From: Streptomyces tirandamycinicus
GTDB taxonomy: Bacteria; Actinomycetota; Actinomycetes; Streptomycetales; Streptomycetaceae
Direction: 5' to 3'
DNA: 64,000 nt
Assembly (NCBI RefSeq): GCF_003097515.1
Contig: NZ_CP029188.1
Location: 496,001 to 560,000 of the forward strand
The position numbers and the translations under genes are program-made. Positions 1-64,000 of this stretch are shown piece after piece. Every line of letters starts with the position of its first letter. Position 1 is the stretch's first letter. The notes under the pieces were generated by a model. The model worked only from the letters and a program-made list of their open reading frames with translations. It was not told the DNA's origin and made no database searches.

Positions 1-18
1 CGGAGGAGCCCGCCCGCG

Positions 19-216
19 CTACCGCAGGGCCTCGCCGGTGCGCGCCAGGCCCGCCGCCGCTCTCTCCAGGTCCTCGGCCGCGCGGCTGACGCGCTCCGCG
101 GTGGCGGCCACCTGCCGGCCCAGCCGCCGGGCCTCCAGGAAGACGCGGACACCGAGGACACCGAGGACGGCGATCCCGAGGAACCCCAGGGCGATGGCGA
201 GCATGGGCCAGAACAT
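19..216 (-). CDS. small membrane-anchored protein, function unknown
   Basis: A 65-residue protein of unknown function. Residues about 4 to 22 form one strongly hydrophobic segment (rich in Leu, Gly, Ala and Val), so it is probably a single-pass membrane protein. The remainder is a charged Arg/Ala/Glu-rich helix that could form a coiled coil (ARRLGRQVAATAERVSRAAE). I chose the ATG at 216 because it places the membrane segment at the N-terminus; the upstream in-frame extension to 303 is Pro/Arg/Gly-rich and looks like read-through of non-coding sequence. A second in-frame ATG at 204 is also possible. The gene lies downstream of the zinc-ribbon gene on the same strand, with 148 bases between them. 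No recognised domain. Confidence 0.55.
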   Translation of the reverse strand: MFWPMLAIALGFLGIAVLGVLGVRVFLEARRLGRQVAATAERVSRAAEDLERAAAGLARTGEALR

Positions 217-364
217 GGAGCAGAGCCTAGTGCCCCTTTCCGGCGGTCTCCGCCCCGTCCCGCCGGCCGGCAGGTGCCTCGACGGGCGGGCGCCGCCGGG
301 CACGGCAGCGGAGGAGCGGTGGGAGGAGCGGAGGGAGGAGCGACCGGAGGAGGAGTGGAGGGGA

Positions 365-640
365 TCAGACGGTGGAGTGGAGGCGCAGGGTCCGCACCCC
401 GCCGCCGGTGAGGAGCTCGACGATCCGCTCCCCCGCCGGCTTGCGTACGGCGGCCCCGCACCCGGGGCAGGTGAAGGAGTAGAAGGTGGTCCGGCGGCTC
501 GCGCCGATCGCGAGGCGCAGCGCGCCCGCCGCCAGTTCGAAGCGGCCGCGGCAGTCGGGGCAGGCGGCCTTGAAGAGGATGGGGACCCTCGGTGCCGGGA
601 TCCCGGCCAGAGAGGGCATATCGGTCCTGTTCCCCCTCAT
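365..640 (-). CDS. zinc-ribbon protein, function unknown
   Basis: A 91-residue protein with two CxxC pairs, CPDC near residues 27-30 and CPGC near residues 57-60, spaced as in a zinc ribbon. Between them is a basic, aromatic stretch (RRTTFYSFTC) typical of such folds. Its ATG overlaps the stop codon of pafC in an ATGA arrangement (637-640), so it is probably translationally coupled and belongs to the pafB-pafC operon. The role is unknown; nucleic-acid binding or protein-protein contact would both fit. Start uncertainty is small, although an internal Met at residue 8 could also serve. Confidence 0.65.
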   Translation of the reverse strand: MRGNRTDMPSLAGIPAPRVPILFKAACPDCRGRFELAAGALRLAIGASRRTTFYSFTCPGCGAAVRKPAGERIVELLTGGGVRTLRLHSTV

Positions 641-1605
641 TCGGGCCGCCCGTCCTGGCTGTCGTACGCGGCGAGCGCCTCACGTGCCGCCTGCCGCGCG
701 CTCTCCGCGAGGCCGGGCGGCGACACGATCCGGCCGTCGCGCCCGAGCCGGAGCGCGAGCCGCCGCAGGGACGCCGGGTCGGGGGTGCGCAGGCTGATCC
801 GCAGGCCGCCGCCGGGCTGCTCCTCCGCGCTGTCGTGGGGGTAGTACTCGGCCACCCAGCGGCCGCCCGGGCCGACCTCGACCACGACCTCGGGGTCCTC
901 GGCCGAGGGCTGCACCAGCCCCTCCGACAGATCGCGCAGCTCCGTCTCGGGCGGTGCCGACGGCTCGTCCAGCAGCCGGATCTCGGCCACCCGGTCGAGC
1001 CGGAAGGTCCGGCGCGCCTCGGAGAGGTAGCACCAGCCCTCCATATAGGTATGGCCGACGGCGAAGAGGCGGATCGGGTCGACCTCGCGCTCGGTGAGCT
1101 CGTCCCGCGCCGGGGAGTAGTAGCGCAGCCACAGTCTGCGGCGCTCCGAGATGGCGCGGTCGACGTCGGCGAAGACGCCCCCCTCGGATTCGAAGGTCAC
1201 GGAGAGCCGGGAGCTGGCGCCGGCGGACTCGCCGGCCGCGGCCTCCAGCTTGGCGGTGGCCCGGACTAGCGCCTCGCGGTCGCCTTCCCGCAACCCGGGC
1301 AGCGTGGCGACGGCGCGTGCGGCGACCAGCAGCGCCGTCGCCTCGTCGGCGGCCAGCCGGAGCGGCTCGGCGACGTCGTCGGGGTTGTGCCACCAGATGC
1401 GTTCGCCGTCGGTGTCGATGTCCAGGAGATCGCCGCCGCGGAAGCTGGTCCCGCACATGGGCAGCACGTCCAGGTCGGAGATCAGCTCGTCCTCGGTGAT
1501 CCCGAAGGCCCGGGCGACATCCCCGACACGCGCTCCGGGGCGTTCCCGCAGATATGTCACCAGCGAGAGCATCCGCCGGGTCTGGTCGATGGCGTTGGCG
1601 GCCAT
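637..1605 (-). CDS. pafC: PafC, WYL-domain transcriptional activator
   Basis: A 322-residue WYL-domain regulator. The N-terminus (residues about 1-60) holds a winged-helix type HTH (GARVGDVARAFGITEDELISDL), followed by a WYL domain and a C-terminal WCX extension with the conserved WCYLSEARRTFRLDR segment. In mycobacteria PafC works with PafB as a heterodimer that activates the LexA-independent DNA-damage response through RecA-NDp promoters. The reading frame stays open further upstream, but that part is a shadow of pafB; ATG 1605 is 17 bases after the pafB stop and begins the family-typical MAANAIDQTRRML. The pafB-pafC order is the usual one. It ends with a 4-base overlap with the zinc-ribbon gene. 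Confidence 0.9.
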   Translation of the reverse strand: MAANAIDQTRRMLSLVTYLRERPGARVGDVARAFGITEDELISDLDVLPMCGTSFRGGDLLDIDTDGERIWWHNPDDVAEPLRLAADEATALLVAARAVATLPGLREGDREALVRATAKLEAAAGESAGASSRLSVTFESEGGVFADVDRAISERRRLWLRYYSPARDELTEREVDPIRLFAVGHTYMEGWCYLSEARRTFRLDRVAEIRLLDEPSAPPETELRDLSEGLVQPSAEDPEVVVEVGPGGRWVAEYYPHDSAEEQPGGGLRISLRTPDPASLRRLALRLGRDGRIVSPPGLAESARQAAREALAAYDSQDGRPE

Positions 1606-1622
1606 GCCTGTACGAGTCCCCC

Positions 1623-2579
1623 TCAGCCCTTGGCCACGGCGCGCAGCCGGTCCACCACGTCGGCCCGCAGGTCCGCGGGCTCGAGTACGACGACGTCCGG
1701 TCCGAACTCCACCAGCCAGGCGTCCAGGCCGTGTCCGTACGGAATCTCCAACTCGTCCCAGCCGTCGCCGAGTTCCCGCACGGACGTGGCGCGGGCGCGC
1801 AGCGGGTAGCCGGAACCCGCCCGCAGCCTGATCCGGGCGGACCTGGTGGCGGTCTCGCCGGCCCAGCTCTCGACCGTCTCCCGGACGGTGACCACGTCGG
1901 GTACGGGCGCGGTGAAGGAGCCGGCGCGGGAGCGGACCCTCCCGGTGATGCGGGAGAGGCGGAAGACGCGTTCGGCGCCGCGGTCGCGGTCCCAGCCGGC
2001 GAGGTACCAGTGCCCGCGCCAGCACTCCAGCGTCCAGGGCTCGACATGGCGGGTCTCGGGGCGGACGGCGTTGGACTTGCGGTAGTCGAAGACGACGGGG
2101 CGCCGGTCCCGGCAGGCGAGCATCAGCGGCTCGAAGGCCGCCTCGTGGACGGGGATGCGCGGTTCGAGTGCGCTGTGCTGGGCCTCGTACGGGTCCCGCG
2201 CCTCGGGCATGCCGGCGGCGCGCAGCTTCTGCAGGGCGCCGCTGGCCGCTCCCGCGAGCCGGGCCTGCTGCCAGACCTTGGCGGCGAGCCCGAGCGCCGC
2301 TGCCTCCTCGGCGTCGAGGGTGATGGGCGGCAGCCGGTTGGAGTCGCGGCGGGCGAGATAGCCGGTCTCGCCGTCGAGGTTGTCCACGGTGGCGATGACC
2401 AGTCCGAGTTCGCGCAGGTCGTCCTTGTCGCGCTCGAACATCCGGTTGAACGCGTCGTCGGAGGCGGCTTCCAGGTAGGCCTCGATGGAGCCGCGCAGCT
2501 CCCGCTTGCTGAGCGGCCGCCGCGTCCCGAGCAGACACAGCGCCAGATTCATCAGCCGCTCGGCCTTGGCAATGGCCAT
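1623..2579 (-). CDS. pafB: PafB, WYL-domain transcriptional activator
   Basis: A 318-residue WYL-domain protein and paralogue of the adjacent pafC. The N-terminus carries an HTH (LSKRELRGSIEAYLEAASDD). The central WYL domain has the characteristic WTLECWRGHWYLAGWDRDRG segment (about residues 180-200), followed by a WCX domain. PafB/PafC are named from their linkage to pafA, but in Mycobacterium they are known as DNA-damage transcriptional activators rather than proteasome parts. The MAIAKAERLMNL start is family-typical. It is the first gene of a pafB-pafC-zinc-ribbon operon. A candidate target promoter of the complex is found elsewhere in this window, at 45207-45229. Confidence 0.92.
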   Translation of the reverse strand: MAIAKAERLMNLALCLLGTRRPLSKRELRGSIEAYLEAASDDAFNRMFERDKDDLRELGLVIATVDNLDGETGYLARRDSNRLPPITLDAEEAAALGLAAKVWQQARLAGAASGALQKLRAAGMPEARDPYEAQHSALEPRIPVHEAAFEPLMLACRDRRPVVFDYRKSNAVRPETRHVEPWTLECWRGHWYLAGWDRDRGAERVFRLSRITGRVRSRAGSFTAPVPDVVTVRETVESWAGETATRSARIRLRAGSGYPLRARATSVRELGDGWDELEIPYGHGLDAWLVEFGPDVVVLEPADLRADVVDRLRAVAKG

Positions 2580-2648
2580 CGACGCCCTTCCTCACCCGTT
2601 CTTCTGATCGTCGAACCTACCGCTACGGAGCGTCGTGGCAAAAGCGCG

Positions 2649-2678
2649 GGGCCCACGCCCGTGCGGGCGTGGGCCCCG
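2649..2678 (-). terminator. rho-independent terminator after the cytosolic FKBP gene
   Basis: A perfect 14-bp stem (GGGGCCCACGCCCG at 2649-2662, complement at 2665-2678) with a minimal loop. On the minus strand it is followed by CGCGCTTTT, giving a short U tract. It lies 15 bases beyond the stop of the FKBP gene at 2694, and separates it from pafB. Confidence 0.85.
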
Positions 2679-2693
2679 AAGGACCGGTTGCGA

Positions 2694-3068
2694 TCAGATC
2701 GCGACCAGGTCGCAGACGAAGATCAGCGTCTCGCCCGGGGCGATACGGCCGCCACCGGCTCCCCGGTCGCCGTAGGCGAGGTGCGCGGGGATGGTCAGCT
2801 GACGGCGGCCGCCGACCTTCATGCCCTGCACACCCTGGTCCCAGCCCTTGATGACCTGGCCGACGCCGAGCTGGAACTGCAGCGGGGTGCCGCGGTTCCA
2901 GGAGGCGTCGAACTCCTCGCCGGTGGAGAAGGCCACGCCCACGTAGTGGACGGAGACGGTGTCCCCCGCCTTGGCCTCGGGCCCGTCGCCCTCCCAGATG
3001 TCCTTGATCTCAAGGTCGGCCGGCGGCTCGCCGCCAGGGAAGTCGATCTCGGGCTTCTCGATGCTCAC
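2694..3068 (-). CDS. FKBP-type peptidyl-prolyl cis-trans isomerase, cytosolic
   Basis: A 124-residue single-domain FKBP that catalyses proline isomerisation. The fold is clear from the DxVSVHYVG strand, FDASWNRGTPLQF, the GQVIKGWDQGVQGMKVGG core with its active-site Trp, the LAYGDRGAGG loop and the C-terminal ETLIFVCDLVAI strand. There is no signal peptide, so it acts in the cytoplasm. It lies 43 bases downstream of a lipoprotein with two FKBP domains on the same strand and ends at a strong terminator, so the two isomerase genes probably form one unit. Confidence 0.93.
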   Translation of the reverse strand: MSIEKPEIDFPGGEPPADLEIKDIWEGDGPEAKAGDTVSVHYVGVAFSTGEEFDASWNRGTPLQFQLGVGQVIKGWDQGVQGMKVGGRRQLTIPAHLAYGDRGAGGGRIAPGETLIFVCDLVAI

Positions 3069-3111
3069 GTGTTGCTCCTTGCGCTCTCTGTGCGAGTCAA
3101 CGCGGACAGTC

Positions 3112-4044
3112 TTACAGAACCGCCAGGATGTCCACGGAGAACACCAGCGTGGACTTCGCCGGGATGGGGCCCTGGCCCTGGTCGCCGTAGGCCATGTCCG
3201 GCGGCACGACGAGCAGCACCCGGCTGCCGACCTTCTTGCCCTCCAGGCCCTTCGACCAGCCGGGGATCACGCCGGAGAGGGGGAAGGTGACGGGGGCGCC
3301 CTTGGAGTAGCTGCTGTCGAACTCCTTGCCGTCGTTCCACAGGACGCCCTTGTACTGGACGGCCACCGTGTCGCCGGCCTTGACCGCGGGACCGCTGCCC
3401 TCGATGACGTAGTTGGAGACCAGCTTGGTCGGCGCGGGCTTCTTCGGCACGGTGAGCGAGGGCGCCTTGCCGTCGGTGTTCGTGCCGACCTTGGGCAGGT
3501 CGATGTTGTCCTGGGCGACCTCGGTGCCCTTGGCGGACACGGGGAGGGTGGTGCCCTTGACGATGTCCATGACGAACACCAGCGTCGCGTTCGGCGGGAT
3601 GTCGCCCTGACCGCTGCTGCCGTAGGCGAGCGACGGCGGGATGGACACCTCCAGACGGCTGCCGACCTTCTGGCCGGTGAGAGCCTTCTGCCAGCCTTCG
3701 ATGACGCCGCCGCCGCCGATGGTCACGGCGAACGGCTCGCCGCGGTCGAAGCTGTTGTCGAACGGCTTGTCGCCGTCCCACACCTGGCCGAGGTAGTCGA
3801 CCTGGGCCTGGTCGCCCTTCTTGAGGACCTGGCCCTTGCCCTCGCTGACGACCTCGACCTTGAGGTCCTTGGGCGGCTCGCCCTCGCCCTTGGCGAGCGT
3901 GGGCTTCTCGCCGAACTTCGCACCCGCGGTGATGGCGGGCAGTCCGTTCGACGTCTGGGCGGAGTTGGAGCCCTTGTCGTCGCCGCACGCCGCTGTGGAG
4001 AGCAGCAGCAGGGGCACGACGAGCAGGCCGGCAAGTCGGCGCAC
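3112..4044 (-). CDS. lipoprotein with two FKBP-type prolyl isomerase domains
   Basis: About 310 residues with two complete FKBP domains (roughly residues 75-160 and 220-310). Each has the V-Y-G core, the GVIEGW or GVIPGW active-site segment, an AYG(S/D)xGQG loop and a C-terminal LVF(V/S)xDI strand. The N-terminus is a basic region followed by a hydrophobic stretch and LSTAAC, a plausible lipobox, so it is probably an exported, membrane-anchored prolyl isomerase. I place the start at the GTG at 4044, preceded by GAGGAA; a longer frame reaches 4071. It lies upstream of the cytosolic FKBP gene. The non-coding repeat region at 4204-4368 lies upstream of it. Confidence 0.9.
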   Translation of the reverse strand: MRRLAGLLVVPLLLLSTAACGDDKGSNSAQTSNGLPAITAGAKFGEKPTLAKGEGEPPKDLKVEVVSEGKGQVLKKGDQAQVDYLGQVWDGDKPFDNSFDRGEPFAVTIGGGGVIEGWQKALTGQKVGSRLEVSIPPSLAYGSSGQGDIPPNATLVFVMDIVKGTTLPVSAKGTEVAQDNIDLPKVGTNTDGKAPSLTVPKKPAPTKLVSNYVIEGSGPAVKAGDTVAVQYKGVLWNDGKEFDSSYSKGAPVTFPLSGVIPGWSKGLEGKKVGSRVLLVVPPDMAYGDQGQGPIPAKSTLVFSVDILAVL

Positions 4045-4203
4045 GTGTTCCTCAGATCTCAGACGGCACATCGGTCGCTCGACACTCTAAGGGCAGTCCT
4101 CGCCTCCCCGGCGGGCACACGACGCGGGCCGCGGCACCTCGCCGCGTGGCCGAACCAGCCGAATACGGACGGTACGAGGACGACTCTCCGCCGCGGCATT
4201 CCC

Positions 4204-4368
4204 CTGGGCCTTGAGGGCCCGGGGAGACCCCACCCTCTGAGGCCCGTCGACGCGGGAAGGCCCACCCCCTGAGGCCCGCCGGCCCGGGGAGACCCCACCC
4301 CCGAGGTTCTACAGGCCCGGGGAGACCCCACACCCTGGAACCCCGCAGGCCCCGGAAGGCGCCACCCC
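4204..4368. repeat. five imperfect 33-bp tandem repeats between pafA and the FKBP genes
   Basis: Five consecutive units of 32-34 bp start at 4204, 4237, 4269, 4302 and 4335. The shared core is roughly CCCGGGGAGACCCCACCC preceded by a CTGAGGCCC-like start. The period is a multiple of three, which creates an apparent repetitive Gly/Pro-rich open frame on the minus strand, but no ribosome-binding site or conserved protein supports a gene. The whole interval 4045-4548 (about 500 bases) has only these repeats and the pafA terminator. Confidence 0.8.
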
Positions 4369-4470
4369 GGAACCACGGGTGGACCCCGGTAGGCCCCTCG
4401 CGTACGGCATGGCAGCCGGTGCCGCACGCCGGTGCGCCGGGGCTGCGGGAGGGCTCTTGGGCCGTGCAGA

Positions 4471-4499
4471 GAGCCCCGTACGGATCCCGTACGGGGCTC
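4471..4499 (-). terminator. terminator hairpin after pafA
   Basis: A perfect 13-bp stem (GAGCCCCGTACGG at 4471-4483, complement at 4487-4499) with a 3-base loop ATC. It lies 49 bases past the pafA stop codon. There is no U tract, which is common for Streptomyces terminators. Confidence 0.75.
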
Positions 4500-4548
4500 G
4501 GGTGGCGTCCCGGTCCGCCCGCCGCGTCCCGCCGGGCGGACCGGACCC

Positions 4549-5910
4549 CTACATTCCGGCGATCAGCTTCTCCACCCGGTCGTCCACGGAGCGGAACGGG
4601 TCCTTGCACAACACGGTGCGCTGCGCCTGGTCGTTGAGCTTGAGGTGCACCCAGTCGACGGTGAAGTCCCGCCGCTGCTCCTGCGCCCGGCGGATGAAGT
4701 CGCCGCGCAGCCGCGCCCTGGTGGTCTGCGGGGGCACGGACTTGCCCTCGAAGATCTTGAGGTCGTTGCAGATCCTGGTGGCCTGGCCCTTCTTCTCCAG
4801 GAGGTAGTAGAGGCCGCGCCTGCGGTGGATGTCGTGGTACGCGAGGTCTATCTGCGCGACCCTCGGGTGCGACATCGTCATGTTGTGCTTGGCCCGGTAC
4901 CGCTCGATGAGCTTGTACTTCATCACCCAGTCGATCTCGGTGCCGATGCTGTCGAGGTCCTCCTGCTCGATGGCGTCGAGGGTGCGCCCCCACAGCTCCA
5001 GGACCTGCGCGACCGTGCCGGTGCGGATGCCCCGGCGGTCGACGAAGTCCACCGCCTTCTCGTAGTACTCGCGCTGGACCTCCAGGGCGGAGGCCTCGCG
5101 GCCGCTGGCCAGGCGCACCTTGCGCCGGCCGGTGATGTCGTGGCTGACCTCGCGGATGGCCCGGATCGGGTTCTCCAGCGTCAGGTCGCGCATGACCGTG
5201 CCCGCCTCGATCATGCGCAGCACCAGGTCGGTGGCCCCGACCTTGAGCAGCATGGTCGTCTCCGACATGTTGGAGTCGCCGACGATGACGTGCAGGCGGC
5301 GGTAGCGCTCGGCGTCGGCGTGCGGCTCGTCCCGGGTGTTGATGATGGGCCGGGAGCGGGTGGTCGCGGAGCTGACGCCCTCCCAGATGTGCTCGGCGCG
5401 CTGGCTGACGCAGAACACGGCGCCACGAGGGGTCTGGAGCACCTTTCCCGCGCCGCAGAGCAGCTGCCGGGTGACGAGGAACGGAATGAGGATGTCCGCG
5501 AGCCGGGAGAACTCTCCGTGCCGGGCCACGAGGTAGTTCTCATGGCATCCGTAGGAGTTTCCCGCCGAATCGGTGTTGTTCTTGAAGAGATAGACGTCGC
5601 CCGCGATCCCCTCCTCGTGCAGGCGGCGTTCGGCGTCGACGAGCAGGCCTTCGAGGATGCGCTCCCCGGCCTTGTCGTGGGTGACCAGTTCGGTCACGTT
5701 GTCACATTCGGGAGTTGCGTATTCCGGATGCGAACCCACGTCGAGGTAGAGGCGGGCCCCGTTGCGCAGGAAGACATTGCTGCTGCGGCCCCATGACACG
5801 ACTCGGCGGAAGAGGTAGCGCGCCACTTCGTCAGGTGACAGTCGGCGCTGTCCCCTGAACGTGCACGTGACGCCGTACTCGTTCTCCAGCCCGAAAATGC
5901 GGCGGTCCAT
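4549..5910 (-). CDS. pafA: PafA, Pup-protein ligase
   Basis: A 453-residue carboxylate-amine ligase of the glutamine-synthetase superfamily. It uses ATP to join the C-terminal Glu of Pup to lysines of target proteins. The N-terminal ENEYGV motif (residues 9-14) binds nucleotide and Mg, [16 protein letters not shown] holds the catalytic Asp57, and [12 protein letters not shown] ([21 protein letters not shown]) and [13 protein letters not shown] motifs match the family. Unlike Dop it lacks the inserted Dop loop. The start codon is 9 bases after the stop of the upstream MFS gene and has no purine-rich ribosome-binding site (TGTTCCCTC precedes the ATG), so translation is probably coupled to the upstream gene. 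Confidence 0.97.
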
Positions 5911-5919
5911 GAGGGAACA

Positions 5920-7191
5920 TTACGCCCGATGGCCTGAGCTGAAACCGGGTTCGGCGGCACCGCTTCGATCATTTTCCCCCGCCGACGCGAGATGTGCGCC
6001 GCCGCCGGGAACTGCGAGGACCCGTCCGGTGGCCAGCAGCACCAGCAGCGCGGCGACCCCGCCGCAGCCGGCGACGGCGAAGCCCGCGGCGGTCCCTCCG
6101 TACTGCACGGCGGGGCCGGCGGCGGCCGTACCGACGGCGGCGCCGACGCCGAAGGTGGTCACCAGCCAGGAGAACGCCTCGGTCACGGTGCCGCGCGGGG
6201 CGTGCCGGTCGACGACGATGAAGGCGCAGGCGATCGCGGGCGCGAGGAACAGCCCGGAGACGACACCGAGCGCGGTCATGGCGGGGACGCCGGGGGTGAG
6301 CATCAGCGGCAGATAGCCGAGGGCGAGCAGCCCGGTGATCACTCGCAGCCGGCGTTCCGGCGCACCGGCCCAGTCCCGTGCGCCGTAGGCGACGCCGCCG
6401 ACGAGCGCGCCGAGGCCCAGGGCGGCCATGAACCAGCCGTACACGGCGTCACCGCCGCGGTCGTCGGCGTACGCGAGGGCGGCGACCGTGATGGAGCCGA
6501 GGGCGAGGCCGACGAAGAAGAAGCAGCCGAGCAGGGCGAGCAGCCCGGGCGAGCGCAGGGCGCCGAGCCAGTGGGCCTCACGCGGCGCGGACCGCCAGGA
6601 CCGGGAGGGTTCGGAGACCACCACGGAGAGTGCGCCGAGGACGCCCAGCGCGTTGACGGCGAGCAGCGCGGCGGCGGGCGACATCAGCCAGACCAGCAGC
6701 GTGACCAGCAGCGGCCCGACCGTGAACATGATCTCCTGGGCTATCGCGTCCATGGCGTACGCGCGGTGCACCCGGTCCTCCCGGCGGCCGAGCACGTCCG
6801 GCCAGAGGGCACGCAGCCCGCCTTCCAGCGGCGGGGTGAAGAACCCGGCGACGGCGACGGCGCTGTAGGCCACGGCGAGCGAACCGATGCCGGAGGCGGC
6901 GAGTACGGCCATGCCGGCAGCCGAGAGGACGGCGGCGGGGAACTGGACGCGGGGCTGCCCGTACAGGTCGACCATGCGGCCGAGGAGCGGCTGGCCGGCT
7001 GCCGTGGTCAGTCCGTAGACGGCCGCGAGGGCGCCGGCGAGGGTGTAGCTGCCGCCCTCGGCGCGGGCGAAGAGCACGATCGCGATGTGTGCGACGGCGT
7101 TGGGCAGCCGGCCCACCAGCGTGCCCGTGAGCAGACGCGCCGCATGGGGGGCCTTGAGGATGTCCGTGTACCCGGCGAGTCCGGTGCCCAT
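5920..7191 (-). CDS. MFS transporter, probable drug or metabolite exporter
   Basis: A 423-residue major facilitator superfamily protein with about 12 hydrophobic segments. The LLGRMVDLYGQPR segment near residue 70 matches the conserved loop between membrane segments 2 and 3, and FFTPPLEGGLRALWP near residue 115 resembles other actinobacterial MFS exporters. The substrate cannot be read from the sequence. It ends 9 bases before pafA and is probably cotranscribed with it. It is divergent from a LacI-type regulator, with an inverted repeat in the shared promoter region, so that regulator probably controls it. Confidence 0.9.
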   Translation of the reverse strand: MGTGLAGYTDILKAPHAARLLTGTLVGRLPNAVAHIAIVLFARAEGGSYTLAGALAAVYGLTTAAGQPLLGRMVDLYGQPRVQFPAAVLSAAGMAVLAASGIGSLAVAYSAVAVAGFFTPPLEGGLRALWPDVLGRREDRVHRAYAMDAIAQEIMFTVGPLLVTLLVWLMSPAAALLAVNALGVLGALSVVVSEPSRSWRSAPREAHWLGALRSPGLLALLGCFFFVGLALGSITVAALAYADDRGGDAVYGWFMAALGLGALVGGVAYGARDWAGAPERRLRVITGLLALGYLPLMLTPGVPAMTALGVVSGLFLAPAIACAFIVVDRHAPRGTVTEAFSWLVTTFGVGAAVGTAAAGPAVQYGGTAAGFAVAGCGGVAALLVLLATGRVLAVPGGGAHLASAGENDRSGAAEPGFSSGHRA

Positions 7192-7243
7192 CGCTTCCGC
7201 CTCTTCGCTGCCGCCCGGTCGGGTGCCCCGGCCAGGGAAGTTT

Positions 7244-7270
7244 TACGTATAACTAGCTGCGTCATACGTA
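7244..7270. promoter_or_regulatory. inverted repeat, candidate operator between MFS and LacI-type genes
   Basis: TACGTAT at 7244-7250 and its exact complement ATACGTA at 7264-7270 are separated by 13 bases. Each arm also contains the self-complementary TACGTA, with the two copies 21 bases apart, about two helical turns. The surrounding sequence is unusually AT-rich for this genome. It lies 53 bases before the MFS start and 61 before the LacI-type start, where an operator and promoters would be expected. Confidence 0.6.
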
Positions 7271-7330
7271 CCATGTCAGATGCCGCGAGTCCACTCCCGC
7301 GGTGTACGGGGACCGAGCGCGGAGGCGAGT

Positions 7331-8368
7331 GTGCAGACCCGGGAACCCACCGGCGGGGCGCGGCCGACCAGCAGGGACGTGGCGCGGGCGGCCGGGGTGT
7401 CCCAGGCCACCGTGTCGCTGGTGCTGGGCGGGAAGTGGCGCGGCCGGGTGTCCGAGCGCACCGCGGGTCTGGTGCGCGACGCGGCGGCCGAGCTCGGCTA
7501 CCGGCCGAATCTCGCCGCTCGCAATCTGCGGCTCGGCCGGACGCGGACGGCGCTGCTGGTGGTCCCCGCACTGACCAACGAGTTCTTCGCACGGGTGTAC
7601 GGAGGTGCGGCGGCGGTCGCCGCCGAGCACGGTTTCGGCGTGGTGCTGTACCCCTCCCCCGGGGGCGTGGGACCCGCACGGGATCCCTTCCCGTCCGCAC
7701 GGGCCGCCCTGGACGGGGTGATCGCCTCCTCGATGGCGGCGGGGGCGCTGGACGCGATCCGCGGGTCCGATCTGCCGCTGGTGATGCTGGACAGCGATCC
7801 CGCGGACCCGGCGTCCGCGGCCCAGGTGAACCTGGACGTGGCGGACGGCATGCGGCAGGTGGCTGATCATCTGCTCGGCCTCGGTCACCGGCGCTTCGTC
7901 CATCTCGCGTCCGCGGTGCCGTCCTGGACGTTCGCGGTGCGGGCGCGGGCGCTGGAGGAAGCTCTGGGGGCGGTTGCCGAGGCGGAACTCCGGACGGTTC
8001 CGTCGCCGCTCGACGTGACCGGTGCACTGGAGGCCGCCGGGCGGGCGCTCGGCGCTCCGGGGCCGCGTCCCACCGCCCTGGTCTGCGACGACGACATCCT
8101 CGCGGCGGGCGCCTGCAAGGCGGTCCGCCGCATGGGCCTGCGGGTGCCGGAGGACGTCTCGGTGACCGGATTCGACGATCTGGCCCTGGCGACGGCGGTG
8201 GAGCCGGAGCTCACCACGGTCCGCCTCCCGGCCGAACGGATCGGCCGGGAGGGCATGACCGCGCTCCTCGCGCTCCTCGACGTTCCCTCGTCCCGCCCTC
8301 CGGCCTCCGGAGCCCTGCCGGTCACCCTGGTCCCGCGGGGCTCCACGGGCCCCGCACCGGCGGTCTGA
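7331..8368 (+). CDS. LacI-family transcriptional regulator
   Basis: A 345-residue LacI/GalR-type repressor. The N-terminal HTH (TSRDVARAAGVSQATVSLVLGG) is followed by the hinge RPNLAARNLRLGRT and a periplasmic-binding-protein-like sensor domain with the usual DDDILAAGACKAVRRMGLRVPEDVSVTGFDD signature. I chose the GTG at 7331, which has GGAGG five bases upstream, over the upstream ATG at 7280, which would add 17 non-conserved residues. It is divergent from the MFS-pafA unit and is the likely ligand-responsive regulator of the exporter. The effector is unknown. Confidence 0.92.
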   Translation: MQTREPTGGARPTSRDVARAAGVSQATVSLVLGGKWRGRVSERTAGLVRDAAAELGYRPNLAARNLRLGRTRTALLVVPALTNEFFARVYGGAAAVAAEHGFGVVLYPSPGGVGPARDPFPSARAALDGVIASSMAAGALDAIRGSDLPLVMLDSDPADPASAAQVNLDVADGMRQVADHLLGLGHRRFVHLASAVPSWTFAVRARALEEALGAVAEAELRTVPSPLDVTGALEAAGRALGAPGPRPTALVCDDDILAAGACKAVRRMGLRVPEDVSVTGFDDLALATAVEPELTTVRLPAERIGREGMTALLALLDVPSSRPPASGALPVTLVPRGSTGPAPAV

Positions 8369-8897
8369 GGGCGCGCCGGGGCGGATGCGGAGCGCCCCGG
8401 CGCGTGGGCGCCTCCGCGCCCGGGGGAGCAGACACGGACGGCCTGCGCGGCCCTGGGAGAAGACCCGCCGGGCCTGCACGGCGCGTGCCGCCCCGCGCCC
8501 GGCGGTGGGGTGGGCGCGGTCCGCGCCGCTCAGGCCGGACCGCGGGCGGATTCCCCGTGCGCACAAGACCGCCCGCACCGCCCGCACCGCCCGCACCGCC
8601 CGCCCTCCGGACGCGGTCCGCCGGAGTGTGGGCGAGGGGCGATCCGGCCCCGGACGCGAACCGCCGCGGCGCACACGGCCACGCACCGCCCGCCCTGCGG
8701 ACGCGTTCCGGCGGGGCTCGCGGCGAACGGTGCGCCGTACGCCCGCGGGCGGAGGCGACGCTGCCCGGTGTGTGCGACCGCGATCGGGCACGTCCGCATC
8801 CCGCCGTACCGGCTCCTCGCCCCCACACGCCCGCGCCCCGCCGGCGATCGGGAGAACCCGGGGATCGCGGGCGGGGCGCGGCGGACGGGGGTGCGGG
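8369..8897. other. intergenic region of 529 bases with no gene
   Basis: A GC-rich stretch between the converging LacI-type and prcA genes. Several long open frames cross it, but their products are Arg/Pro/Ala-rich with no ribosome-binding site or recognisable domain, as expected of non-coding DNA of this composition. The only distinct structure is a short tandem repeat at 8569-8603. Confidence 0.6.
8569..8603. repeat. 9-bp tandem repeat, about 3.9 copies
   Basis: Perfect head-to-tail copies of CCGCCCGCA at 8569-8577, 8578-8586 and 8587-8595, followed by a partial fourth copy. It lies in the non-coding region between the LacI-type gene and prcA. Confidence 0.8.
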
Positions 8898-9659
8898 CTA
8901 CGCCTCCTCCTCCGGGGTCTCCTCGTCCGACGGGGCCTCCGTCGGAGCGGAGGCTGCGTCGGCGGCTCCCAGCAGGCGGGAGAGCTGGCGGCCCACGATC
9001 CGCTTGAACTTGCGCTGCTGGGGGCGGGTGCGGTCCAGGACCGCGACTTCGAGGCGCTCCGCGGGGATCTCCCGCTCGCCGCCGTTGGTGTCGCGGGACA
9101 GGGCCTGCACCGCGAGCTTCAGCGCCTCGGCGAGCGACATCCCGTCACGGTGCCGCTGGTCGAGGAAGGAGCTGATCTGCTCGGCGTTGCCGCCGACCGC
9201 GACCGAGCCGTGCTCGTCCACGATCGAGCCGTCGTGCGGCAGCCGGTAGATCTGGTCGCCCTCGGGCGAGGTGCCGACCTCGGCGACGACCAGCTCGACC
9301 TCGTACGGCTTCTCGCCGGCACTGGAGAAGATCGTGCCCAGTGTCTGCGCGTAGACGTTCGCCAGGCCGCGGGCCGTCACGTCGTCGCGGTCGTAGGTGT
9401 AGCCGCGCAGGTCGGCGTAGCGGACGCCGCCGATGCGCAGGTTCTCGTACTCGTTGTACTTGCCGGCCGCGGCGAAGCCGATCCGGTCGTAGATCTCGCT
9501 GAACTTGTGCAGCGCGCGGGACGGGTTCTCGCCGACGAACACGATGCCGTCGGCGTACTGCATCACGACCAGGCTTCGGCCGCGCGCGATGCCCTTGCGG
9601 GCGTATTCCGCCCGGTCGGCCATCGCTTGCTGTGGTGAGACATAGAACGGCGTCGACAC
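8898..9659 (-). CDS. prcA: PrcA, 20S proteasome alpha subunit
   Basis: A 253-residue alpha-type subunit. Rings of seven PrcA subunits cap the beta rings and form the gate through which Arc feeds substrates. The [32 protein letters not shown]-terminus matches actinobacterial PrcA, and there is no catalytic N-terminal Thr, as expected. The C-terminus is acidic and low in complexity (DEETPEEEA). The start is a GTG at 9659. It lies 62 bases downstream of prcB on the same strand and is the last gene of the pup-prcB-prcA group. Confidence 0.96.
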
Positions 9660-9721
9660 CGGCTATCCGTCCCTTTCTGTCAGTGGCGAGGAGTCACCGC
9701 CCAGCGGTGCCCCGGGGAACG

Positions 9722-10567
9722 TCAGAGCAGCGAGGCCCTCGGGCCGTCCGGCTGCTCCCTCCGGCGCTCCAGGACCGCGTGGGCGATCTCGGAGGCCTCG
9801 GCCTCGGTCAGCTTGCGGAAGCCCTCGTCGGTGATGACGGTGACGATCGGGTAGATGCGCCGGCCCACGTCGGGTCCGCCGGTGGCGGAGTCCTCGTCGG
9901 CCGCGTCGTACAGCGCCTGGATGACCAGGGTGAGCGCCTGCTCCTCGGTCAGGTCCTCGCGGTAGAGCTTCTTCATCGATCCCCGGGCGAAGATCGACCC
10001 GGAACCCGTCGCGGCGTAGCCGTGCTCCTCGGAGCGGCCGCCGGTGACGTCGTAGGAGAAGATGCGGCCCTTCTCCCGGTCGACGTCCCAGCCGGCGAAG
10101 AGCGGGACCACCGCGAGGCCCTGCATGGCCATGCCGAGATTGCTCCGGATCATCGTGGACAGGCGGTTCGCCTTGCCCTCGAGGGAGAGCTGGGCGCCCT
10201 CCACCTTCTCGAAGTGCTCCAGCTCGAGCTGGAACAGCTTGACCATCTCCACCGCCAGGCCGGCGGTGCCGGCGATACCGACGGCGGAGTACTCGTCGGC
10301 CGGGAAGACCTTCTCGATGTCGCGCTGGGCGATCATGTTGCCCATGGTGGCCCGCCGGTCGCCGGCGAGCACCACCCCTCCGGGGAAGGACGCGGCCACG
10401 ATCGTCGTGCCGTGGGGTGCCTCGATCACGCCCTGCACGGGGGGCAGGACGCGCTTGCCCGGGAGCAGCTCGGGTGAGTGCTCGCCGAGGAAATCCATGA
10501 ACGACGACGAGCCGGGCGTCAGGAAGGCTGCCGGCAGACGCCCGGTGCTACGAGGGTTGGCTTCCAC
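9722..10567 (-). CDS. prcB: PrcB, 20S proteasome beta subunit (catalytic)
   Basis: A 281-residue precursor of the proteolytic subunit. Residues 1-53 are a propeptide ending in HG; autocatalytic cleavage would expose Thr54 ([11 protein letters not shown]) as the N-terminal nucleophile. The conserved Asp and Lys of the active site lie in GDRRAT and downstream. I chose the GTG at 10567 because it has GGAAGGAAA just upstream and gives the usual Streptomyces length; the open frame continues to 10636 without support. It lies between pup and prcA on the same strand. Confidence 0.96.
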
Positions 10568-10740
10568 GCGTTTCCTTCCGGATAGGCGGCGGCCCGCCTG
10601 CTGACGAGCCGCGGGCCGATCTTGCATGCACTGCACGGACCTTACCCGTGCCGCCGCCGGTCATCCGTCCCGGCACCGGCCGCCTTGCGCGGACCGCTGC
10701 CGGGGCGGACGACGGGCTGTCCCCAAGGGCGCCGGGGGCG

Positions 10741-10959
10741 CTACTGACCGCCCTTTTGCACAAAGCTCCGAACGAAGTCCTCCGCGTTCTCCTCCAGGAC
10801 GTCGTCGATCTCGTCCAGCACGGAGTCGACGTCGTCGGACAGCTTCTCCTGGCGCTCCTTGAGGTCCTCGGAGGCCTGCGCGTCCTGCGCCTGCTCCTCG
10901 GTCTCCTCGGTGGAACGCGTGGCCCGCTGCTGCCCGCCGCCGGTGTCCTTGGTCGCCAT
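10741..10959 (-). CDS. pup: Pup, prokaryotic ubiquitin-like protein
   Basis: A 72-residue intrinsically disordered, acidic protein modifier. The C-terminal half (SEDLKERQEKLSDDVDSVL...) is the helix that binds the Arc coiled coil, and the protein ends in Gly-Gly-Gln. A terminal Gln means Dop must deamidate it to Glu before PafA can ligate it. The ATG at 10959 has GTGAGGG just upstream; the frame extends to 11001 but those residues are not Pup-like. It precedes prcB by 173 bases and follows dop by 132 bases. Confidence 0.97.
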   Translation of the reverse strand: MATKDTGGGQQRATRSTEETEEQAQDAQASEDLKERQEKLSDDVDSVLDEIDDVLEENAEDFVRSFVQKGGQ

Positions 10960-11080
10960 ATCCCTCACCCCGCTCGGTTTGCCCGCATGGATCGGACTCA
11001 AGATCAGACCCTACAAGGAGGGTCCGACATCGGCCCCGCACTTTCCTGAACGTCCGGGGCCCGCCTTCATGATTCCCGGA

Positions 11081-11102
11081 CCGGGGGCATTTCAGCCCCC
11101 GG
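11081..11102 (-). terminator. hairpin overlapping the dop stop codon
   Basis: A perfect 8-bp stem, CCGGGGGC (11081-11088) and GCCCCCGG (11095-11102), with the 6-base loop ATTTCA that contains part of the dop stop codon. It could terminate or attenuate transcription between dop and pup, or shape mRNA ends; there is no U tract. Confidence 0.45.
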
Positions 11103-12603
11103 AGAGGACGCGGACCAGGTCCTCCGCGGTCCGGCACCGGTCAAGGAGCTCCTTGACATGGTTGCGTGTACCACGCAACGGCTCCAGCGTCGGGACGCGC
11201 TGCAGGGAATCCCGGCCCGGCAGATCGAAGATCACCGAGTCCCAGGAGGCGGCGGCCACGTCGTCCGCGTACTGCTCCAGGCAGCGGCCCCGGAAGTAGG
11301 CCCGGGTGTCCTCCGGGGGCTTGCTCTCGGCGCGCTCGACGTCGGCCTCGTCCAGCAGCCGCTTCATCCTGCCCCGGGCCACCAGGCGGTTGTACAGCCC
11401 CTTCTCCGGGCGCACGTCCGCGTACTGCAGGTCCACCAGGTGCAGCCGGGCCGCGTCCCAGTCCAGGTCGTCGCGCCTGCGGTAGCCCTCCAGGATCTCC
11501 AGCTTGGCGACCCAGTCGAGCTCGCCGGACAGGCTCATCGGGTCGTTCTCGAGCCGGTTGAGGGTGTCCTCCCAGCGCACCAGGACGTCCTTGGTCTGCT
11601 CGTCCGCGTCCACGCCGAACCGGTCCTCGACGTACTTGCGGGCCAGCTCGAAGTACTCCATCTGCAGTTGGACGGCGGTGAGTGTCCGGCCGCTGCGCAG
11701 CGTGACCAGCCGCTGCAGGGACGGGTCGTGGGAGACCTGGTGCAGTGTCCGCACCGGCTGGTCGACGGCCAGGTCGACGTTGATGAAGCCGTCCTCGATC
11801 ATCGACAGCACCAGCGCGGTCGTGCCGAGCTTGAGGTAGGTGGAGATCTCCGACAGATTGGCGTCGCCGATGATCACGTGCAGCCGGCGGTACTTCTCCG
11901 CGTCGGCGTGCGGTTCGTCCCGGGTGTTGATGATGGGCCGCTTCAGGGTGGTCTCCAGGCCCACCTCCACCTCGAAGTAGTCGGCCCGCTGGCTGATCTG
12001 GAAGCCGTGCTCGTGGCCGTCCTGGCCGATCCCGACCCGGCCGGCACCGGTCACGACCTGCCGGGACACGAAGAACGGCGTCAGGTGCCGCACGATGTCC
12101 GAGAAGGGCGTCTCCCGCTTCATCAGGTAGTTCTCGTGCGTGCCGTAGGACGCGCCCTTGTTGTCGGTGTTGTTCTTGTACAGGTGGATGGGCTGGGCGC
12201 CGGGCAGCTGGGCGGCGCGCTCGGCCGCCTCCGCCATGATCCGCTCGCCGGCCTTGTCCCAGAGCACGGCGTCGCGGGGATTGGTGACCTCGGGAGCGCT
12301 GTACTCGGGGTGGGCGTGGTCCACGTAGAGCCGGGCGCCGTTGGTGAGGATCACGTTGGCCAGGCCGATGTCCTCGTCGGTGAGCTGGCTGGAGTCGGCG
12401 GCCTCCCTGGCCAGGTCGAAGCCCCGGGCGTCCCGCAGGGGGTTCTCCTCCTCGAAGTCCCAGCGGGCGCGCCGCGCCCGGTGCATCGCCGCCGCGTAGG
12501 CGTTGACGATCTGGGACGAGGTGAGCATGGCATTGGCGTTCGGGTGGCCGGGGACGGAGATCCCGTACTCCGTCTCGATGCCCATTACTCGCCGTACGGT
12601 CAT
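11092..12603 (-). CDS. dop: Dop, deamidase/depupylase
   Basis: A 503-residue homologue of PafA. It deamidates Pup-Gln to Pup-Glu and removes Pup from conjugates. The IETEYG nucleotide-binding motif (residues 9-14), [15 protein letters not shown] with catalytic Asp95, [20 protein letters not shown] and [22 protein letters not shown] are all present. Residues about 45-80 form the Dop-specific loop ([20 protein letters not shown]) that separates it from PafA. The ATG at 12603 follows AAGGAGG. It lies between arc and pup on the same strand, with 271 bases after arc that hold a hairpin terminator. Confidence 0.96.
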
Positions 12604-12807
12604 GCGGCCCTCCTTGCCCGGCGGCGCTCCCCTCCGGGAGCGGCGCTCAAGTACCGCTCGTTCTCCGTTGCGTGTGCGGTGCCCGTCCCCGCACGGCGCG
12701 ACGCGGCGGTACGGACGAGCCTAGAACGCCTCTGCGCTGGTGGGGAGATCAATTCGGTCATTGCCCTGTGTGGTGCGATTACCCGTCCGGAAACCCTCGG
12801 AAAGCAG

Positions 12808-12866
12808 CCGGCTGCGGATGCCCTCCCCCACTTTCCAAGGGGGAGCCCCAGGACATCCGCAGCCGG
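12808..12866 (-). terminator. two-part terminator hairpin after arc
   Basis: Outer arms CCGGCTGCGGATG (12808-12820) and its exact complement (12854-12866) enclose a second stem, CTCCCCC (12823-12829) with GGGGGAG (12839-12845). It begins 9 bases past the arc stop codon. Similar CTCCCCC...GGGGGAG hairpins recur in Streptomyces intergenic DNA, as far as I recall. Confidence 0.75.
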
Positions 12867-12874
12867 GCTGCGAT

Positions 12875-14641
12875 CTACAGGTACTGACCGGTGTTCGCCA
12901 CCGTGTCGATGGAGCGTCCGGTGTCCGCACCCTGCTTTCCGGTGACGAGCGTGCGGATGAACACGATCCGCTCGCCCTTCTTTCCGGAGATCCGGGCCCA
13001 GTCGTCCGGGTTCGTGGTGTTCGGCAGGTCCTCGTTCTCCTTGAATTCGTCGACGCAGGCCTGGAGCAGGTGCGCGACGCGGAGACCCTTCTGGTTGTGG
13101 TCGAGGAAGGCCTTGATGGCCATCTTCTTGGCCCGGTCCACAATGTTCTGGATCATGGCGCCGGAATTGAAGTCCTTGAAGTACAGGACTTCCTTGTCGC
13201 CGTTGGCGTACGTGACCTCCAGGAAGCGGTTCTCCTCGGATTCCGCGTACATCTGCTCGACGACCGACTGGATCATGCCCTGGACGGCGGCCTCCTTGGA
13301 GCCGGTGTGCTCCGAGAGGTCGTCGGCGTGCAGCGGCAGCGACGGCGTGAGGTACTTCGCGAAGATGTCCTTGGCCGCCTCCGCGTCCGGACGCTCGATC
13401 TTGATCTTGACGTCGAGCCGGCCGGGCCGCAGGATCGCGGGGTCGATCATGTCCTCGCGGTTGGAGGCGCCGATCACGATGACGTTCTCCAGGCCCTCCA
13501 CACCGTCGATCTCGGCGAGCAGCTGGGGGACGATCGTGTTCTCAACGTCCGAGCTGACACCGGAGCCGCGGGTGCGGAAGAGGGACTCCATCTCGTCGAA
13601 GAAGACGATGACGGGTGTGCCCTCACTGGCCTTCTCCCGCGCACGCTGGAAGACCAGGCGGATGTGCCGCTCGGTCTCGCCGACGTACTTGTTGAGGAGC
13701 TCGGGGCCCTTGATGTTGAGGAAGTAGCTCTTCCCCGCGGGCTGGCCGGTCACCTCGGCGACCTTCTTGGCAAGGGAGTTGGCGACGGCCTTCGCGATCA
13801 GCGTCTTGCCGCATCCGGGCGGACCGTAGAGCAGGATGCCCTTCGGCGGCCGGAGTTCGTGCTCCTTGAAGAGGTCGGGGTACAGATACGGGAGCTCGAC
13901 GGCGTCCCGGATCATCTCGATCTGGCCGCCGAGGCCGCCGATCTTGCCGTAGTCGACGTCCGGGACCTCTTCGAGGACCAGCTCCTCGACCTCGCTCTTC
14001 GGCACGACCTCGTACACGTACCCGGACCTGGGCTCGAGCAGCAGGGCGTCGCCGGGGCGGATGGTGACGTCCAGCAGCGGCTCGGCGAGCCGCACCACCC
14101 GCTCCTCGTCGGTGTGCCCGATCACCAGGGCGCGCTCGCCGTCCTCCAGGATCTCCTTGAGGGTGACGATGTCCCCGGTGCGCTCGAACTCCATGGCCTC
14201 GACCACGTTGAGCGCCTCGTTGAGCATGACCTCCTGGCCGCGCCGGAGCTCCTCGGCCTCGACGCCGGGGCTGACGTTCACCCGGAGCTTGCGGCCCCCG
14301 GTGAAGATGTCGGCGGTGCCGTCCTCGTTGACCTGCAGGAAGACACCGAAGCCGGCCGGCGGCTGCGCGAGCCGGTCGACCTCCTCCTTGAGGGCCACGA
14401 TCTGGTCTCGGGCCTCACGGAGCGTGTTCGCCAGTCGCTCGTTCTGTGCGGACACGCCGGCCAGGTTCGTCTGCAGCTCGACGATCCGCTCTTCGAGAAT
14501 CCTCGTATGGCGCGGAGAGTCGGCGAGCTTGCGGCGCAGGACGGCGATCTCCTGCTCGAGATAGGCGACCTGGCCGGCGGGGTCTTCAGACCCCCGCCCC
14601 GGCCGGAAGCCGCGGTTGTTGTCGTCGTCGTGGGCTGCCAC
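12875..14641 (-). CDS. arc: Arc (Mpa), proteasome-activating AAA+ ATPase
   Basis: A 588-residue AAA+ unfoldase. Residues about 24-90 form the coiled coil that binds Pup, 95-225 form tandem OB domains, Walker A is GPPGCGKT at residues 273-280, and Walker B is in [10 protein letters not shown]. The C-terminal GQYL with a penultimate Tyr matches the motif that opens the 20S gate. I place the start at GTG 14641, after GGAGGTGAGG, which gives the usual length; a TTG at 14659 is in frame. It is divergent from the ferredoxin gene and upstream of dop. Confidence 0.96.
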
Positions 14642-14706
14642 GGTCCTCACCTCCTCCAAGGGGAGCTGGACGCTTCCTGACCCTACCTGGGCTGGTGGTG
14701 ATTGAA

Positions 14707-14734
14707 ACCCCTAGATCACAAAGACGGTAGGGGT
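14707..14734. promoter_or_regulatory. inverted repeat upstream of arc
   Basis: ACCCCTA (14707-14713) and TAGGGGT (14728-14734) are exact complements separated by 14 bases, about two helical turns from arm to arm. They lie about 65 bases before the arc start and about 165 before the ferredoxin start, in the shared divergent promoter region. This is a candidate operator; no known regulator is matched. Confidence 0.5.
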
Positions 14735-14897
14735 GTGTCCGATCTTCACCCTTGCGCTCTCCCTCACGCCAGGGGAATACCCACCCATCAACATCGGAAA
14801 GCGGGCGGTTGTATCGTCGGAACGGTCAACACCCGTCAGGGCTGGCCCGTATTCATACAACAGGCTCGATGCACACCGCGCAGGAACGGCAGGCGAC

Positions 14898-15176
14898 ATG
14901 AACGAGGCTCTCGAAGTCTGGATCGACCAGGGGCTGTGCACCGGCGACGGCATCTGCGCCCAGTACGCGCCCGAGGTGTTCGAGCTGGACATCGACGGCC
15001 TGGCCTATGTGAAGAGCGCCGAGGACGAGCTGCTGCAGGAGCCGGGCGCCACAACGCCCGTGCCGCTGCCGCTGCTGACCGATGTCATCGACTCGGCCAA
15101 GGAGTGCCCGGGCGACTGCATCCACGTCCGACGCGTCTCGGACGGGGTCGAGGTGTACGGGCCCGACGCCGGGTAG
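14898..15176 (+). CDS. ferredoxin, single-cluster (3Fe-4S type)
   Basis: A 92-residue small acidic ferredoxin. The CTGDGIC motif (Cys14-x5-Cys20) and a distal CP (ECPGDCI) match the single 3Fe-4S or 4Fe-4S ferredoxins that usually donate electrons to cytochrome P450s. No P450 or reductase lies nearby. The ATG at 14898 is chosen because it begins the family-typical MNEALEVWIDQGLC; a much longer frame from 14733 is not supported. It is transcribed away from arc with an inverted repeat in the shared promoter region. Confidence 0.88.
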   Translation: MNEALEVWIDQGLCTGDGICAQYAPEVFELDIDGLAYVKSAEDELLQEPGATTPVPLPLLTDVIDSAKECPGDCIHVRRVSDGVEVYGPDAG

Positions 15177-15205
15177 CCGCTCCGTTGTGGACCGAGGGTG
15201 ACCCC

Positions 15206-15781
15206 TCACGCACTCCCGGTGCCGCCACCGCCCTCGGCGGACTCGGCGAACTTCCCCCCGCTCCACCGCCACTTGACCGTCTCCCGCTCGTCCGGGCAGC
15301 AGCGCGGCACCTCCGGCGACGAGTAGCCGAGGAGGACGGCCGTGACGACTCCGTCACGGACGGCGAGCCCAGCGGCGCTCTGCCGCCGCGCGGGCTCCAG
15401 CAGGGTGGCGACGACGCGGGGCTCCCCGGTGCGGGACCGGGCCAGTACGTAGATCCCGCTGGGCGGGGTGCCGGAGCCGGCCTCGCAGCGCGCCGCCACG
15501 ACCGTCTCCGGGCCGCCGTCGCCGTCCAGGTCCCCCGTCGCCCGCTCCACCACCACGGTGGGCGCTCCCGCGCACTCCAGGGGCAGCGGCACGCCGGTGG
15601 CCTCGGGCGCGGGCGCGGCGGCCGCGGCGGCCTCCCGGCCCCCGGCCTGCCCGGCTCTGGCGTGGTCCGGCTGAAGCAGCCCCGCAGCGGCGACGACCGC
15701 CGCCATGGCCGTCGCGGTGGCCAGCCAGTGGACCGGGCGGGCGTGGTTGTGCGCGAGGTCCGGGACGGCGGAGGTCTGCAC
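15206..15781 (-). CDS. secreted or membrane-anchored hypothetical protein
   Basis: A 191-residue protein of unknown function. A hydrophobic segment near residues 19-37 (WLATATAMAAVVAAAGLL) looks like a signal anchor, followed by an Ala/Gly-rich linker and a domain with GDLDGDGGPETVVAARC, which resembles FG-GAP/VCBS-type calcium-binding repeats. Four cysteines in the mature part could form disulfides. I chose the GTG at 15781 with GGAGA upstream; the open frame reaches 15835. It converges with the ferredoxin gene. About 300 bases separate it from trmI, with only a terminator hairpin. Confidence 0.7.
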   Translation of the reverse strand: MQTSAVPDLAHNHARPVHWLATATAMAAVVAAAGLLQPDHARAGQAGGREAAAAAAPAPEATGVPLPLECAGAPTVVVERATGDLDGDGGPETVVAARCEAGSGTPPSGIYVLARSRTGEPRVVATLLEPARRQSAAGLAVRDGVVTAVLLGYSSPEVPRCCPDERETVKWRWSGGKFAESAEGGGGTGSA

Positions 15782-16030
15782 CGAGGCGTCTCCTGTGGGC
15801 GGCGGTTCCGGTGGGGGTGCCCCGCATGGTGCCACACGTCACAGGCCGCGGGAACAGCAGGGTGCGAAACCGCGGGGGCGGGACGACCGACCCCGGGCCG
15901 GGACGACCGGGCGGGGCACCGGGGCGGATGCCTGCGAGCTCCACCCGGCGGTCCAACGGAGAGGGACCGCGGTGGAGTTCCCCGGCGCCGGGCGGAACTG
16001 CTCGGCGGCCCGGCAGCGTTGCGGGAACAC

Positions 16031-16066
16031 CTCCGCCCCGCAGCCCGGGCGGGGTGCGGGGCGGAG
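16031..16066 (-). terminator. terminator hairpin after trmI
   Basis: A perfect 12-bp stem, CTCCGCCCCGCA (16031-16042) and its complement (16055-16066), with a 12-base GC-rich loop. It lies 13 bases beyond the trmI stop codon. Confidence 0.75.
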
Positions 16067-16079
16067 GCCTGACGGGCAC

Positions 16080-16967
16080 TCAGCCCTTGTTCGGGCCTTC
16101 GTAGTCCTCGCCGTAGGCGCCCTTGGCGGGGCGGCGGCGGCGCATCGGCGGCTCCACGCCGTCCGCCAGCCGCCGGGCGGTGACCAGGAAGCCGGTGTGG
16201 CCGATCATCCGATGGTCGGGGCGCACGGCCAGCCCTTCGACGTGCCAGTTGCGGATCATGGACTCCCACGGCTGCGGCTCGGCGTAGCACCCGATCTCGC
16301 GGATGGACTCGACGGTCCGCGCCAGCTGTGTGGTCGTCGCCACGTAGCAGCACAGGATGCCGCCGGGGACGAGGGCCTTGGAGACGGCCTCCAGGCACTC
16401 CCAGGGCGCGAGCATGTCCAGGATGACGCGGTCGACGTCGGCGTCGGACAGGTTGTCCTGGAGGTCCCCGACCGTGAGCGTCCAGGCCGGGTGCGGTCCG
16501 CCGAAGTAGCGCTCGACGTTGCCCCTGGCGATCTCCGCGAAGTCCTCGCGGCGCTCGTAGGAGTGCAGCATGCCCTCGTCGCCGACGGCCCGCAGCAGGA
16601 AGGCGCTCAGCGAGCCGGAGCCGACCCCCGCCTCCACGACGCGCGCGCCGGCGAAGATGTCGGCGAAGGCCAGGATCTGCCCCGCGTCCTTGGGGTAGAC
16701 CACGGCAGCGCCGCGGGGCATGGACAGGACGTAGTCGGGGAGCAGGGGGCGCAGCGCGAGGTAGGCGACGTTTCCCGTGGTATGGACCACACTGCCCTCG
16801 GGGGCGCCGATCAGCTCGTCGTGCGGGAAGGAACCCTTGTGGGTGTGGAAGTTCTTCCCGGCCTCGAGCGTGAACGTGTAGTGGCGTCCCTTGGGATCGG
16901 TGAGCTGGACCTGGTCCCCGACCTCGAAGGGCCCGCGACGGCGGGCGGCACCGGTCGGTTCGGACAT
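16080..16967 (-). CDS. trmI: tRNA (adenine-58-N1)-methyltransferase
   Basis: A 295-residue class I SAM methyltransferase that methylates A58 in the T loop of tRNA. The N-terminal small domain precedes the SAM-binding motif VVEAGVGSGSLSAFLL, and DRVILDMLAPWE and IREIGCYAEPQPWE are TrmI signatures. The ATG at 16967 begins MSEPTGAARRRGPF; the frame continues upstream only as a shadow. It lies 43 bases downstream of the site-2 protease. In mycobacteria the same gene also lies near the proteasome ATPase and the RecB-type nuclease. Confidence 0.94.
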   Translation of the reverse strand: MSEPTGAARRRGPFEVGDQVQLTDPKGRHYTFTLEAGKNFHTHKGSFPHDELIGAPEGSVVHTTGNVAYLALRPLLPDYVLSMPRGAAVVYPKDAGQILAFADIFAGARVVEAGVGSGSLSAFLLRAVGDEGMLHSYERREDFAEIARGNVERYFGGPHPAWTLTVGDLQDNLSDADVDRVILDMLAPWECLEAVSKALVPGGILCCYVATTTQLARTVESIREIGCYAEPQPWESMIRNWHVEGLAVRPDHRMIGHTGFLVTARRLADGVEPPMRRRRPAKGAYGEDYEGPNKG

Positions 16968-17010
16968 GTGACCAGTGTATGGGGTGCGGGAACCCGCCCG
17001 TGCCACGCGG

Positions 17011-18258
17011 TCAGGAGCCGGGACGGGCCATCGCCGCCACGAAGGCGCGCTCGACGTCCGCCGTGGAGAGCACTCCGTAGATCTCGCCGGTCTCCTCCAC
17101 CACCAGGTACTCGGAGGCCGGGTTCGCGCGCAGCCGGTCCAGGAGCGCCTCACCGGCCAGTTCGGCCGGGACCTTCATGCCGTCGGTGAGGTCCTGGGCG
17201 AGGCCGCCGACGGCGACCCAGGGGCGGCGGTGCTCGGGGACGCCGACGATCGCGGCCTCGCGGACCAGGGCCTTCGGGTCGCCGTGCCCGTCGACCACGA
17301 CCAGGGCGCGGGCCCCGGCCTCGTTGGCGCGCCGCAGCGCCTCGGACAGCGGGGTGTCCGAGGTCACCGGCACGGCCCGCCGGGTGAGGGCCCGGGCCCG
17401 CAGTCCGGGCAGGTGCTCCCGCAGGCGCGCCATGCGCAGGCTGTTGCCCGCGCCGGTCCAGATGATGGCGGCGAGGATGGCGGCGAGCAGGGCGTCGGTC
17501 ACGGTCTCCATGCCCCCGATGTCCTCGGTGGAGTTCCCGAGGGCGCCGGTGTGGGTGAGCAGCGGCAGGCCGATCAGTACGGCGACGGCGAGGGCCCGGC
17601 CCACCCAGGCGGCGGCGACGGTGCCGCTCATCGGCTTGCCGGTGATCTTCCACACGACCGCGCGCAGCATCCGGCCGCCGTCCAGCGGCAGTCCCGGGAG
17701 GAGGTTGAAGGCGGCGACGATGAGGTTGGAGATCATCAGACCGGCGAGCAGCACGCCGGGGACGGTGCCGGGCTCCACGGCCCGCATACCGGCGTAGAAG
17801 ACGGCGGCCAGCACCAGCGACAGCAGCGGTCCGACGAAGGCGAGGACGAACTCCCGGCCCGGGGTCTCCGACTCCTTCTCGATCTCCGAGACGCCGCCGA
17901 AGAACTGGAGCTGGATGCGGCGTACGGGCAGCTTGTAGCGCAGAGCCGCGACCGTGTGGGCCAGTTCGTGGACCAGCACGGAGGCGTAGAAGGCGACCGC
18001 GAAGAACAGCGAGACGAGGTAGCGGGCGCCGCCGAGCTCCGGCAGGACCCGGTCGAGCTGCCCGCCGAACACCCAGGTGATGAGGGCCGCGACCACGAAC
18101 CAGCTCGGGGCGACGTACACCGGCACGCCGAAGGGGCGGCCCATGAGGAGGCCGCCGCCGGGCTCCGCGGAGCGGTCCCGCTTTCCGCCGCCGGGGTCCG
18201 CTGCCCCCGTGCCGGGCCGCGCGCGCTCACGCTCGCCGCTCTCCTCGTCCTTCTTCAC
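17011..18258 (-). CDS. site-2 protease (M50 family) with CBS domains
   Basis: A 415-residue intramembrane zinc metalloprotease. HELAH at residues 97-101 supplies two zinc ligands and the catalytic Glu, and NLLPGLPLDGG (Asp193) gives the third ligand within a membrane segment. About six hydrophobic segments come first, and the C-terminal third carries two CBS domains that usually sense nucleotides. Relatives include the SpoIVFB group. The substrate is unknown; anti-sigma factors are typical targets. It is divergent from the RecB-type gene with 107 bases between them, and upstream of trmI. Confidence 0.92.
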   Translation of the reverse strand: MKKDEESGERERARPGTGAADPGGGKRDRSAEPGGGLLMGRPFGVPVYVAPSWFVVAALITWVFGGQLDRVLPELGGARYLVSLFFAVAFYASVLVHELAHTVAALRYKLPVRRIQLQFFGGVSEIEKESETPGREFVLAFVGPLLSLVLAAVFYAGMRAVEPGTVPGVLLAGLMISNLIVAAFNLLPGLPLDGGRMLRAVVWKITGKPMSGTVAAAWVGRALAVAVLIGLPLLTHTGALGNSTEDIGGMETVTDALLAAILAAIIWTGAGNSLRMARLREHLPGLRARALTRRAVPVTSDTPLSEALRRANEAGARALVVVDGHGDPKALVREAAIVGVPEHRRPWVAVGGLAQDLTDGMKVPAELAGEALLDRLRANPASEYLVVEETGEIYGVLSTADVERAFVAAMARPGS

Positions 18259-18365
18259 GTGTTCCCTTCGTCGCGAGGCGTCGCTCGCTCGATCATGCAG
18301 TGCGGGAGGGTCTGCCGTCGATGGTATGCCGCTCGCTGTCGGTGGCGGGCCGTAGGGTCTGAGTC

Positions 18366-19424
18366 ATGAGTACGAGTCAGCCGCCCGTCCCGGAAGGCCC
18401 GCCGCGCCCCGAGCGGACGCCGTCGTCCGCCGGGGAGACGCCCGCCCCCGCCGCCGGGGTGCCGTCGACGGCCGCCGGGGTGCCGTCACAGCCCCTGCCG
18501 GCGGACGCGCGGGGTCCGGCCGGCGGGCCGCGGCCCGTTCCGGTGGAGGTGCCGCGCTCCGCTGACGGGCATCCGGCCCCGCCGGAGGATCCGGCCTCCG
18601 CGCACGGGAGCCGGCCGCCGGCGTCGCTGTCGCCCTCGCGTGCGAGCGACTTCATGCAGTGCCCGCTGCTCTACCGCTTCAGGGTGATCGACAGGCTGCC
18701 GGAGAAGCCGAGTGAGGCGGCCACCCGGGGCACCCTGGTGCACGCGGTGCTGGAACGGCTCTTCGACGCGCCCGCGGCGGAGCGCACGCCGCCCCGGGCC
18801 AGGGCGCTCATTCCCGGCCAGTGGGACCGGCTGCTGGAGGCGCGGCCGGAGCTGGCCGGGCTGTTCGCGCAGGACGAGGACGGTGAGCGGCTGGCCCGCT
18901 GGATGTCCGAGGCGGAGGCGCTGGTGGAGCGCTGGTTCTCGCTGGAGGACCCGACCCGGCTGGAGCCGGCCGAGCGCGAGCTGTTCGTGGAGACGGAGCT
19001 CGAGTCGGGGCTGCGGCTGCGCGGGGTGATCGACCGGGTGGACGTGGCTCCCACCGGCGAGGTGCGGATCGTCGACTACAAGACGGGCAAGGCGCCCCGC
19101 CCCGAGTACAGCGAGGGCGCGCTGTTCCAGATGAAGTTCTACGCCCTGGTGGTCTGGCGGCTGAAGGGCGTGGTGCCGCGGCGGCTGCAGCTGGTGTACC
19201 TGGGCAGCGGGGAGGTGCTCACCTACGACCCGGTCCCGGCCGACCTGGAGCGGGTGGAGCGCAAGCTGCTGGCGCTGTGGGACGCCATCGTGCGGGCCAC
19301 CGAGACCGGCGACTGGCGGCCGCGGCCGACGAAACTCTGCGGCTGGTGCGACCACCAGGCCCGGTGCCCGGAGTTCGGCGGGACGCCGCCGGTGTACCCG
19401 CTGCCGGTGGTCCCCGCGGGGTGA
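18366..19424 (+). CDS. RecB-family nuclease with Fe-S type cysteines
   Basis: A 352-residue PD-(D/E)XK nuclease. The IVDYKTGK motif (about residues 237-244) carries the catalytic residues, and a split cysteine set (FMQC upstream, C-x2-C-x5-C in LCGWCDHQARC downstream) resembles the 4Fe-4S cluster of AddB/Cas4-type nucleases. The first 90 residues are Pro/Ala-rich low complexity and probably disordered. It is not next to recC, recD or cas genes. The same neighbourhood with trmI occurs in mycobacteria. A role in DNA repair is likely but unproven. Confidence 0.9.
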   Translation: MSTSQPPVPEGPPRPERTPSSAGETPAPAAGVPSTAAGVPSQPLPADARGPAGGPRPVPVEVPRSADGHPAPPEDPASAHGSRPPASLSPSRASDFMQCPLLYRFRVIDRLPEKPSEAATRGTLVHAVLERLFDAPAAERTPPRARALIPGQWDRLLEARPELAGLFAQDEDGERLARWMSEAEALVERWFSLEDPTRLEPAERELFVETELESGLRLRGVIDRVDVAPTGEVRIVDYKTGKAPRPEYSEGALFQMKFYALVVWRLKGVVPRRLQLVYLGSGEVLTYDPVPADLERVERKLLALWDAIVRATETGDWRPRPTKLCGWCDHQARCPEFGGTPPVYPLPVVPAG

Positions 19425-19582
19425 CGCACGGGGCGGGGTGACGCGACGGGCGGGGGCGGGTGACGGCGGGCCCGTGCCTGGCGGGCCACCCGGACGGGCC
19501 GCCGGTGCGGGACCCGGTGTGCGGGCCGCCGTGGGCGGGCAGGGCAGAATGGGCCCGGTCCCGTATTGCTTGAGGAGATTCC

Positions 19583-20254
19583 GTGGCTATCCGCGTCCTG
19601 CTCGTCGACGACCAACCGCTGCTGCGCACGGGCTTCCGGATGATTCTGGAGGCCGAGCAGGACATCGCCGTGGTCGGTGAGGCCGGGGACGGTCTGCAGG
19701 CACTGGACCAGGTACGGGCGCTGCAGCCCGACGTGGTGCTGATGGACATCCGGATGCCGCGGATGGACGGGGTCGAGGCGACGCGCCAGATCACCGGCCC
19801 GGAGCGGGACGGACCGGCCAAGGTGCTGGTGCTGACCACGTTCGACCTCGACGAGTACGTCGTGGAGGCGCTCCGGGCGGGTGCGAGCGGCTTCCTGCTG
19901 AAGGACGCCCCGGCGAACGAGCTGGTGCAGGCGATCCGGGTGGTCGCGGCGGGCGAGGCGATGCTCGCGCCGAGCATCACGCGCCGGCTGCTGGACAAGT
20001 ACGCGGGCCATCTCCCCTCCGGCGAGGAGCCGATGCCGGACACGCTGCACACCCTGACCGAGCGCGAGCTCGAGGTCCTCAGGCTGGTGGCCCGCGGCCT
20101 GTCGAACGCGGAGATCGCGGCGGACCTCTTCGTCAGCGAGACGACGGTGAAGACGCACGTGGGCCATGTCCTGACCAAGCTGGGCCTGCGCGACCGGGTC
20201 CAGGCGGCGGTGTACGCGTACGAGAGCGGACTGGTGCGCCCCGGCGCGCAGTAG
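19583..20254 (+). CDS. NarL-family response regulator (orphan)
   Basis: A 223-residue two-component regulator. The receiver domain has the acidic pair at residues 9-10, the phosphoacceptor Asp55 in VVLMDIRMP, and the conserved Thr and Lys (VLVLTTFD, FLLKDAP). The C-terminal LuxR-type HTH begins at TEREVLRLVARGLSNAEIA. The start is the GTG at 19583, after GAGGAGA. No histidine kinase is adjacent, so its partner must be elsewhere. It converges with the solute-binding protein gene at a shared terminator. Confidence 0.94.
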   Translation: MAIRVLLVDDQPLLRTGFRMILEAEQDIAVVGEAGDGLQALDQVRALQPDVVLMDIRMPRMDGVEATRQITGPERDGPAKVLVLTTFDLDEYVVEALRAGASGFLLKDAPANELVQAIRVVAAGEAMLAPSITRRLLDKYAGHLPSGEEPMPDTLHTLTERELEVLRLVARGLSNAEIAADLFVSETTVKTHVGHVLTKLGLRDRVQAAVYAYESGLVRPGAQ

Positions 20255-20360
20255 CCGGCGCGCCGAACGCGCGGCAGAGCGGTGCGCGCAACGCGCGGCC
20301 GGGGGCGGAACGGCCCCTGGAAAGCGCGACTCGGCTCCCGGGGCCGTCGCGGTGCGGCCC

Positions 20361-20388
20361 GGCGGGGCCCGGGGGTCCGGGCCCCGCC
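20361..20388. terminator. terminator hairpin between converging genes
   Basis: A perfect 12-bp stem (GGCGGGGCCCGG at 20361-20372, complement at 20377-20388) with a GGGT loop. It lies 13 bases past the stop of the solute-binding protein on the minus strand and 107 bases past the response regulator on the plus strand, so it may serve both. Confidence 0.7.
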
Positions 20389-20400
20389 GTCCGGCGGGCG

Positions 20401-21987
20401 TCAGCCCTTCTTGATCTCCCAGAAGCGGAAGACCGTGGAGGCGTCGAGCGTCCACTCCAGGCCCGTGATGTTCCCGTTGTAGACGGCGTACTGCTTGCCC
20501 TGCCACAGCGGGAGGATCGGCAGTTCCTCCGCGACGATGTCCTGGAGCCGGGCGAACTTGTCACCGGTGGAGGAGCGGTCCGCGACGGCCGCCGTCTCCG
20601 GGATGATCTTGCCGGTGATCTGCTTGTTCTCGTAGCCGTTGCCGAGGACGTTGCCGTCGCCGAAGAACGGCTGGGTGAAGTTGTCGGCGTCCGGGTAGTC
20701 GGGGACCCAGCCCTTGACGTAGACGCCGTACTCGCCCGCCTGAATGCCCTTCTCGTACTGCTCGAACTCGACGGACTTGACGTCCGCCTGGAACAGGCCG
20801 CTCTGGTTGAGCTGCTGGGCGATCGCGGCCATCTCCAGGTCGGTGGCCGGGCCGTAGCGGCTCGGCGTGGACCAGAGGGTGATCTTCACCTTCTCGTCGA
20901 TGCCCGCCTCGCGCAGGGCCTTGCGGGCCTTGTCCGGCTGCGGCTGGCCGCCGTAGCGGTCGAAGAACGCGGTGTTGTGACCGGCGATACCGGCGGGGAC
21001 GATCGAGTGCAGCGGCTCGGCGGTGCCCTTGTAGACGTCGCGGACCAGGGCGTCCCGGTCTACGAGGTAGGCGAAGGCCTGGCGGACGGCGAGCTTGCCG
21101 GCGACCGGATCGTCCATGTTGAAGACCAGGTGCTGGACCTCCGCGCTGTTGCCCTCGACGACCTCGATGCCCTGGTTGCCGGCCTCCACGGAGGCCTGGA
21201 GCCCGTCGATGTCCTGGGCGGTGAGGCCTCGGTAGGCGACGTCGACGTCGCCCTGCTTCAGGGCCGTGCCGAGGCCCTTCTGGTCGCCGCGGAAGAACGT
21301 CAGGGTGACGCCGCTGTTGCGGACCTGGGCGTTGCCCTGGTACTCGGGGTTGACCGAGAACACGGCCTTCTGCTTGCTGAAGGAGTCGAGCCGGTACGGG
21401 CCGGAGCCGACGGCCTTGCCGTCCGTGCGCAGGGAGTCGGCCTCGTACTCGCGGTGGTCCACGATGGAGCCCGCACCCGAGGCGATCTTGCTCGGGAAGG
21501 TGGCGTCGGGCACCTTCAGGTTGAAGACGACCGTGCGCTCGTCGGGCGTCTCGATGCTGTCGATGGTGGAGAGCAGCGGGCCGGGGCCGGAGTCGCTGGC
21601 GATCCTCATCGCGCGCTCGAAGGAGAACTTCACGTCCTTCGAGGTCAGATCGTTGCCGTTGCTGAACTTGAGGCCCTCGCGCAGGGTGCAGCGGTAGACC
21701 GTGCTGCCGCTGGCGAAGCCGCACTTCTCCGCGGCCTCGGGCTGGGGGGTGGATCCGCCCTTGGGGAAGCTCATCAGGGACTGGAAGACGTTGTTGAACA
21801 GCAGCCAGGAGCCGGGGTCGTAACCGTCCGCGGGGTCCGTGGCGAGGACGTCGTCGGAGATGCCGACGGCGACGCGGACGCCGTCTCCGTCGGACCCGTC
21901 GCCCTGCTCCGAGCCGCAGCCGGCCAGCAGTACGGCGGACAGCCCCGCGGCCAGCGGCGCCGTCGTGCGCGTGAATCGTGCCTTCAC
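20401..21987 (-). CDS. ABC transporter substrate-binding lipoprotein (peptide/oligopeptide type)
   Basis: A 528-residue family 5 solute-binding protein (SBP_bac_5). The N-terminus is a lipoprotein signal (ARFTRTTAPLAAGLSAVLLAGC). The mature part has family features such as REGLKFSNGNDLTSKDVKFSFER, RQAFAYLVDR and VKGWVPDYPDADNFTQPFF. It is about as long as its neighbour at 22047 and clearly paralogous to it (shared LPLWQGKQY and LQDIVA(E/D)). The start is a GTG at 21987. No permease or ATPase gene is adjacent. It lies 59 bases downstream of the paralogue. Confidence 0.9.
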   Translation of the reverse strand: MKARFTRTTAPLAAGLSAVLLAGCGSEQGDGSDGDGVRVAVGISDDVLATDPADGYDPGSWLLFNNVFQSLMSFPKGGSTPQPEAAEKCGFASGSTVYRCTLREGLKFSNGNDLTSKDVKFSFERAMRIASDSGPGPLLSTIDSIETPDERTVVFNLKVPDATFPSKIASGAGSIVDHREYEADSLRTDGKAVGSGPYRLDSFSKQKAVFSVNPEYQGNAQVRNSGVTLTFFRGDQKGLGTALKQGDVDVAYRGLTAQDIDGLQASVEAGNQGIEVVEGNSAEVQHLVFNMDDPVAGKLAVRQAFAYLVDRDALVRDVYKGTAEPLHSIVPAGIAGHNTAFFDRYGGQPQPDKARKALREAGIDEKVKITLWSTPSRYGPATDLEMAAIAQQLNQSGLFQADVKSVEFEQYEKGIQAGEYGVYVKGWVPDYPDADNFTQPFFGDGNVLGNGYENKQITGKIIPETAAVADRSSTGDKFARLQDIVAEELPILPLWQGKQYAVYNGNITGLEWTLDASTVFRFWEIKKG

Positions 21988-22046
21988 AGAACCTTGCCTC
22001 TTGCTCTCGTTTCCGGCCGCGCCCTTCGCGACCGGGTCATGAAGGG

Positions 22047-23648
22047 TCAGGCGGTGCCGCGCTCGAGTTCCCACAACTGGAGGTCGGAGGAGGCGTTCAG
22101 CGTCCACTCGACTCCGTTGACGTCCGTCCGGGCGGCGACGTACTGCTTGCCCTGCCACAGCGGCAGCACCGGGACATCGTCGGCGACGATGTCCTGGAGC
22201 CTGGCGAAGGGGAGGGCGGCGGCACTGCGGTCGGCCTTGCGGCGGGACTCCGGGATGAGCTGATTGCGCGCGGCGGTGCTCACATAGGGGGTGTTGAGGA
22301 AGTTGTCCTCGTCCAGGAACGGGGCGATGTAGTTGTCCGGGTCCGGGAAGTCGGGGAACCAGCCCAGGCCGTAGACGGCGTAGTCGCCCCGCTTCTGCGC
22401 GGGACGGTACTCGGACCACTCCGTGCCCTCGACCGTCACGTCGAAGAGCCCGCCGGCGTTGAGCTGGTCGCGCAGCGCCGCGAACTCCTCGGCGGTGGCG
22501 GAGCCGTAGTGGTCCGTCGTGTAGTGGAGGTCGAGCTTCACCGGGGTGGCGATGCCGGCCTTCTCCAGGATGCGGGCCGCCCTGCGGCGGTCGGGCTCGC
22601 CGTAGCGCTCGAAGAACGCGTTGGTGTGGCCGGTGATGCTCGTGGGGATCAGCGAGTACAGCGGCTCGGCGGTGGCGCCGTACACCTTGCCGGCGATCCT
22701 GCCCCGGTCCACGACGGAGGCGACGGCCTGGCGGACCGCCTTGTCCCTGACGGAGGGGTGCTCGGTGTTGAAGCCGAGGTAGCGGATCTCCAGCCCGGGG
22801 ACCTCGGTGAGCTCGACGCCGTCCTTCGGGTGCTCCTGCAGGTCCCTGATCTGCTCCGGGGACATGGTGCGGGCCATCATGTCGATCTCGCCGGAGGCCA
22901 GGGCCTCCCCCATGGCCTCGGCGTCGGCGAAGGTGCGGAGCTCGACCTGGTCGTTGCGGACCCTCAGATCGCCCTTGTAGTCGGGATTCCTGGTGAAGAC
23001 GGCCCGGACGAGCCTGTCGCCGTCGGTCTCGGCGGTCATCGTGTACGGGCCCGAGCCGTCGACCCGGAAGCCCTCGCGCAGTTCCCCGGCGTCGTAGCTG
23101 TCGCGGCTGACGATGCCGGCGACCGGTGTGGAGAGCTTGTACGGGAAGGTCGCGTCCGGCGCGGTCAGCCGGAAGACGATCTCCTTCTCCCCCCTGGCCT
23201 CGACGGTGTCGACGGTGGAGAGCAGCGCGGCCGTGCCGTTGTCGGACTTGATGTCCCGCACGCGCTCGATGGAGAACACGACGTCCTCGGCGGTGACGGG
23301 CTCGCCCCCGGCGAAGGTGAGTCCGTCGCGCAGGAGGCAGCGGTAGGTCTGGCTGCGGGTGTCGGTGAACTCGCAGCGCGAGGCGGCCTCGGGGACCGGC
23401 CGGCCGCCGCCGCGGGGTATGTGCATCAGCGTCTGCACGGTCTGGCGCAGTATGTTCCAGGCGCCGGTGTCGTAGGCGAAGGCGGGGTCGAAGGGTGCGG
23501 GGGTCCCGCTGCCGGCCACGAACCGGTCCGTGGTCCCGACGACAATGGCGTCGCCTCCGTCCGGCGCCCCGGGCGTCGTGCCACAGGCGGCGAGCACGGG
23601 GGCGAGCAGGCCGGCCAGGGCCGGCAGCACCAGTGTCTTGCGGTCCAT
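22047..23648 (-). CDS. ABC transporter substrate-binding lipoprotein, paralogue of the next gene
   Basis: A 533-residue family 5 solute-binding protein. The signal peptide ends in VLAAC, a good lipobox. Matching features with the downstream gene include RDGLTFAGGEPVTAEDVVFSIER, RQAVASVVDR, LGWFPDFPDPDNYIAPF and LPLWQGKQY, so the pair arose by duplication. It is the first gene of the pair, with a long, partly AT-rich upstream region. There are no transporter partners in the window; a shared permease encoded elsewhere is likely. Confidence 0.9.
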   Translation of the reverse strand: MDRKTLVLPALAGLLAPVLAACGTTPGAPDGGDAIVVGTTDRFVAGSGTPAPFDPAFAYDTGAWNILRQTVQTLMHIPRGGGRPVPEAASRCEFTDTRSQTYRCLLRDGLTFAGGEPVTAEDVVFSIERVRDIKSDNGTAALLSTVDTVEARGEKEIVFRLTAPDATFPYKLSTPVAGIVSRDSYDAGELREGFRVDGSGPYTMTAETDGDRLVRAVFTRNPDYKGDLRVRNDQVELRTFADAEAMGEALASGEIDMMARTMSPEQIRDLQEHPKDGVELTEVPGLEIRYLGFNTEHPSVRDKAVRQAVASVVDRGRIAGKVYGATAEPLYSLIPTSITGHTNAFFERYGEPDRRRAARILEKAGIATPVKLDLHYTTDHYGSATAEEFAALRDQLNAGGLFDVTVEGTEWSEYRPAQKRGDYAVYGLGWFPDFPDPDNYIAPFLDEDNFLNTPYVSTAARNQLIPESRRKADRSAAALPFARLQDIVADDVPVLPLWQGKQYVAARTDVNGVEWTLNASSDLQLWELERGTA

Positions 23649-24120
23649 CCTGGACGTTTCTCCCTCGGTTCCCTCACTGGGGTACAGCGGTTGCGGGATG
23701 CTCCGCCGCGGCCGCCCGTTCGGGGCGGTGCGATCGGGCCGGAATACGGGGCGATCGGTCCTGCGGACACGGTGACGAAGGTGGTCCCCGTGACACGTCG
23801 GTGGTGCGGCGAAGCTCTCGCGACGAGATTAGTGGCTGAGCCAGGAACGCCCGACCGGGCCCCAGTTGGGGACCGCGCGGCAATGAGCGGGCATGGCGGG
23901 GAGTCGATATTCACGCGCGGGAATGATTCGTACACGCATCCACCAATGCGGACACATGGGCCCACCCGAATCACCGCACATCGGACCGCCGCTGTCATGG
24001 CCGCGCTGTTTATGCAGCGGCACGCGTGACGAACATCACGAAAGCTGGATGGTCACGGAAAATACACGGTTCACTGCCCTTGGTTCCCGTGGATATTCCT
24101 CTGCACGCTCCGTGAAAGAT
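23649..24120. other. upstream region of the solute-binding protein genes, no gene
   Basis: A 472-base stretch between the solute-binding protein gene and the HAD hydrolase gene, both on the minus strand. About 23890-24120 is noticeably AT-rich for this genome. Small inverted repeats occur at 24004-24019 (CGCTG/CAGCG) and 24025-24040 (CGTGA/TCACG with loop CGAACA). Promoters and operators for the lipoprotein genes are expected here; I cannot place a promoter with confidence. Confidence 0.5.
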
Positions 24121-24822
24121 TCAGTTCATCCGCGTCATCAGTGTGCGCAGAAAGGACACATCCACTTCCTCGAGCGAGCCGACGACGATACGGCCGTCGG
24201 CAGGCGCGATCGGCGCCACGGACGGCACCGCCACGACCCGGCAGCCGGCCGCCTCGGCGGCGGCCACTCCGGTGGCCGTGTCCTCGATGACGGCGCAGCG
24301 GGAGGGGTCGGCGCCCACCCCGCGGGCCGCGAGCAGATACGGGTCGGGGTGGGGCTTGGTACGGGGCACCTCGTCCCCCGCGACGCTCAGCGCGAAGCGA
24401 TCGCGGCCCAGCGAGGCCAGCACCCGGTCGATGATGCGCCGGTGGGAGGCGGAGACCAGGGCCGTGGGCACGTTGTGCGCGGCCAGCTCGGCCAGCAGGC
24501 GCTCGGCCCCGGGCATCAGGGGCACACCGCGGGCGATGCGGTGCTCGAAGCGCTCGTTGAGCAGCACCGTCAGCTCGGCGAGGGTGATGTCGGCGCCGGT
24601 CGCCTCGATCAGGTAGCCGGCGCTCCGGGTCATCGGGCCGCCCACCACCACGTCACGCCATGCCTCGTCCAGCTCGTGCCCGAGGTCGGCGAAGACCTCA
24701 CGCTCGGCGTCCCACCAGAAGCCCTCCGTGTCCACCAGAGTGCCGTCCATGTCGAGGAAGACGGCCTGCAGGGCGGAGCCGCCCGCCGCACGGGCCAGGG
24801 ACGCGGGGACCGTACTGGTCAT
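24121..24822 (-). CDS. HAD-family hydrolase, phosphoglycolate-phosphatase-like
   Basis: A 233-residue haloacid dehalogenase-type phosphatase. The catalytic motif FLDMDGTLVDT lies near residue 22, motif II is ALVSAS, the lysine is in PRTKPHPDPYLLAA and motif IV is VIEDTATGVAAAEAAG. The cap domain is of the beta-phosphoglucomutase subtype, so likely substrates are small phosphorylated sugars or glycolate. The ATG at 24822 follows GGAGG; the frame upstream is a shadow. It lies downstream of metH beyond two hairpins, so it is probably expressed separately. Confidence 0.92.
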   Translation of the reverse strand: MTSTVPASLARAAGGSALQAVFLDMDGTLVDTEGFWWDAEREVFADLGHELDEAWRDVVVGGPMTRSAGYLIEATGADITLAELTVLLNERFEHRIARGVPLMPGAERLLAELAAHNVPTALVSASHRRIIDRVLASLGRDRFALSVAGDEVPRTKPHPDPYLLAARGVGADPSRCAVIEDTATGVAAAEAAGCRVVAVPSVAPIAPADGRIVVGSLEEVDVSFLRTLMTRMN

Positions 24823-24846
24823 CCGGACACCTCCATCGGGGACGCG

Positions 24847-24878
24847 CAGGCCGGCCGCCAAATCGGGCGACCGGCCTG
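24847..24878 (-). other. hairpin in the leader of the HAD hydrolase gene
   Basis: An 8-bp stem CAGGCCGG/CCGGCCTG (24847-24854 and 24871-24878) continues past one mismatch into CGCC/GGCG, with loop AAATCG. It lies between the metH terminator and the HAD start, 25 bases before the start codon. It could be a second terminator for metH or part of the HAD leader. Confidence 0.5.
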
Positions 24879-24896
24879 TATGGGACCGACCAGTGT

Positions 24897-24927
24897 ACGT
24901 CGCGCGCGGCCGAAGCGCGCGATACGT
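24897..24927 (-). terminator. terminator hairpin after metH
   Basis: ACGT plus CGCGCGC (24897-24907) pairs with GCGCGCG and ACGT (24915-24927), with a two-base bulge AT and loop GGCCGAA. It touches the last base of the metH stop codon region. Confidence 0.65.
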
Positions 24928-27900
24928 CACCGCGCGTTGAAGTACTTCGCCTCCGGGTGATGGATCACGATGGCGTCGGTGGACTGCTCGGGGTGGAGCT
25001 GGAACTCCTCCGAGAGCTGCACCCCGATGCGCTCGGGCTGCAGCAGCTCGGCGATCTTGGCGCGGTCCTCCAGGTCGGGGCAGGCGCCGTAGCCCAGGGA
25101 GAAGCGGGCTCCGCGGTACTTCAGGGCGAACATGTCCTCGATCTGGTCCGGGTCCTCGCCGCCGAAGCCGAGTTCGGCGCGCACCCGGGCGTGCCAGTAC
25201 TCGGCGAGGGCCTCGGCGAGCTGGACGGACAGGCCGTGGAGTTCGAGGTAGTCGCGGTAGGAGTCGGAGGCGAAGAGCTCGGCGGTGGCCTCGCCGATCC
25301 TGGAGCCGACGGTGACGACCTGGAGGCCGACGACGTCCCTCTCGCCGGACTCCTCGGGGCGGAAGAAGTCGGCGAGGCACAGCCGGCGGCCGCGGCGCTG
25401 GCGCGGGAAGGTGAAGCGGGTGCGCTCGTTGCCGGCCTCGTCGAGCAGGATCAGGTCGTCGCCCTTGGACACACAGGGGAAGTAGCCGTAGACGACGGCG
25501 GCTTCGAGCAGGTTCCGGGTGTGCAGCTGGTCGAGCCAGCCCCGCAGCCGCGGGCGGCCCTCGCTCTCCACCAGCTCCTCGTAGGAGGGACCGTCGCCGG
25601 TACGGGCCTGCTTCAGGCCCCACTGGCCCTTGAAGAGCGCGCCCTCGTCCAGCCAGGAGGCGTACTCCTTGAGCTGGATGCCCTTGACGACCCGCGTGCC
25701 CCAGAACGGGGGCTCCGGCACCGGGTTGTCGACCGCGACGTCGCTGCGCGCGGCGCCCTGCTCCGCCGGCCGCTCCTCGACGACCGCGGTGGCGGCACTG
25801 CGCACCCGGCGCTGCTTCAGCTCGGGGAGGGCGGCGCCGGGGACGCCGCGCTTGACCGCGATGAGGGCGTCCATCAGCCGGAGGCCCTCGAAGGCGTCGC
25901 GGGCGTAGCGGACCTCGCCCTCGTAGATCTCGTGGAGGTCCTGCTCGACGTAGGCGCGGGTGAGGGCCGCGCCGCCGAGGATGACGGGGTAGTCGGCGGC
26001 CAGCTTGCGCTGGTTGAGCTCCTCCAGGTTCTCCTTCATGATCACGGTGGACTTCACCAGGAGCCCGGACATGCCGATCACATCGGCCCGGTGCTCCTCC
26101 GCGGCCTCCAGGATCGCCGACACGGGCTGCTTGATCCCGAGGTTGACCACGTTGTAGCCGTTGTTGGAGAGGATGATGTCGACCAGGTTCTTGCCGATGT
26201 CGTGCACGTCACCGCGCACGGTGGCCAGCACGATCGTGCCCTTGCCCTCGGCATCCGACTTCTCCATGTGCGGTTCCAGGTGGGCGACCGCCGACTTCAT
26301 CACCTCGGCCGACTGGAGTACGAACGGCAGCTGCATCTGCCCGGAGCCGAACAGTTCGCCGACCACCTTCATCCCGTCCAGCAGGGTGTCGTTGACGATG
26401 TCCAGCGCGGCCCGCTCCCGCAGGGCCTCGTCCAGGTCGGCCTCCAGGCCGTTGCGCTCCCCGTCGATGATCCGCCGCTTCAGGCGCTCCTCCAGCGGCA
26501 GCGCGGCCAGTTCCTCGGCCTTGCCCGCCCGCAGCGACTTCGCCGTCGCACCCTCGAACAGCGCCATCAGCTTCTGCAGCGGGTCGTACCCCTCGGCGCG
26601 GCGGTCGTAGATCAGGTCCAGCGCGGTGGCGACCTGCTCCTCCTCGAAGCGGGCGATCGGCAGGATCTTGCTCGCGTGCACGATCGCCGAGTCCAGCCCG
26701 GCCTTCACGCACTCGTCCAGGAACACCGAGTTCAGCAGGATCCGCGCGGCCGGGTTGAGCCCGAAGGAGATGTTCGACAGGCCCAGTGTGGTCTGCACCT
26801 CCGGGTGGCGGCGCTTGAGCTCGCGGATCGCCTCGATGGTGGCGATGCCGTCCCCGCGCGACTCCTCCTGGCCGGTGCAGATGGTGAAGGTGAGCGTGTC
26901 GATGAGGATGTCCGACTCAAGGACACCCCAGTTGCCGGTCAGGTCCGCGATCAGCCGCTCCGCGATCTCGACCTTCTTCTCCGCGGTCCGGGCCTGGCCC
27001 TCCTCGTCGATGGTGAGCGCGATCAGCGCGGCGCCGTGCTCCCGGGCCAGCGCCGTGACCTTCGCGAACCGCGACTCGGGCCCGTCGCCGTCCTCGTAGT
27101 TCACCGAGTTGATCACCGCGCGGCCGCCGAGCTTCTCCAGACCGGCCCGGATGACCTCCACCTCGGTGGAGTCCAGCACGATCGGCAGCGTCGAGGCCGT
27201 GGCGAACCGGCCCGCCAGCTCCTCCATGTCCGCCACGCCGTCCCGGCCCACGTAGTCGACGCACAGGTCGAGCATGTGCGCGCCCTCGCGGATCTGCTCC
27301 CGGGCCAGCTCGACGCAGTCCTCCCAGCGGCCCTCCAGCATCGCCTCGCGGAACTTCCTCGACCCGTTGGCGTTCGTCCGCTCGCCGATGGCCAGGTAGG
27401 AGGTGTCCTGGCGGAACGGCACCGTCTGGTACAGCGACGCGGCACCCGGCTCGGGCCGCGGGCGGCGCTCGCCCGGGGTCAGGTCCCGCACCCGCTCCAC
27501 CACCTGCCGCAGATGCTCCGGCGTCGTACCGCAGCAGCCGCCGACCAGGGACAGCCCGTACTCACGCACGAACGTCTCCTGGGCATCGGCCAGTTCGGCG
27601 GCGGTCAGCGGGTAGTGCGCACCGTCTTTGCCCAGCACCGGCAGGCCGGCATTGGGCATGCAGGACAGCGGCACCCGCGCGTGCCGGGCCAGGTAGCGCA
27701 GATGCTCGCTCATCTCCGCCGGGCCGGTGGCGCAGTTCAGCCCGATCATGTCGATGCCGAGCGGCTCCAGCGCCGTCAGCGCCGCGCCGATCTCCGAACC
27801 CAGCAGCATCGTCCCCGTCGTCTCCACCGTGACCGAGCAGATCAGCGGCAGATCGACGCCGACGGCGGCCATGGCACGGCGGGCGCCGAGGACGGACGCC

Positions 27901-28478
27901 TTGGTCTGCAGAAGGTCCTGGGTGGTCTCCACCAGCAGGGCGTCGGCACCCCCCGCGATCATCCCCTCCGCGTTCTGCTGGTAGGCGTCGCGCAGCACGG
28001 TGTACGGGGCGTGACCGAGCGTGGGCAGCTTCGTCCCCGGCCCCATCGAACCGAGCACCCACCTCTGCTGCCCCGTGGCGGCCGTGAACTCGTCCGCGAC
28101 CTCGCGGGCGATCCTGGCGCCGGCCTCCGAGAGCTCGTGGACCCGGTCGGCGATCTCGTACTCGCCGAGCGCCGCGAAGTTCGCCCCGAACGTGTTGGTC
28201 TCGACACAGTCCACCCCCACATCGAAGTAGGCGGCGTGGACCGAGCGGACGATGTCCGGGCGGGTCACATTGAGGATCTCGTTGCAGCCCTCCAGGTTCT
28301 CGAAGTCCTCCAGACTCGGATCCTGCGCCTGCAGCATGGTGCCCATCGCGCCGTCCGCGACCACCACGCGCGTCGCCAGCGCGTGACGCAGCGCCTCGGA
28401 GCGGGTCCGGCTGTCCTGGGGGGTACCGCTGCCCGGAGAGGTCGGGCTGTCGGCGGAAGGGGTGGGCAACGAGTCCAT
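24927..28478 (-). CDS. metH: MetH, cobalamin-dependent methionine synthase
   Basis: A 1183-residue enzyme that methylates homocysteine to methionine using methylcobalamin and methyl-tetrahydrofolate. Domains in order: homocysteine-binding domain (about residues 20-340, zinc Cys in GLNCATG and GGCCGTTPEH), pterin-binding domain (from AIGERTNANGSRKF), cobalamin-binding domain with RGDVHDIGKNLV holding the axial His, and a C-terminal activation domain (to YFNAR). The ATG at 28478 follows GGGAG; the in-frame extension upstream to 28655 is not conserved. It is divergent from gylR. I looked for a cobalamin riboswitch upstream and did not recognise one. Confidence 0.96.
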   Translation of the reverse strand: MDSLPTPSADSPTSPGSGTPQDSRTRSEALRHALATRVVVADGAMGTMLQAQDPSLEDFENLEGCNEILNVTRPDIVRSVHAAYFDVGVDCVETNTFGANFAALGEYEIADRVHELSEAGARIAREVADEFTAATGQQRWVLGSMGPGTKLPTLGHAPYTVLRDAYQQNAEGMIAGGADALLVETTQDLLQTKASVLGARRAMAAVGVDLPLICSVTVETTGTMLLGSEIGAALTALEPLGIDMIGLNCATGPAEMSEHLRYLARHARVPLSCMPNAGLPVLGKDGAHYPLTAAELADAQETFVREYGLSLVGGCCGTTPEHLRQVVERVRDLTPGERRPRPEPGAASLYQTVPFRQDTSYLAIGERTNANGSRKFREAMLEGRWEDCVELAREQIREGAHMLDLCVDYVGRDGVADMEELAGRFATASTLPIVLDSTEVEVIRAGLEKLGGRAVINSVNYEDGDGPESRFAKVTALAREHGAALIALTIDEEGQARTAEKKVEIAERLIADLTGNWGVLESDILIDTLTFTICTGQEESRGDGIATIEAIRELKRRHPEVQTTLGLSNISFGLNPAARILLNSVFLDECVKAGLDSAIVHASKILPIARFEEEQVATALDLIYDRRAEGYDPLQKLMALFEGATAKSLRAGKAEELAALPLEERLKRRIIDGERNGLEADLDEALRERAALDIVNDTLLDGMKVVGELFGSGQMQLPFVLQSAEVMKSAVAHLEPHMEKSDAEGKGTIVLATVRGDVHDIGKNLVDIILSNNGYNVVNLGIKQPVSAILEAAEEHRADVIGMSGLLVKSTVIMKENLEELNQRKLAADYPVILGGAALTRAYVEQDLHEIYEGEVRYARDAFEGLRLMDALIAVKRGVPGAALPELKQRRVRSAATAVVEERPAEQGAARSDVAVDNPVPEPPFWGTRVVKGIQLKEYASWLDEGALFKGQWGLKQARTGDGPSYEELVESEGRPRLRGWLDQLHTRNLLEAAVVYGYFPCVSKGDDLILLDEAGNERTRFTFPRQRRGRRLCLADFFRPEESGERDVVGLQVVTVGSRIGEATAELFASDSYRDYLELHGLSVQLAEALAEYWHARVRAELGFGGEDPDQIEDMFALKYRGARFSLGYGACPDLEDRAKIAELLQPERIGVQLSEEFQLHPEQSTDAIVIHHPEAKYFNAR

Positions 28479-28682
28479 GAAGGTGCTCCCTGGAGTGCGA
28501 CGGCTGTCGGCTTTGCGGCTTCCCGTGGAAGGCGCACCCGGCCAGCGTAGCCGTGCCGGACCCGCCGCGGCGGAGCGGTCCAGGAGGTGGACTCCGTGTG
28601 TCCCTGGTGATGACCGCGTGAGCATGGTGTTGCCACACTGTTCGGGCAGTAACACCGATTCGGCATCGGCCGATAGTGTTCA

Positions 28683-28694
28683 GCATTGTCGAAC
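28683..28694 (+). promoter_or_regulatory. shared 12-bp element upstream of gylR, candidate GylR operator
   Basis: GCATTGTCGAAC at 28683-28694, 26 bases before the gylR start. The identical 12-mer occurs upstream of glpF at 29725-29736. Here it is also flanked by GTTC, giving GTTC-N9-GAAC dyad symmetry (28679-28695 region), and follows a -10-like TAGTGT at 28674-28679. Its placement fits autoregulation by GylR. Confidence 0.6.
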
Positions 28695-28719
28695 GAGGTT
28701 GGGTAGAAGGGCCGGGACG

Positions 28720-29487
28720 ATGGCGAAGAACATCCAGTCACTGGAACGGGCGGCGGCGATGCTGCGCCTGCTCGCGGGTGGCGAGCGCCGTCTCGGCCTG
28801 TCGGACATCGCCTCCTCTCTGGAACTGGCCAAGGGCACCGCCCACGGCATCCTGCGCACCCTCCAGGCGGAGGGGTTCGTCGAGCAGGACCCCGCCTCCG
28901 GGCGCTACCAGCTGGGCGCGGAGCTGCTGAGGCTCGGCAACAGCTACCTGGACGTCCACGAGCTGCGGGCCCGGGCCCTGGTCTGGACGGACGACCTGGC
29001 CCGTTCCAGCGGCGAGAGCGTCCACCTGGGCGTGCTGCACCAGCAGGGCGTCCTGATCGTCCACCACGTCTTCCGGCCGGACGACAGCCGGCAGGTGCTC
29101 GAGGTGGGCGCGATGCAGCCACTGCACTCCACGGCCCTGGGCAAGGTGCTCTCCGCCTACGACCCGGTCGCGCACAGCGAGGTACTGGAGATCGACCGGG
29201 AGGCGTTCACCCCGCGCACCGTGACCGCCCTGCGGGCCTTCGAGGGCGAGCTCGACCTGACCCGGGCACGGGGGTGGGCCTGCGACGTGGAGGAGACCTG
29301 GGAGGGCGTCGCGGCCGTGGCGGCGCCCATCCACGACCGGCGGAGGATGCCGGTCGGCGCCATCGCCATCACCGGCGCCGTCGAACGCGTGTGCGACAAC
29401 GGGAAGGAGCTCCGGGCGGAGCTGGTCGCCGCGGTGCGGGACTGCGCCCGCGCGGTCTCCCGGGACCTGGGCGCGGGCCGCTTCTGA
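28720..29487 (+). CDS. gylR: GylR, IclR-family glycerol regulator
   Basis: A 255-residue IclR-type regulator. The N-terminal winged HTH (LGLSDIASSLELAKGTAHGILRTLQAEGFV) is followed by the effector-binding domain with HSTALGKVLSAY and the GVAAVAAPIHD segment. In Streptomyces coelicolor GylR represses the glycerol operon and responds to glycerol-3-phosphate. It immediately precedes glpF-glpK-glpD on the same strand. The ATG at 28720 is chosen as the family start; the frame extends upstream to 28462 without support. Autoregulation is suggested by the repeated 12-bp element. Confidence 0.93.
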   Translation: MAKNIQSLERAAAMLRLLAGGERRLGLSDIASSLELAKGTAHGILRTLQAEGFVEQDPASGRYQLGAELLRLGNSYLDVHELRARALVWTDDLARSSGESVHLGVLHQQGVLIVHHVFRPDDSRQVLEVGAMQPLHSTALGKVLSAYDPVAHSEVLEIDREAFTPRTVTALRAFEGELDLTRARGWACDVEETWEGVAAVAAPIHDRRRMPVGAIAITGAVERVCDNGKELRAELVAAVRDCARAVSRDLGAGRF

Positions 29488-29863
29488 GCGCGCCCCGTCC
29501 GGGCACCCCCGCGGGCGCCGGGCGTCCCCGTCCGCCGCACACACCGCGGGCGCACCCCTCCGGTGCCGTTCCGTAACACGGCCGTCACTCGCACCCGACC
29601 GGCCGATACCCCCACAGCGGGCGATTTCGCCCGTCCGGGCGCACCATCGATAACGAAACGGTTTTCGGCCACACAACCCTTGACGCCGTGTTAACCAGAG
29701 GACAAAACTGCCGTTCATCGGTCGGCATTGTCGAACACCTACCGGCAATAAGCGCTAGAGTGTGGCAACGCCAAGGGCCGGTATCGCTCTCACCCCGAGG
29801 GCGCGGACCACGGAGGGACCCGTTGGTTCGCCTTCCCCTGGACGAAGGACAAAGGAGTCGCGG
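29488..29863 (+). promoter_or_regulatory. promoter region of the glycerol operon
   Basis: A 376-base gap between gylR and glpF with no gene. Its second half is relatively AT-rich. It includes TTGACG at 29680-29685, the candidate operator at 29725-29736, and TAGAGT at 29755-29760. These are promoter-like pieces whose spacings do not form one clear consensus promoter. Confidence 0.6.
29725..29736 (+). promoter_or_regulatory. shared 12-bp element upstream of glpF, candidate GylR operator
   Basis: GCATTGTCGAAC at 29725-29736, identical to the element before gylR. It is 128 bases before the glpF start, and 19 bases upstream of TAGAGT, a possible -10. Two exact 12-mers, each upstream of a gene of the GylR regulon, are unlikely by chance. 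Confidence 0.6.
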
Positions 29864-30649
29864 GTGTCCAGCTCCGACATCTTCATCGGCGAGATCATTG
29901 GTACCGCCGTACTCATCCTGCTCGGCGCCGGCGTGGTCGCCGCCGTCGTACTGAAGCGCTCCAAGGCGCAGGGCGCCGGCTGGGTCGCCATCGCACTCGG
30001 CTGGGGCTTCGCGGTCATGACCGCGGTCTACATCGCCGGCCCCATGTCCGGTGCGCACATCAACCCGGCGGTCACGCTCGGCATCGCGATCACCAGCGGT
30101 GAGTGGGGCAACGTCCCGATCTACTTCGCCGGCCAGCTGATCGGCGCCATGCTCGGTGCCTTCCTGGCCTGGCTCACCTACTACGGCCAGTTCAAGGCCC
30201 ACCTGATGGATCCGGAACTCGTTCCGCCGCCGCTCGAGGAGGGCCTGGTCGACGAGCGGTCCGCCCCGAACGCCGGCCCCGTGCTCGGCGTCTTCTCCAC
30301 CGGTCCCGAGATCCGGGTCTACTGGCAGAACCTGGTCACCGAGATCATCGCGACCGTCGTGCTGGTCCTCGCGGTGCTCACCATGGGCCTGAACGACAGC
30401 GGCAAGGGCCTCGGCACCCTCGGCGGACTGATCGTCGCGTTCGTCGTGGTCTCCATCGGCTTCTCCCTCGGCGGTCCGACGGGTTACGCCATCAACCCGG
30501 CCCGCGACCTCGGCCCGCGCATCGTGCACGCGCTGGTCCCGATGCCGAACAAGGGCGGCTCCGACTGGGGCTACGCCTGGGTGCCGGTCGTGGGACCGCT
30601 GATCGGCGCGGCCATCGCCGCGGGTATCTACAACATCGCGTTCGCGTGA
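29864..30649 (+). CDS. glpF: GlpF, glycerol uptake facilitator (aquaglyceroporin)
   Basis: A 261-residue membrane channel of the MIP family. Six membrane helices and two half-helices are visible, with HINPAVTLG as the first NPA motif and [11 protein letters not shown] as the second; the Asp after the second NPA marks glycerol facilitators rather than water channels. The GTG at 29864, seven bases after AAGGAG, gives the correct N-terminus. It is the first gene of glpF-glpK-glpD. Confidence 0.95.
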
Positions 30650-30686
30650 GCCGTACGCCTCCCCTCAGAACCTCCAGGAGCACACC

Positions 30687-32216
30687 GTGACCGACGCACA
30701 CACCGCCGGCCCGTTCATCGCGGCCATCGACCAGGGCACCACCTCGTCCCGCTGCATCGTCTTCGACAAGGACGGCCGGATCGTCTCCGTCGACCAGAAG
30801 GAGCACGAGCAGATCTTCCCGAAGCCGGGCTGGGTGGAGCACAACGCCACCGAGATCTGGAACAACGTCCAGGAGGTGGTCGCCGGGGCCATCGAGAAGG
30901 GCGGCATCACCGCGGCGGACGTCAAGGCCGTCGGCATCACCAACCAGCGCGAGACGACGCTCCTCTGGGACAAGAACACCGGTGAGCCCGTCCACAACGC
31001 CATCGTCTGGCAGGACACCCGCACCGACGCGCTCTGCCGGGAGCTGGGGCGCAACGTCGGCCAGGACCGCTTCCGCCGCGAGACCGGACTGCCGCTGGCG
31101 AGCTACTTCTCCGGACCCAAGGTCCGCTGGATGCTCGACAACATCGAGGGACTGCGCGAGCGCGCCGAGCGCGGCGACATCCTCTTCGGGACCATGGACT
31201 CCTGGGTCATCTGGAACCTGACCGGCGGTGTCAACGGCGGACGGCACGTCACGGACGTCACCAACGCCTCGCGCACCATGCTGATGAACCTCCACACCAT
31301 GGAGTGGGACGAGAAGATCGCCCAGTCCATGGAGGTGCCGATGGAGGTCCTCCCGGAGATCCGTTCCTCCGCCGAGGTGTACGGAGAGGTCAAGGAGGGC
31401 GTCCTGGCGGGCGTCCCGGTCGCCTCGGCGCTGGGCGACCAGCAGGCCGCGCTCTTCGGCCAGACGTGCTTCTCCGAGGGTGAGGCGAAGTCCACCTACG
31501 GCACCGGCACGTTCCTGCTGATGAACACCGGCAGCAAGATCATCAACTCCTACTCCGGTCTGGTCACCACCGTCGGCTACAAGATCGGCGACGAGGCCCC
31601 GGTGTACTCGCTCGAGGGCTCCATCGCCGTCACCGGTGCCCTGGTGCAGTGGATGCGCGACCAGATGGGACTGATCAACAGCGCGCCCGAGATCGAGACG
31701 CTCGCCGCGTCCGTCGAGGACAACGGCGGCGCCTACTTCGTCCCGGCGTTCTCCGGCCTGTTCGCCCCGTACTGGCGCTCCGACGCCCGCGGTGTGATCG
31801 CCGGCCTGACCCGTTACGTCACCAAGGCGCACATCGCGCGCGCCGTGCTCGAGGCCACGGCCTGGCAGACGCGCGAGATCACGGACGCCATGACCAAGGA
31901 CTCCGGCGTCGAGCTGACCGCGCTGAAGGTCGACGGCGGAATGACCTCCAACAACCTGCTGATGCAGACCCTCTCGGACTTCCTGGACGTGCCCGTGGTG
32001 CGTCCGATGGTGGCCGAGACCACCTGCCTCGGCGCCGCCTACGCCGCCGGCCTGGCCGTCGGCTTCTGGCCCGACACCGACGCGCTCCGCGCCAACTGGC
32101 GCAGGGCAGCCGAGTGGACCCCCCACATGGACGCTGCCAAGCGCGATCACGAGTACAAGTTCTGGCTCAAGGCCGTCGAACGGACCATGGGCTGGCTCGA
32201 GCACGACGACAGCTGA
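30687..32216 (+). CDS. glpK: GlpK, glycerol kinase
   Basis: A 509-residue FGGY-family kinase that converts glycerol to glycerol-3-phosphate, the inducer sensed by GylR. The N-terminal [16 protein letters not shown], the [29 protein letters not shown] segment and the C-terminal [15 protein letters not shown] are family signatures. The start is a GTG at 30687 with AGGAG seven bases upstream. It lies 37 bases after glpF and 16 bases before glpD. Confidence 0.97.
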
Positions 32217-32232
32217 CGAGGAGCAATCGAGA

Positions 32233-33843
32233 ATGACCACCCTGCAGAGCGTCCCCTCGCTGGGGACGCACCCGGCCTCCGGTTCACTCCCGAGCCGCGC
32301 CGAGACGAGGGAGCAGCTTGCGAGGGCGACCTACGACCTCCTGGTGATTGGCGGCGGCATCCTGGGCATCTCCACGGCCTGGCACGCCGCGCAGGCCGGG
32401 CTGCGGGTGGCGCTGGTGGAGGCCGGCGACTTCGCCGGCGCCACCTCCTCCGCCTCCTCCAAGCTGCTCCACGGCGGTCTGCGCTACCTGCAGACCGGCG
32501 CCGTGAAGCTGGTGGCGGAGAACCACTTCGAGCGCCGCGCCCTCTCCCGGGAGGTTGCCCCCCACCTGTCCAACCCGCTCACCTTCTACCTGCCCGTCTA
32601 CAAGGGCGGGCCGCACGGCGCCGCCAAGCTCGGCGCGGGTGTCTTCGCCTACTCGGCCCTCTCCGCGTTCGGCGACGGCGTCGGCCACGTCATATCCCCC
32701 GCCAAGGCCCAGCGCGACGTGCCCGAGCTGCGCACGGAGAACCTGAAGGCGGTCGCCGTCTACGGCGACGACCAGATGAACGACGCGCGCATGGCCCTGA
32801 TGGCGGTCCGCGCGGCCGCCGAGTCGGGGACGGTCGTCCTCAACCACGCCGAGGTCACCGGGCTCCGCTTCACCGAGGGCCGGGTCACCGGCGCCGAGCT
32901 GAAGGACCGCACGGACGGCACCGAGTTCGGCGTCACCGCCCGTCTGGTCCTCAACGCGACCGGCCCCTGGGTGGACCACCTGCGCAGGATGGAGGACCCG
33001 AACGCGGCACCCTCGATCCGTCTCTCCAAGGGCGCGCACCTGGTGCTCAAGCGCACCTCGCCGTGGAAGGCCGCGCTGGCCACCCCGATCGACAAGTTCC
33101 GCATCACCTTCGCCCTCCCCTGGGAGGACATGCTGCTGCTCGGCACGACCGACGAGGAGTACGAGGGCGACCCGGCGGACGTGGCGGTCAACGAGAAGGA
33201 CATCTCCCAGATCCTCGACGAGGCCGCCTTCTCCATCCGCGACCAGCAGCTGTCGCGCGATCTGATCACCTACTCCTTCGCGGGGCTGCGGGTGCTGCCG
33301 GGCGGTCCCGGCGACACCTCCAAGGCCAAGCGGGAGACCGTGGTCACCGAGGGCCGCGGCGGCATGCTGTCGGTGGCCGGCGGCAAGTGGACGACGTTCC
33401 GCCACATCGGCCGCACGGTGCTGAACAAGCTGGCCGAACTGCCCGGCCGGCCGCTCGCCGACGACATGGAGCCGATCTCGGAACTGCCGAAGAAGCTCCC
33501 GCTGCCCGGCATCTCCAACCCGCGCGCCGTGGCGCACCGGCTGCTGGTGGACGCGCCGGCGCCCGGGCCCCGGATGGCGGCCGACACCGCGCGCCACCTC
33601 GCCACGCACTACGGCTCGCTGTCCTTCGACATCGCGCGGCTGGCGAACGAGAACCCCGACCTGGCCGAGCGGATCCACCCGGACGCGCCGGAGATCTGGG
33701 CCCAGGTGGTGTGGGCGCGCGACCACGAGTGGGCCGAGACGGCGGACGACGTGCTCCGCCGCCGCACCACGCTGACGATCCGTGGTCTCGCCACCAACGA
33801 GGTCCGGGGGAAGGTCGACGACCTGCTGAAGAAGCGGGCCTGA
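32233..33843 (+). CDS. glpD: GlpD, glycerol-3-phosphate dehydrogenase (FAD)
   Basis: A 536-residue membrane-associated flavoprotein that oxidises glycerol-3-phosphate to dihydroxyacetone phosphate and feeds electrons to the quinone pool. The FAD-binding YDLLVIGGGILGISTAWHAA motif is at about residues 34-53, and SSKLLHGGLRYLQ and WTTFRHIGRTV are GlpD signatures. A short non-conserved N-terminal extension precedes the FAD motif. It is the last gene of the glycerol operon and is followed by a terminator. Confidence 0.96.
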   Translation: MTTLQSVPSLGTHPASGSLPSRAETREQLARATYDLLVIGGGILGISTAWHAAQAGLRVALVEAGDFAGATSSASSKLLHGGLRYLQTGAVKLVAENHFERRALSREVAPHLSNPLTFYLPVYKGGPHGAAKLGAGVFAYSALSAFGDGVGHVISPAKAQRDVPELRTENLKAVAVYGDDQMNDARMALMAVRAAAESGTVVLNHAEVTGLRFTEGRVTGAELKDRTDGTEFGVTARLVLNATGPWVDHLRRMEDPNAAPSIRLSKGAHLVLKRTSPWKAALATPIDKFRITFALPWEDMLLLGTTDEEYEGDPADVAVNEKDISQILDEAAFSIRDQQLSRDLITYSFAGLRVLPGGPGDTSKAKRETVVTEGRGGMLSVAGGKWTTFRHIGRTVLNKLAELPGRPLADDMEPISELPKKLPLPGISNPRAVAHRLLVDAPAPGPRMAADTARHLATHYGSLSFDIARLANENPDLAERIHPDAPEIWAQVVWARDHEWAETADDVLRRRTTLTIRGLATNEVRGKVDDLLKKRA

Positions 33844-33874
33844 TACGGGACCGTAGCGGGCACGGTCCGCACGG

Positions 33875-33906
33875 CGAGGGCGGCTTCCTGTGGGGAGCCG
33901 CCCTCG
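33875..33906 (+). terminator. terminator after the glycerol operon
   Basis: A perfect 11-bp stem, CGAGGGCGGCT (33875-33885) and its complement (33896-33906), with a 10-base loop and TTGT following. It lies 32 bases after the glpD stop codon. Confidence 0.8.
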
Positions 33907-33960
33907 TTGTACGCTCGGGCAGCGGATGGCGCGAGGGCGAGGGGGCGAAGGGGGGAGGCC

Positions 33961-34635
33961 GTGGCCGTCACCGACGAGGCCATCGAGAAGATCAAGGGCA
34001 TGATCGTCTCCGGTGCGCTGAGGCCCGGCGACCGGCTCCCCAGGGAGAGCGAACTCGCCGCCGGGCTGGGCCTGTCGAGGAACTCGCTCCGCGAGGCCGT
34101 CCGGGCGCTGTCACTGCTCCGCATCCTCGACGTGCGCCAGGGCGACGGTACCTACGTCGGCAGCCTGGATCCGCAGCTCCTGCTGGCGGCGGCGCTGGGC
34201 TTCGTCGTCGACTTCCACCGTGAGGACGCGGTCCTCGAGTTCCTGGCCGTTCGCCGGGTCCTGGAGCCGGCCGCCACGGCGATGGCGGCGTCCGCCATCG
34301 GCGACCACGAACTCGGCCGGCTCTCCGCACGGCTCGACGCCCTCGGTACGCACTCCCCCGCGGCCGAACTGGCCGCCGCCGAGGTGGAGTTCCACCGGAG
34401 GATCGTGCGGGCGTCCGGCAACTCGGTGATCTGCGCCCTGCTTGACGGGCTCTCCGGGCCGACCGCCGGGGCCCGGGTGTGGCCCGGCCCCACCCAGGAG
34501 GGCGCGGCCGGCCGGATGCTCCACGAGCACCGGGCGATCCTGGCGGCGCTGCGCGACCGGGACGCCGAGGCGGCCCGGTCATGGGCGACGGTGCACATCG
34601 CGAGCGTGGAACGGGAGCTGAGGTCCGCGCTCTGA
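33961..34635 (+). CDS. GntR-family regulator, FadR subfamily
   Basis: A 224-residue regulator. The N-terminal winged HTH (RPGDRLPRESELAAGLGLSRNSLREAVRAL) is followed by an all-helical FCD ligand-binding domain with the metal-binding Asp/His pattern (VEFHRRIVRASGN, MLHEHRAILAALRDRD). The GTG at 33961, closely following GGGGAGG, gives the family-typical N-terminus. It is separated from the glycerol operon by a terminator, and downstream is a long non-coding region. Its target is unknown; relatives control sugar-acid or carboxylate catabolism. Confidence 0.92.
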   Translation: MAVTDEAIEKIKGMIVSGALRPGDRLPRESELAAGLGLSRNSLREAVRALSLLRILDVRQGDGTYVGSLDPQLLLAAALGFVVDFHREDAVLEFLAVRRVLEPAATAMAASAIGDHELGRLSARLDALGTHSPAAELAAAEVEFHRRIVRASGNSVICALLDGLSGPTAGARVWPGPTQEGAAGRMLHEHRAILAALRDRDAEAARSWATVHIASVERELRSAL

Positions 34636-35662
34636 CGCCGCAGCCCCGTCGGCTGTCCCGCTCGTCCACCGCGCCCGAGCCCCGCTCTCTCCCCCCGGTA
34701 TGTCGCGCCCCGGCCCGCTCTCCCTGCGTACAACGTGACCCGTCCCGCTCTCCCCCCGGTACGTCGCGCCCCGTCCCACCGTCCCGCCGCCGCCAAGACC
34801 CGTCCCACCGCGCCCCGTTGCTGCTTCTCCCGGCTCGCGAACGGGGCGTTGGACCCCGGCGTCCGCGGCAGGCCGGGACGCCGCCGCCCGGACGCCGCCG
34901 CCCGGACCGCGGCGCCGGATTCCGGCCGTTCGCGCACGGGCCGGCCGTCGCACGGGTGCGCCGAGGCCACGGCCTCGCTGCGAACAGCGCGTCGAACGAC
35001 TCGGGTCGCATGGGAGTGGGAGAGGGGAAAACGGGTACGGCTGGCGGCATACGGCTGCCCGGCGCCCGACGACGCCGGTCCGGTGGCGTACCCGTGGAGG
35101 TGGTCGACGTACTGGATGCCCGGGCCTCGCTGAAGGCGGGGACGGAGCCGCGGCCGGGCACCGACGGCTCACCGAGGGGTGCCGACGGCTGCCGCACGGG
35201 TGGGAACCTGCCCGGCTCCCGGGGTTCGGCGGTACGAACGGCGCCCGAGCCGCCGGGCCGATCCGGGCGCCGAGTCGCCGGGCCGATCCGCAGCGCGAAG
35301 CGGGCGTCGAGGACCCCGTGCCGCGCGGCGGCCAGGCGCGTCCACGCCCCCGGACGCCGGGCACGGCGGAGTCCGGCGCGCGCCCCCCGGCGGCCTCGGG
35401 CGGTGGTGGACCGGCTCGCACGCCGCCGGGGACGAGCCCTCCCGGTCATCCGATGTATGGCGCCGCAGGAGGCCGCAGGACCTGGTTCGGCGGAGGGACC
35501 TCCGATGACAGCTCGGACCGATCTTCGGCCGGAACCGGTATTCCTCCGGCCCCTGCCGCTGCCGTATGGAAGTTCCCCGCGCCGCGCACGGGGACTGCAG
35601 GTGGGCGCCCGTGAAGCCGTAAGGTTGGGGCGTACGAAAGGGAACGTCGGAAGGAGGCCTGG
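34636..35662. other. 1-kb region without a convincing gene, with short repeats
   Basis: No reading frame here has a plausible start, domain or conserved-looking sequence; long frames in several phases give Arg/Pro/Ala-rich products. At 34679-34772 there are three imperfect copies of about 32 bp based on CCCGCTCTCCCCCCGGTA and CGTCGCGCCCCG. At 35247-35290 a 19-bp unit, GAG(C/T)CGCCGGGCCGATCCG, occurs twice with a 25-base period. The last part should contain the promoter of the PAC2 gene. It may be a decayed gene or a long leader. Confidence 0.5.
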
Positions 35663-36820
35663 GTGATCGAGCTCGAGGGGGTTCCCGAGCTGATCGACCC
35701 GGTCATGGTGGCCGCGTTCGAGGGCTGGAACGACGCAGGCGACGCCGCCTCCACCGCGGTCGCGCACCTGGACCGCGAGTGGAAGGGCGAGGTCTTCGCG
35801 GCGCTCGACGCCGAGGACTACTACGACTTCCAGGTCAACCGGCCCACGGTGTGGCTGGACGGCGGGGTCCGGAAGATCACCTGGCCCACGACGCGGCTCT
35901 CCGTGGTGCGGGTCGGCGGGGAGAAGCCCCGCGATCTGGTGCTGGTCCGCGGGATCGAGCCCTCGATGCGCTGGCGCTCGTTCTGCAACGAGCTGCTGGG
36001 CTTCGCCCATGAGCTGGGCGTCGAGATGGTGGTGATCCTGGGCGCACTGCTCGGCGACACCCCGCACACGCGTCCCGTTCCGGTGAGCGGTGTCACCTCG
36101 GATCCGGATCTGGCCAGGACGATGGACCTGGAGGAGACCCGCTACGAGGGCCCGACCGGCATCGTCGGCATTCTCCAGGAGGCCTGCACACATGCCGGGG
36201 TCCCGGCCGTGTCGCTGTGGGCCGCGGTGCCGCACTACGTCTCCCAGCCGCCGAACCCCAAGGCGACCCTGGCGCTGCTGAACCGGCTGGAGGACCTCAT
36301 CGACCTCCGCATCCCGCTCGGTGAACTGCCCGAGGACGCACGGGCCTGGCAGCTCGGTGTCGACCAACTCGCCTCCGAGGACAGCGAGGTGGCGGAGTAC
36401 GTCCAGACGCTGGAGGAGGCGCGGGACACCGCCGAGCTGCCCGAGGCGTCCGGCGAGGCCATCGCCCGGGAGTTCGAGCGCTATCTGCGCCGGCGGGACG
36501 GCGGACCCGGGCCGGGACCGGGTGGGCATGCCACCGAGGGCGGCGACGGATCGTACCTGCGGGACACGGCCGGTGGACTGACGAAGCCGCCCAGGCCGCC
36601 GCGGGCCGACTCCGGGACGGGTGAGACCGGGACGGCGGAATCCGGAACGGCGGAATCCGGAACGGTGGAATCCGGAACGGGCCGGGCGGACGACGGCGGT
36701 TCCGGCGGGCCGGAGTCCAACGGGCCCTCCGGCGCGCCCGGTTCCCCGGATGCGCCGGGGACGCCTGGGTCGCCGGGGTCGCCGGGGTCGCCGGGGTCAT
36801 CCGATTCCCCGGAGGACTGA
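35663..36820 (+). CDS. PAC2-family protein (proteasome assembly chaperone 2 fold)
   Basis: A 385-residue protein. Residues about 1-290 match the PAC2 family (VMVAAFEGWNDAGDAAS, WPTTRLSVVRVGGEKPRDLVLVRGIEPSMRW, HYVSQPPNPKATLALL), named after a eukaryotic proteasome assembly chaperone; the bacterial role is unknown. The last 90 residues are disordered, built from ESGTA-type and GSP repeats, and expand at DNA level as 15-bp (36628-36680) and 9-bp (about 36766-36799) direct repeats. The GTG at 35663 follows GGAAGGAGG. It converges with mshC at a shared terminator. Confidence 0.9.
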   Translation: MIELEGVPELIDPVMVAAFEGWNDAGDAASTAVAHLDREWKGEVFAALDAEDYYDFQVNRPTVWLDGGVRKITWPTTRLSVVRVGGEKPRDLVLVRGIEPSMRWRSFCNELLGFAHELGVEMVVILGALLGDTPHTRPVPVSGVTSDPDLARTMDLEETRYEGPTGIVGILQEACTHAGVPAVSLWAAVPHYVSQPPNPKATLALLNRLEDLIDLRIPLGELPEDARAWQLGVDQLASEDSEVAEYVQTLEEARDTAELPEASGEAIAREFERYLRRRDGGPGPGPGGHATEGGDGSYLRDTAGGLTKPPRPPRADSGTGETGTAESGTAESGTVESGTGRADDGGSGGPESNGPSGAPGSPDAPGTPGSPGSPGSPGSSDSPED

Positions 36821-36838
36821 CTCCTCCGAGGCCACGCG

Positions 36839-36868
36839 AAACGCCGCCGTGAGCGCCCGGCGGCGTTT
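36839..36868. terminator. bidirectional terminator between PAC2 gene and mshC
   Basis: An 11-bp stem AAACGCCGCCG (36839-36849) and CGGCGGCGTTT (36858-36868) with an 8-base loop. The A-rich and T-rich ends give U tracts in both directions. It lies 19 bases after the PAC2 gene and 40 bases after mshC. Confidence 0.85.
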
Positions 36869-36907
36869 CCGGCGCCACCGGAGCGAACCTTCCGGCGACC
36901 GTCAGGG

Positions 36908-38137
36908 TTACAGCGCGACCCCGAGAAGGGCGTCCACGGCGCGCGACACCAGACCGGGCGCGCCCTCGTCCGTGCCGCCCTCGGTCCGCTGCGTCTCGGC
37001 CCAGCGGTCCACGGCGGCCAGCGCCGCCGGGGCGTCCAGGTCGTCGGCGAGCGCCCCGCGGATCTCCTCGACGAGGGCGTCGGCGGAGGGCCCGTCGGGC
37101 CGGGAGACGGCGGCGCGCCAGCGCGCCAGGCGGTCCACCGCTTCCTGGAGGATCTCGTCGGTCCACTCCCAGTCGGCACGGTAGTGGTGCGCCAGCAGCG
37201 CCAGCCGGATGGCGGCCGGATCCACGCCGTCGCGGCGCAGCGCCGAGACGAAGACGAGGTTGCCCTTGGACTTGGACATCTTCTGGCCGTGCAGGGCGAC
37301 CATGCCGGCGTGCACATAGGCACGGGCGAACGGGTGCTCGCCGGTGAGCGCCTGGGCGTGCGAGGCGCCCATCTCGTGGTGCGGGAAGGCGAGATCGGAG
37401 CCGCCGCCCTGTACGTCGAAGCCCATGCCGAGGTGGTCGAGGGCGATGGCCACGCACTCGATGTGCCACCCGGGCCGGCCGCGCCCGAGGCTGCCGCCGT
37501 CCCAGCTCGGCTCGCCGTCCCGGGCCGCCATCCACAGCATCGGGTCGAGCGGGTTCTTCTTGCCGGGGCGGTCGGGGTCGCCGCCGCGCTCGGCGGACAG
37601 CGCGCGCATCACGTCGGTGCCGTAGTGCGACACCCCGCCGAAGTGGGGGTCCGACTCCACGGAGAAGTAGACGTCGCCGTCGAGCTCGTACGCGGCACCG
37701 GCGTCACGGAGGCGCTCGACGAGCGGGACGATTCCCGGTATGGCCTCGACGGCTCCGATGTAGTGCCGCGGGGGCAGCATCCGCAGCGCGGTCATGTCCT
37801 CGCGGAACAGGGCGGTCTCGCGCTCCGCGAGCTCGGTCCAGTCGTGGCCGTCGCGCTCGGCGCGCTCCAGGAGCGGATCGTCCACGTCGGTGACGTTCTG
37901 GACGTAGTGAACCTGCCGCTTGGTGTCGAGCCACACGCGCTGGACGAGGTCGAACGCGTTGTAGGTCGCCGCGTGACCGATGTGGGTCGCGTCGTACGGA
38001 GTGATGCCGCAGACGTAGATGCGGGCGACGGGACCGGGGGCGAGGGTCACAGGACCGCCGGTCGCGGTGTCGTGGATCCGGAGGTCGCGGCCCGTGCCGG
38101 GCAGGGCGGGGACCTCGGAAGCGGGCCAGGCATGCAT
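36908..38137 (-). CDS. mshC: MshC, L-cysteine:glucosaminyl-inositol ligase (mycothiol synthesis)
   Basis: A 409-residue paralogue of cysteinyl-tRNA synthetase that joins cysteine to GlcN-inositol in mycothiol biosynthesis. The zinc and ATP motifs are typical: [20 protein letters not shown] (HIGH motif), [36 protein letters not shown] and MSKSKGN. The C-terminal part is shorter than in true CysS and lacks the anticodon-binding domain. The ATG at 38137 gives the usual 409 residues. It is the last gene of a four-gene cluster on the minus strand. Confidence 0.95.
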
Positions 38138-38528
38138 GTCATGAGCGTAACCGGATGCCGGTTCCGGATACGAACCGGACACCCGCTCTTGGCCGGTCGG
38201 GCACTCTTGCGCCCGGCCGGTGCGGTCACCGGGCGGGTTCACCGGCTCGCGGCGCGACCGCACGGCACCTCGCGGAGTTGCCGCATCACCCGGGTACGTC
38301 CGGTGCGAGCGGGGCTCTGCCGGGCGGTCCTTCCCCCTCGGCGGCCCAGGGTCGGGGATCGGATGGCACGGGGCGCCGCGGTCTGCCCGGCGGCCCTTTC
38401 CGGCCACGCCACGACGCGGCGGTGACCGCTCGGCGGCCGGACCGCCCGACCGGCCGGGCGGCGGGCCGTCACCGTCGGGCCGGCGCGCCCGCCGGGGTCG
38501 GGTGCCGGCTTCCGGCGGGATCGCCGGC
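38138..38528. other. 391-base gap between mshC and the SCO1664-type gene
   Basis: No gene is supported. A small hairpin CCGCCCG/CGGGCGG (38442-38448 and 38455-38461) with loop ACCGGC lies in the half nearer the SCO1664-type gene, as a possible terminator. The rest may contain an mshC promoter, but no consensus stands out. Confidence 0.45.
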
Positions 38529-39359
38529 CTACACGGGCGGCCACGGGATCGCGGGCCAGTTGCCCGCCGGCTCCGGGTGGCGGGCGCTCCTGCGCAGGGC
38601 GCGGACCCGGCTCCGCACGGCGGACACCTCGTCCCGGGTGATCAGTTCGGCCAGCCGCCCGGCCAGCGCGGACCGGCCATCGAGGGAGGCGTCGAGGGTC
38701 TCCAGGGCCGCGAGGGCCTCCTCGGTCAGCGGCTCCCCCGCCCAGCCCCACAGCAGGGTCCGCAGCCGGTCCTCCACGTGGAAGGTGACGCCGTGGTCGA
38801 TCGCGTACAGACGTCCGTCCGCCACCGGGAGCAGATGACCGCCCTTGCGGTCCCCGTTGTTGATGACCGCGTCGAGCACGGCGAGCCGCCGCAGCCGCGG
38901 GTCGTCCGCGTGGACGAGGAGCGCCGTGCGCCCCTCCCCGACCTCCGCGAGGCCGACCGCCTTCCAGCCGTCCCCGGGTTCGTCGCCGTCGGCGAGTGCG
39001 AGCAGGGACCGGGCCGGGTCGGCCTCGATCCACAACTGGCACATGCCCTCTCCGTACGGCCCGTCACGGAGCACGGTGGGCGGCACCAGCCCCCATCCCG
39101 TCGCCTCGGACAGCTCGTACGCGGCCACCTCGCGCTGGGCCAGCGTTCCGTCCGGGAAGTCCCACAGCGGGCGCTCCCCGGCGACGGGCTTGTAGACGCA
39201 GTGCGCCTCCCGGCCGTCGAGGGCGACGGAGCAGTACAGCGCCGCGTTGGACGCCTCGCGGATACGGCCGCGCACGGTGATCTCGCCCCGGGTGAGCAGT
39301 TCCAGGACGCCGTCGTGCGTGGTCACGCTCCCCTGCGGTATCCGTTCTGGCGCGGGCAT
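38529..39359 (-). CDS. SCO1664-family protein (phosphatidylinositol-kinase-like fold)
   Basis: A 276-residue protein of a family restricted to actinobacteria and named after S. coelicolor SCO1664; it is distantly related to PI3/4-kinase-like enzymes. Conserved features include [31 protein letters not shown] (possible ATP-binding Lys), [16 protein letters not shown] (catalytic-loop-like) and [22 protein letters not shown] (metal-binding-like DHG). The ATG at 39359 has GGAGG upstream and overlaps the DUF3090 gene by 37 bases; a GTG at 39326 forming a GTGA overlap is the alternative. The substrate is unknown. Confidence 0.85.
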
Positions 39360-39913
39360 ACGTGTCCCTCCGGGTCGAGCGGCAGGCTGCACAGCGGGCA
39401 CGGCGGCCTTCCCGCGTTCACGACGTCCAGCGCGCGCTTGGCGAAGGCCCTCGCCTGCGCGCCGGTCAGCCGCACGCGCAGCATCGGCGGACCGTTCTCC
39501 TCGTCCTGCAGCAGCCTCTCCTCGGCCTCCGCGAGGTCCTCCTCGGAGTCCGCGTCCAGCTCCACCAGCGCCTGGGCTTCGACGATCATGCGCTGCTCCT
39601 CGCCGTCCCAGGCGAGCGCCATCGTGCCGACCCGGAACTCCTCCTCGACGGGCGCGTCGAGGGGCGCGGTGTCGGCGACGTCGGTGGGGGCGACGGCGGG
39701 GACGGGGGCGTTGCCCCCGGTTCGCCGCACCACCTCGTCCAGCAGTTCGTCCATCCGCTCGGCAAGCGCGGCCACCTGGGTCTTCTCCAGCGCGACGCTG
39801 GTCACCCGACCCCCTGCGGAAGCCTGCAGGAAGAACGTACGACGTCCAGGCAGCCCGACCGTACCGGCCACGAATCGCTCCGGCGGGTCGTACAGGAACA
39901 CCTGACGGGTCAC
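39323..39913 (-). CDS. DUF3090 family protein
   Basis: A 196-residue protein of a conserved actinobacterial family of unknown function. The N-terminus (MTRQVFLYDPPERFVAGTVGLPGRRTFFLQA) is highly characteristic. The C-terminus has [15 protein letters not shown], a cysteine arrangement that could bind zinc. The start is a GTG at 39913. It lies between the histidine phosphatase gene and the SCO1664-type gene, which it overlaps, so coordinated expression and a shared pathway are likely. Confidence 0.9.
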   Translation of the reverse strand: MTRQVFLYDPPERFVAGTVGLPGRRTFFLQASAGGRVTSVALEKTQVAALAERMDELLDEVVRRTGGNAPVPAVAPTDVADTAPLDAPVEEEFRVGTMALAWDGEEQRMIVEAQALVELDADSEEDLAEAEERLLQDEENGPPMLRVRLTGAQARAFAKRALDVVNAGRPPCPLCSLPLDPEGHVCPRQNGYRRGA

Positions 39914-39999
39914 GTCCTGCTCCCTAGGGATTCAGAGGTTCTTCGGTGCCGGAAGCGGGCTTCCGGGTTTCGGCCCGTCCACCCTACTGCTCCCGGCGA

Positions 40000-40707
40000 T
40001 CACGGTGCGCCCGCGCCGCCGCCGACCACCGCCGTCCCGTCGTCACCGCCCTCGCGGGGCTCCTGCGCGGTCTCGCGCGGGCGGAGGGAGTCCAGGTCAC
40101 CGGTGTCGCCGAGCCGCAGCAGGAACGGCCGCAGGCGGGTGTAGCGGATCGCCGTCACGGAGCACGGTTCGACGTGGATCCGCTGGAACAGGTCGAGGTG
40201 CATGCCGAGGGCGTCCGCCACCACGGCCTTGATGATGTCGCCGTGGGAGCACATGAGGTACACGGCCTCCTCGCCGTGCTCCTGCTCGATCCGGGCGTTC
40301 CAGTCGCGTACGGCGTCGACGGCCCGGTTCTGCATGGTCCGCATCGACTCGCCGCCGGGGAAGGCCGCGGCGGCGGGGTGCCGCTGGACGACCTCCATCA
40401 GCGGCTCGCCCGCCAGTTCCTCGAGCTTGCGGCCGGACCAGTCTCCGTAACGGCACTCGCCGATCCGCTCGTCGCTGTGGAGCGGGAGGCCCGGCCGTGC
40501 GTCGAGCAGCGGCTGCAGGGTCTGGCGGCACCGCTCGAGCGGGCTGGTGACCGCGGCCGCGAGGGGCAGCCCGGCGAGCCGGGCGGGCAGGGCGGCCGCC
40601 TGCGCGGTACCGCGCTCGTCGAGGGCGACGCCCGGCGTCCAGCCGGCGAGCACCCCCGCGGTGTTGGCGGTGGAACGTCCGTGCCGTACGAGGATCAACG
40701 TGGCCAT
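40000..40707 (-). CDS. histidine phosphatase family protein (MSMEG_4193 type)
   Basis: A 235-residue histidine phosphatase superfamily enzyme. The catalytic LVRHGRS motif is at residues 6-12 with His9 as phosphoacceptor, TSPLERCRQT holds the second Arg, and MCSHGDIIKAV the second His. This subgroup is found in a conserved actinobacterial gene cluster with DUF3090, SCO1664-type and mshC genes, as here. The natural substrate is unknown. The ATG at 40707 is the family start; the frame continues upstream only as a shadow. Confidence 0.92.
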   Translation of the reverse strand: MATLILVRHGRSTANTAGVLAGWTPGVALDERGTAQAAALPARLAGLPLAAAVTSPLERCRQTLQPLLDARPGLPLHSDERIGECRYGDWSGRKLEELAGEPLMEVVQRHPAAAAFPGGESMRTMQNRAVDAVRDWNARIEQEHGEEAVYLMCSHGDIIKAVVADALGMHLDLFQRIHVEPCSVTAIRYTRLRPFLLRLGDTGDLDSLRPRETAQEPREGGDDGTAVVGGGAGAP

Positions 40708-40919
40708 GCCGGCCAGCCTAGGGGCTGTGTCCAGGTGACGGACCTCCCGCCGCAAGCGCTCCCCGGCGCTCCCACCGGCCCGGCCGCACGCACGCAGGCC
40801 CGCACGCACGCAGGGCCGGCCGCCCGCACGGCCGACCGGCGGTTCGCCCGACCTGAACCGAGCGGTGCCCCGGGCCGCACGTGCCGCCCGGAGTGCGCGT
40901 GGGGCGCGGGAGCGGCAGA

Positions 40920-41909
40920 ATGCCCGCCGTGATCGTGGACTGTGCCATCTACCGGGACGGCCGCCGGACCGACGGCCCCGAGGACCTCTCCGAAGCGCTG
41001 GCCCTGGCCCGTGCGTCCGAGAACACGTTCCTGTGGATCGGGCTGCACGAACCGCACGAGGCGGAGTTCGGCCGCGTCAGCAGTGAGTTCGGCCTGCACC
41101 CGCTGGCGGTCGAGGACGCCCTCAAGGCCCACCAGCGGCCCAAGCTGGAGGTCTACGACGACTCGCTGTTCGTGGTCCTCAAGCCCGTCGTGTACGAGCC
41201 GGAGTCGGACACGGTCGGCACCGGCGAGGTGATGGTCTTCGTCGGCGACTGCTTCGTCGTGACGGTGCGGCACGGGGACGGTGCCCCCCTGCGGACCGTG
41301 CGGCAGCGGCTGGAGGCCGACCCGAACATCCTCCGGCACGGCCCGACGACCGTGCTCTACGCCGTGAGCGACGCCGTCGTCGACCACTACATCGAGGTGG
41401 CGGCCGAGCTCCAGGTGGACCTCGAGGACCTGGAGGCCGCCGTCTTCGCGCCCGACGGGGACACCCGGCACACGGCGGCCAGGATCTACGGCTTCAAGCG
41501 GCAGGTGCTCGAGTTCCGGCGGGCCACCGGGCCGCTCGCCGCGCCGATGGCCAGGCTCGCCGGGGGGTCGGTGCCGTTCGTGCACGGACACTCCCAGCCG
41601 TTCTTCCGCGACGTCCACGACCATCTGACACGGGCCAACGAGCAGGTGGAGGGCCTGGACCGGCTGCTGTCCGACGTGCTGTCCGCCCACCTCGCGCAGA
41701 CGGGCGTCCGGCAGAACGACGACATGCGCAAGATCTCGGCGTGGGCGGCCATGGCGGCGGTGCCGACGCTGGTCGCCGGCATCTACGGCATGAACTTCGA
41801 GTACATGCCCGAGTTGCGCCGGGAGTGGGGCTATCCGGCGGCGATCGTGCTGATGGCCCTGGTGGTGTTCGGGCTGTACCGGTTGTTCAAGCGCCGGGGC
41901 TGGCTGTAG
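40920..41909 (+). CDS. CorA-family divalent cation transporter
   Basis: A 329-residue magnesium or cobalt channel of the CorA family. The cytoplasmic domain is followed by a long helix and two C-terminal membrane segments, with the signature YGMNFEYMPE between them. The ATG at 40920 follows GGGAG; GTG 40929 is an alternative. It is divergent from the histidine phosphatase gene. The upstream region carries a short repeat (GCACGCACGCAGG twice near 40790-40816). Confidence 0.92.
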   Translation: MPAVIVDCAIYRDGRRTDGPEDLSEALALARASENTFLWIGLHEPHEAEFGRVSSEFGLHPLAVEDALKAHQRPKLEVYDDSLFVVLKPVVYEPESDTVGTGEVMVFVGDCFVVTVRHGDGAPLRTVRQRLEADPNILRHGPTTVLYAVSDAVVDHYIEVAAELQVDLEDLEAAVFAPDGDTRHTAARIYGFKRQVLEFRRATGPLAAPMARLAGGSVPFVHGHSQPFFRDVHDHLTRANEQVEGLDRLLSDVLSAHLAQTGVRQNDDMRKISAWAAMAAVPTLVAGIYGMNFEYMPELRREWGYPAAIVLMALVVFGLYRLFKRRGWL

Positions 41910-41990
41910 CAGCGGCGCACCGGTCCCCCGCGTCGCGGCCCGCACGGCCGGGGCGCGGCGGCCTCCGGAGCGGCCCCGGACGTGACGGTC

Positions 41991-42776
41991 TCAGACGACG
42001 GGGGCCGCGGTCGCGGGGCCGCCGAGGGCGTCGCGCCGCTCGGGCATCCGGAGCGACACCATGCGCCGCCAGCCACCGGCGCGTTCGAAGGCGTACACGG
42101 CGTGGATGCCGGCCGCCAGCGCCGCCGACTTGACCCCGGGCCAGTTCAGGATCCGCCCCATGTGGGACATGACGGCGAGGCTGACGTCCCGGTGGACGGC
42201 GATCTCGGTGAGGGCGCACTCGCGCAGGGTGCCCTGGATGGCGCGGCCGTGCCCGGCGCGGGCGAGACGGAGCAGTTCCTCGTGGCAGTAGGCGAGGTGG
42301 TTGTCCTCGTCGTGGCAGATCTGCCTGACGGCCTTGCCGACCTCGGGGTGTTCCCCGAAGAACTTGACCAGCATGTCCATCTGGTCCGCGGCGCGCTGCT
42401 CGGTGACCCGGCTGTGCGAGAGGTAGACCACGATGTCCCGCTCGGTCAGCCGTTCGTCGCGGCGCAGCTTCTCGTGTGCCAGTCCGATGCCCTGCTTCTC
42501 CAGGAGCATCGTGTAGTCGGTCTCGGGAGGCACGTCGACCGGTTCCAGACCCCGCTTCTTCAGCAGTGCGTTGAAGATCCGGCCGTGCTTGTCCTCGTCC
42601 GCGCCATGCCGGGCGATCTTCGGCGCGAGCCCGCGCATGCTGTCGGGGACGAGCGCCGCGATACGGCCGTTCTCCCAGCCGCCCTGGGCCTCGCCACTGG
42701 CCGCGATCGAGCAGAAGAGCCGGTAGGAATCGTCGTTCTCCAGGATCTCCTGGAAGAGACTTCGGGCCGAGAGCAT
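41991..42776 (-). CDS. ferritin-like domain protein, probable di-iron protein
   Basis: A 261-residue, mostly helical protein. Two ExxH motifs, EDKH at residues 61-64 and EDNH in ICHDEDNHLAYCHEE, suggest a ferritin-like four-helix bundle binding two metal ions. The exact function is unknown; oxidase, hydroxylase and storage roles all fit. The ATG at 42776 follows GGAGG, with a GTG one codon earlier possible. It converges with corA. Confidence 0.75.
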   Translation of the reverse strand: MLSARSLFQEILENDDSYRLFCSIAASGEAQGGWENGRIAALVPDSMRGLAPKIARHGADEDKHGRIFNALLKKRGLEPVDVPPETDYTMLLEKQGIGLAHEKLRRDERLTERDIVVYLSHSRVTEQRAADQMDMLVKFFGEHPEVGKAVRQICHDEDNHLAYCHEELLRLARAGHGRAIQGTLRECALTEIAVHRDVSLAVMSHMGRILNWPGVKSAALAAGIHAVYAFERAGGWRRMVSLRMPERRDALGGPATAAPVV

Positions 42777-42984
42777 CACTGCCACCTCCGTGAGGCACCC
42801 GTGGGCGACGGGCGTCCGCAGAGAACGAGTCAAATGCGGACCAGGCAGTCAGGCAACAGGTGACCTGGACAACTCCGCCGAAAGAGGGAGCACACGGTCG
42901 CCCGGGGCACTCGGGAGGGCGTACGGGCCTGTCCGCGGAGGTCCGGGCGTGACCGGAGACGGGGTAAGGCGTTAGACCGTGTGA

Positions 42985-43024
42985 CGGCCGTGGCGGGGAT
43001 GACCCCGAGCCCCCACCACGGCCG
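42985..43024 (-). terminator. terminator after the LLM-family gene
   Basis: CGGCCGTGG (42985-42993) pairs with CCACGGCCG (43016-43024), and inside them CGGGG (42994-42998) pairs with CCCCG (43003-43007). It lies 53 bases past the stop codon at 43078. Confidence 0.7.
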
Positions 43025-43077
43025 CAGGCATGTCCGGCTCCGGGCGCCCGGCTACGCGGGCCCGGAACGGATGCCGG

Positions 43078-44127
43078 CTACGCGAGTCCCGCCCGCTCCA
43101 GGGCCTCGGTGCCGGCCCGCAGAGCGCTCAGCCGCTCGTCGAGGGTGAAGCCGGCGGGAGCGAGGGTCAGGGTGGTCACGCCGGCGGCGGCGTAGGCCCG
43201 CATGCGGTCGGCGATCCGGTCGACGGTGCCGAGCAGCGCGGTGGAGTCGATCAGCTCGTGCGGCACGGCCGCGGCCGCCCCGGCCTTGTCCCCGGCGAGG
43301 TACTTGTCCTGGATCTCCGCGGCCTCCTTCTCGTACCCCATGCGCTGGGCCAGCCGGTTGTAGAAGTTCTGCTTGCGGCTGCCCATGCCGCCGACGTACA
43401 GCGCGGTGTACGGGCGGAACGTGTCGGCCAGCGCCCGGACGTCGTCGCCGACCGCGAGCGGCACGGTGGGGCAGACGTCGAAGCCGTCCATCGTCTTCCC
43501 GGCCTTCTCGCGGCCCTCGCGGATGTACCGGATCGCGGTGTCCTCGAGGTGGTCGGCGGACGGGAAGATCAGCAGCGCCCCGTCGGCGATCTCGCCCGTC
43601 TGCTCCAGGTTCTTCGGGCCGATGGCGGCGATGTACAGCGGGATCCGCTCGCGCTCGGGGTGGACGGTCAGCTTGATCGGCTTGCCCGGACCGCCGGGGA
43701 GCGGGAGCGTCCAGTGCTCGCCCTCGTAGGTCAGGCGCTCGCGGGTCATGGCCTTGCGGACGATCTCGACGTACTCGCGGGTGCGGGCCAGGGGCTTGTC
43801 GAACGTGACGCCGTACCAGCCCTCGGACACCTGCGGTCCCGAGACGCCGAGACCGAGGCGGAATCGTCCGCCGGACAGCGAGTCCAGAGTGGCGGCGGTC
43901 ATCGCCGTCATCGCGGGCTGACGGGCGGGGATCTGCAGGATCGCCGAACCGACGTCGATCCTCTCGGTCTGCGCGGCGACCCAGGACAGCACGGTCGGCG
44001 CGTCGGATCCGTAGGCTTCGGCCGCCCAGCAGACGTCGTAGCCGAGGCGGTCCGCTTCCTGGGCCACGGCGAGGTTGTCGCCGTCCATGCCCGCGCCCCA
44101 GTAACCGAGGTTGATGCCCAGCCGCAT
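43078..44127 (-). CDS. LLM-class F420-dependent oxidoreductase
   Basis: A 349-residue luciferase-like TIM-barrel oxidoreductase. Signs are MRLGINLGYWGAGMDGDNLAVAQEADRLGYDVCWAAEAYGSDAPTVL at the N-terminus, SGGRFRLGLGVSGPQV, and PLYIAAIGPKNLEQTGEIADG, which match F420-dependent members common in actinobacteria. The substrate is unknown. The ATG at 44127 follows GGGGAG. The divergent aldo/keto reductase is another oxidoreductase, but no shared pathway is evident. Confidence 0.9.
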   Translation of the reverse strand: MRLGINLGYWGAGMDGDNLAVAQEADRLGYDVCWAAEAYGSDAPTVLSWVAAQTERIDVGSAILQIPARQPAMTAMTAATLDSLSGGRFRLGLGVSGPQVSEGWYGVTFDKPLARTREYVEIVRKAMTRERLTYEGEHWTLPLPGGPGKPIKLTVHPERERIPLYIAAIGPKNLEQTGEIADGALLIFPSADHLEDTAIRYIREGREKAGKTMDGFDVCPTVPLAVGDDVRALADTFRPYTALYVGGMGSRKQNFYNRLAQRMGYEKEAAEIQDKYLAGDKAGAAAAVPHELIDSTALLGTVDRIADRMRAYAAAGVTTLTLAPAGFTLDERLSALRAGTEALERAGLA

Positions 44128-44327
44128 ACCGCTCCCCTTACCGCTCCGCACTGCTCCGGATGTACCGCACCACGTCGGATGTGCCGATTTACCGACGAGT
44201 AACGTCCTGGGTCGGGACTCTAGCGCGGGGAGCGGCGTCCCGTCAGGGGGTGGGCGGCTGACGGCTTCGCGGGCGAGTTGTCCACAGGGTCGCTCCGGGT
44301 GGGGCCGTGGCCAGTAATCTCGCGCCC

Positions 44328-45311
44328 ATGGAGCAGAGGCATCTCGGCCGTACCGGTCTGCGCGTGTCCCGGATCGGGCTCGGCACCCTCACCTGGGGGC
44401 GGGACACCGGCGAGCACGACGCCGCCGACCAGCTGAAGGCCTTCTGGGAGGCGGGCGGCACACTGGTCGACACGGCGGATGTCTACGGCGGCGGCGAGGC
44501 CGAGTACCTGCTCGGCCAGCTGGTGGAGCGGCTGGTCCCCCGGCGCGACCTGGTCATCGCCACCAAGGCCGGCAGCGTGCTCGACCCGTCGCGGCGGTAC
44601 GACGGCTCGCGCGGCCATCTGCTGGCGGCCCTGGACGCCTCGCTGGAGCGGCTGGGCACCGACCACGTGGATCTCTGGCAGGTCCACGGCTTCGATCCGT
44701 ACACGCCGCTGGAGGAGACCCTCCAGGCGCTCGACATCGCGGTGGGCAGCGGCCGGGCGCGGTACGCGGGGGTGTCGGGCTTCTGCGGCTGGCAGCTCGC
44801 CAAGGCCGCCACCTGGCAGCTCGCGGCGCCGGGCACGCGGACCCGCCTCGCCGGTACGCAGATGGAGTACTCGCTGCTGCAGCGCGGCGTCGAGCGGGAG
44901 GTGCTGCCCGCGGCACTCGACCTCGGCGTGGGGCTGCTGCCGTCGTCACCGCTGGGCCGGGGGGTGCTCACGGGCAAGTACCGGCACGCGACGCCGACGG
45001 ACTCGCGCGGGGCGTCGGAGCAGCTGGCGGCCTTCGTGGAGCCCTATCTGGACGAGTCGGCGACGCGCATCGTGGAGGCGGTCGCCACGGCCGCCGACGG
45101 GCTGGCGGCGACCCCCCTGGAAGTGGCGCTCGCCTGGGTCCGCGACCGGCCGGGCGTGGTGGCGCCCGTCGTCGGCGCCCGCAACGCGCAGCAGCTCACG
45201 CAGGCGTTGTCAGTGGAGGGTCTTAGTCTTCCTGACGAGATCCGCCGGGCGCTGGACGACGTTTCGGCCCCCGTGCACCGCTATCCCGACCAGGACTGGA
45301 GCACGCTGTGA
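44328..45311 (+). CDS. aldo/keto reductase
   Basis: A 327-residue NADPH-dependent TIM-barrel reductase. The catalytic tetrad is visible: Asp48 and Tyr53 (VDTADVYGGGEAE), Lys80 (VIATKAG) and His in DLWQVHGFD. The C-terminal VVAPVVGARNAQQL binds the cofactor phosphate. The ATG at 44328 is chosen over 44307. Its stop codon overlaps the GTG start of the RecD2-like gene (GTGA at 45308-45311), and a PafBC-type promoter lies in its last 100 bases, so the downstream gene has its own damage-responsive input. Confidence 0.93.
   Translation: MEQRHLGRTGLRVSRIGLGTLTWGRDTGEHDAADQLKAFWEAGGTLVDTADVYGGGEAEYLLGQLVERLVPRRDLVIATKAGSVLDPSRRYDGSRGHLLAALDASLERLGTDHVDLWQVHGFDPYTPLEETLQALDIAVGSGRARYAGVSGFCGWQLAKAATWQLAAPGTRTRLAGTQMEYSLLQRGVEREVLPAALDLGVGLLPSSPLGRGVLTGKYRHATPTDSRGASEQLAAFVEPYLDESATRIVEAVATAADGLAATPLEVALAWVRDRPGVVAPVVGARNAQQLTQALSVEGLSLPDEIRRALDDVSAPVHRYPDQDWSTL
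45207..45229 (+). promoter_or_regulatory. RecA-NDp (PafBC-type) promoter motif
   Basis: TTGTCAGTG (45207-45215), eight bases, then TAGTCT (45224-45229). This fits exactly the actinobacterial RecA-NDp consensus TTGTC(A/G)GTG-N8-TAnnnT, the promoter type activated by PafB/PafC after DNA damage. It lies inside the 3' end of the aldo/keto reductase gene and 79 bases before the start of the RecD2-like gene, in the correct orientation. I saw no other full match in the window. Confidence 0.75.
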
Positions 45312-47836
45312 CTGCGCTTCCCGGGGCGAGCCCCGGCACCCCCTCCGAGGGCCCCGTGGCCGAGGACTCCGGGCACGGCGGCGCCGCGACCGAGGACCCC
45401 GTGGCCAGGGAGTCCAGGCACGGGCACTCCGGGCAGCACGCCGGGCAGCATTCGGGGCAGCACTCCGGGCACGGGGACGCGGCGGCCGAGGAGCCCGTGG
45501 TCGGCGGCTCCCGGCCGGAATCCGGGCGCGAGGCCTCCTCGGCCGGGGGCTCCGGGCCGGGCACGCCCGCCGGCGCGGCGGCGAGCCGTGCCGGGACGGC
45601 CCCGGACGGGGTGCCCGGCGAGGCCGCGAGCGGAGCGACGGCGGACGGGGAAGCGGCGAACGGATCGACGGCGGACGAAGAGGCGGCGGGAGCGGAAGCC
45701 GGGCAGCCCGCGGGCAGGGGGAAGGACGGCGGAGCGGACGGGTCCCTGGGCGACGAGACGTCCGGCGTGGCCGAGACCGGGGCCACCGGCGGCGGCTCCG
45801 AGTTGTCCGAGGCCCAGGCGGAGCTGGCGGCGCAGCAGGAACTGCGGTCGCGGATCGAGAAGCGCAAGGCCGGGAAGTCAGGGCCGATCGCGGCCGGCGG
45901 AAAGCTGAGCGGCACCGCGGCCGACCTGCTGGCGGCGGTGCGGGCGGTGGAGAGCGGCGCCACGCCGTCGGGCACGTTCTTCGAGGCGTCCGCCGCGCCG
46001 CGGAAACCCGCCCCGACGTCCCTGGCCGGGCCCGGGAGGCCACGGGTGCCGATGCCCGAGCCCGCCCCGAGGCAGCCCGGTCCGGGCACGGTGCAGGCCG
46101 TTCTGGAGGTCCTGGTGTCGGGCGGTGCGCCGGAGGGACTGGCCACGCGGGTCGCCGGGGTGCTGGGAGAGCAGGCCGCGGACGCCCTCCGGGAGGACCC
46201 CTGGCGGCTGCTGGCGGTGCCCGGGGTGCAGCCCGAGCAGGCGGACGGTTTCGCCCGGGCGCTGCTCGGCTCGGAGTGCCGGCCGGACGACGGCCGGCGG
46301 GCCGCGGCGCTGGTGGGCTGGCTGCTGGAGCGCGCCGCACTCCGGGGCCACACGGCACTGGAGTCGGCGACGGTGCGCACGGCGCTCGACGGGTACTCCG
46401 TGCCGGACCCCGGGGAGGCGCTGCGGCACGCCGTCGCCGAGGGGGCCGTGCTGGTCTTCCAGGACGGCGTCGACGCCGCCGGAGGGCCGGCGGAGGCCGA
46501 GGAAGCCGGAACGGCCGACGGGCACGAGGCGCAGGAGGACGAAGAGCCCGCCGGGCTGCGGGAGCCGGTCCCGGTCCTGCTCGGCCTGGACCGGTACGCC
46601 CTCGCGGAGGAGAGCCTCGCGGACGGTCTTGCCCGGCTGGTCAGGACCGCGCAGCCGGCGTCGTGGGAGGACGCGGCCGGGGCTGCCGGATCGCCGTCGG
46701 CCGCGGAGCTGATCCGCGCCGCCGCCGGACACGGCCTGGTCGCGCACACCGGCGGCGAGACGGCCCGCGCCGAGCCGGCCGCACTGGTCGCGGCCGCCCG
46801 CTCCCTCGGCCTGCGCGCGGTCGCCGCCGTGCACAGCGAGAACGGGCGGCGCAGGACGGGCGGCGGCGCGGTCACGGTGCAGGGACTGCTCTCCGGGGCG
46901 GAGGGCCCCGGCCGGGACGGCGACGGCGCACTGGCCGTGGATCTGCTCGCGGTCCTCGACGCGCCGCAGCTCGATGTCGAGACCGCGGCCGCGCTGGTGG
47001 AGTCCCTGCCGGACGGTTGCCGGCTGGTGCTGAGCGGGGACCCGGGTGTGCTGTGGTCCGCGGGCGCGGGACGGGTGTTCGCCGACGTGCTGGCCGCCCG
47101 GGTGTGCCCGGTCGTCGCCTCCCGCACGCCCGACCCCGGGCCACTGGGTGAGCTGGTCTCCGGGATCGGCGTCGGCGAACTCGTCCGGGTCGACGCCCCC
47201 GGCAAGGAGGTGGTGATCGTTCCGGTTCGGGACGCGGGCGAGGCCGTGCACCGTACGGTCCAGCTGGTCGCCGACTCGGTCCCGCGGGCGATCGGGGTGC
47301 CGCCGGCCGAGACCCAGGTCATCACGGTCGGCCATGGCGGCTCCGCGGGCACCAGGGCGCTGAACACGGCGCTCAAGGAGCGGTTCAACCCCGGTCCCGG
47401 CCGCTTCGGCGGCTTCGACCCGGCCGACCGCGTCACTTACTCCCCCGCCCCCGGGCGGACCCTGACCGGCTCGGTGGTCTCGGCCGACGCGGAGGGTCTG
47501 CGCGTCGACTGCGAGGGCACCGCCGTCCTCGTCCCGCAGGACCCGGTGGCGTCGGTACTGCGGCACGGCTGGGCGATCACCGCGCACCAGGCGGCCGGAA
47601 TGCGCTGGCCCGCGGTCGTGGTGGTGCTGCCGGGGGACGCGGCCCAGGGCCTGAACCGCCCGTGGGTCTACACCGCGTTCAGCCGCGGCGAACGCCATCT
47701 CTCCGTGGTCCACGGCATGGAGCAGGCACTGCCGCGCGCGGTCGCGGAGATCCCGTCCGAGGTCCGGACGACACGGCTGCGCTCGCTACTGGAAGGGCTG
47801 CTCCCGCCCGGCGAAGCCGGGGGTTCCTCCGGCTGA
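45308..47836 (+). CDS. RecD2-like helix-hairpin-helix protein with degenerate ATPase motifs
   Basis: An 842-residue protein. Residues 1-180 are disordered, Ala/Gly/Glu-rich with GQHSGQHSGH-type repeats. A helix-hairpin-helix region follows (about 255-320), then a RecD2-like helicase core. The core is degenerate: where RecD2 has the Walker A GKT there is HTGGETARAEPA, and the Walker B DE is LDAPQLD with Glu replaced by Ala. Motif III (LSGDPGVLWSAGAG) and the C-terminal AITAHQAAG and VYTAFSRGERHL motifs remain. It probably binds DNA without normal ATP hydrolysis. Its GTG overlaps the preceding stop (GTGA), and a PafBC-type promoter lies just upstream. Confidence 0.85.
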   Translation: MTALPGASPGTPSEGPVAEDSGHGGAATEDPVARESRHGHSGQHAGQHSGQHSGHGDAAAEEPVVGGSRPESGREASSAGGSGPGTPAGAAASRAGTAPDGVPGEAASGATADGEAANGSTADEEAAGAEAGQPAGRGKDGGADGSLGDETSGVAETGATGGGSELSEAQAELAAQQELRSRIEKRKAGKSGPIAAGGKLSGTAADLLAAVRAVESGATPSGTFFEASAAPRKPAPTSLAGPGRPRVPMPEPAPRQPGPGTVQAVLEVLVSGGAPEGLATRVAGVLGEQAADALREDPWRLLAVPGVQPEQADGFARALLGSECRPDDGRRAAALVGWLLERAALRGHTALESATVRTALDGYSVPDPGEALRHAVAEGAVLVFQDGVDAAGGPAEAEEAGTADGHEAQEDEEPAGLREPVPVLLGLDRYALAEESLADGLARLVRTAQPASWEDAAGAAGSPSAAELIRAAAGHGLVAHTGGETARAEPAALVAAARSLGLRAVAAVHSENGRRRTGGGAVTVQGLLSGAEGPGRDGDGALAVDLLAVLDAPQLDVETAAALVESLPDGCRLVLSGDPGVLWSAGAGRVFADVLAARVCPVVASRTPDPGPLGELVSGIGVGELVRVDAPGKEVVIVPVRDAGEAVHRTVQLVADSVPRAIGVPPAETQVITVGHGGSAGTRALNTALKERFNPGPGRFGGFDPADRVTYSPAPGRTLTGSVVSADAEGLRVDCEGTAVLVPQDPVASVLRHGWAITAHQAAGMRWPAVVVVLPGDAAQGLNRPWVYTAFSRGERHLSVVHGMEQALPRAVAEIPSEVRTTRLRSLLEGLLPPGEAGGSSG

Positions 47837-48396
47837 GCGGACCGCCACCCCGTTCCGGAGAGGCCTCTGCCGCGCCACCCGTCCACACCCTCCCCGGACA
47901 GAACACCCAGGTGGCGTAAGTGGTGCCGCCACCCCGGGATGCCAGGCCATGTCCGGCGCAGGGCAGGCCCCGGGTATGCGCAACCGCCGGTGCCGCGCGG
48001 CACCGGCGCCGCGCGGCCCGCACTTCGGACGGCCACGGCTCCCCGGCCGCCACGGCACGTCCGCGGAGCGGGGGCCGGGGGGCCACGGCCGGGTGTGCGG
48101 CGCCGGCGGCAGCCGGTCAGCCGGTTCGCGGCAGGGCGCGGGGCGGCAGCAGCGGGCATCTCCGGGGACGGCTTGCCCGGCGCCGCCGGGACGGCATGCC
48201 CGGCCCGCTCCTCGCGCGCCCGGCGGCGGCCGGGTCACAACACGGGCGGGACAGCGATGCCGTGGCACGGCGAGAGGCGCCGTGCGGAGACCCGTGGTCC
48301 CGCTCGGCGGCGCGGGGCGACCGCCACCCGCGCGCCGGGACGGACCGGACCTCCGTCGTCGTACGGCGCCTCTCGCTCCGCTCCGAACGGTTCCCG
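47837..48396. other. 560-base intergenic region, no gene
   Basis: The region lies between the RecD2-like gene and a converging small hypothetical gene. Open frames exist in several phases but encode only Arg/Pro/Gly-rich sequence without ribosome-binding sites. The only notable structure is the perfect 24-bp palindrome at 47985-48008. Confidence 0.55.
47985..48008 (+). terminator. 24-bp perfect palindrome, candidate terminator
   Basis: CGCCGGTGCCGC at 47985-47996 and its exact complement at 47997-48008. It would form a strong hairpin about 150 bases past the RecD2-like gene. A terminator is the simplest reading; no U tract follows. Confidence 0.5.
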
Positions 48397-49056
48397 CTAC
48401 GCGGAGTCGAGGTCGCCCTCGTCCAGGTCCTCCTCGTCGAAGACGGCGCTGACGTCGAAGCGGCAGACGACGCGCTCCGGATCCGCCTGGTCGAAGGGCG
48501 TGCTGAGCCATTCACCGGGCTCTGGCAGCTCGTCGGCGGCGGAGACCCACAGGGTGGAGTCGCCCTCCTCCAGACCGAACTCCTTGTGCCGCGATGCGAT
48601 CTCGTCCGGCTCGAACTCGCCGAACAGCACCCCGAGCGCGGCGTGCACGCTGGCTCCCACGACGGCCGCGGAGGTGTCGTCCGCGGTCTCGTCCCTGTCG
48701 AGGTCCGCGATCCGCTGGGCCTGTGCGAGCAGCCGCTGCGGCTCCACGACGGCGTAGTCACGGCGAATGAGGACACTCAGCGCGTTCGGTTCGTCCGGTC
48801 CCGTGTACGGCGGCATGGAGTCGTCCGCGCCGGGGATCTCGAACGGAGTGACCTCGTCGTAGCGGTCGTAGAGCCGCTCGTCGTACGCCTCGGCCGCGGC
48901 GGCAAGGGCGTTGAAGGCCGCGTACACCGCCGGGTCGTCCTCTCCCGTGCGGCGTTCGACCGCTTCGAGGTGGCGGTCCAGCGCGGCTTTGACCGCCTCG
49001 GCGGCGGCGCGGACCTCGGCAGCCGTGGGCTGCGCAGGAGCGGAAGCATCAGACAT
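48397..49056 (-). CDS. conserved-looking hypothetical acidic protein
   Basis: A 219-residue acidic protein that I do not recognise. It is rich in Glu and Asp, especially at the C-terminus (FDEEDLDEGDLDSA). The first 60 residues form Ala-rich helices, and the centre has ALSVLIRRDYAVVEPQRLLAQAQRIADLDRD. It has no signal peptide, membrane segment or cysteine cluster. The ATG at 49056 starts MSDASAPAQPT; codon use and lack of alternative frames support a real gene. It is divergent from the DUF5703 gene with 47 bases between them. Confidence 0.75.
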   Translation of the reverse strand: MSDASAPAQPTAAEVRAAAEAVKAALDRHLEAVERRTGEDDPAVYAAFNALAAAAEAYDERLYDRYDEVTPFEIPGADDSMPPYTGPDEPNALSVLIRRDYAVVEPQRLLAQAQRIADLDRDETADDTSAAVVGASVHAALGVLFGEFEPDEIASRHKEFGLEEGDSTLWVSAADELPEPGEWLSTPFDQADPERVVCRFDVSAVFDEEDLDEGDLDSA

Positions 49057-49103
49057 AGTGCAGACGCTATCCGTACTCGGCCCGTGCCCGCACAATAGAT
49101 GCG

Positions 49104-49292
49104 ATGCCGGAATACGAATTTGTCGACGTGCACGTGCCTCGTGGGGTCTCCCGTACGGAGGCCACCCGCTTGTTGACCGACCATGCCGAGTACGGACACT
49201 GGGAGTTGGACAGGCTGACTCTGCTCCGTGACGGCAGCCGCCGCGTACGGCTCCGCCGTCGCATCATCCGTCAGGTCCGTGCCACCTGGTGA
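49104..49292 (+). CDS. DUF5703-type small protein
   Basis: A 62-residue basic protein, MPEYEFVDVHVPRGVSRTEA..., that looks like a small family conserved in actinobacteria (DUF5703). The C-terminus is very rich in Arg (RRVRLRRRIIRQVR) and may bind nucleic acid or membrane. Its function is unknown. It lies immediately before a perfect terminator and next to the chaplin genes. Confidence 0.75.
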   Translation: MPEYEFVDVHVPRGVSRTEATRLLTDHAEYGHWELDRLTLLRDGSRRVRLRRRIIRQVRATW

Positions 49293-49310
49293 GCACCTGC
49301 CGCTCGATGT

Positions 49311-49344
49311 ACGGAGCGGGCCCGCGATCGCGGGCCCGCTCCGT
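49311..49344. terminator. 34-bp perfect palindrome, bidirectional terminator
   Basis: A perfect inverted repeat from 49311 to 49344, centred on GATC (left arm begins ACGGAGCGGGCCCGCG). It lies 19 bases after the DUF5703 gene and 16 bases past the chpC stop codon, between converging genes. Confidence 0.85.
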
Positions 49345-49359
49345 TGCGTTGCCGTTCCG

Positions 49360-50154
49360 TCACGCGGAGGCACGAGCCTTGCGGTAGAGGACCGCTCCGC
49401 CGAGCAGCAGACCGGCGGCCGCGGAGGCCCCCAGCCCGAGCGAGCCGGCGCCGGTTCGGGCGAGCTCGTCGGTGGCCTTGGGCGGTGTGACGGTGTGGGC
49501 ACCCGGGGTGTTCGGGGTGGTGGGCTCCACCGGCGTGCCCGGCGATCCGGGTTCGGCGGGCGTCCCCGGCTGCCCGGGCTCACCGGGCTCCCCCGGCTCA
49601 CCAGGTTCACCCGGCTCTCCCGGCTCCCCGGGCTCACCAGGTTCTCCCGGCTCACCAGGCTCCCCCGGCTCACCGGGCTCCCCCGGCTCACCGGGCTCAC
49701 CGGGCTCACCGGGCTCTCCCGGGTTGTTCCCGTCGTCACCGTTGCTGCACTCGTTGCCGAACGCCGGATTCAGCGCGCCGATGACGTTGACGCTGTTGCC
49801 GCAGACGTTCACGGGCACGTGGACCGGGACCTGGACGCTGTTGCCGGAAGCGACGCCGGGGGAGTTCGCCGTGCCGCCCTCCGCGTGCGCGCCGCCGCCG
49901 TTCTCCGACGTGTTGGCGCACTTGTTGCCGAACGCGGGGTTCAGGGCGCCGATGACGTTGACGGTGTTGCCGCAGACGTTGACCGGGACGTGGACCGGCA
50001 CCTGGACCGAGTTCCCGGAGAGCACGCCCGGGGAGTCGGAGGCGCCGCCGTGGGCGCCCGCGCCTCCGTGCGCGTGTGCGTAGCCGCCGCCGAGGACGAG
50101 CACGCCGCCCGCGGCCGCCACGGTGATCAGGCCCTTGCGCGTGACCTGTCGCAT
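49360..50154 (-). CDS. chpC: ChpC-type long chaplin with sortase signal
   Basis: A 264-residue cell-wall-anchored surface protein. After a signal peptide ([21 protein letters not shown]) come two chaplin domains, each with NSPGV/DSPGV...GN(S)[14 protein letters not shown](S/T)[13 protein letters not shown] and a Cys pair. A collagen-like stretch of about 16 GEP triplets acts as a spacer, followed by LARTG, a membrane segment and a basic tail: an LAxTG signal for class E sortase. It would coat aerial hyphae and help anchor the short chaplins. The ATG at 50154 begins MRQVTRKGL. Confidence 0.95.
49577..49720 (-). repeat. 16 tandem 9-bp units encoding Gly-Glu-Pro in chpC
   Basis: Sixteen consecutive 9-bp units of the type GGCTCACCG occupy 49577-49720 exactly (144 bp). 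On the chpC strand each adds a Gly-Glu-Pro triplet to the wall spacer. Units vary at third codon positions. Such arrays can gain or lose units by slippage. Confidence 0.9.
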
Positions 50155-50220
50155 AGCTGGTTCCTGCCTTCTGACTTCCGGACTGCCCCGGGCTCGGTGC
50201 CCGGGAGCGGGGTCAATGCG

Positions 50221-50259
50221 GGCGGTCCCGGAGCGCACGGCGTGCGCTCCGGGGCCGCC
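50221..50259 (-). terminator. terminator after chpH
   Basis: An 18-bp stem (50221-50238 with 50242-50259) interrupted only by one G-U wobble, with a 3-base loop. It lies 32 bases past the chpH stop codon and before chpC. Confidence 0.85.
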
Positions 50260-50291
50260 GGGTCAATCCCTCACAGGGGCAAGTCGCAACG

Positions 50292-50525
50292 TCAGTCGTT
50301 GACGCAGACGTTGCCGAAGGCCGGGTTCAGCAGACCGATCACGGAGATCGTGTTGCCGCAGACGTTCACCGGCACGTGGACGGGCGCCTGCACGACGTTG
50401 CCCGAGAGCACGCCGGGCGAGTTCACGGCGGCACCCTGGGCACCGGAGTCGGCGACGGCCATGCCCGCACCCGCGAGAACCAGGCCACCGGTGGCAGCCG
50501 CGACGGCGACGACCTTCTTGATCAT
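50292..50525 (-). CDS. chpH: ChpH-type short chaplin
   Basis: A 77-residue secreted chaplin. A signal peptide (IKKVVAVAAATGGLVLAGAGMAVA) is followed by one chaplin domain ([43 protein letters not shown]) with the two conserved cysteines. Such peptides self-assemble into the amyloid-like film that lowers surface tension for aerial growth. The ATG at 50525 lies just after AACGAGGAGG, a strong ribosome-binding site that can pair with an upstream complement (50574-50583). It precedes chpC, with a terminator between them. Confidence 0.96.
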   Translation of the reverse strand: MIKKVVAVAAATGGLVLAGAGMAVADSGAQGAAVNSPGVLSGNVVQAPVHVPVNVCGNTISVIGLLNPAFGNVCVND

Positions 50526-50529
50526 TATT

Positions 50530-50583
50530 CCTCCTCGTTGGTAAGCGATCCCAGCTGCGGACCGCACACCTGTAACGAGGAGG
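50530..50583 (-). promoter_or_regulatory. leader stem that can hide the chpH ribosome-binding site
   Basis: The chpH ribosome-binding site AACGAGGAGG (complement of 50530-50539) is perfectly complementary over 10 bases to CCTCCTCGTT transcribed from 50574-50583, with 34 bases between. In RNA this stem would cover the whole ribosome-binding site, 4 bases before the ATG. The loop contains a smaller hairpin (TGCGGTCCGCA). Whether this region is transcribed depends on where the chpH promoter lies. Confidence 0.6.
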
Positions 50584-50673
50584 GGCTAATGGGGCTACTA
50601 GCGTATGAGCCCATTCACTCTTCTCAGTCGCATGCGCACGCACGGACGAATGTCCGCGTCACGTTTCCGCACC

Positions 50674-50709
50674 GCGCGTCCACCCCGCCCGCGGGCGGGG
50701 TGGACGCGC
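50674..50709 (-). terminator. 36-bp perfect palindrome, terminator after the M20 peptidase
   Basis: An 18-bp perfect inverted repeat (left arm GCGCGTCCACCCCGCCCG, 50674-50691; complement 50692-50709). It lies 61 bases past the stop codon of the M20 peptidase gene and upstream of chpH. Confidence 0.8.
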
Positions 50710-50770
50710 GCCGGGGCCCGCGCCGGGCCCCGGACGCGGCGCCGCCGGCTCGGCCCGCGCCGGGGCAGGC

Positions 50771-52096
50771 TCAGCTCGCGTCGAGGAAGCGGTCCAGCAC
50801 CCGTACGCCGAACTTCAGGCCGTCCACCGGAACACGCTCGTCCACTCCGTGGAACATGCCGGCGAAGTCCAGCTCCGGCGGCAGCTTCAGCGGCGCGAAG
50901 CCGAAGCAGCGGATGCCGAGATCGTCGAAGGACTTGGCGTCGGTGCCGCCGGAGAGCATGTACGGCACGGCCCGGGCGATCGGGTCCTCGGCGCGGAGGG
51001 CCGACTGCATGGCGTCCACGAGGTCGCCGTCGAAGCTCGTCTCCAGCGCCTTGTCGGCGTGGACGTCCTCGCGGCGGACCCGGGGGCCGAGGATCCGGTC
51101 GAGATCGGCGAGGAACTCCTCCTCGTGACCGGGCAGGAAGCGCCCGTCCACGTGCGCGGTCGCCTGTCCGGGGATGACGTTCACCTTGTAGCCGGCGCCC
51201 AGCATGGTGGGCGCGGCGGAGTTGCGGAGCGTGGCCCCGATCATCTTGGCGATGCCGCCGAGCTTGGCGAGGGTCGCCTCCATGTCCTCGGGATCGAGCG
51301 GGGTGCCCAGCGCGTCCGACAACTCGTCCAGGAAGGACCGCACGGTCTTGGTCACCCGTACCGGCCAGGTGTGCCGGCCCAGCCGGCCGACGGCCTCGCA
51401 GAGCTCGGTGATGGCGTTGTCGTGGTTCGTCATGGACCCGTGCCCGGCGGTGCCCTCGACCGTGAGCCGCATCCAGTGCATGCCCTTCTGGGCCGTCTCG
51501 ACGAGGTAGAGCCGCAGGTTCTCGTTGACGGTGAAGGAGAAGCCGCCGACCTCGCCGATCGCCTCGGTGACGCCCTCGAACAGGTCGGGGTGCCGGTCGA
51601 CCAGGTGGCGGGCGCCGTACGTACCCCCCGCCTCCTCGTCCGCGAGGAACGCCAGCACCACGTCGCGCGGCGGCCTGCGGCCGCTGCGCAGCCGGTCGCG
51701 TACGACGGCGAGGGTCATCGCGTCCATGTCCTTCATGTCCACCGCGCCCCGGCCCCAGACGCAGCCGTCGGCGATCTCTCCGGAGAACGGGTGGTGGGTC
51801 CAGTCGCCGGCGTCGGCCGGGACGACATCGGTGTGGCCGTGGATGAGCAGCGCCGGGCGGGAGGGGTCCTCGCCCTCGATCCGGGCCACGGTGGAGGCCC
51901 TGCCCGGGTGCGACTCGATGATCCTGGGCTCCAGACCGACCTCGGCGAGCTTCTCCGCCACGTACTCGGCGGCCGCCCGCTCGCCCGGTCCCGAGTGGTC
52001 ACCGTAGTTGCTGGTGTCGATCCGGATCAGATCGCGGCAGAGATCGACGACCTCGTCCTCGCCGGAGACCTTCCGGGCGGTGTCCGTCTCGCTCAC
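50771..52096 (-). CDS. M20-family metallopeptidase
   Basis: A 441-residue zinc aminoacylase or dipeptidase of the M20/M25/M40 family. LLIHGHTDVVPAD holds the first zinc ligand, WGRGAVDMKDMDA the bridging Asp, and FLADEEAGG the catalytic and metal Glu residues; TVEGTAGHGSM starts the dimerisation domain. It has no signal peptide. The GTG at 52096, after GGGAGGAATC, gives the typical N-terminus; the longer frame upstream is non-conserved. The substrate cannot be told from sequence. Confidence 0.93.
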   Translation of the reverse strand: MSETDTARKVSGEDEVVDLCRDLIRIDTSNYGDHSGPGERAAAEYVAEKLAEVGLEPRIIESHPGRASTVARIEGEDPSRPALLIHGHTDVVPADAGDWTHHPFSGEIADGCVWGRGAVDMKDMDAMTLAVVRDRLRSGRRPPRDVVLAFLADEEAGGTYGARHLVDRHPDLFEGVTEAIGEVGGFSFTVNENLRLYLVETAQKGMHWMRLTVEGTAGHGSMTNHDNAITELCEAVGRLGRHTWPVRVTKTVRSFLDELSDALGTPLDPEDMEATLAKLGGIAKMIGATLRNSAAPTMLGAGYKVNVIPGQATAHVDGRFLPGHEEEFLADLDRILGPRVRREDVHADKALETSFDGDLVDAMQSALRAEDPIARAVPYMLSGGTDAKSFDDLGIRCFGFAPLKLPPELDFAGMFHGVDERVPVDGLKFGVRVLDRFLDAS

Positions 52097-52306
52097 GCTG
52101 ATTCCTCCCGCTGTCGCTCTGGTGGTCCTCCACATCCTGCCCCGCCCGGGGCCGCTCCCCAAGGGCGGCTCCGGACGGCGCCCGTGCACCGTGGCCGGGG
52201 ACCGCCGGAGGCTCCCCGGCCCGGGAGCAGGGGGTGATCGGGCACGTCGAATGTTTGCTATGGTTTTCCACGTCGGAACGGCCTGCGGCCGGGAGACGGA
52301 CACCTT

Positions 52307-52394
52307 GTCCGGGTGGCGGAATGGCAGACGCGCTAGCTTGAGGTGCTAGTGCCCTTTATCGGGCGTGGGGGTTCAAGTCCCCCCTCGGACACCA
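52307..52394 (+). tRNA. tRNA-Leu, anticodon GAG
   Basis: An 88-base class II tRNA. The acceptor stem is GTCCGGG (52307-52313) with CTCGGAC (52384-52390), including one G-T pair. The anticodon loop TTGAGGT gives GAG, reading CUC/CUU leucine codons. A long variable arm (GTGCCCTTTATCGGGCGT) and a GGGGG-TTCAAGT-CCCCC T arm follow. The 3' ACCA is encoded. A terminator starts three bases later. Confidence 0.95.
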
Positions 52395-52396
52395 GT

Positions 52397-52423
52397 GAGA
52401 ACCCCACTTCATGTGGGGTTCTC
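52397..52423 (+). terminator. rho-independent terminator of tRNA-Leu
   Basis: An 11-bp stem GAGAACCCCAC (52397-52407) and GTGGGGTTCTC (52413-52423) with loop TTCAT, followed by TGCTTTT. It immediately follows the tRNA. Confidence 0.9.
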
Positions 52424-52448
52424 TGCTTTTCGGCTGTTTCGGCAGTGC

Positions 52449-52484
52449 GGGCTGTTCCGGCTGGGCGGGCTGTTCCGGCTGGGC
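52449..52484. repeat. two perfect tandem 18-bp copies after tRNA-Leu
   Basis: GGGCTGTTCCGGCTGGGC occurs twice head to tail (52449-52466 and 52467-52484). It lies in the 373-base gap between the tRNA and the GlxA-type gene (52395-52767), which otherwise holds only the tRNA terminator and, presumably, a promoter. Confidence 0.85.
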
Positions 52485-52767
52485 GTTTCCGGCGGTGGCG
52501 TGACCGGCGGCCGGGCGGGCCCCGGGCCCGGACCGGGGACGACGGACTGGGCCGGCGCCGCACCGGAGGCGGCCGGTCCGCGCGGCCGAAGAGGCCGGGA
52601 CCGGCCGCGCGGCCGGGGCGGCAGGGACCGGCTGCCTGACCAGGAGACCGACGGTGCCCATGGGATCGCCGCTCGCTGGCCGGCCGGGGGCCCGACCGTC
52701 CACCCGTGTCCGGATCTGACAGAACATGGTCATTGCGGCCACCGCGGCGAGCGGAAACGATTGACGC

Positions 52768-53754
52768 ATGCTCCCACCGCACAGGGTCGTCATCGCCGCC
52801 TTTCCGGGTGTCGAACTGCTCGACGTCACGGGTCCGGCCGAGGTCTTCTCGGTCGCCGCACGAGTCGGCGGCAACGGCCGATCCGGCTACACCGTCCGGA
52901 TCGCGACAGCCGACGGTGAACCGGTGGCCACCTCCAGCGGCATCCGGCTGTTGGCCGACCTGACGCTGGACGAGGTGATCGGCGACGTGGACACCCTGCT
53001 CGTGGCGGGAGCGGTCCATGTGGAGGGCCACCAGGTGGAGCCGGTGCTCGACCGCGGGATCATCGACTGGCTCGACCGGCTGCGTGAAGCGGAGCCCGGG
53101 CCCCACCGGATCGGCTCCGTCTGCGCCGGCGCACACCTACTGGCCGCTGCGGGCCTGCTGGACGGCCTTTCCGCCACGACCCACTGGGTGACCGCCGCGC
53201 GGCTGGCCGCCGACCATCCGCGGGTCAGCGTCGATCCGGACCCGATCTTCATCCGGGCCGGCCGGCTGTGGACCTGCGCCGGTATCACGTCGGGGATGGA
53301 CATGGCGCTGGCGATGGTCGCCGAGGACCGGGGACCCGAACTGGCCCTGGCCACGGCCCGGATGATGGTCATGTACGTCAAACGCGCCGGGGGCCAGAGC
53401 CAGTTCAGTGTGCCGCTCGCGGTGCCGGCCGCTCCCGGCGACCGCTTCGACGACCTGCGTACGTGGATCGGCGAGCACCTCACCGAGGATCTGTCCGCCG
53501 ACGCCCTGGCCACCCGGCTGCACCTGAGCGTGCGCCACTTCTCCCGGCTGTTCCGCCGGCGCACCGGCACCACCCCGGCCGCCTACGTCGAGTCCGTCCG
53601 GCTGGAGGAAGCCCGCCGGTTGCTCCAGGACGGCGACCACGGCCTGCCGGAGATCGCCGCCGTCAGCGGCCTCGGCTCCGTGGAGAGCCTGCACCGTTCC
53701 TTCCGGCGTCGCCTGGGCACCACCCCCGCCGAGTACCGGCGCCGCTTCCGCTGA
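52768..53754 (+). CDS. GlxA-family transcriptional regulator (DJ-1/PfpI plus AraC HTH)
   Basis: A 328-residue regulator. The N-terminal DJ-1/PfpI-like domain (VVIAAFPGVELLDVTGPAEVF) carries the nucleophile-elbow segment RIGSVCAGAHLLAAAGLLDG with Cys near residue 118. The C-terminal AraC-type double HTH runs from DALATRLHLSVRHFSRLFRRRTG to the end. The upstream region contains the tRNA gene. It may control the downstream metallo-beta-lactamase-fold gene, 147 bases further on. Confidence 0.93.
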   Translation: MLPPHRVVIAAFPGVELLDVTGPAEVFSVAARVGGNGRSGYTVRIATADGEPVATSSGIRLLADLTLDEVIGDVDTLLVAGAVHVEGHQVEPVLDRGIIDWLDRLREAEPGPHRIGSVCAGAHLLAAAGLLDGLSATTHWVTAARLAADHPRVSVDPDPIFIRAGRLWTCAGITSGMDMALAMVAEDRGPELALATARMMVMYVKRAGGQSQFSVPLAVPAAPGDRFDDLRTWIGEHLTEDLSADALATRLHLSVRHFSRLFRRRTGTTPAAYVESVRLEEARRLLQDGDHGLPEIAAVSGLGSVESLHRSFRRRLGTTPAEYRRRFR

Positions 53755-53901
53755 CCTCGGAGCACCGCCACGCCAACGACCGCCCCACCGACCGCCCCAC
53801 CTCGACCCACCCCGTCCCCGGCCGTGCCGCGGACCGCCGCCGCACGGAGGGCCGTCCTGCCCGCACCGGCGGCACGCCAGGAATCAACCAGGGAGAAGCC
53901 C

Positions 53902-54660
53902 GTGTCCCCCACCAAGGTCGTCCCGATCCCCGTCATGGGCCGGCACAGCATCAACGCCTACCTGCTGCTGGGCCGCCGGCCCGTCGTCGTCGACGCGGGT
54001 ACACCCGGCAGCGGCGGAAGGATCCGCGATCAGATCGCCGCACACGGTGTGGACCCGACCGACGTGTCGCTGATCGTCATCACCCACGGCCACATCGACC
54101 ACTTCGGTTCCGCCGCCGAACTCCACCGCCTGACCGGAGCGCCGGTGGCGGGGCACATCGCCGACCTCGGGCCCTACCGCAGCGGCCGGGCCCGCGAACC
54201 CTATCTGCCCACCGGTCCGATGGGCCGCCTCATGGCGAGGAGCAGGAAGCTGCACCTGAAGGCGGAACCGCTCGAACCCGGCGTACTGGTGCGGGGCGAG
54301 ACGGACCTGGAGGACTTCGGGATCGACGCGCGGATCATGCCCACCCCCGGGCACACCGCCGGTTCGATCTCCGTCCTCACCGGCCGGGGAGACCTCGTCG
54401 CAGGCGACCTGGTCGCCAACTCCTTCATGGGACTCGTCCCCGGCAGACCGGCCAACCCTCCCTTCCACGACGATCCGCTGCACAACCTGGCCAGTCTGCG
54501 GAGGATGCTCGACCTGGACCCCACCAGGCTCCACGTCGGGCACGGCACCCCGCTGGAGCCCGACCGGGTCCGGCGCTGGGCGGCCCGGGAGCACAGGCGG
54601 CTGACCCGGCTCGCGGCAGCCGGGCGGCTCCCCACCCGTACGGAGACGGAAGCGGTCTGA
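53902..54660 (+). CDS. metallo-beta-lactamase-fold hydrolase
   Basis: A 252-residue MBL-fold protein with HGHIDHFG (HxHxDH zinc motif), PTPGHTAGS (third His), and VAGDLVAN (bridging Asp). It resembles general MBL hydrolases such as lactonases, thioesterases or glyoxalase-like enzymes. The GTG at 53902 after AGGGAGAAGC is preferred to the ATG at 53824, which would add an unconserved leader. It follows the GlxA-type regulator. Confidence 0.9.
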   Translation: MSPTKVVPIPVMGRHSINAYLLLGRRPVVVDAGTPGSGGRIRDQIAAHGVDPTDVSLIVITHGHIDHFGSAAELHRLTGAPVAGHIADLGPYRSGRAREPYLPTGPMGRLMARSRKLHLKAEPLEPGVLVRGETDLEDFGIDARIMPTPGHTAGSISVLTGRGDLVAGDLVANSFMGLVPGRPANPPFHDDPLHNLASLRRMLDLDPTRLHVGHGTPLEPDRVRRWAAREHRRLTRLAAAGRLPTRTETEAV

Positions 54661-54778
54661 CCACGGCCGCCCGGGCCCACCCCCCGGTACGCGTTCACCC
54701 ACGGGTCCGGGCAGACTGGGCGTAGCCCGAGGCGCCGTCCGGGTGCCCCGACCGGGGTGGCCGACCGGCTGGCCGACC

Positions 54779-54834
54779 GGGGACGGAAACCCTTCTTGCC
54801 GGTGCCGGGGACGGAATCCTTTCTTGCTGGTGCC
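54779..54834. repeat. two 28-bp tandem direct repeats before the pseudouridine synthase gene
   Basis: Units at 54779-54806 and 54807-54834 share 25 of 28 bases and start with GGGGACGGAA. They are preceded by a duplicated GGCCGACCGG. The repeat sits in the in-frame extension of the pseudouridine synthase frame, which argues that the real start is downstream. Confidence 0.8.
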
Positions 54835-54876
54835 GGGGGCGCGCCCCGGCCGGTACGGGGACGAGGTGCGGGAGCT

Positions 54877-55821
54877 GTGGGACGCGGACGACGGGCGGCG
54901 CCGGTGGCTCCGCTGCCGCAGCGGGACGGGATCGACCCGGTGCGGCTCCGGCTGCCCGCGGACCCGGACGGGGCCTGGCCCACCGTGCGGGACCACCTCG
55001 TCCACCGGTTCGCCGGGACGGTGGGCGCCGGGCGGGTGGACGCCATGCTGCGGCAGGGGCGGTTCGTCGGTACGGAGGGTCCGCTCACCGCGGACGAGCC
55101 GTACACCGCCGGGCGCTGCGTCTGGTTCCACCGCGACTTCGCGCCCGAGGTCCCGGTGCCGTTCGAGGTCGGGATCGTCCACCGCGACGAGCGGCTGGTG
55201 ATCGCCGACAAGCCGCACTTCCTGGCGACCACGCCGCGTGGCAGTCACATCACGGAGACCGCGCTGGCCCGGCTGCGGCGCGAGCTGGGGCTGCCCGCAC
55301 TCCAGCCGGCGCACCGGCTGGACCGGCTCACCGCGGGGCTCGTGCTGTTCGTCGTGCGTCCCGGGGACCGGGGCGCGTACCAGACGCTGTTCCGCGACCG
55401 CCGGGTGCGCAAGGAGTACGAGGCGGTGGCCCCGTACGACCCGGGGGTGGCGCTGCCCGTGACGGTACGCAGCCGCATCGAGAAGGAGCGCGGGGTGCCC
55501 GCGGCGCGGGTGGTGCCGGGCGAGCCGAACAGCGAGAGCCGGATCGAGCTGCTGGAGCGGCGGGGCGGGCTGGGCCGGTACCGGCTGCTGCCGGCCACCG
55601 GCCGTACCCACCAGCTGCGGGTGCACATGAACGGCGTCGGGCTGCCGATCCTGAACGACCCGCTGTATCCGGCGGTGCTCCCCGAGGGGCCGGAGGACTT
55701 CTCCCGCCCGCTGCAACTGCTGGCGCGGACGCTGGAGTTCACCGACCCCTTCACCGGTGAGCGGCGGTTCTTCGGCAGCCGCCGCCGGCTGGCTCAGTGG
55801 CCGCGGTCGATCCACTCCTGA
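54877..55821 (+). CDS. RluA-family pseudouridine synthase
   Basis: A 314-residue enzyme that isomerises uridine in rRNA or tRNA. The catalytic Asp lies in HRLDRLTAGLVLFV, the fold is marked by VHRDERLVIADKPHFLATTPRG and the C-terminal RYRLLPATGRTHQLRVHMNGVGLPILNDPLY. The start is uncertain: the frame opens at 54757, but that part consists of direct repeats, so I prefer the GTG at 54877. The gene overlaps the converging metallo-beta-lactamase gene by 28 bases at the 3' ends. Confidence 0.88.
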   Translation: MGRGRRAAPVAPLPQRDGIDPVRLRLPADPDGAWPTVRDHLVHRFAGTVGAGRVDAMLRQGRFVGTEGPLTADEPYTAGRCVWFHRDFAPEVPVPFEVGIVHRDERLVIADKPHFLATTPRGSHITETALARLRRELGLPALQPAHRLDRLTAGLVLFVVRPGDRGAYQTLFRDRRVRKEYEAVAPYDPGVALPVTVRSRIEKERGVPAARVVPGEPNSESRIELLERRGGLGRYRLLPATGRTHQLRVHMNGVGLPILNDPLYPAVLPEGPEDFSRPLQLLARTLEFTDPFTGERRFFGSRRRLAQWPRSIHS

Positions 55822-56423
55822 AGGTGCGGCGCCTCGGCGCCGATGGTGGTCGTCTCGCCGTGCCCCGGGCGGACCAGCGTCCGCGGCGGAAGCGTGAGCA
55901 GCCTGCCGCGGATCGAGTCGATGATCGTAGGGAAGTCGGAGAACGACCGGCCGGTCGCTCCCGGGCCGCCCTGGAAGAGGGTGTCCCCGGTGAGGACGGT
56001 GACCAGCTCGGGGACGTGGAGGCAGACCGCGCCGGGTGCGTGGCCGGGGGTGTGCAGGACGGTCAGTGCGACGCCGGCGACGGTCAGGGTCTGCCCGTCG
56101 GCGAGTTCGCCGTCGGGGGCGCGGCCGGGGTGGGTCTGCTTCCACAGGGGGAGGTCGTCCGGGTGCAGCAGCACCGGCGCTCCGGTGGCGTCGGCGAGTG
56201 CCGGGGCCGCGTCGATGTGGTCGTTGTGCGCGTGGGTGCAGACGACGGCGCGCAGGGTCCGGCCGCCGAGGGCGGCGATGATCGCGTCGGCGTCGTGGGC
56301 GGCGTCGACGACGATCGCCTCCTCGTCGTCACCGACGATCCAGACGTTGTTGTCGACCTCCCAGGTGCCGCCGTCGAGGGAGAAGGTGCCGGAGGTGACC
56401 AGCAGGTCCACGCGGGCGGTCAC
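55794..56423 (-). CDS. metallo-beta-lactamase-fold hydrolase coupled to the mycothiol dehydrogenase
   Basis: A 209-residue MBL-fold protein with [18 protein letters not shown] and [10 protein letters not shown] motifs, typical of glyoxalase II-like thioester hydrolases. The GTG start overlaps the stop of the dehydrogenase in a GTGA arrangement (56420-56423), so the two are translationally coupled. Its likely task is to hydrolyse the S-formylmycothiol produced by the dehydrogenase; this pairing is common in actinobacteria, but the assignment is inferred from position. Confidence 0.9.
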
Positions 56424-57505
56424 AGGACCACCACCGAGCGGAGTACGTCGCCGGCGTGCATACGGGCGAAGGCCTTCTCCACGTCGCCGAGTCCGATGGT
56501 CTCGGTGACGAAGGCGTCGAGGTCGATCCGCCCCTGCAGGTGCAGATCGACGAGCATGGGGAAGTCGCGGGAGGGCAGGCAGTCGCCGTACCAGGAGGAC
56601 TTGAGCGCCCCGCCCCGGCCGAAGACGTCGAGGAGCGGGAGGTCCAGCTTCATGTCGGGGGTGGGGACGCCGACGAGGACGAGCGTGCCGGCGAGGTCGC
56701 GGGCGTAGAAGGCCTGCCGGTAGGTCTCGGGCCGGCCGACGGCGTCGATCACGACGTCCGCGCCGAAGCCGCCGGTCAGCCCGCGGACGGCTTCCACCGG
56801 GTCGCCGGTACGGGAGTTGACGGTGTGGGTGGCGCCCATCGTCCTCGCGGTCTCCAGCTTCCGGTCGTCGATGTCGACGGCGATGACGGTGGTGGCCCCG
56901 GCCAGCCGCGCGCCCACGACGGCCCCGTCGCCGACTCCGCCGCAGCCGATGACGGCGACGGAGTCGCCCCGGCCGACCTGTCCGGTGTTGACGGCGGCGC
57001 CGATGCCGGCCATCACGCCGCAGCCGAGCAGGCCCGCCGCGGCCGGGGAGATCGCGGGGTCGACCTTGGTGCACTGGCCGGCGGCGACCAGGGTCTTCTC
57101 GGCGAACGCGCCGATGCCCAGGGCGGGCGACAGTTCGGTGCCGTCCGTGAGGGTCATCTTCCGCCGGGCGTTGTGGGTGTCGAAGCAGTACCACGGGCGT
57201 CCGCGGGAGCAGGCGCGGCAGCGGCCGCACACGGCGCGCCAGTTGAGGACCACGTAGTCCCCCGGCTCGACCTCGGTCACCCCGTCGCCGACCGACTCGA
57301 CGACGCCGGCCGCCTCGTGCCCGAGGAGGAACGGGAAGTCGTCGTTGATCCCGCCCTGCTTGTAGTGCAGATCGGTGTGGCAGACCCCGCAGGCCTGCAC
57401 CTTCACCACGGCTTCCCCGGGTCCCGGGTCGGGGACGACGATCGTTTCGACCCGCACCGGCTCGTTCTTCCCGGGTGCGATCACACCCTGCACCTGCTGC
57501 GGCAT
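56420..57505 (-). CDS. S-(hydroxymethyl)mycothiol dehydrogenase (class III-like alcohol dehydrogenase)
   Basis: A 361-residue zinc-dependent dehydrogenase that oxidises the formaldehyde-mycothiol adduct. The catalytic zinc ligands ([20 protein letters not shown]) and the structural zinc cysteines ([15 protein letters not shown]) are present. The Rossmann motif is [13 protein letters not shown], and [20 protein letters not shown] is the family N-terminus. The mshC gene in this window supplies mycothiol. It is cotranscribed with the MBL hydrolase downstream. Confidence 0.92.
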
Positions 57506-57592
57506 TGCCAGACCTGCCCTTCGTCGCGCAGTGGACGTCGTCCCCCACTATGGCGTGCGGTGGGCCTCCGGCGTGCGGTGGGCGCGGTACGT

Positions 57593-57622
57593 GCGAGCCG
57601 GCGCGAGCCGGCGCGAGCCGGA
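57593..57622. repeat. three 10-bp tandem repeats
   Basis: GCGAGCCGGC repeats at 57593-57602 and 57603-57612, with a third copy at 57613-57622 that differs in its last base. It lies in the 232-base gap between the dehydrogenase and permease genes. A GCGTGCGGTGGGC unit is also duplicated just before it. Confidence 0.75.
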
Positions 57623-57668
57623 CGCCGAAGGGGCGTCCGGCTCGTGCGGCATCGGGCTCGTGCGGCAT

Positions 57669-57698
57669 CCGGGCCGCCCCGGGCTCGGGGCGGCCCGG
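57669..57698 (-). terminator. terminator after the amino-acid permease
   Basis: A perfect 13-bp stem, CCGGGCCGCCCCG (57669-57681) and its complement (57686-57698), with loop GGCT. It lies 39 bases beyond the permease stop codon. Confidence 0.8.
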
Positions 57699-57737
57699 CG
57701 GGACGCGCCGGGGGGTGCCGTGCGGCGCCCCGGCGGA

Positions 57738-59201
57738 TCAGGCGTCCCGGTCCCCGGCGGCGATCCGCCGGACCCGGTTGCGGACGACGTACCAGCCGGC
57801 GACCAGGGCGAGCGCGATCAGCGGCAGGCAGTTGACGGTGGTGCGGCTGATGCCGCCGTCCATCCACATCAGGACCAGGACGGAGGCCAGGAAGGCCAGC
57901 GTGACGAGCTGGGTCCAGGGGGCCCAGGGCAGACGGTAGGACGGCCGGCCGACCAGGCCCGCCTTGGAGCGGTTCACGAACAGCAGCGAGCAGACCATGA
58001 TCATGCCCCAGGTGCCGATGATGCCGATGGAGGCGAAGTTCAGCACCAGCTCGAAGGCGTCACCCGGCATCACGTAGTTCAGGAAGACGCCGACGACGCC
58101 GAAGCCCGCGGTGAGCAGGATGCCGCCGTACGGGACGCCGCCCCTGTTCATGACTCCGGTGAACTTCGGCGCGGAACCCGACAGGGACATGGAGCGCAGG
58201 ATGCGGCCGGTGGAGTAGAGGCCGGAGTTGAGGCTGGAGAGTGCGGCGGTGAGCACGACGAGGTTCATGATGCTCGCGGCGCCGGGGATGCCGAGCTTGT
58301 TGAAGACGGTGACGAAGGGGCTCTGGTCGCCGGTGTAGGCCGTGTACGGCAGCAGCAGCGAGAGGAGCACCACGGAGCCGACGTAGAAGATGCCGACCCG
58401 CCACATGATCGAGTTGATCGCCTTCGGCATGATCTTCTCGGGGTTCTCGGTCTCACCGGCGGCGACGCCGCACAGCTCGACGGAGGCGTAGGCGAACACG
58501 ACGCCCTGGATGAGCAGCAGCATCGGCATGACACCGCCGGGGAAGACGCCGCCGTTGTCCGCGATGGTGGACAGGCCCGGGGTGTGGCCGCCGACCTCGT
58601 GCTGGGTGACCACGAGGAAGATGCCGATCAGCATGAAGAGCACCAGTGCGCCGACCTTGACGATCGCGAACCAGAACTCCATCTCCCCGAAGTACTTCAC
58701 CGAGATGAGGTTGGCGGTGAGCACCACCGCGAGGGCGATCAGCGCGAGGACCCACTGCGGGACGTCGCTGAAGGCCGCCCAGTAGTGGGCGAACACCGCG
58801 GCGGCGGTGATGTCCGCGATGGCGGTGGTCGACCAGTTCAGGAAGTACAGCCAGCCGGCGGTGAAGGCGCCCTTCTCGCCCATGAACTCACGCGCGTAGG
58901 AGACGAAGGCCCCGGAGGAGGGGCGGTAGAGGACCAGCTCGCCGAGCGCGCGGACGACGAAGAACGCGAAGACGCCGCAGAGGGCGTACGCGATGAAGAG
59001 CGACGGGCCGGCGCTGGCCATCCGGCCGCCCGCTCCCAGGAAGAGGCCCGTACCGATGGCGCCGCCGATGGCGATCATGTTGATGTGCCGCGACTTGAGG
59101 TCCTTGCGGTACCCGGCGTCTCCGGCGTCCACGTGGGGGGTGCCGGTCGCCGGGGTGGGGGCGACGGGCGTGTCGGCCGCAGTCATGGTGCGGTCACTCA
59201 T
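57738..59201 (-). CDS. amino-acid permease, AnsP/CycA type
   Basis: A 487-residue APC-superfamily transporter with about 12 membrane segments. The signature KSRHINMIAIGGAIGTGLFLGAGGRMASAGPSL marks the amino-acid transporter (AAT) family. Substrates of close relatives are asparagine or D-serine/D-alanine/glycine; the sequence does not tell them apart. Its upstream region carries an inverted repeat (59357-59381). Confidence 0.9.
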   Translation of the reverse strand: MSDRTMTAADTPVAPTPATGTPHVDAGDAGYRKDLKSRHINMIAIGGAIGTGLFLGAGGRMASAGPSLFIAYALCGVFAFFVVRALGELVLYRPSSGAFVSYAREFMGEKGAFTAGWLYFLNWSTTAIADITAAAVFAHYWAAFSDVPQWVLALIALAVVLTANLISVKYFGEMEFWFAIVKVGALVLFMLIGIFLVVTQHEVGGHTPGLSTIADNGGVFPGGVMPMLLLIQGVVFAYASVELCGVAAGETENPEKIMPKAINSIMWRVGIFYVGSVVLLSLLLPYTAYTGDQSPFVTVFNKLGIPGAASIMNLVVLTAALSSLNSGLYSTGRILRSMSLSGSAPKFTGVMNRGGVPYGGILLTAGFGVVGVFLNYVMPGDAFELVLNFASIGIIGTWGMIMVCSLLFVNRSKAGLVGRPSYRLPWAPWTQLVTLAFLASVLVLMWMDGGISRTTVNCLPLIALALVAGWYVVRNRVRRIAAGDRDA

Positions 59202-59356
59202 GTAGATGTTCGCCTTCGTGAGGGGATGTGCGGTGCCGGAGGTCCTCCGGCGGCCTTTCTGCGGTGTGGACGAAGGTCACCGCGGCGAGGCCGGGCGGGC
59301 ACAGACGACCCGACACCCTATGGTCAGGGCTGCCCTGGGATTTTGGCAGTGGCGAA

Positions 59357-59381
59357 CCTCACTCAGACACATATCTGAGGT
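59357..59381. promoter_or_regulatory. inverted repeat upstream of the amino-acid permease
   Basis: CTCAGA (59362-59367) and TCTGAG (59374-59379) with a 6-base spacer, overlapping a second pairing ACCTCA (59357-59362) with TGAGGT (59376-59381). It lies about 155 bases before the permease start. The gap 59202-59443 has no gene. It may be an operator for the permease, or a hairpin past the converging GntR gene. Confidence 0.4.
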
Positions 59382-59443
59382 ATTTCAGAGGTTGCGACAA
59401 GATGAAGCAAGGTCATCTCGCCGCATCAAAGGAGCCCTGACCT

Positions 59444-60145
59444 TCAGGGAGCGAGTACGTCCAGCTCCTGGAGGGCCCCGGCGGCGATCTCCCGGGTCAG
59501 CCGCTCGGCACGGTCGGCGTCGCCTTCGCGAACGGCCTCGGCGACCCGGACATGGAGGGTGACGGCGGCCGGGTCCGGGTTCTCGAACATCACCCGGTGG
59601 TGGGTGCGGCCGGTGAGCACCTCGGCGACGACGTCGCCGAGACGGGCGAACATCTCGTTGCCGGAGGCGCTGAGCACGATGCGGTGGAACGCGATGTCGT
59701 GCCGGAGGTAGCCCTCCAGCTGATGGCCGCGGGACGTGGCGACCATGCCCAGGGCGCACTCGGTGAGCGCGGCGCACTGCACGGCCGTGGCGTTGCGCGC
59801 GGCGAGCCCGGCGGCGACCGGCTCGACGGCGGAGCGCAGCACGGTCAGCGAGCGCAGCTGGCGGGGCCGGTCGGCACCGGCCAGCCGCCAGCGGATGACG
59901 CGCGGGTCGTAGACGTTCCACTCGTCGGCCGGGCGGACCGTCACCCCGACGCGGCGCCGGGACTCGACGAGGTGCATCGACTCCAGCACCCGGACCACTT
60001 CACGGACCACGGTGCGCGAGACGTCGAAGCGCCGGGCGATCTCGTCGGTGCGCAGCACGCTCGCGGGCGGGTACTCACCCGCGGTGATCGCCAGGCCGAG
60101 GCTGTCCAGTACGTGGGTGTGCAGCCCGTGGCCCTCTGTGGTCAT
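59444..60145 (-). CDS. gntR: GntR-family regulator of gluconate genes (FadR subfamily)
   Basis: A 233-residue regulator. The winged HTH (PASVLRTDEIARRFDVSRTVVREVVRVLESMHLV) precedes an FCD domain with DIAFHRIVLSASGNEMF. It is divergent from gntK and gntP, with two similar half-site motifs in the shared gap (60182-60220), so it probably represses them until gluconate is present. The ATG at 60145 begins MTTEGHGLHTHVLD; an upstream ATG at 60166 would add only seven residues. Confidence 0.88.
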   Translation of the reverse strand: MTTEGHGLHTHVLDSLGLAITAGEYPPASVLRTDEIARRFDVSRTVVREVVRVLESMHLVESRRRVGVTVRPADEWNVYDPRVIRWRLAGADRPRQLRSLTVLRSAVEPVAAGLAARNATAVQCAALTECALGMVATSRGHQLEGYLRHDIAFHRIVLSASGNEMFARLGDVVAEVLTGRTHHRVMFENPDPAAVTLHVRVAEAVREGDADRAERLTREIAAGALQELDVLAP

Positions 60146-60181
60146 GGCCCAAGGGTACGGGGGCACGCCCGGGGAGAAAAA

Positions 60182-60220
60182 GTATGACGTTTACATCTCA
60201 GACTCTTGAATACGTCGTAC
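60182..60220. promoter_or_regulatory. two similar 13-bp elements in inverted orientation, candidate GntR operators
   Basis: GTATGACGTTTAC (60182-60194) and GAATACGTCGTAC (60208-60220); the reverse complement of the second, GTACGACGTATTC, matches the first at 10 of 13 positions. Their centres are 26 bases apart. They lie 37 bases before the gntR start and about 80 before gntK, in the only AT-rich part of the gap. Confidence 0.55.
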
Positions 60221-60301
60221 CTCATAGGTTTCAGTAGCCCACGGCCCGGCGTCCGGCCGGCGTCCGGGCCGATGTCGACGAGGACAGCGAGGCACCCATC
60301 C

Positions 60302-60811
60302 ATGAGCACCCCCCACGTCGTCGTGGTGATGGGCGTGGCAGGGACCGGCAAGACCACCATCGGTCCCCTGCTCGCCGCGTCACTGGGCGTTCCCTACGCC
60401 GAGGGCGACGACTTCCATCCCGCGGACAACATCGCCAAGATGTCCGCGGGCGTCCCGCTGGACGACGCCGACCGCGAGCCGTGGCTCGACGCCATCGGCC
60501 GGTGGGCGCACGGCAGGACCGGCCTCGGCGGTGTCGTCGCCTGCTCCGCGCTCAAGCGGACCTACCGGGACCGCCTGCGGGCCGCCGCCCCGGACGTCGA
60601 GTTCCTGCATCTGACCGGCGACCGCGCCCTGATCGAGCGCCGGATGGCCGAGCGCAAGGGCCACTTCATGCCCACCGCGCTGCTCGACTCGCAGTTCGCC
60701 ACCCTGCAGCCCCTGCAGGGCGACGAGGCCGGCGTCGCCGTCGACGTCGCCGGCTCCCCCCAGGAAATCACCGAGCGGGCCGTCGCCGCGCTGCGCCGGC
60801 TCGAGAACTGA
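60302..60811 (+). CDS. gntK: GntK, gluconokinase
   Basis: A 169-residue kinase that phosphorylates gluconate to 6-phosphogluconate for the pentose phosphate pathway. The P-loop is GVAGTGKTT (residues 11-19), and EGDDFHPADNIAKMSAGVPLDD is a gluconokinase signature that binds substrate. The ATG at 60302 is the family start. It lies 9 bases before gntP. Confidence 0.95.
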   Translation: MSTPHVVVVMGVAGTGKTTIGPLLAASLGVPYAEGDDFHPADNIAKMSAGVPLDDADREPWLDAIGRWAHGRTGLGGVVACSALKRTYRDRLRAAAPDVEFLHLTGDRALIERRMAERKGHFMPTALLDSQFATLQPLQGDEAGVAVDVAGSPQEITERAVAALRRLEN

Positions 60812-60820
60812 GGAAACACC

Positions 60821-62218
60821 TTGACCCGTCTCAGCGTCGAGATGCTGGCAGCGGACGCCACCGAACCGATCACTTCGGCGGGCGACGCCCAGCTCGGCAT
60901 CGCGGTACTCGCCGGAATCGCCGTCATCGTCGTGCTCATCACCCGCTTCAGCGTGCACGCCTTCCTGGCGCTGACCATCGGCTCGCTGGCGCTGGGCGCC
61001 TTCGCCGGCGCTCCGCTGGACAAGACCATCGTGTCGTTCAGCACCGGACTGGGCACCACCGTCGCCGGTGTCGGCGTGCTGATCGCGCTGGGCGCGATCC
61101 TCGGCAAGCTGCTCGCCGACTCCGGCGGCGCGGACCAGATCGTCGACACCATCCTCGCCAGGGCGGGCGGCCGGGCGATGCCGTGGGCGATGGTCCTGAT
61201 CGCCTCGATCATCGGCCTGCCCCTGTTCTTCGAGGTCGGCATCGTCCTGCTGATCCCCGTGGTGCTGATGGTCGCCAGGCGCGGCGGCTACTCGCTGATG
61301 CGGATCGGCATCCCGGCCCTCGCCGGACTCTCCGTGATGCACGGCCTCATACCGCCGCACCCCGGCCCGCTGGTGGCGATCGACGCCGTCGGCGCGAACC
61401 TGGGCGTCACCCTGGCGCTCGGCCTCGTCGTCGCGATACCCACCGTCGTCATCGCCGGTCCGCTGTTCTCCAGGTACGCGGCCCGCTGGGTGGACATCGA
61501 GGCGCCCGAAGGCATGATCCCGCCGCGGGCGACCGAGGACCCGGACCAGCGCCCGGGCTTCGGCGCCACGGTCTTCACCGTGCTGCTGCCGGTCGCGCTG
61601 ATGATGTCCCACGCGCTGGTCGAGATCGTCGTCGACGACCCCGGGAACCCGCTCCAGCGGGTCACCGCGGTCATCGGCTCCCCGCTGATCGCGCTGCTCG
61701 CCGCCGTGATCGTCGGCATCTTCACGCTGGGCCGCGCCGCCGGCTTCTCCAAGGAGCGGATCGGCACCACCGTGGAGAAGTCGCTCGCCCCGATCGCCGG
61801 TGTCCTGCTCATCGTCGGCGCGGGCGGTGGCTTCAAGACCACCCTGATCGACCTCGGCGTCGGCCGGATGATCCTGGACCTCTCCGCGGACTGGGCCGTG
61901 CCGACGCTGCTGCTGGCCTGGCTGATCGCGGTGGCGATCCGGCTGGCGACGGGTTCCGCGACCGTGGCGACGATCTCCGCGGCCGGTCTGGTCGCCCCGC
62001 TCGCCGCGGACATGGGCACCGCGGAGTCGGCCCTGCTCGTGCTGGCCATCGGTGCCGGCTCGCTCTTCTTCAGCCATGTCAACGACGCCGGATTCTGGCT
62101 GGTGAAGGAGTACTTCGGGATGAACGTCGGCCAGACGGTGAAGACCTGGTCGGTGATGGAGACCATCATCTCGGTCGTCGGCATCGTCCTCGTGCTGCTG
62201 CTGTCCCTCGTGCTGTGA
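60821..62218 (+). CDS. gntP: GntP, gluconate permease
   Basis: A 465-residue gluconate:proton symporter of the GntP family with about 12 membrane segments. Signatures include LGLGTLADSGG-type (GAILGKLLADSGGADQIVD), HGLIPPHPGPL and the C-terminal FFSHVNDAGFWLVKEYFGM. The start is a TTG at 60821 with TGAGGA upstream. It is the second gene of the gluconate operon, followed by a tandem palindrome array. Confidence 0.93.
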   Translation: MTRLSVEMLAADATEPITSAGDAQLGIAVLAGIAVIVVLITRFSVHAFLALTIGSLALGAFAGAPLDKTIVSFSTGLGTTVAGVGVLIALGAILGKLLADSGGADQIVDTILARAGGRAMPWAMVLIASIIGLPLFFEVGIVLLIPVVLMVARRGGYSLMRIGIPALAGLSVMHGLIPPHPGPLVAIDAVGANLGVTLALGLVVAIPTVVIAGPLFSRYAARWVDIEAPEGMIPPRATEDPDQRPGFGATVFTVLLPVALMMSHALVEIVVDDPGNPLQRVTAVIGSPLIALLAAVIVGIFTLGRAAGFSKERIGTTVEKSLAPIAGVLLIVGAGGGFKTTLIDLGVGRMILDLSADWAVPTLLLAWLIAVAIRLATGSATVATISAAGLVAPLAADMGTAESALLVLAIGAGSLFFSHVNDAGFWLVKEYFGMNVGQTVKTWSVMETIISVVGIVLVLLLSLVL

Positions 62219-62234
62219 CGTCCGGTCCCTCCGT

Positions 62235-62264
62235 CAGGGCCCTTCAGGGCCCTTCAGGGCCCTT
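62235..62264. repeat. three tandem 10-bp units with palindromic cores
   Basis: CAGGGCCCTT repeats three times head to tail (62235-62244, 62245-62254, 62255-62264). Each unit contains the self-complementary AGGGCCCT, so the array can fold in several ways. It lies between the gntP end and the cytochrome gene on the opposite strand, where a terminator is expected. Confidence 0.8.
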
Positions 62265-62303
62265 CAGAGGGGAGATTCCCGCCTGCCGCGCCGGTGGCGG
62301 CGG

Positions 62304-62969
62304 TCAGTCCCGGTCGGGGTCCCACAGCGGGTGCTCCCGGCGGGCCCAGGGGCGCCCGACCGACCCGGAGCGCATGCCACGGCGTGCCTCCGGGTCGGCG
62401 AGCGCCATCCTGATGTGCCCGGCCAGTACGACTCCGATCGTCAGCGCCAGCCAGTCGTGCACGAAGGTCGCGCCGTTGCGCCAGACCAGCGGGGCGAGGT
62501 CGGTGAACCACATCAGCAGGCCCGTGCCGAGCATCACCAGCACCGCGCCCGCGATCCACGCGGCGTACAGCTTCTGCCCGGCGTTGAACTTCCCGGCCGG
62601 GCGGTCCCGGGGACCGCGCCGGCGGCGGAGCGCGGCCCGCAGCCAGGCGCGATCGTGCGGGCCGAAGCGGTTCAGCCGCCGCAGGTCCCTCCGGAACGGA
62701 CGGGAGGCCAGTCCCAGCAGGAACGGCGCCGGGAGCAGCAGTCCCGACCACTGGTGCAGGGTCACCACGAGGCGGCGGCGGCCCACGAGTTCGGCGAGCA
62801 CCGGCACGTACAGGCATGCGGCCGTCGCGACGCACAGCAGCATCAGCGCCGCGGTGGCGCGGTGGACCAGGCGTTCGGCGGGGCTGAACCGCGTGACGCG
62901 GCCGGGGGGTTCAGGCGGTGGGGGTGTCGTCGCGGCCGTTCGACCGGCCGACCCAGGCGTCGATGTCAT
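62304..62969 (-). CDS. cytochrome b561-type membrane protein
   Basis: A 221-residue protein with about four membrane segments and conserved histidines for heme b (RFSPAERLVHR, TLHQWSG, VHDWLAL, GHIRMAL). It resembles the cytochrome b subunits that join periplasmic molybdenum oxidoreductases to the quinone pool. Its start overlaps the end of the oxidoreductase gene by 59 bases, so the two are coupled. The first 25 residues are Pro/Thr-rich and the start could be further in. Confidence 0.87.
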   Translation of the reverse strand: MTSTPGSAGRTAATTPPPPEPPGRVTRFSPAERLVHRATAALMLLCVATAACLYVPVLAELVGRRRLVVTLHQWSGLLLPAPFLLGLASRPFRRDLRRLNRFGPHDRAWLRAALRRRRGPRDRPAGKFNAGQKLYAAWIAGAVLVMLGTGLLMWFTDLAPLVWRNGATFVHDWLALTIGVVLAGHIRMALADPEARRGMRSGSVGRPWARREHPLWDPDRD

Positions 62970-63921
62970 AGCCTCGCTCCTCCCAGTACCCGGGGCGCAC
63001 GTCCCGGGTCAGGGAGATCCCGGAGAGCCACTTCGCTGACTTGTAGAAGTACATGGGCGCGACGTACAGCCGCACCGGGCCGCCGTGCGCGTGGGAGAGC
63101 GGTTCGTCCCGCATCCGCAGACAGACCAGGACGTCGGAGCGGCGGGCCTGGTCGAGGGTCAGGCTCTCGCTGTACACGCCGTCGAAGCAGGTGAACCGGA
63201 CCGCCCCGGCCTCCGGCCGGACGCCGACGGCGTCCAGCAGTTCCGACAGCCGGACGCCCTCGAAGGGGGTGTCGGGGACGCGCCAGCCCGTCACACACTG
63301 CACGTCGCGCACCAGACGGGTCTGCGGCAGTGCGCGGAGGGCGCGGAGGGTGAACTCGGCGGGCCGCTCGACCAGTCCGCCGACGGTGAGCCGGTAGTCG
63401 GCGGCGGTCTTGCGGGGCACGGACGCGGCGACCGAGTAGTAGCGGAAGCCGCCGCCGCCCGGCAGCAGGCCGGTGAGCTTCGTCGGGTCCGAGCCGGCGA
63501 CCGAACCGAGGAACCCTTCGAGGCCGCGCTGGAGCCAGGGCGCGGCGGCGACGCCGGCGGCGCCGAGGCCCAGGACCGCGAGTACCGTGCGCCGCCCGAC
63601 GGGCGCACCCTCCGCGTCCGGGTCCGCGGCCGGTGGCGGTGTCGGCGTCGGGGCCGGGGCCGGTGTCGCGTGCGGTGCCGGTGCCGGTGCCGGTGCTGGA
63701 GCCGGGCCCGGGGCCGCCGGCGCCGGCTCAGCGGCCGGGTAAGCGGCCGGTGGCGGTGCCCCGTCCGGTGCCGGGTCCGGTGCCGGGTCCGGTGCCGGGG
63801 CCGGCGGGAGGCCCGTCGCCCGGGACGTGCCCGGGTCCGCCGGCGCTTCCGGGGCATGCGGCGCGGCCGGGTCCGGTGGACCGGAGGAGGCCGAACCCGG
63901 GGGCGGGGTGGTTTCGTTCAC
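62911..63921 (-). CDS. molybdopterin-dependent oxidoreductase, sulfite oxidase/YedY family
   Basis: A 336-residue protein. About 100 Pro/Ala-rich residues precede a Tat-like GRR and a membrane segment (TVLAVLGLGAAGVAAAPWL), so the enzyme domain probably faces outside. The molybdenum ligand Cys lies in DVQCVTGW (residue 209), and MYFYKSAKWLSGI is typical. The native substrate is unknown; sulfite or methionine-sulfoxide-type chemistry is possible. The GTG at 63921 has little ribosome-binding site, so the start is doubtful. It is cotranscribed with the cytochrome gene. Confidence 0.85.
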   Translation of the reverse strand: MNETTPPPGSASSGPPDPAAPHAPEAPADPGTSRATGLPPAPAPDPAPDPAPDGAPPPAAYPAAEPAPAAPGPAPAPAPAPAPHATPAPAPTPTPPPAADPDAEGAPVGRRTVLAVLGLGAAGVAAAPWLQRGLEGFLGSVAGSDPTKLTGLLPGGGGFRYYSVAASVPRKTAADYRLTVGGLVERPAEFTLRALRALPQTRLVRDVQCVTGWRVPDTPFEGVRLSELLDAVGVRPEAGAVRFTCFDGVYSESLTLDQARRSDVLVCLRMRDEPLSHAHGGPVRLYVAPMYFYKSAKWLSGISLTRDVRPGYWEERGYDIDAWVGRSNGRDDTPTA

Positions 63922-64000
63922 CCTTCGATTCGAGCACCCGCGGCCGCCGGGATCCAGCGGCCGCGGGCGTCCGTCAGAATTCCGTCACACCTTGGCGCGG

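Follow-up and report, generated by a model that had tools for sequence, protein, structure and literature searches.

Is the RecA-NDp-type motif that lies within the 3' end of an aldo/keto reductase gene of Streptomyces tirandamycinicus a promoter in its own right, and does it serve the gene for a RecD2-like protein that follows? A preliminary description of this DNA had proposed as much, and had predicted that the RecD2-like protein is induced by DNA damage independently of LexA and independently of the reductase. We examined these proposals in the whole 64,000-nucleotide stretch (the window, in whose coordinates features are given unless a genome position is stated), in the rest of the genome, and in related genomes.

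The motif, TTGTCAGTGGAGGGTCTTAGTCT, occupies positions 45207-45229 of the forward strand and has 0 mismatches to TTGTCAGTG-N8-TAG-NN-T. PMC5656591 gives the consensus as tTGTCRgtg - 8 nt - TannnT, and all fixed positions of this RecA-NDp/PafBC consensus are matched by TTGTCAGTG-N8-TAGTCT: the TGTCR core and the GTG after it are contained in TTGTCAGTG (45207-45215, +), and an 8-nt spacer, GAGGGTCT, leads into TAGTCT (45224-45229, +), a -10 element of the TAnnnT form. The upstream element is the part that PafBC is predicted to recognise, a role taken over from PMC11804915, and by analogy with M. smegmatis we infer that it is a '-26' element. The exact match and the orientation given in the preliminary description were both borne out, and its distance of 79 bases to the gene is correct as an offset of start position, with 78 bases intervening between the motif and the GTG at 45308.

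When up to 3 mismatches were allowed, the only other matches in the window were at 18336-18358 (2 mismatches) and 1250-1272 (3 mismatches). The former, CTGTCGGTG-N8-TAGGGT on the forward strand, lies 7 nt before the ATG at 18366 of a PD-(D/E)XK (RecB-like) nuclease gene (18366-19424, +), which suggests a leaderless, damage-induced gene within the proteasome/pafBC neighbourhood. No SOS box with 2 or fewer mismatches was found between 44528 and 46958, a weak test because at that tolerance the window yields 173 hits against about 105 expected; this absence is the one feature of the sequence that would speak, weakly, for the predicted independence from LexA.

The chance expectation for the exact consensus, at an assumed 72% G+C, is about 0.001 per 64 kb and 0.13 per genome. 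The 7.29-Mb genome holds 9 exact sites, compared with 0 for the reversed control, and 34 against 0 when the first base is left free. Counting exact sites in 101 genomes of the genus gave 2495, compared with 9 in the control, with a mean of 24.7, a median of 22 and a minimum of 9 sites per genome. With its 9 exact sites, the genome studied here belongs to the three with the smallest counts among the 101.

Genes for DNA repair stand at promoter-like distance behind sites in this genome, though not behind all 34. Those with Pfam support encode RecA, UvrB, the DNA polymerase III alpha (dnaE) and gamma/tau (dnaX) subunits, uracil-DNA glycosylase (ung), MgsA/RarA, a UvrD-family helicase (PcrA-like), an AlkZ-like glycosylase, an exonuclease with a BRCT domain, a PD-(D/E)XK nuclease and an ECF-like sigma factor; RadA, also behind a site, was named from its sequence and domain pattern. 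Sites without an evident repair target precede a TetR regulator, an ABC-type transporter (called by eye) and proteins without Pfam hits.

A few individual sites have features of their own. One exact site (L006/L112, genome position 3168049, +) is followed after 7 nt by the ATG of a protein; by eye this protein resembles McrA-type HNH endonucleases, and its first 497 aa gave no Pfam hit. At genome positions 999574-999596 on the reverse strand (L004/L101), a RecA-NDp site is followed directly by a palindromic, SOS-box-like sequence, TCGAACTAGTTCGT, and then by a 138-aa open frame, an arrangement in which dual PafBC/LexA control is possible. Three loci (L096, L123 and L124, at genome positions 334618, 5059536 and 5106351) carry copies of an identical site, CTGTCAGTGCCTGCCGTTACCGT; they have in common about 190-200 bp of upstream DNA and their 19 initial codons (MASSSDPWSERPQAPHRPA) and then diverge downstream, the pattern that copying of a promoter-plus-start cassette would leave.

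The sites of the genome also provide a calibration for where transcription begins. An ATG or GTG lies exactly 7 nt past the motif in 14 of the 34 sites; of the 60 offsets counted, none of the others reaches more than 6 of 34. It lies 6-9 nt past the motif in 21 of 34, 3 of these 21 being copies of the cassette described above. A peak at 6-9 nt is as for leaderless transcripts from a real -10 element, and we therefore predict that transcription from the embedded site starts at 45236-45239 (+), most likely at 45237. The close ATG or GTG need not always be the start codon used: RecA is confirmed on the frame that begins at an ATG 43 nt downstream. For the embedded site, the calibrated range is a better placement than the start near 45235 predicted earlier.

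We then turn to relatives, where the placement of the motif is shared. A scan of named genomes covered the best 80 of 141 loci (79 labelled Streptomyces and 1 labelled [Kitasatospora] papulosa), and 73 of these carry the site in the same place: in every case the GTG start follows after 78 nt, and the reductase stop codon ends after 82 nt. The match is exact in 58 of the 73; the other 15 differ solely by a T to C change at the first base, a lower-case position of the consensus. Six of the seven loci without the site are contig ends with too little upstream DNA, and in the seventh (L080) the DNA upstream is not that of a reductase and the locus contains 2 Ns.

That the motif is hidden in the 3' end of another coding gene, as had been claimed, also holds. 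The reductase gene (44307-45311, +) matches the Pfam family Aldo_ket_red (PF00248), and the motif lies in frame among its last 35 codons. In a codon alignment of the 73 loci plus the window, the mean third-position identity of the reductase is only 67%, and the 7 codon columns that rank highest of 310 for rare-codon excess all fall within 45204-45233 (+), a result to be read as a rank and not as a probability, because the rows are related by descent. Both CTT codons of this stretch are present in 74 of 74 rows, TCA in 62 and AGT in 65, and the R position of the consensus is A in 62 rows and G in 12. The -10 element takes the forms TAGTCT, TACTCT, TAGGCT, TACGCT and TACCCT among the relatives, variation that stays within the consensus.

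Such a pattern might arise if the constraint belonged to the reductase protein, or to a slow-translating run of rare codons, with the motif being incidental. Read in frame, the stretch does code for a peptide that is conserved, as ALSVE.L(S/T)LP in most relatives, but the constraint falls on synonymous bases, namely those that the consensus fixes. The deciding comparison came from the wider family. Using the C-terminal 578 residues of the RecD2-like protein as query, we searched 61 genomes from 17 genera, including the genome studied here, and found an orthologue in 60; the other genome (G135) gave only a distant match, of the kind that canonical RecD2 gives. One genome (G120) was left out since the locus lies at a contig edge, leaving 59 that could be assessed. 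Within the reductase gene, 43 of the 59 have the site with no more than one mismatch, and 3 others, all of genus g14, have it with two. In 5 genomes the site, likewise with no more than one mismatch, is in the gap that separates the reductase stop codon from the next start (G103, G134, G138, G141 and G148, four from genus g3 and one from g4), with gene order unchanged. The remaining 8 (three from genus g2, three from g5, one from g10 and one from g15) have no match at this tolerance in the upstream stretch that was fetched; the g15 genome has three mismatches in place, and two-mismatch matches elsewhere upstream in G104 and G109 were excluded from the count. Because 8 of the 59 genomes are without the site and 3 have it with two mismatches, the linkage between motif and gene is not universal. 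The check that the preliminary description had suggested, a search for the motif in related species, was nevertheless passed, with 73 of 80 named loci, and 43 of 59 family genomes in the gene plus 5 of 59 in the gap.

The codons of the reductase largely follow the motif. In the five genomes whose site is in the gap, the reductase leucines encoded by CTT in Streptomyces have CTG or CTC instead, and the same holds for the three g2 genomes without the site. Rare codons are an imperfect tracer: the first CTT is retained in a genome with three mismatches (G114), and the second leucine is CTT in two of the three g5 genomes without the site, a persistence that slightly blunts the codon argument. Despite these cases we reject a coding or codon-pausing constraint as very improbable, mainly on account of the five genomes where the motif is in the gap. 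A chance match is more improbable still, and is refuted by the conservation in 73 of 80 loci, by the frozen codons, and by the control counts for genome and genus given above. The DNA is conserved beyond coding needs, as seen both in the codon anomaly and in the gap sites, and on these sequence comparisons the embedded promoter is genuine and is kept by selection inside a coding gene. Genus g3 includes both arrangements, the site being in the gene in 5 genomes and in the gap in 4; we therefore read an apparent relocation of the site between gene and gap, in one direction or the other.

What would drive such a promoter? The regulators PafB and PafC are encoded in the same window, as had been stated, and are supported by domain matches: pafC (637-1605, -) has HTH_PafC, WYL and WCX domains, and pafB (1623-2579, -) has WYL and WCX domains. 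Two Pup ligase-family genes, two proteasome subunit genes and one proteasomal ATPase gene are also present in the window. According to PMC5656591, a pafBC deletion in M. smegmatis blocks induction of the P1 promoter, and PMC11804915 describes a cryo-EM structure of PafBC on a promoter of the RecA-NDp type, with a sigma-adaptation mechanism.

We considered whether the promoter might be real and of the RecA-NDp type, and yet respond to something other than PafBC, such as ClgR or the housekeeping sigma factor unaided. A 2011 paper, as cited in PMC5656591, reported that ClgR recognises the motif in mycobacteria, and our survey of 149 genomes from the phylum found PafC-like domains in many genomes without enrichment of the motif. 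A PafC-type HTH match was present in 114 of the 149 (95 over the cut-off), and the motif was enriched inside the class only (146 sites against 1 in the control, in 12 genomes, compared with 31 against 13 in the 137 genomes outside it); one genome in the class with a strong PafC match (G290) has 0 exact sites. The idea that the motif is tied to the presence of PafC across the phylum was dropped, as the 149 genomes gave no clean association. Because the domain is common but the motif is enriched in the class only, a PafC-like domain alone is no predictor of the motif; and because the domain matches other regulators, several per genome, the survey neither proves nor refutes control by PafBC. Against another driver stand the M. 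smegmatis deletion, the cryo-EM structure and the presence of pafBC in the window, and an unaided sigma factor would find no TTGACA-like hexamer in the window sequence 16-18 nt before TAGTCT. We regard a driver other than PafBC as distinctly unlikely, and favor PafBC.

The gene that the promoter would serve (45308-47836, +) encodes a protein of 842 aa, for which the name RecD2-like is apt in some respects only. It matches PF14490 (HHH_RecD2) with 42.6 bits, over a cut-off of 27, and UvrD_C_2 (PF13538) as well. Its best profile and predicted-fold matches are to the Deinococcus RecD2; the top Foldseek match was 3GP8 (E 1.9e-20), with a TM-score of only 0.29-0.34, for a structure model with a mean pLDDT of 66.4 and an unreliable C-terminal part. 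The RecD2 helicase equivalog model TIGR01448 (helicase_RecD2) gave 101.2 bits, compared with its cut-off of 500. The canonical RecD2 of the genome (851 bits, genome positions 1989303-1991471) is a separate gene, and none of the 34 RecA-NDp sites lies near it.

Comparison of 73 aligned proteins (72 relatives and the window protein) with this canonical RecD2 revealed that the ATPase motifs are degenerate. Neither the Walker A pattern GxGK(S/T) nor the Walker B DE is present: A, S or T replaces the Walker A lysine and E replaces the S that follows it, the Walker B aspartate is lost and the glutamate is D, motif IV is a gap, and the SQ of motif V is AA, each in 73 of 73. The Q of motif III is lost in 71 of 73, and the arginine of motif VI is retained in all 73. 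Two of the proteins have a chance P-loop-like string close to their low-complexity N-terminus. Degenerate ATPase motifs were found also in ten relatives from genera g2, g3, g4, g5, g10 and g15. Because Walker A, Walker B and motifs IV and V are lost throughout the 73, the protein is probably not a helicase. The HHH domain and the RecD2 fold matches are what the RecD2-like designation can rely on, and the protein is probably an ATPase-dead RecD2 paralogue, which we infer has been retained for a non-catalytic role. Its first 160 or so residues (window 45308-45800) are of low complexity and vary between species in length and sequence, and the remainder is conserved. A later start codon for the gene was considered and is thought unlikely, because the GTG, which overlaps the reductase stop codon as GTGA, is retained in the 73 loci.

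This GTGA stop/start overlap, found in the window and in the 73 loci, is typical of operons, and it bears on a further alternative, in which most expression of the RecD2-like gene comes, together with that of the reductase, from a promoter further upstream and the internal site contributes little. We think this unlikely, as selection maintains the internal site, and four g3 genomes and one g4 genome retain it in the gap with gene order unchanged. The predicted independence from the reductase is upheld in that the embedded promoter could act by itself; given the 4-base overlap of the genes, transcription reading through from the promoter of the reductase is to be expected too.

Our preferred reading, to which we assign a probability of about 0.87, is that 45207-45229 is a PafBC-dependent promoter in the 3' end of the reductase gene that raises the level of the RecD2-like protein after DNA damage. 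Going by the mycobacterial system, single-stranded DNA would activate PafBC, the PafB domain would read TTGTCAGTG, and PafC would form a bridge to the housekeeping sigma factor, permitting TAGTCT to be used without a -35 element. Transcription would begin at about 45236-45239, giving a leader of about 71 nt, and translation would start from the GTG at 45308 by means of a likely ribosome-binding site, GGAG (45298-45301, +), which lies 6 nt 5' of that codon and is called from the sequence and from the upstream bases of relatives. Basal expression would come as well through read-through from the reductase. The product would bind DNA by its HHH and RecD2-like domains and act as a non-catalytic repair factor. 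A more specific proposal, which we offer as a tentative and somewhat doubtful one, is that the Streptomycetaceae possess a damage-inducible pseudo-helicase, an ATPase-dead RecD2 paralogue switched on by PafBC from within the neighbouring gene; bound to DNA ends or junctions, it would modulate the canonical RecD2 or the end-resection machinery after damage.

These results bear on the damage response of Streptomyces more generally. A 2022 study of the SOS response in S. venezuelae (PMC9380542) states that an initial search suggested that the M. smegmatis PafBC motif is not conserved there, and leaves open a PafBC-type, LexA-independent damage response in Streptomyces. With 2495 sites against 9 in the control, and at least 9 exact sites in each of the 101 genomes sampled, the motif is shown to be abundant in the genus. 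Genes ready for testing lie behind sites in the genome studied here, among them recA, uvrB, dnaE, radA, rarA, pcrA, ung and the AlkZ-like gene. The embedded site offers a clean case of a promoter that constrains the codons of an unrelated enzyme, with the relatives that have the site in the gap as an internal control. The conserved and probably ATPase-dead RecD2 paralogue is likely part of the predicted PafBC-type response, and, if this is true, the pseudo-helicase would be a non-catalytic arm of a RecA-independent damage response outside the mycobacteria.

Promoters of this type have been described in Streptomyces before. The S. rimosus recA promoter (Ahel 2002) is quoted in PMC2375139 as TTGTCAGTGGCN6TAGggT, and the same source reports related motifs at 67 genes of S. 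coelicolor, of which 13-20 are repair genes; SCO6735 of that species, which has a promoter of this type, is reported to be UV-induced 5-fold (PMC5087735). Both share with the embedded site the TTGTCAGTG-N8-TAnnnT elements in the same orientation, and the recA gene of the genome studied here is itself preceded by TTGTCAGTG-N8-TAGCGT. The SCO6735 site lies between genes, according to PMC5087735 and PMC9411070, whereas the embedded site is inside a coding gene with selected codons. The PafBC-dependent P1 promoter of mycobacterial recA shares its consensus with the embedded site, and PafBC is encoded nearby here; the action of PafBC is shown in mycobacteria and is a prediction for the Streptomyces site. 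In M. tuberculosis, Rv1955 has a RecA-NDp site inside an annotated coding region, as here, but PMC2897130 reports that the annotated start is wrong and that the site is upstream of the true start, whereas the frame that hosts the embedded site is real and conserved. RecD2 itself, an SF1B helicase (Deinococcus, PDB 3E1S/3GP8/3GPL), shares with the window protein the HHH_RecD2 domain, the best structural and profile matches and the motif VI arginine, and differs from it in possessing the residues of Walker A, Walker B and motifs IV and V. We found neither the embedded site nor an ATPase-dead RecD2 in the open-access literature, where the supplementary tables of PMC2375139 and PMC9380542 may list the gene. 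RecA-NDp promoters in Streptomyces are thus already published, and what is new is the dual-coded placement of this one, together with its apparent relocation.
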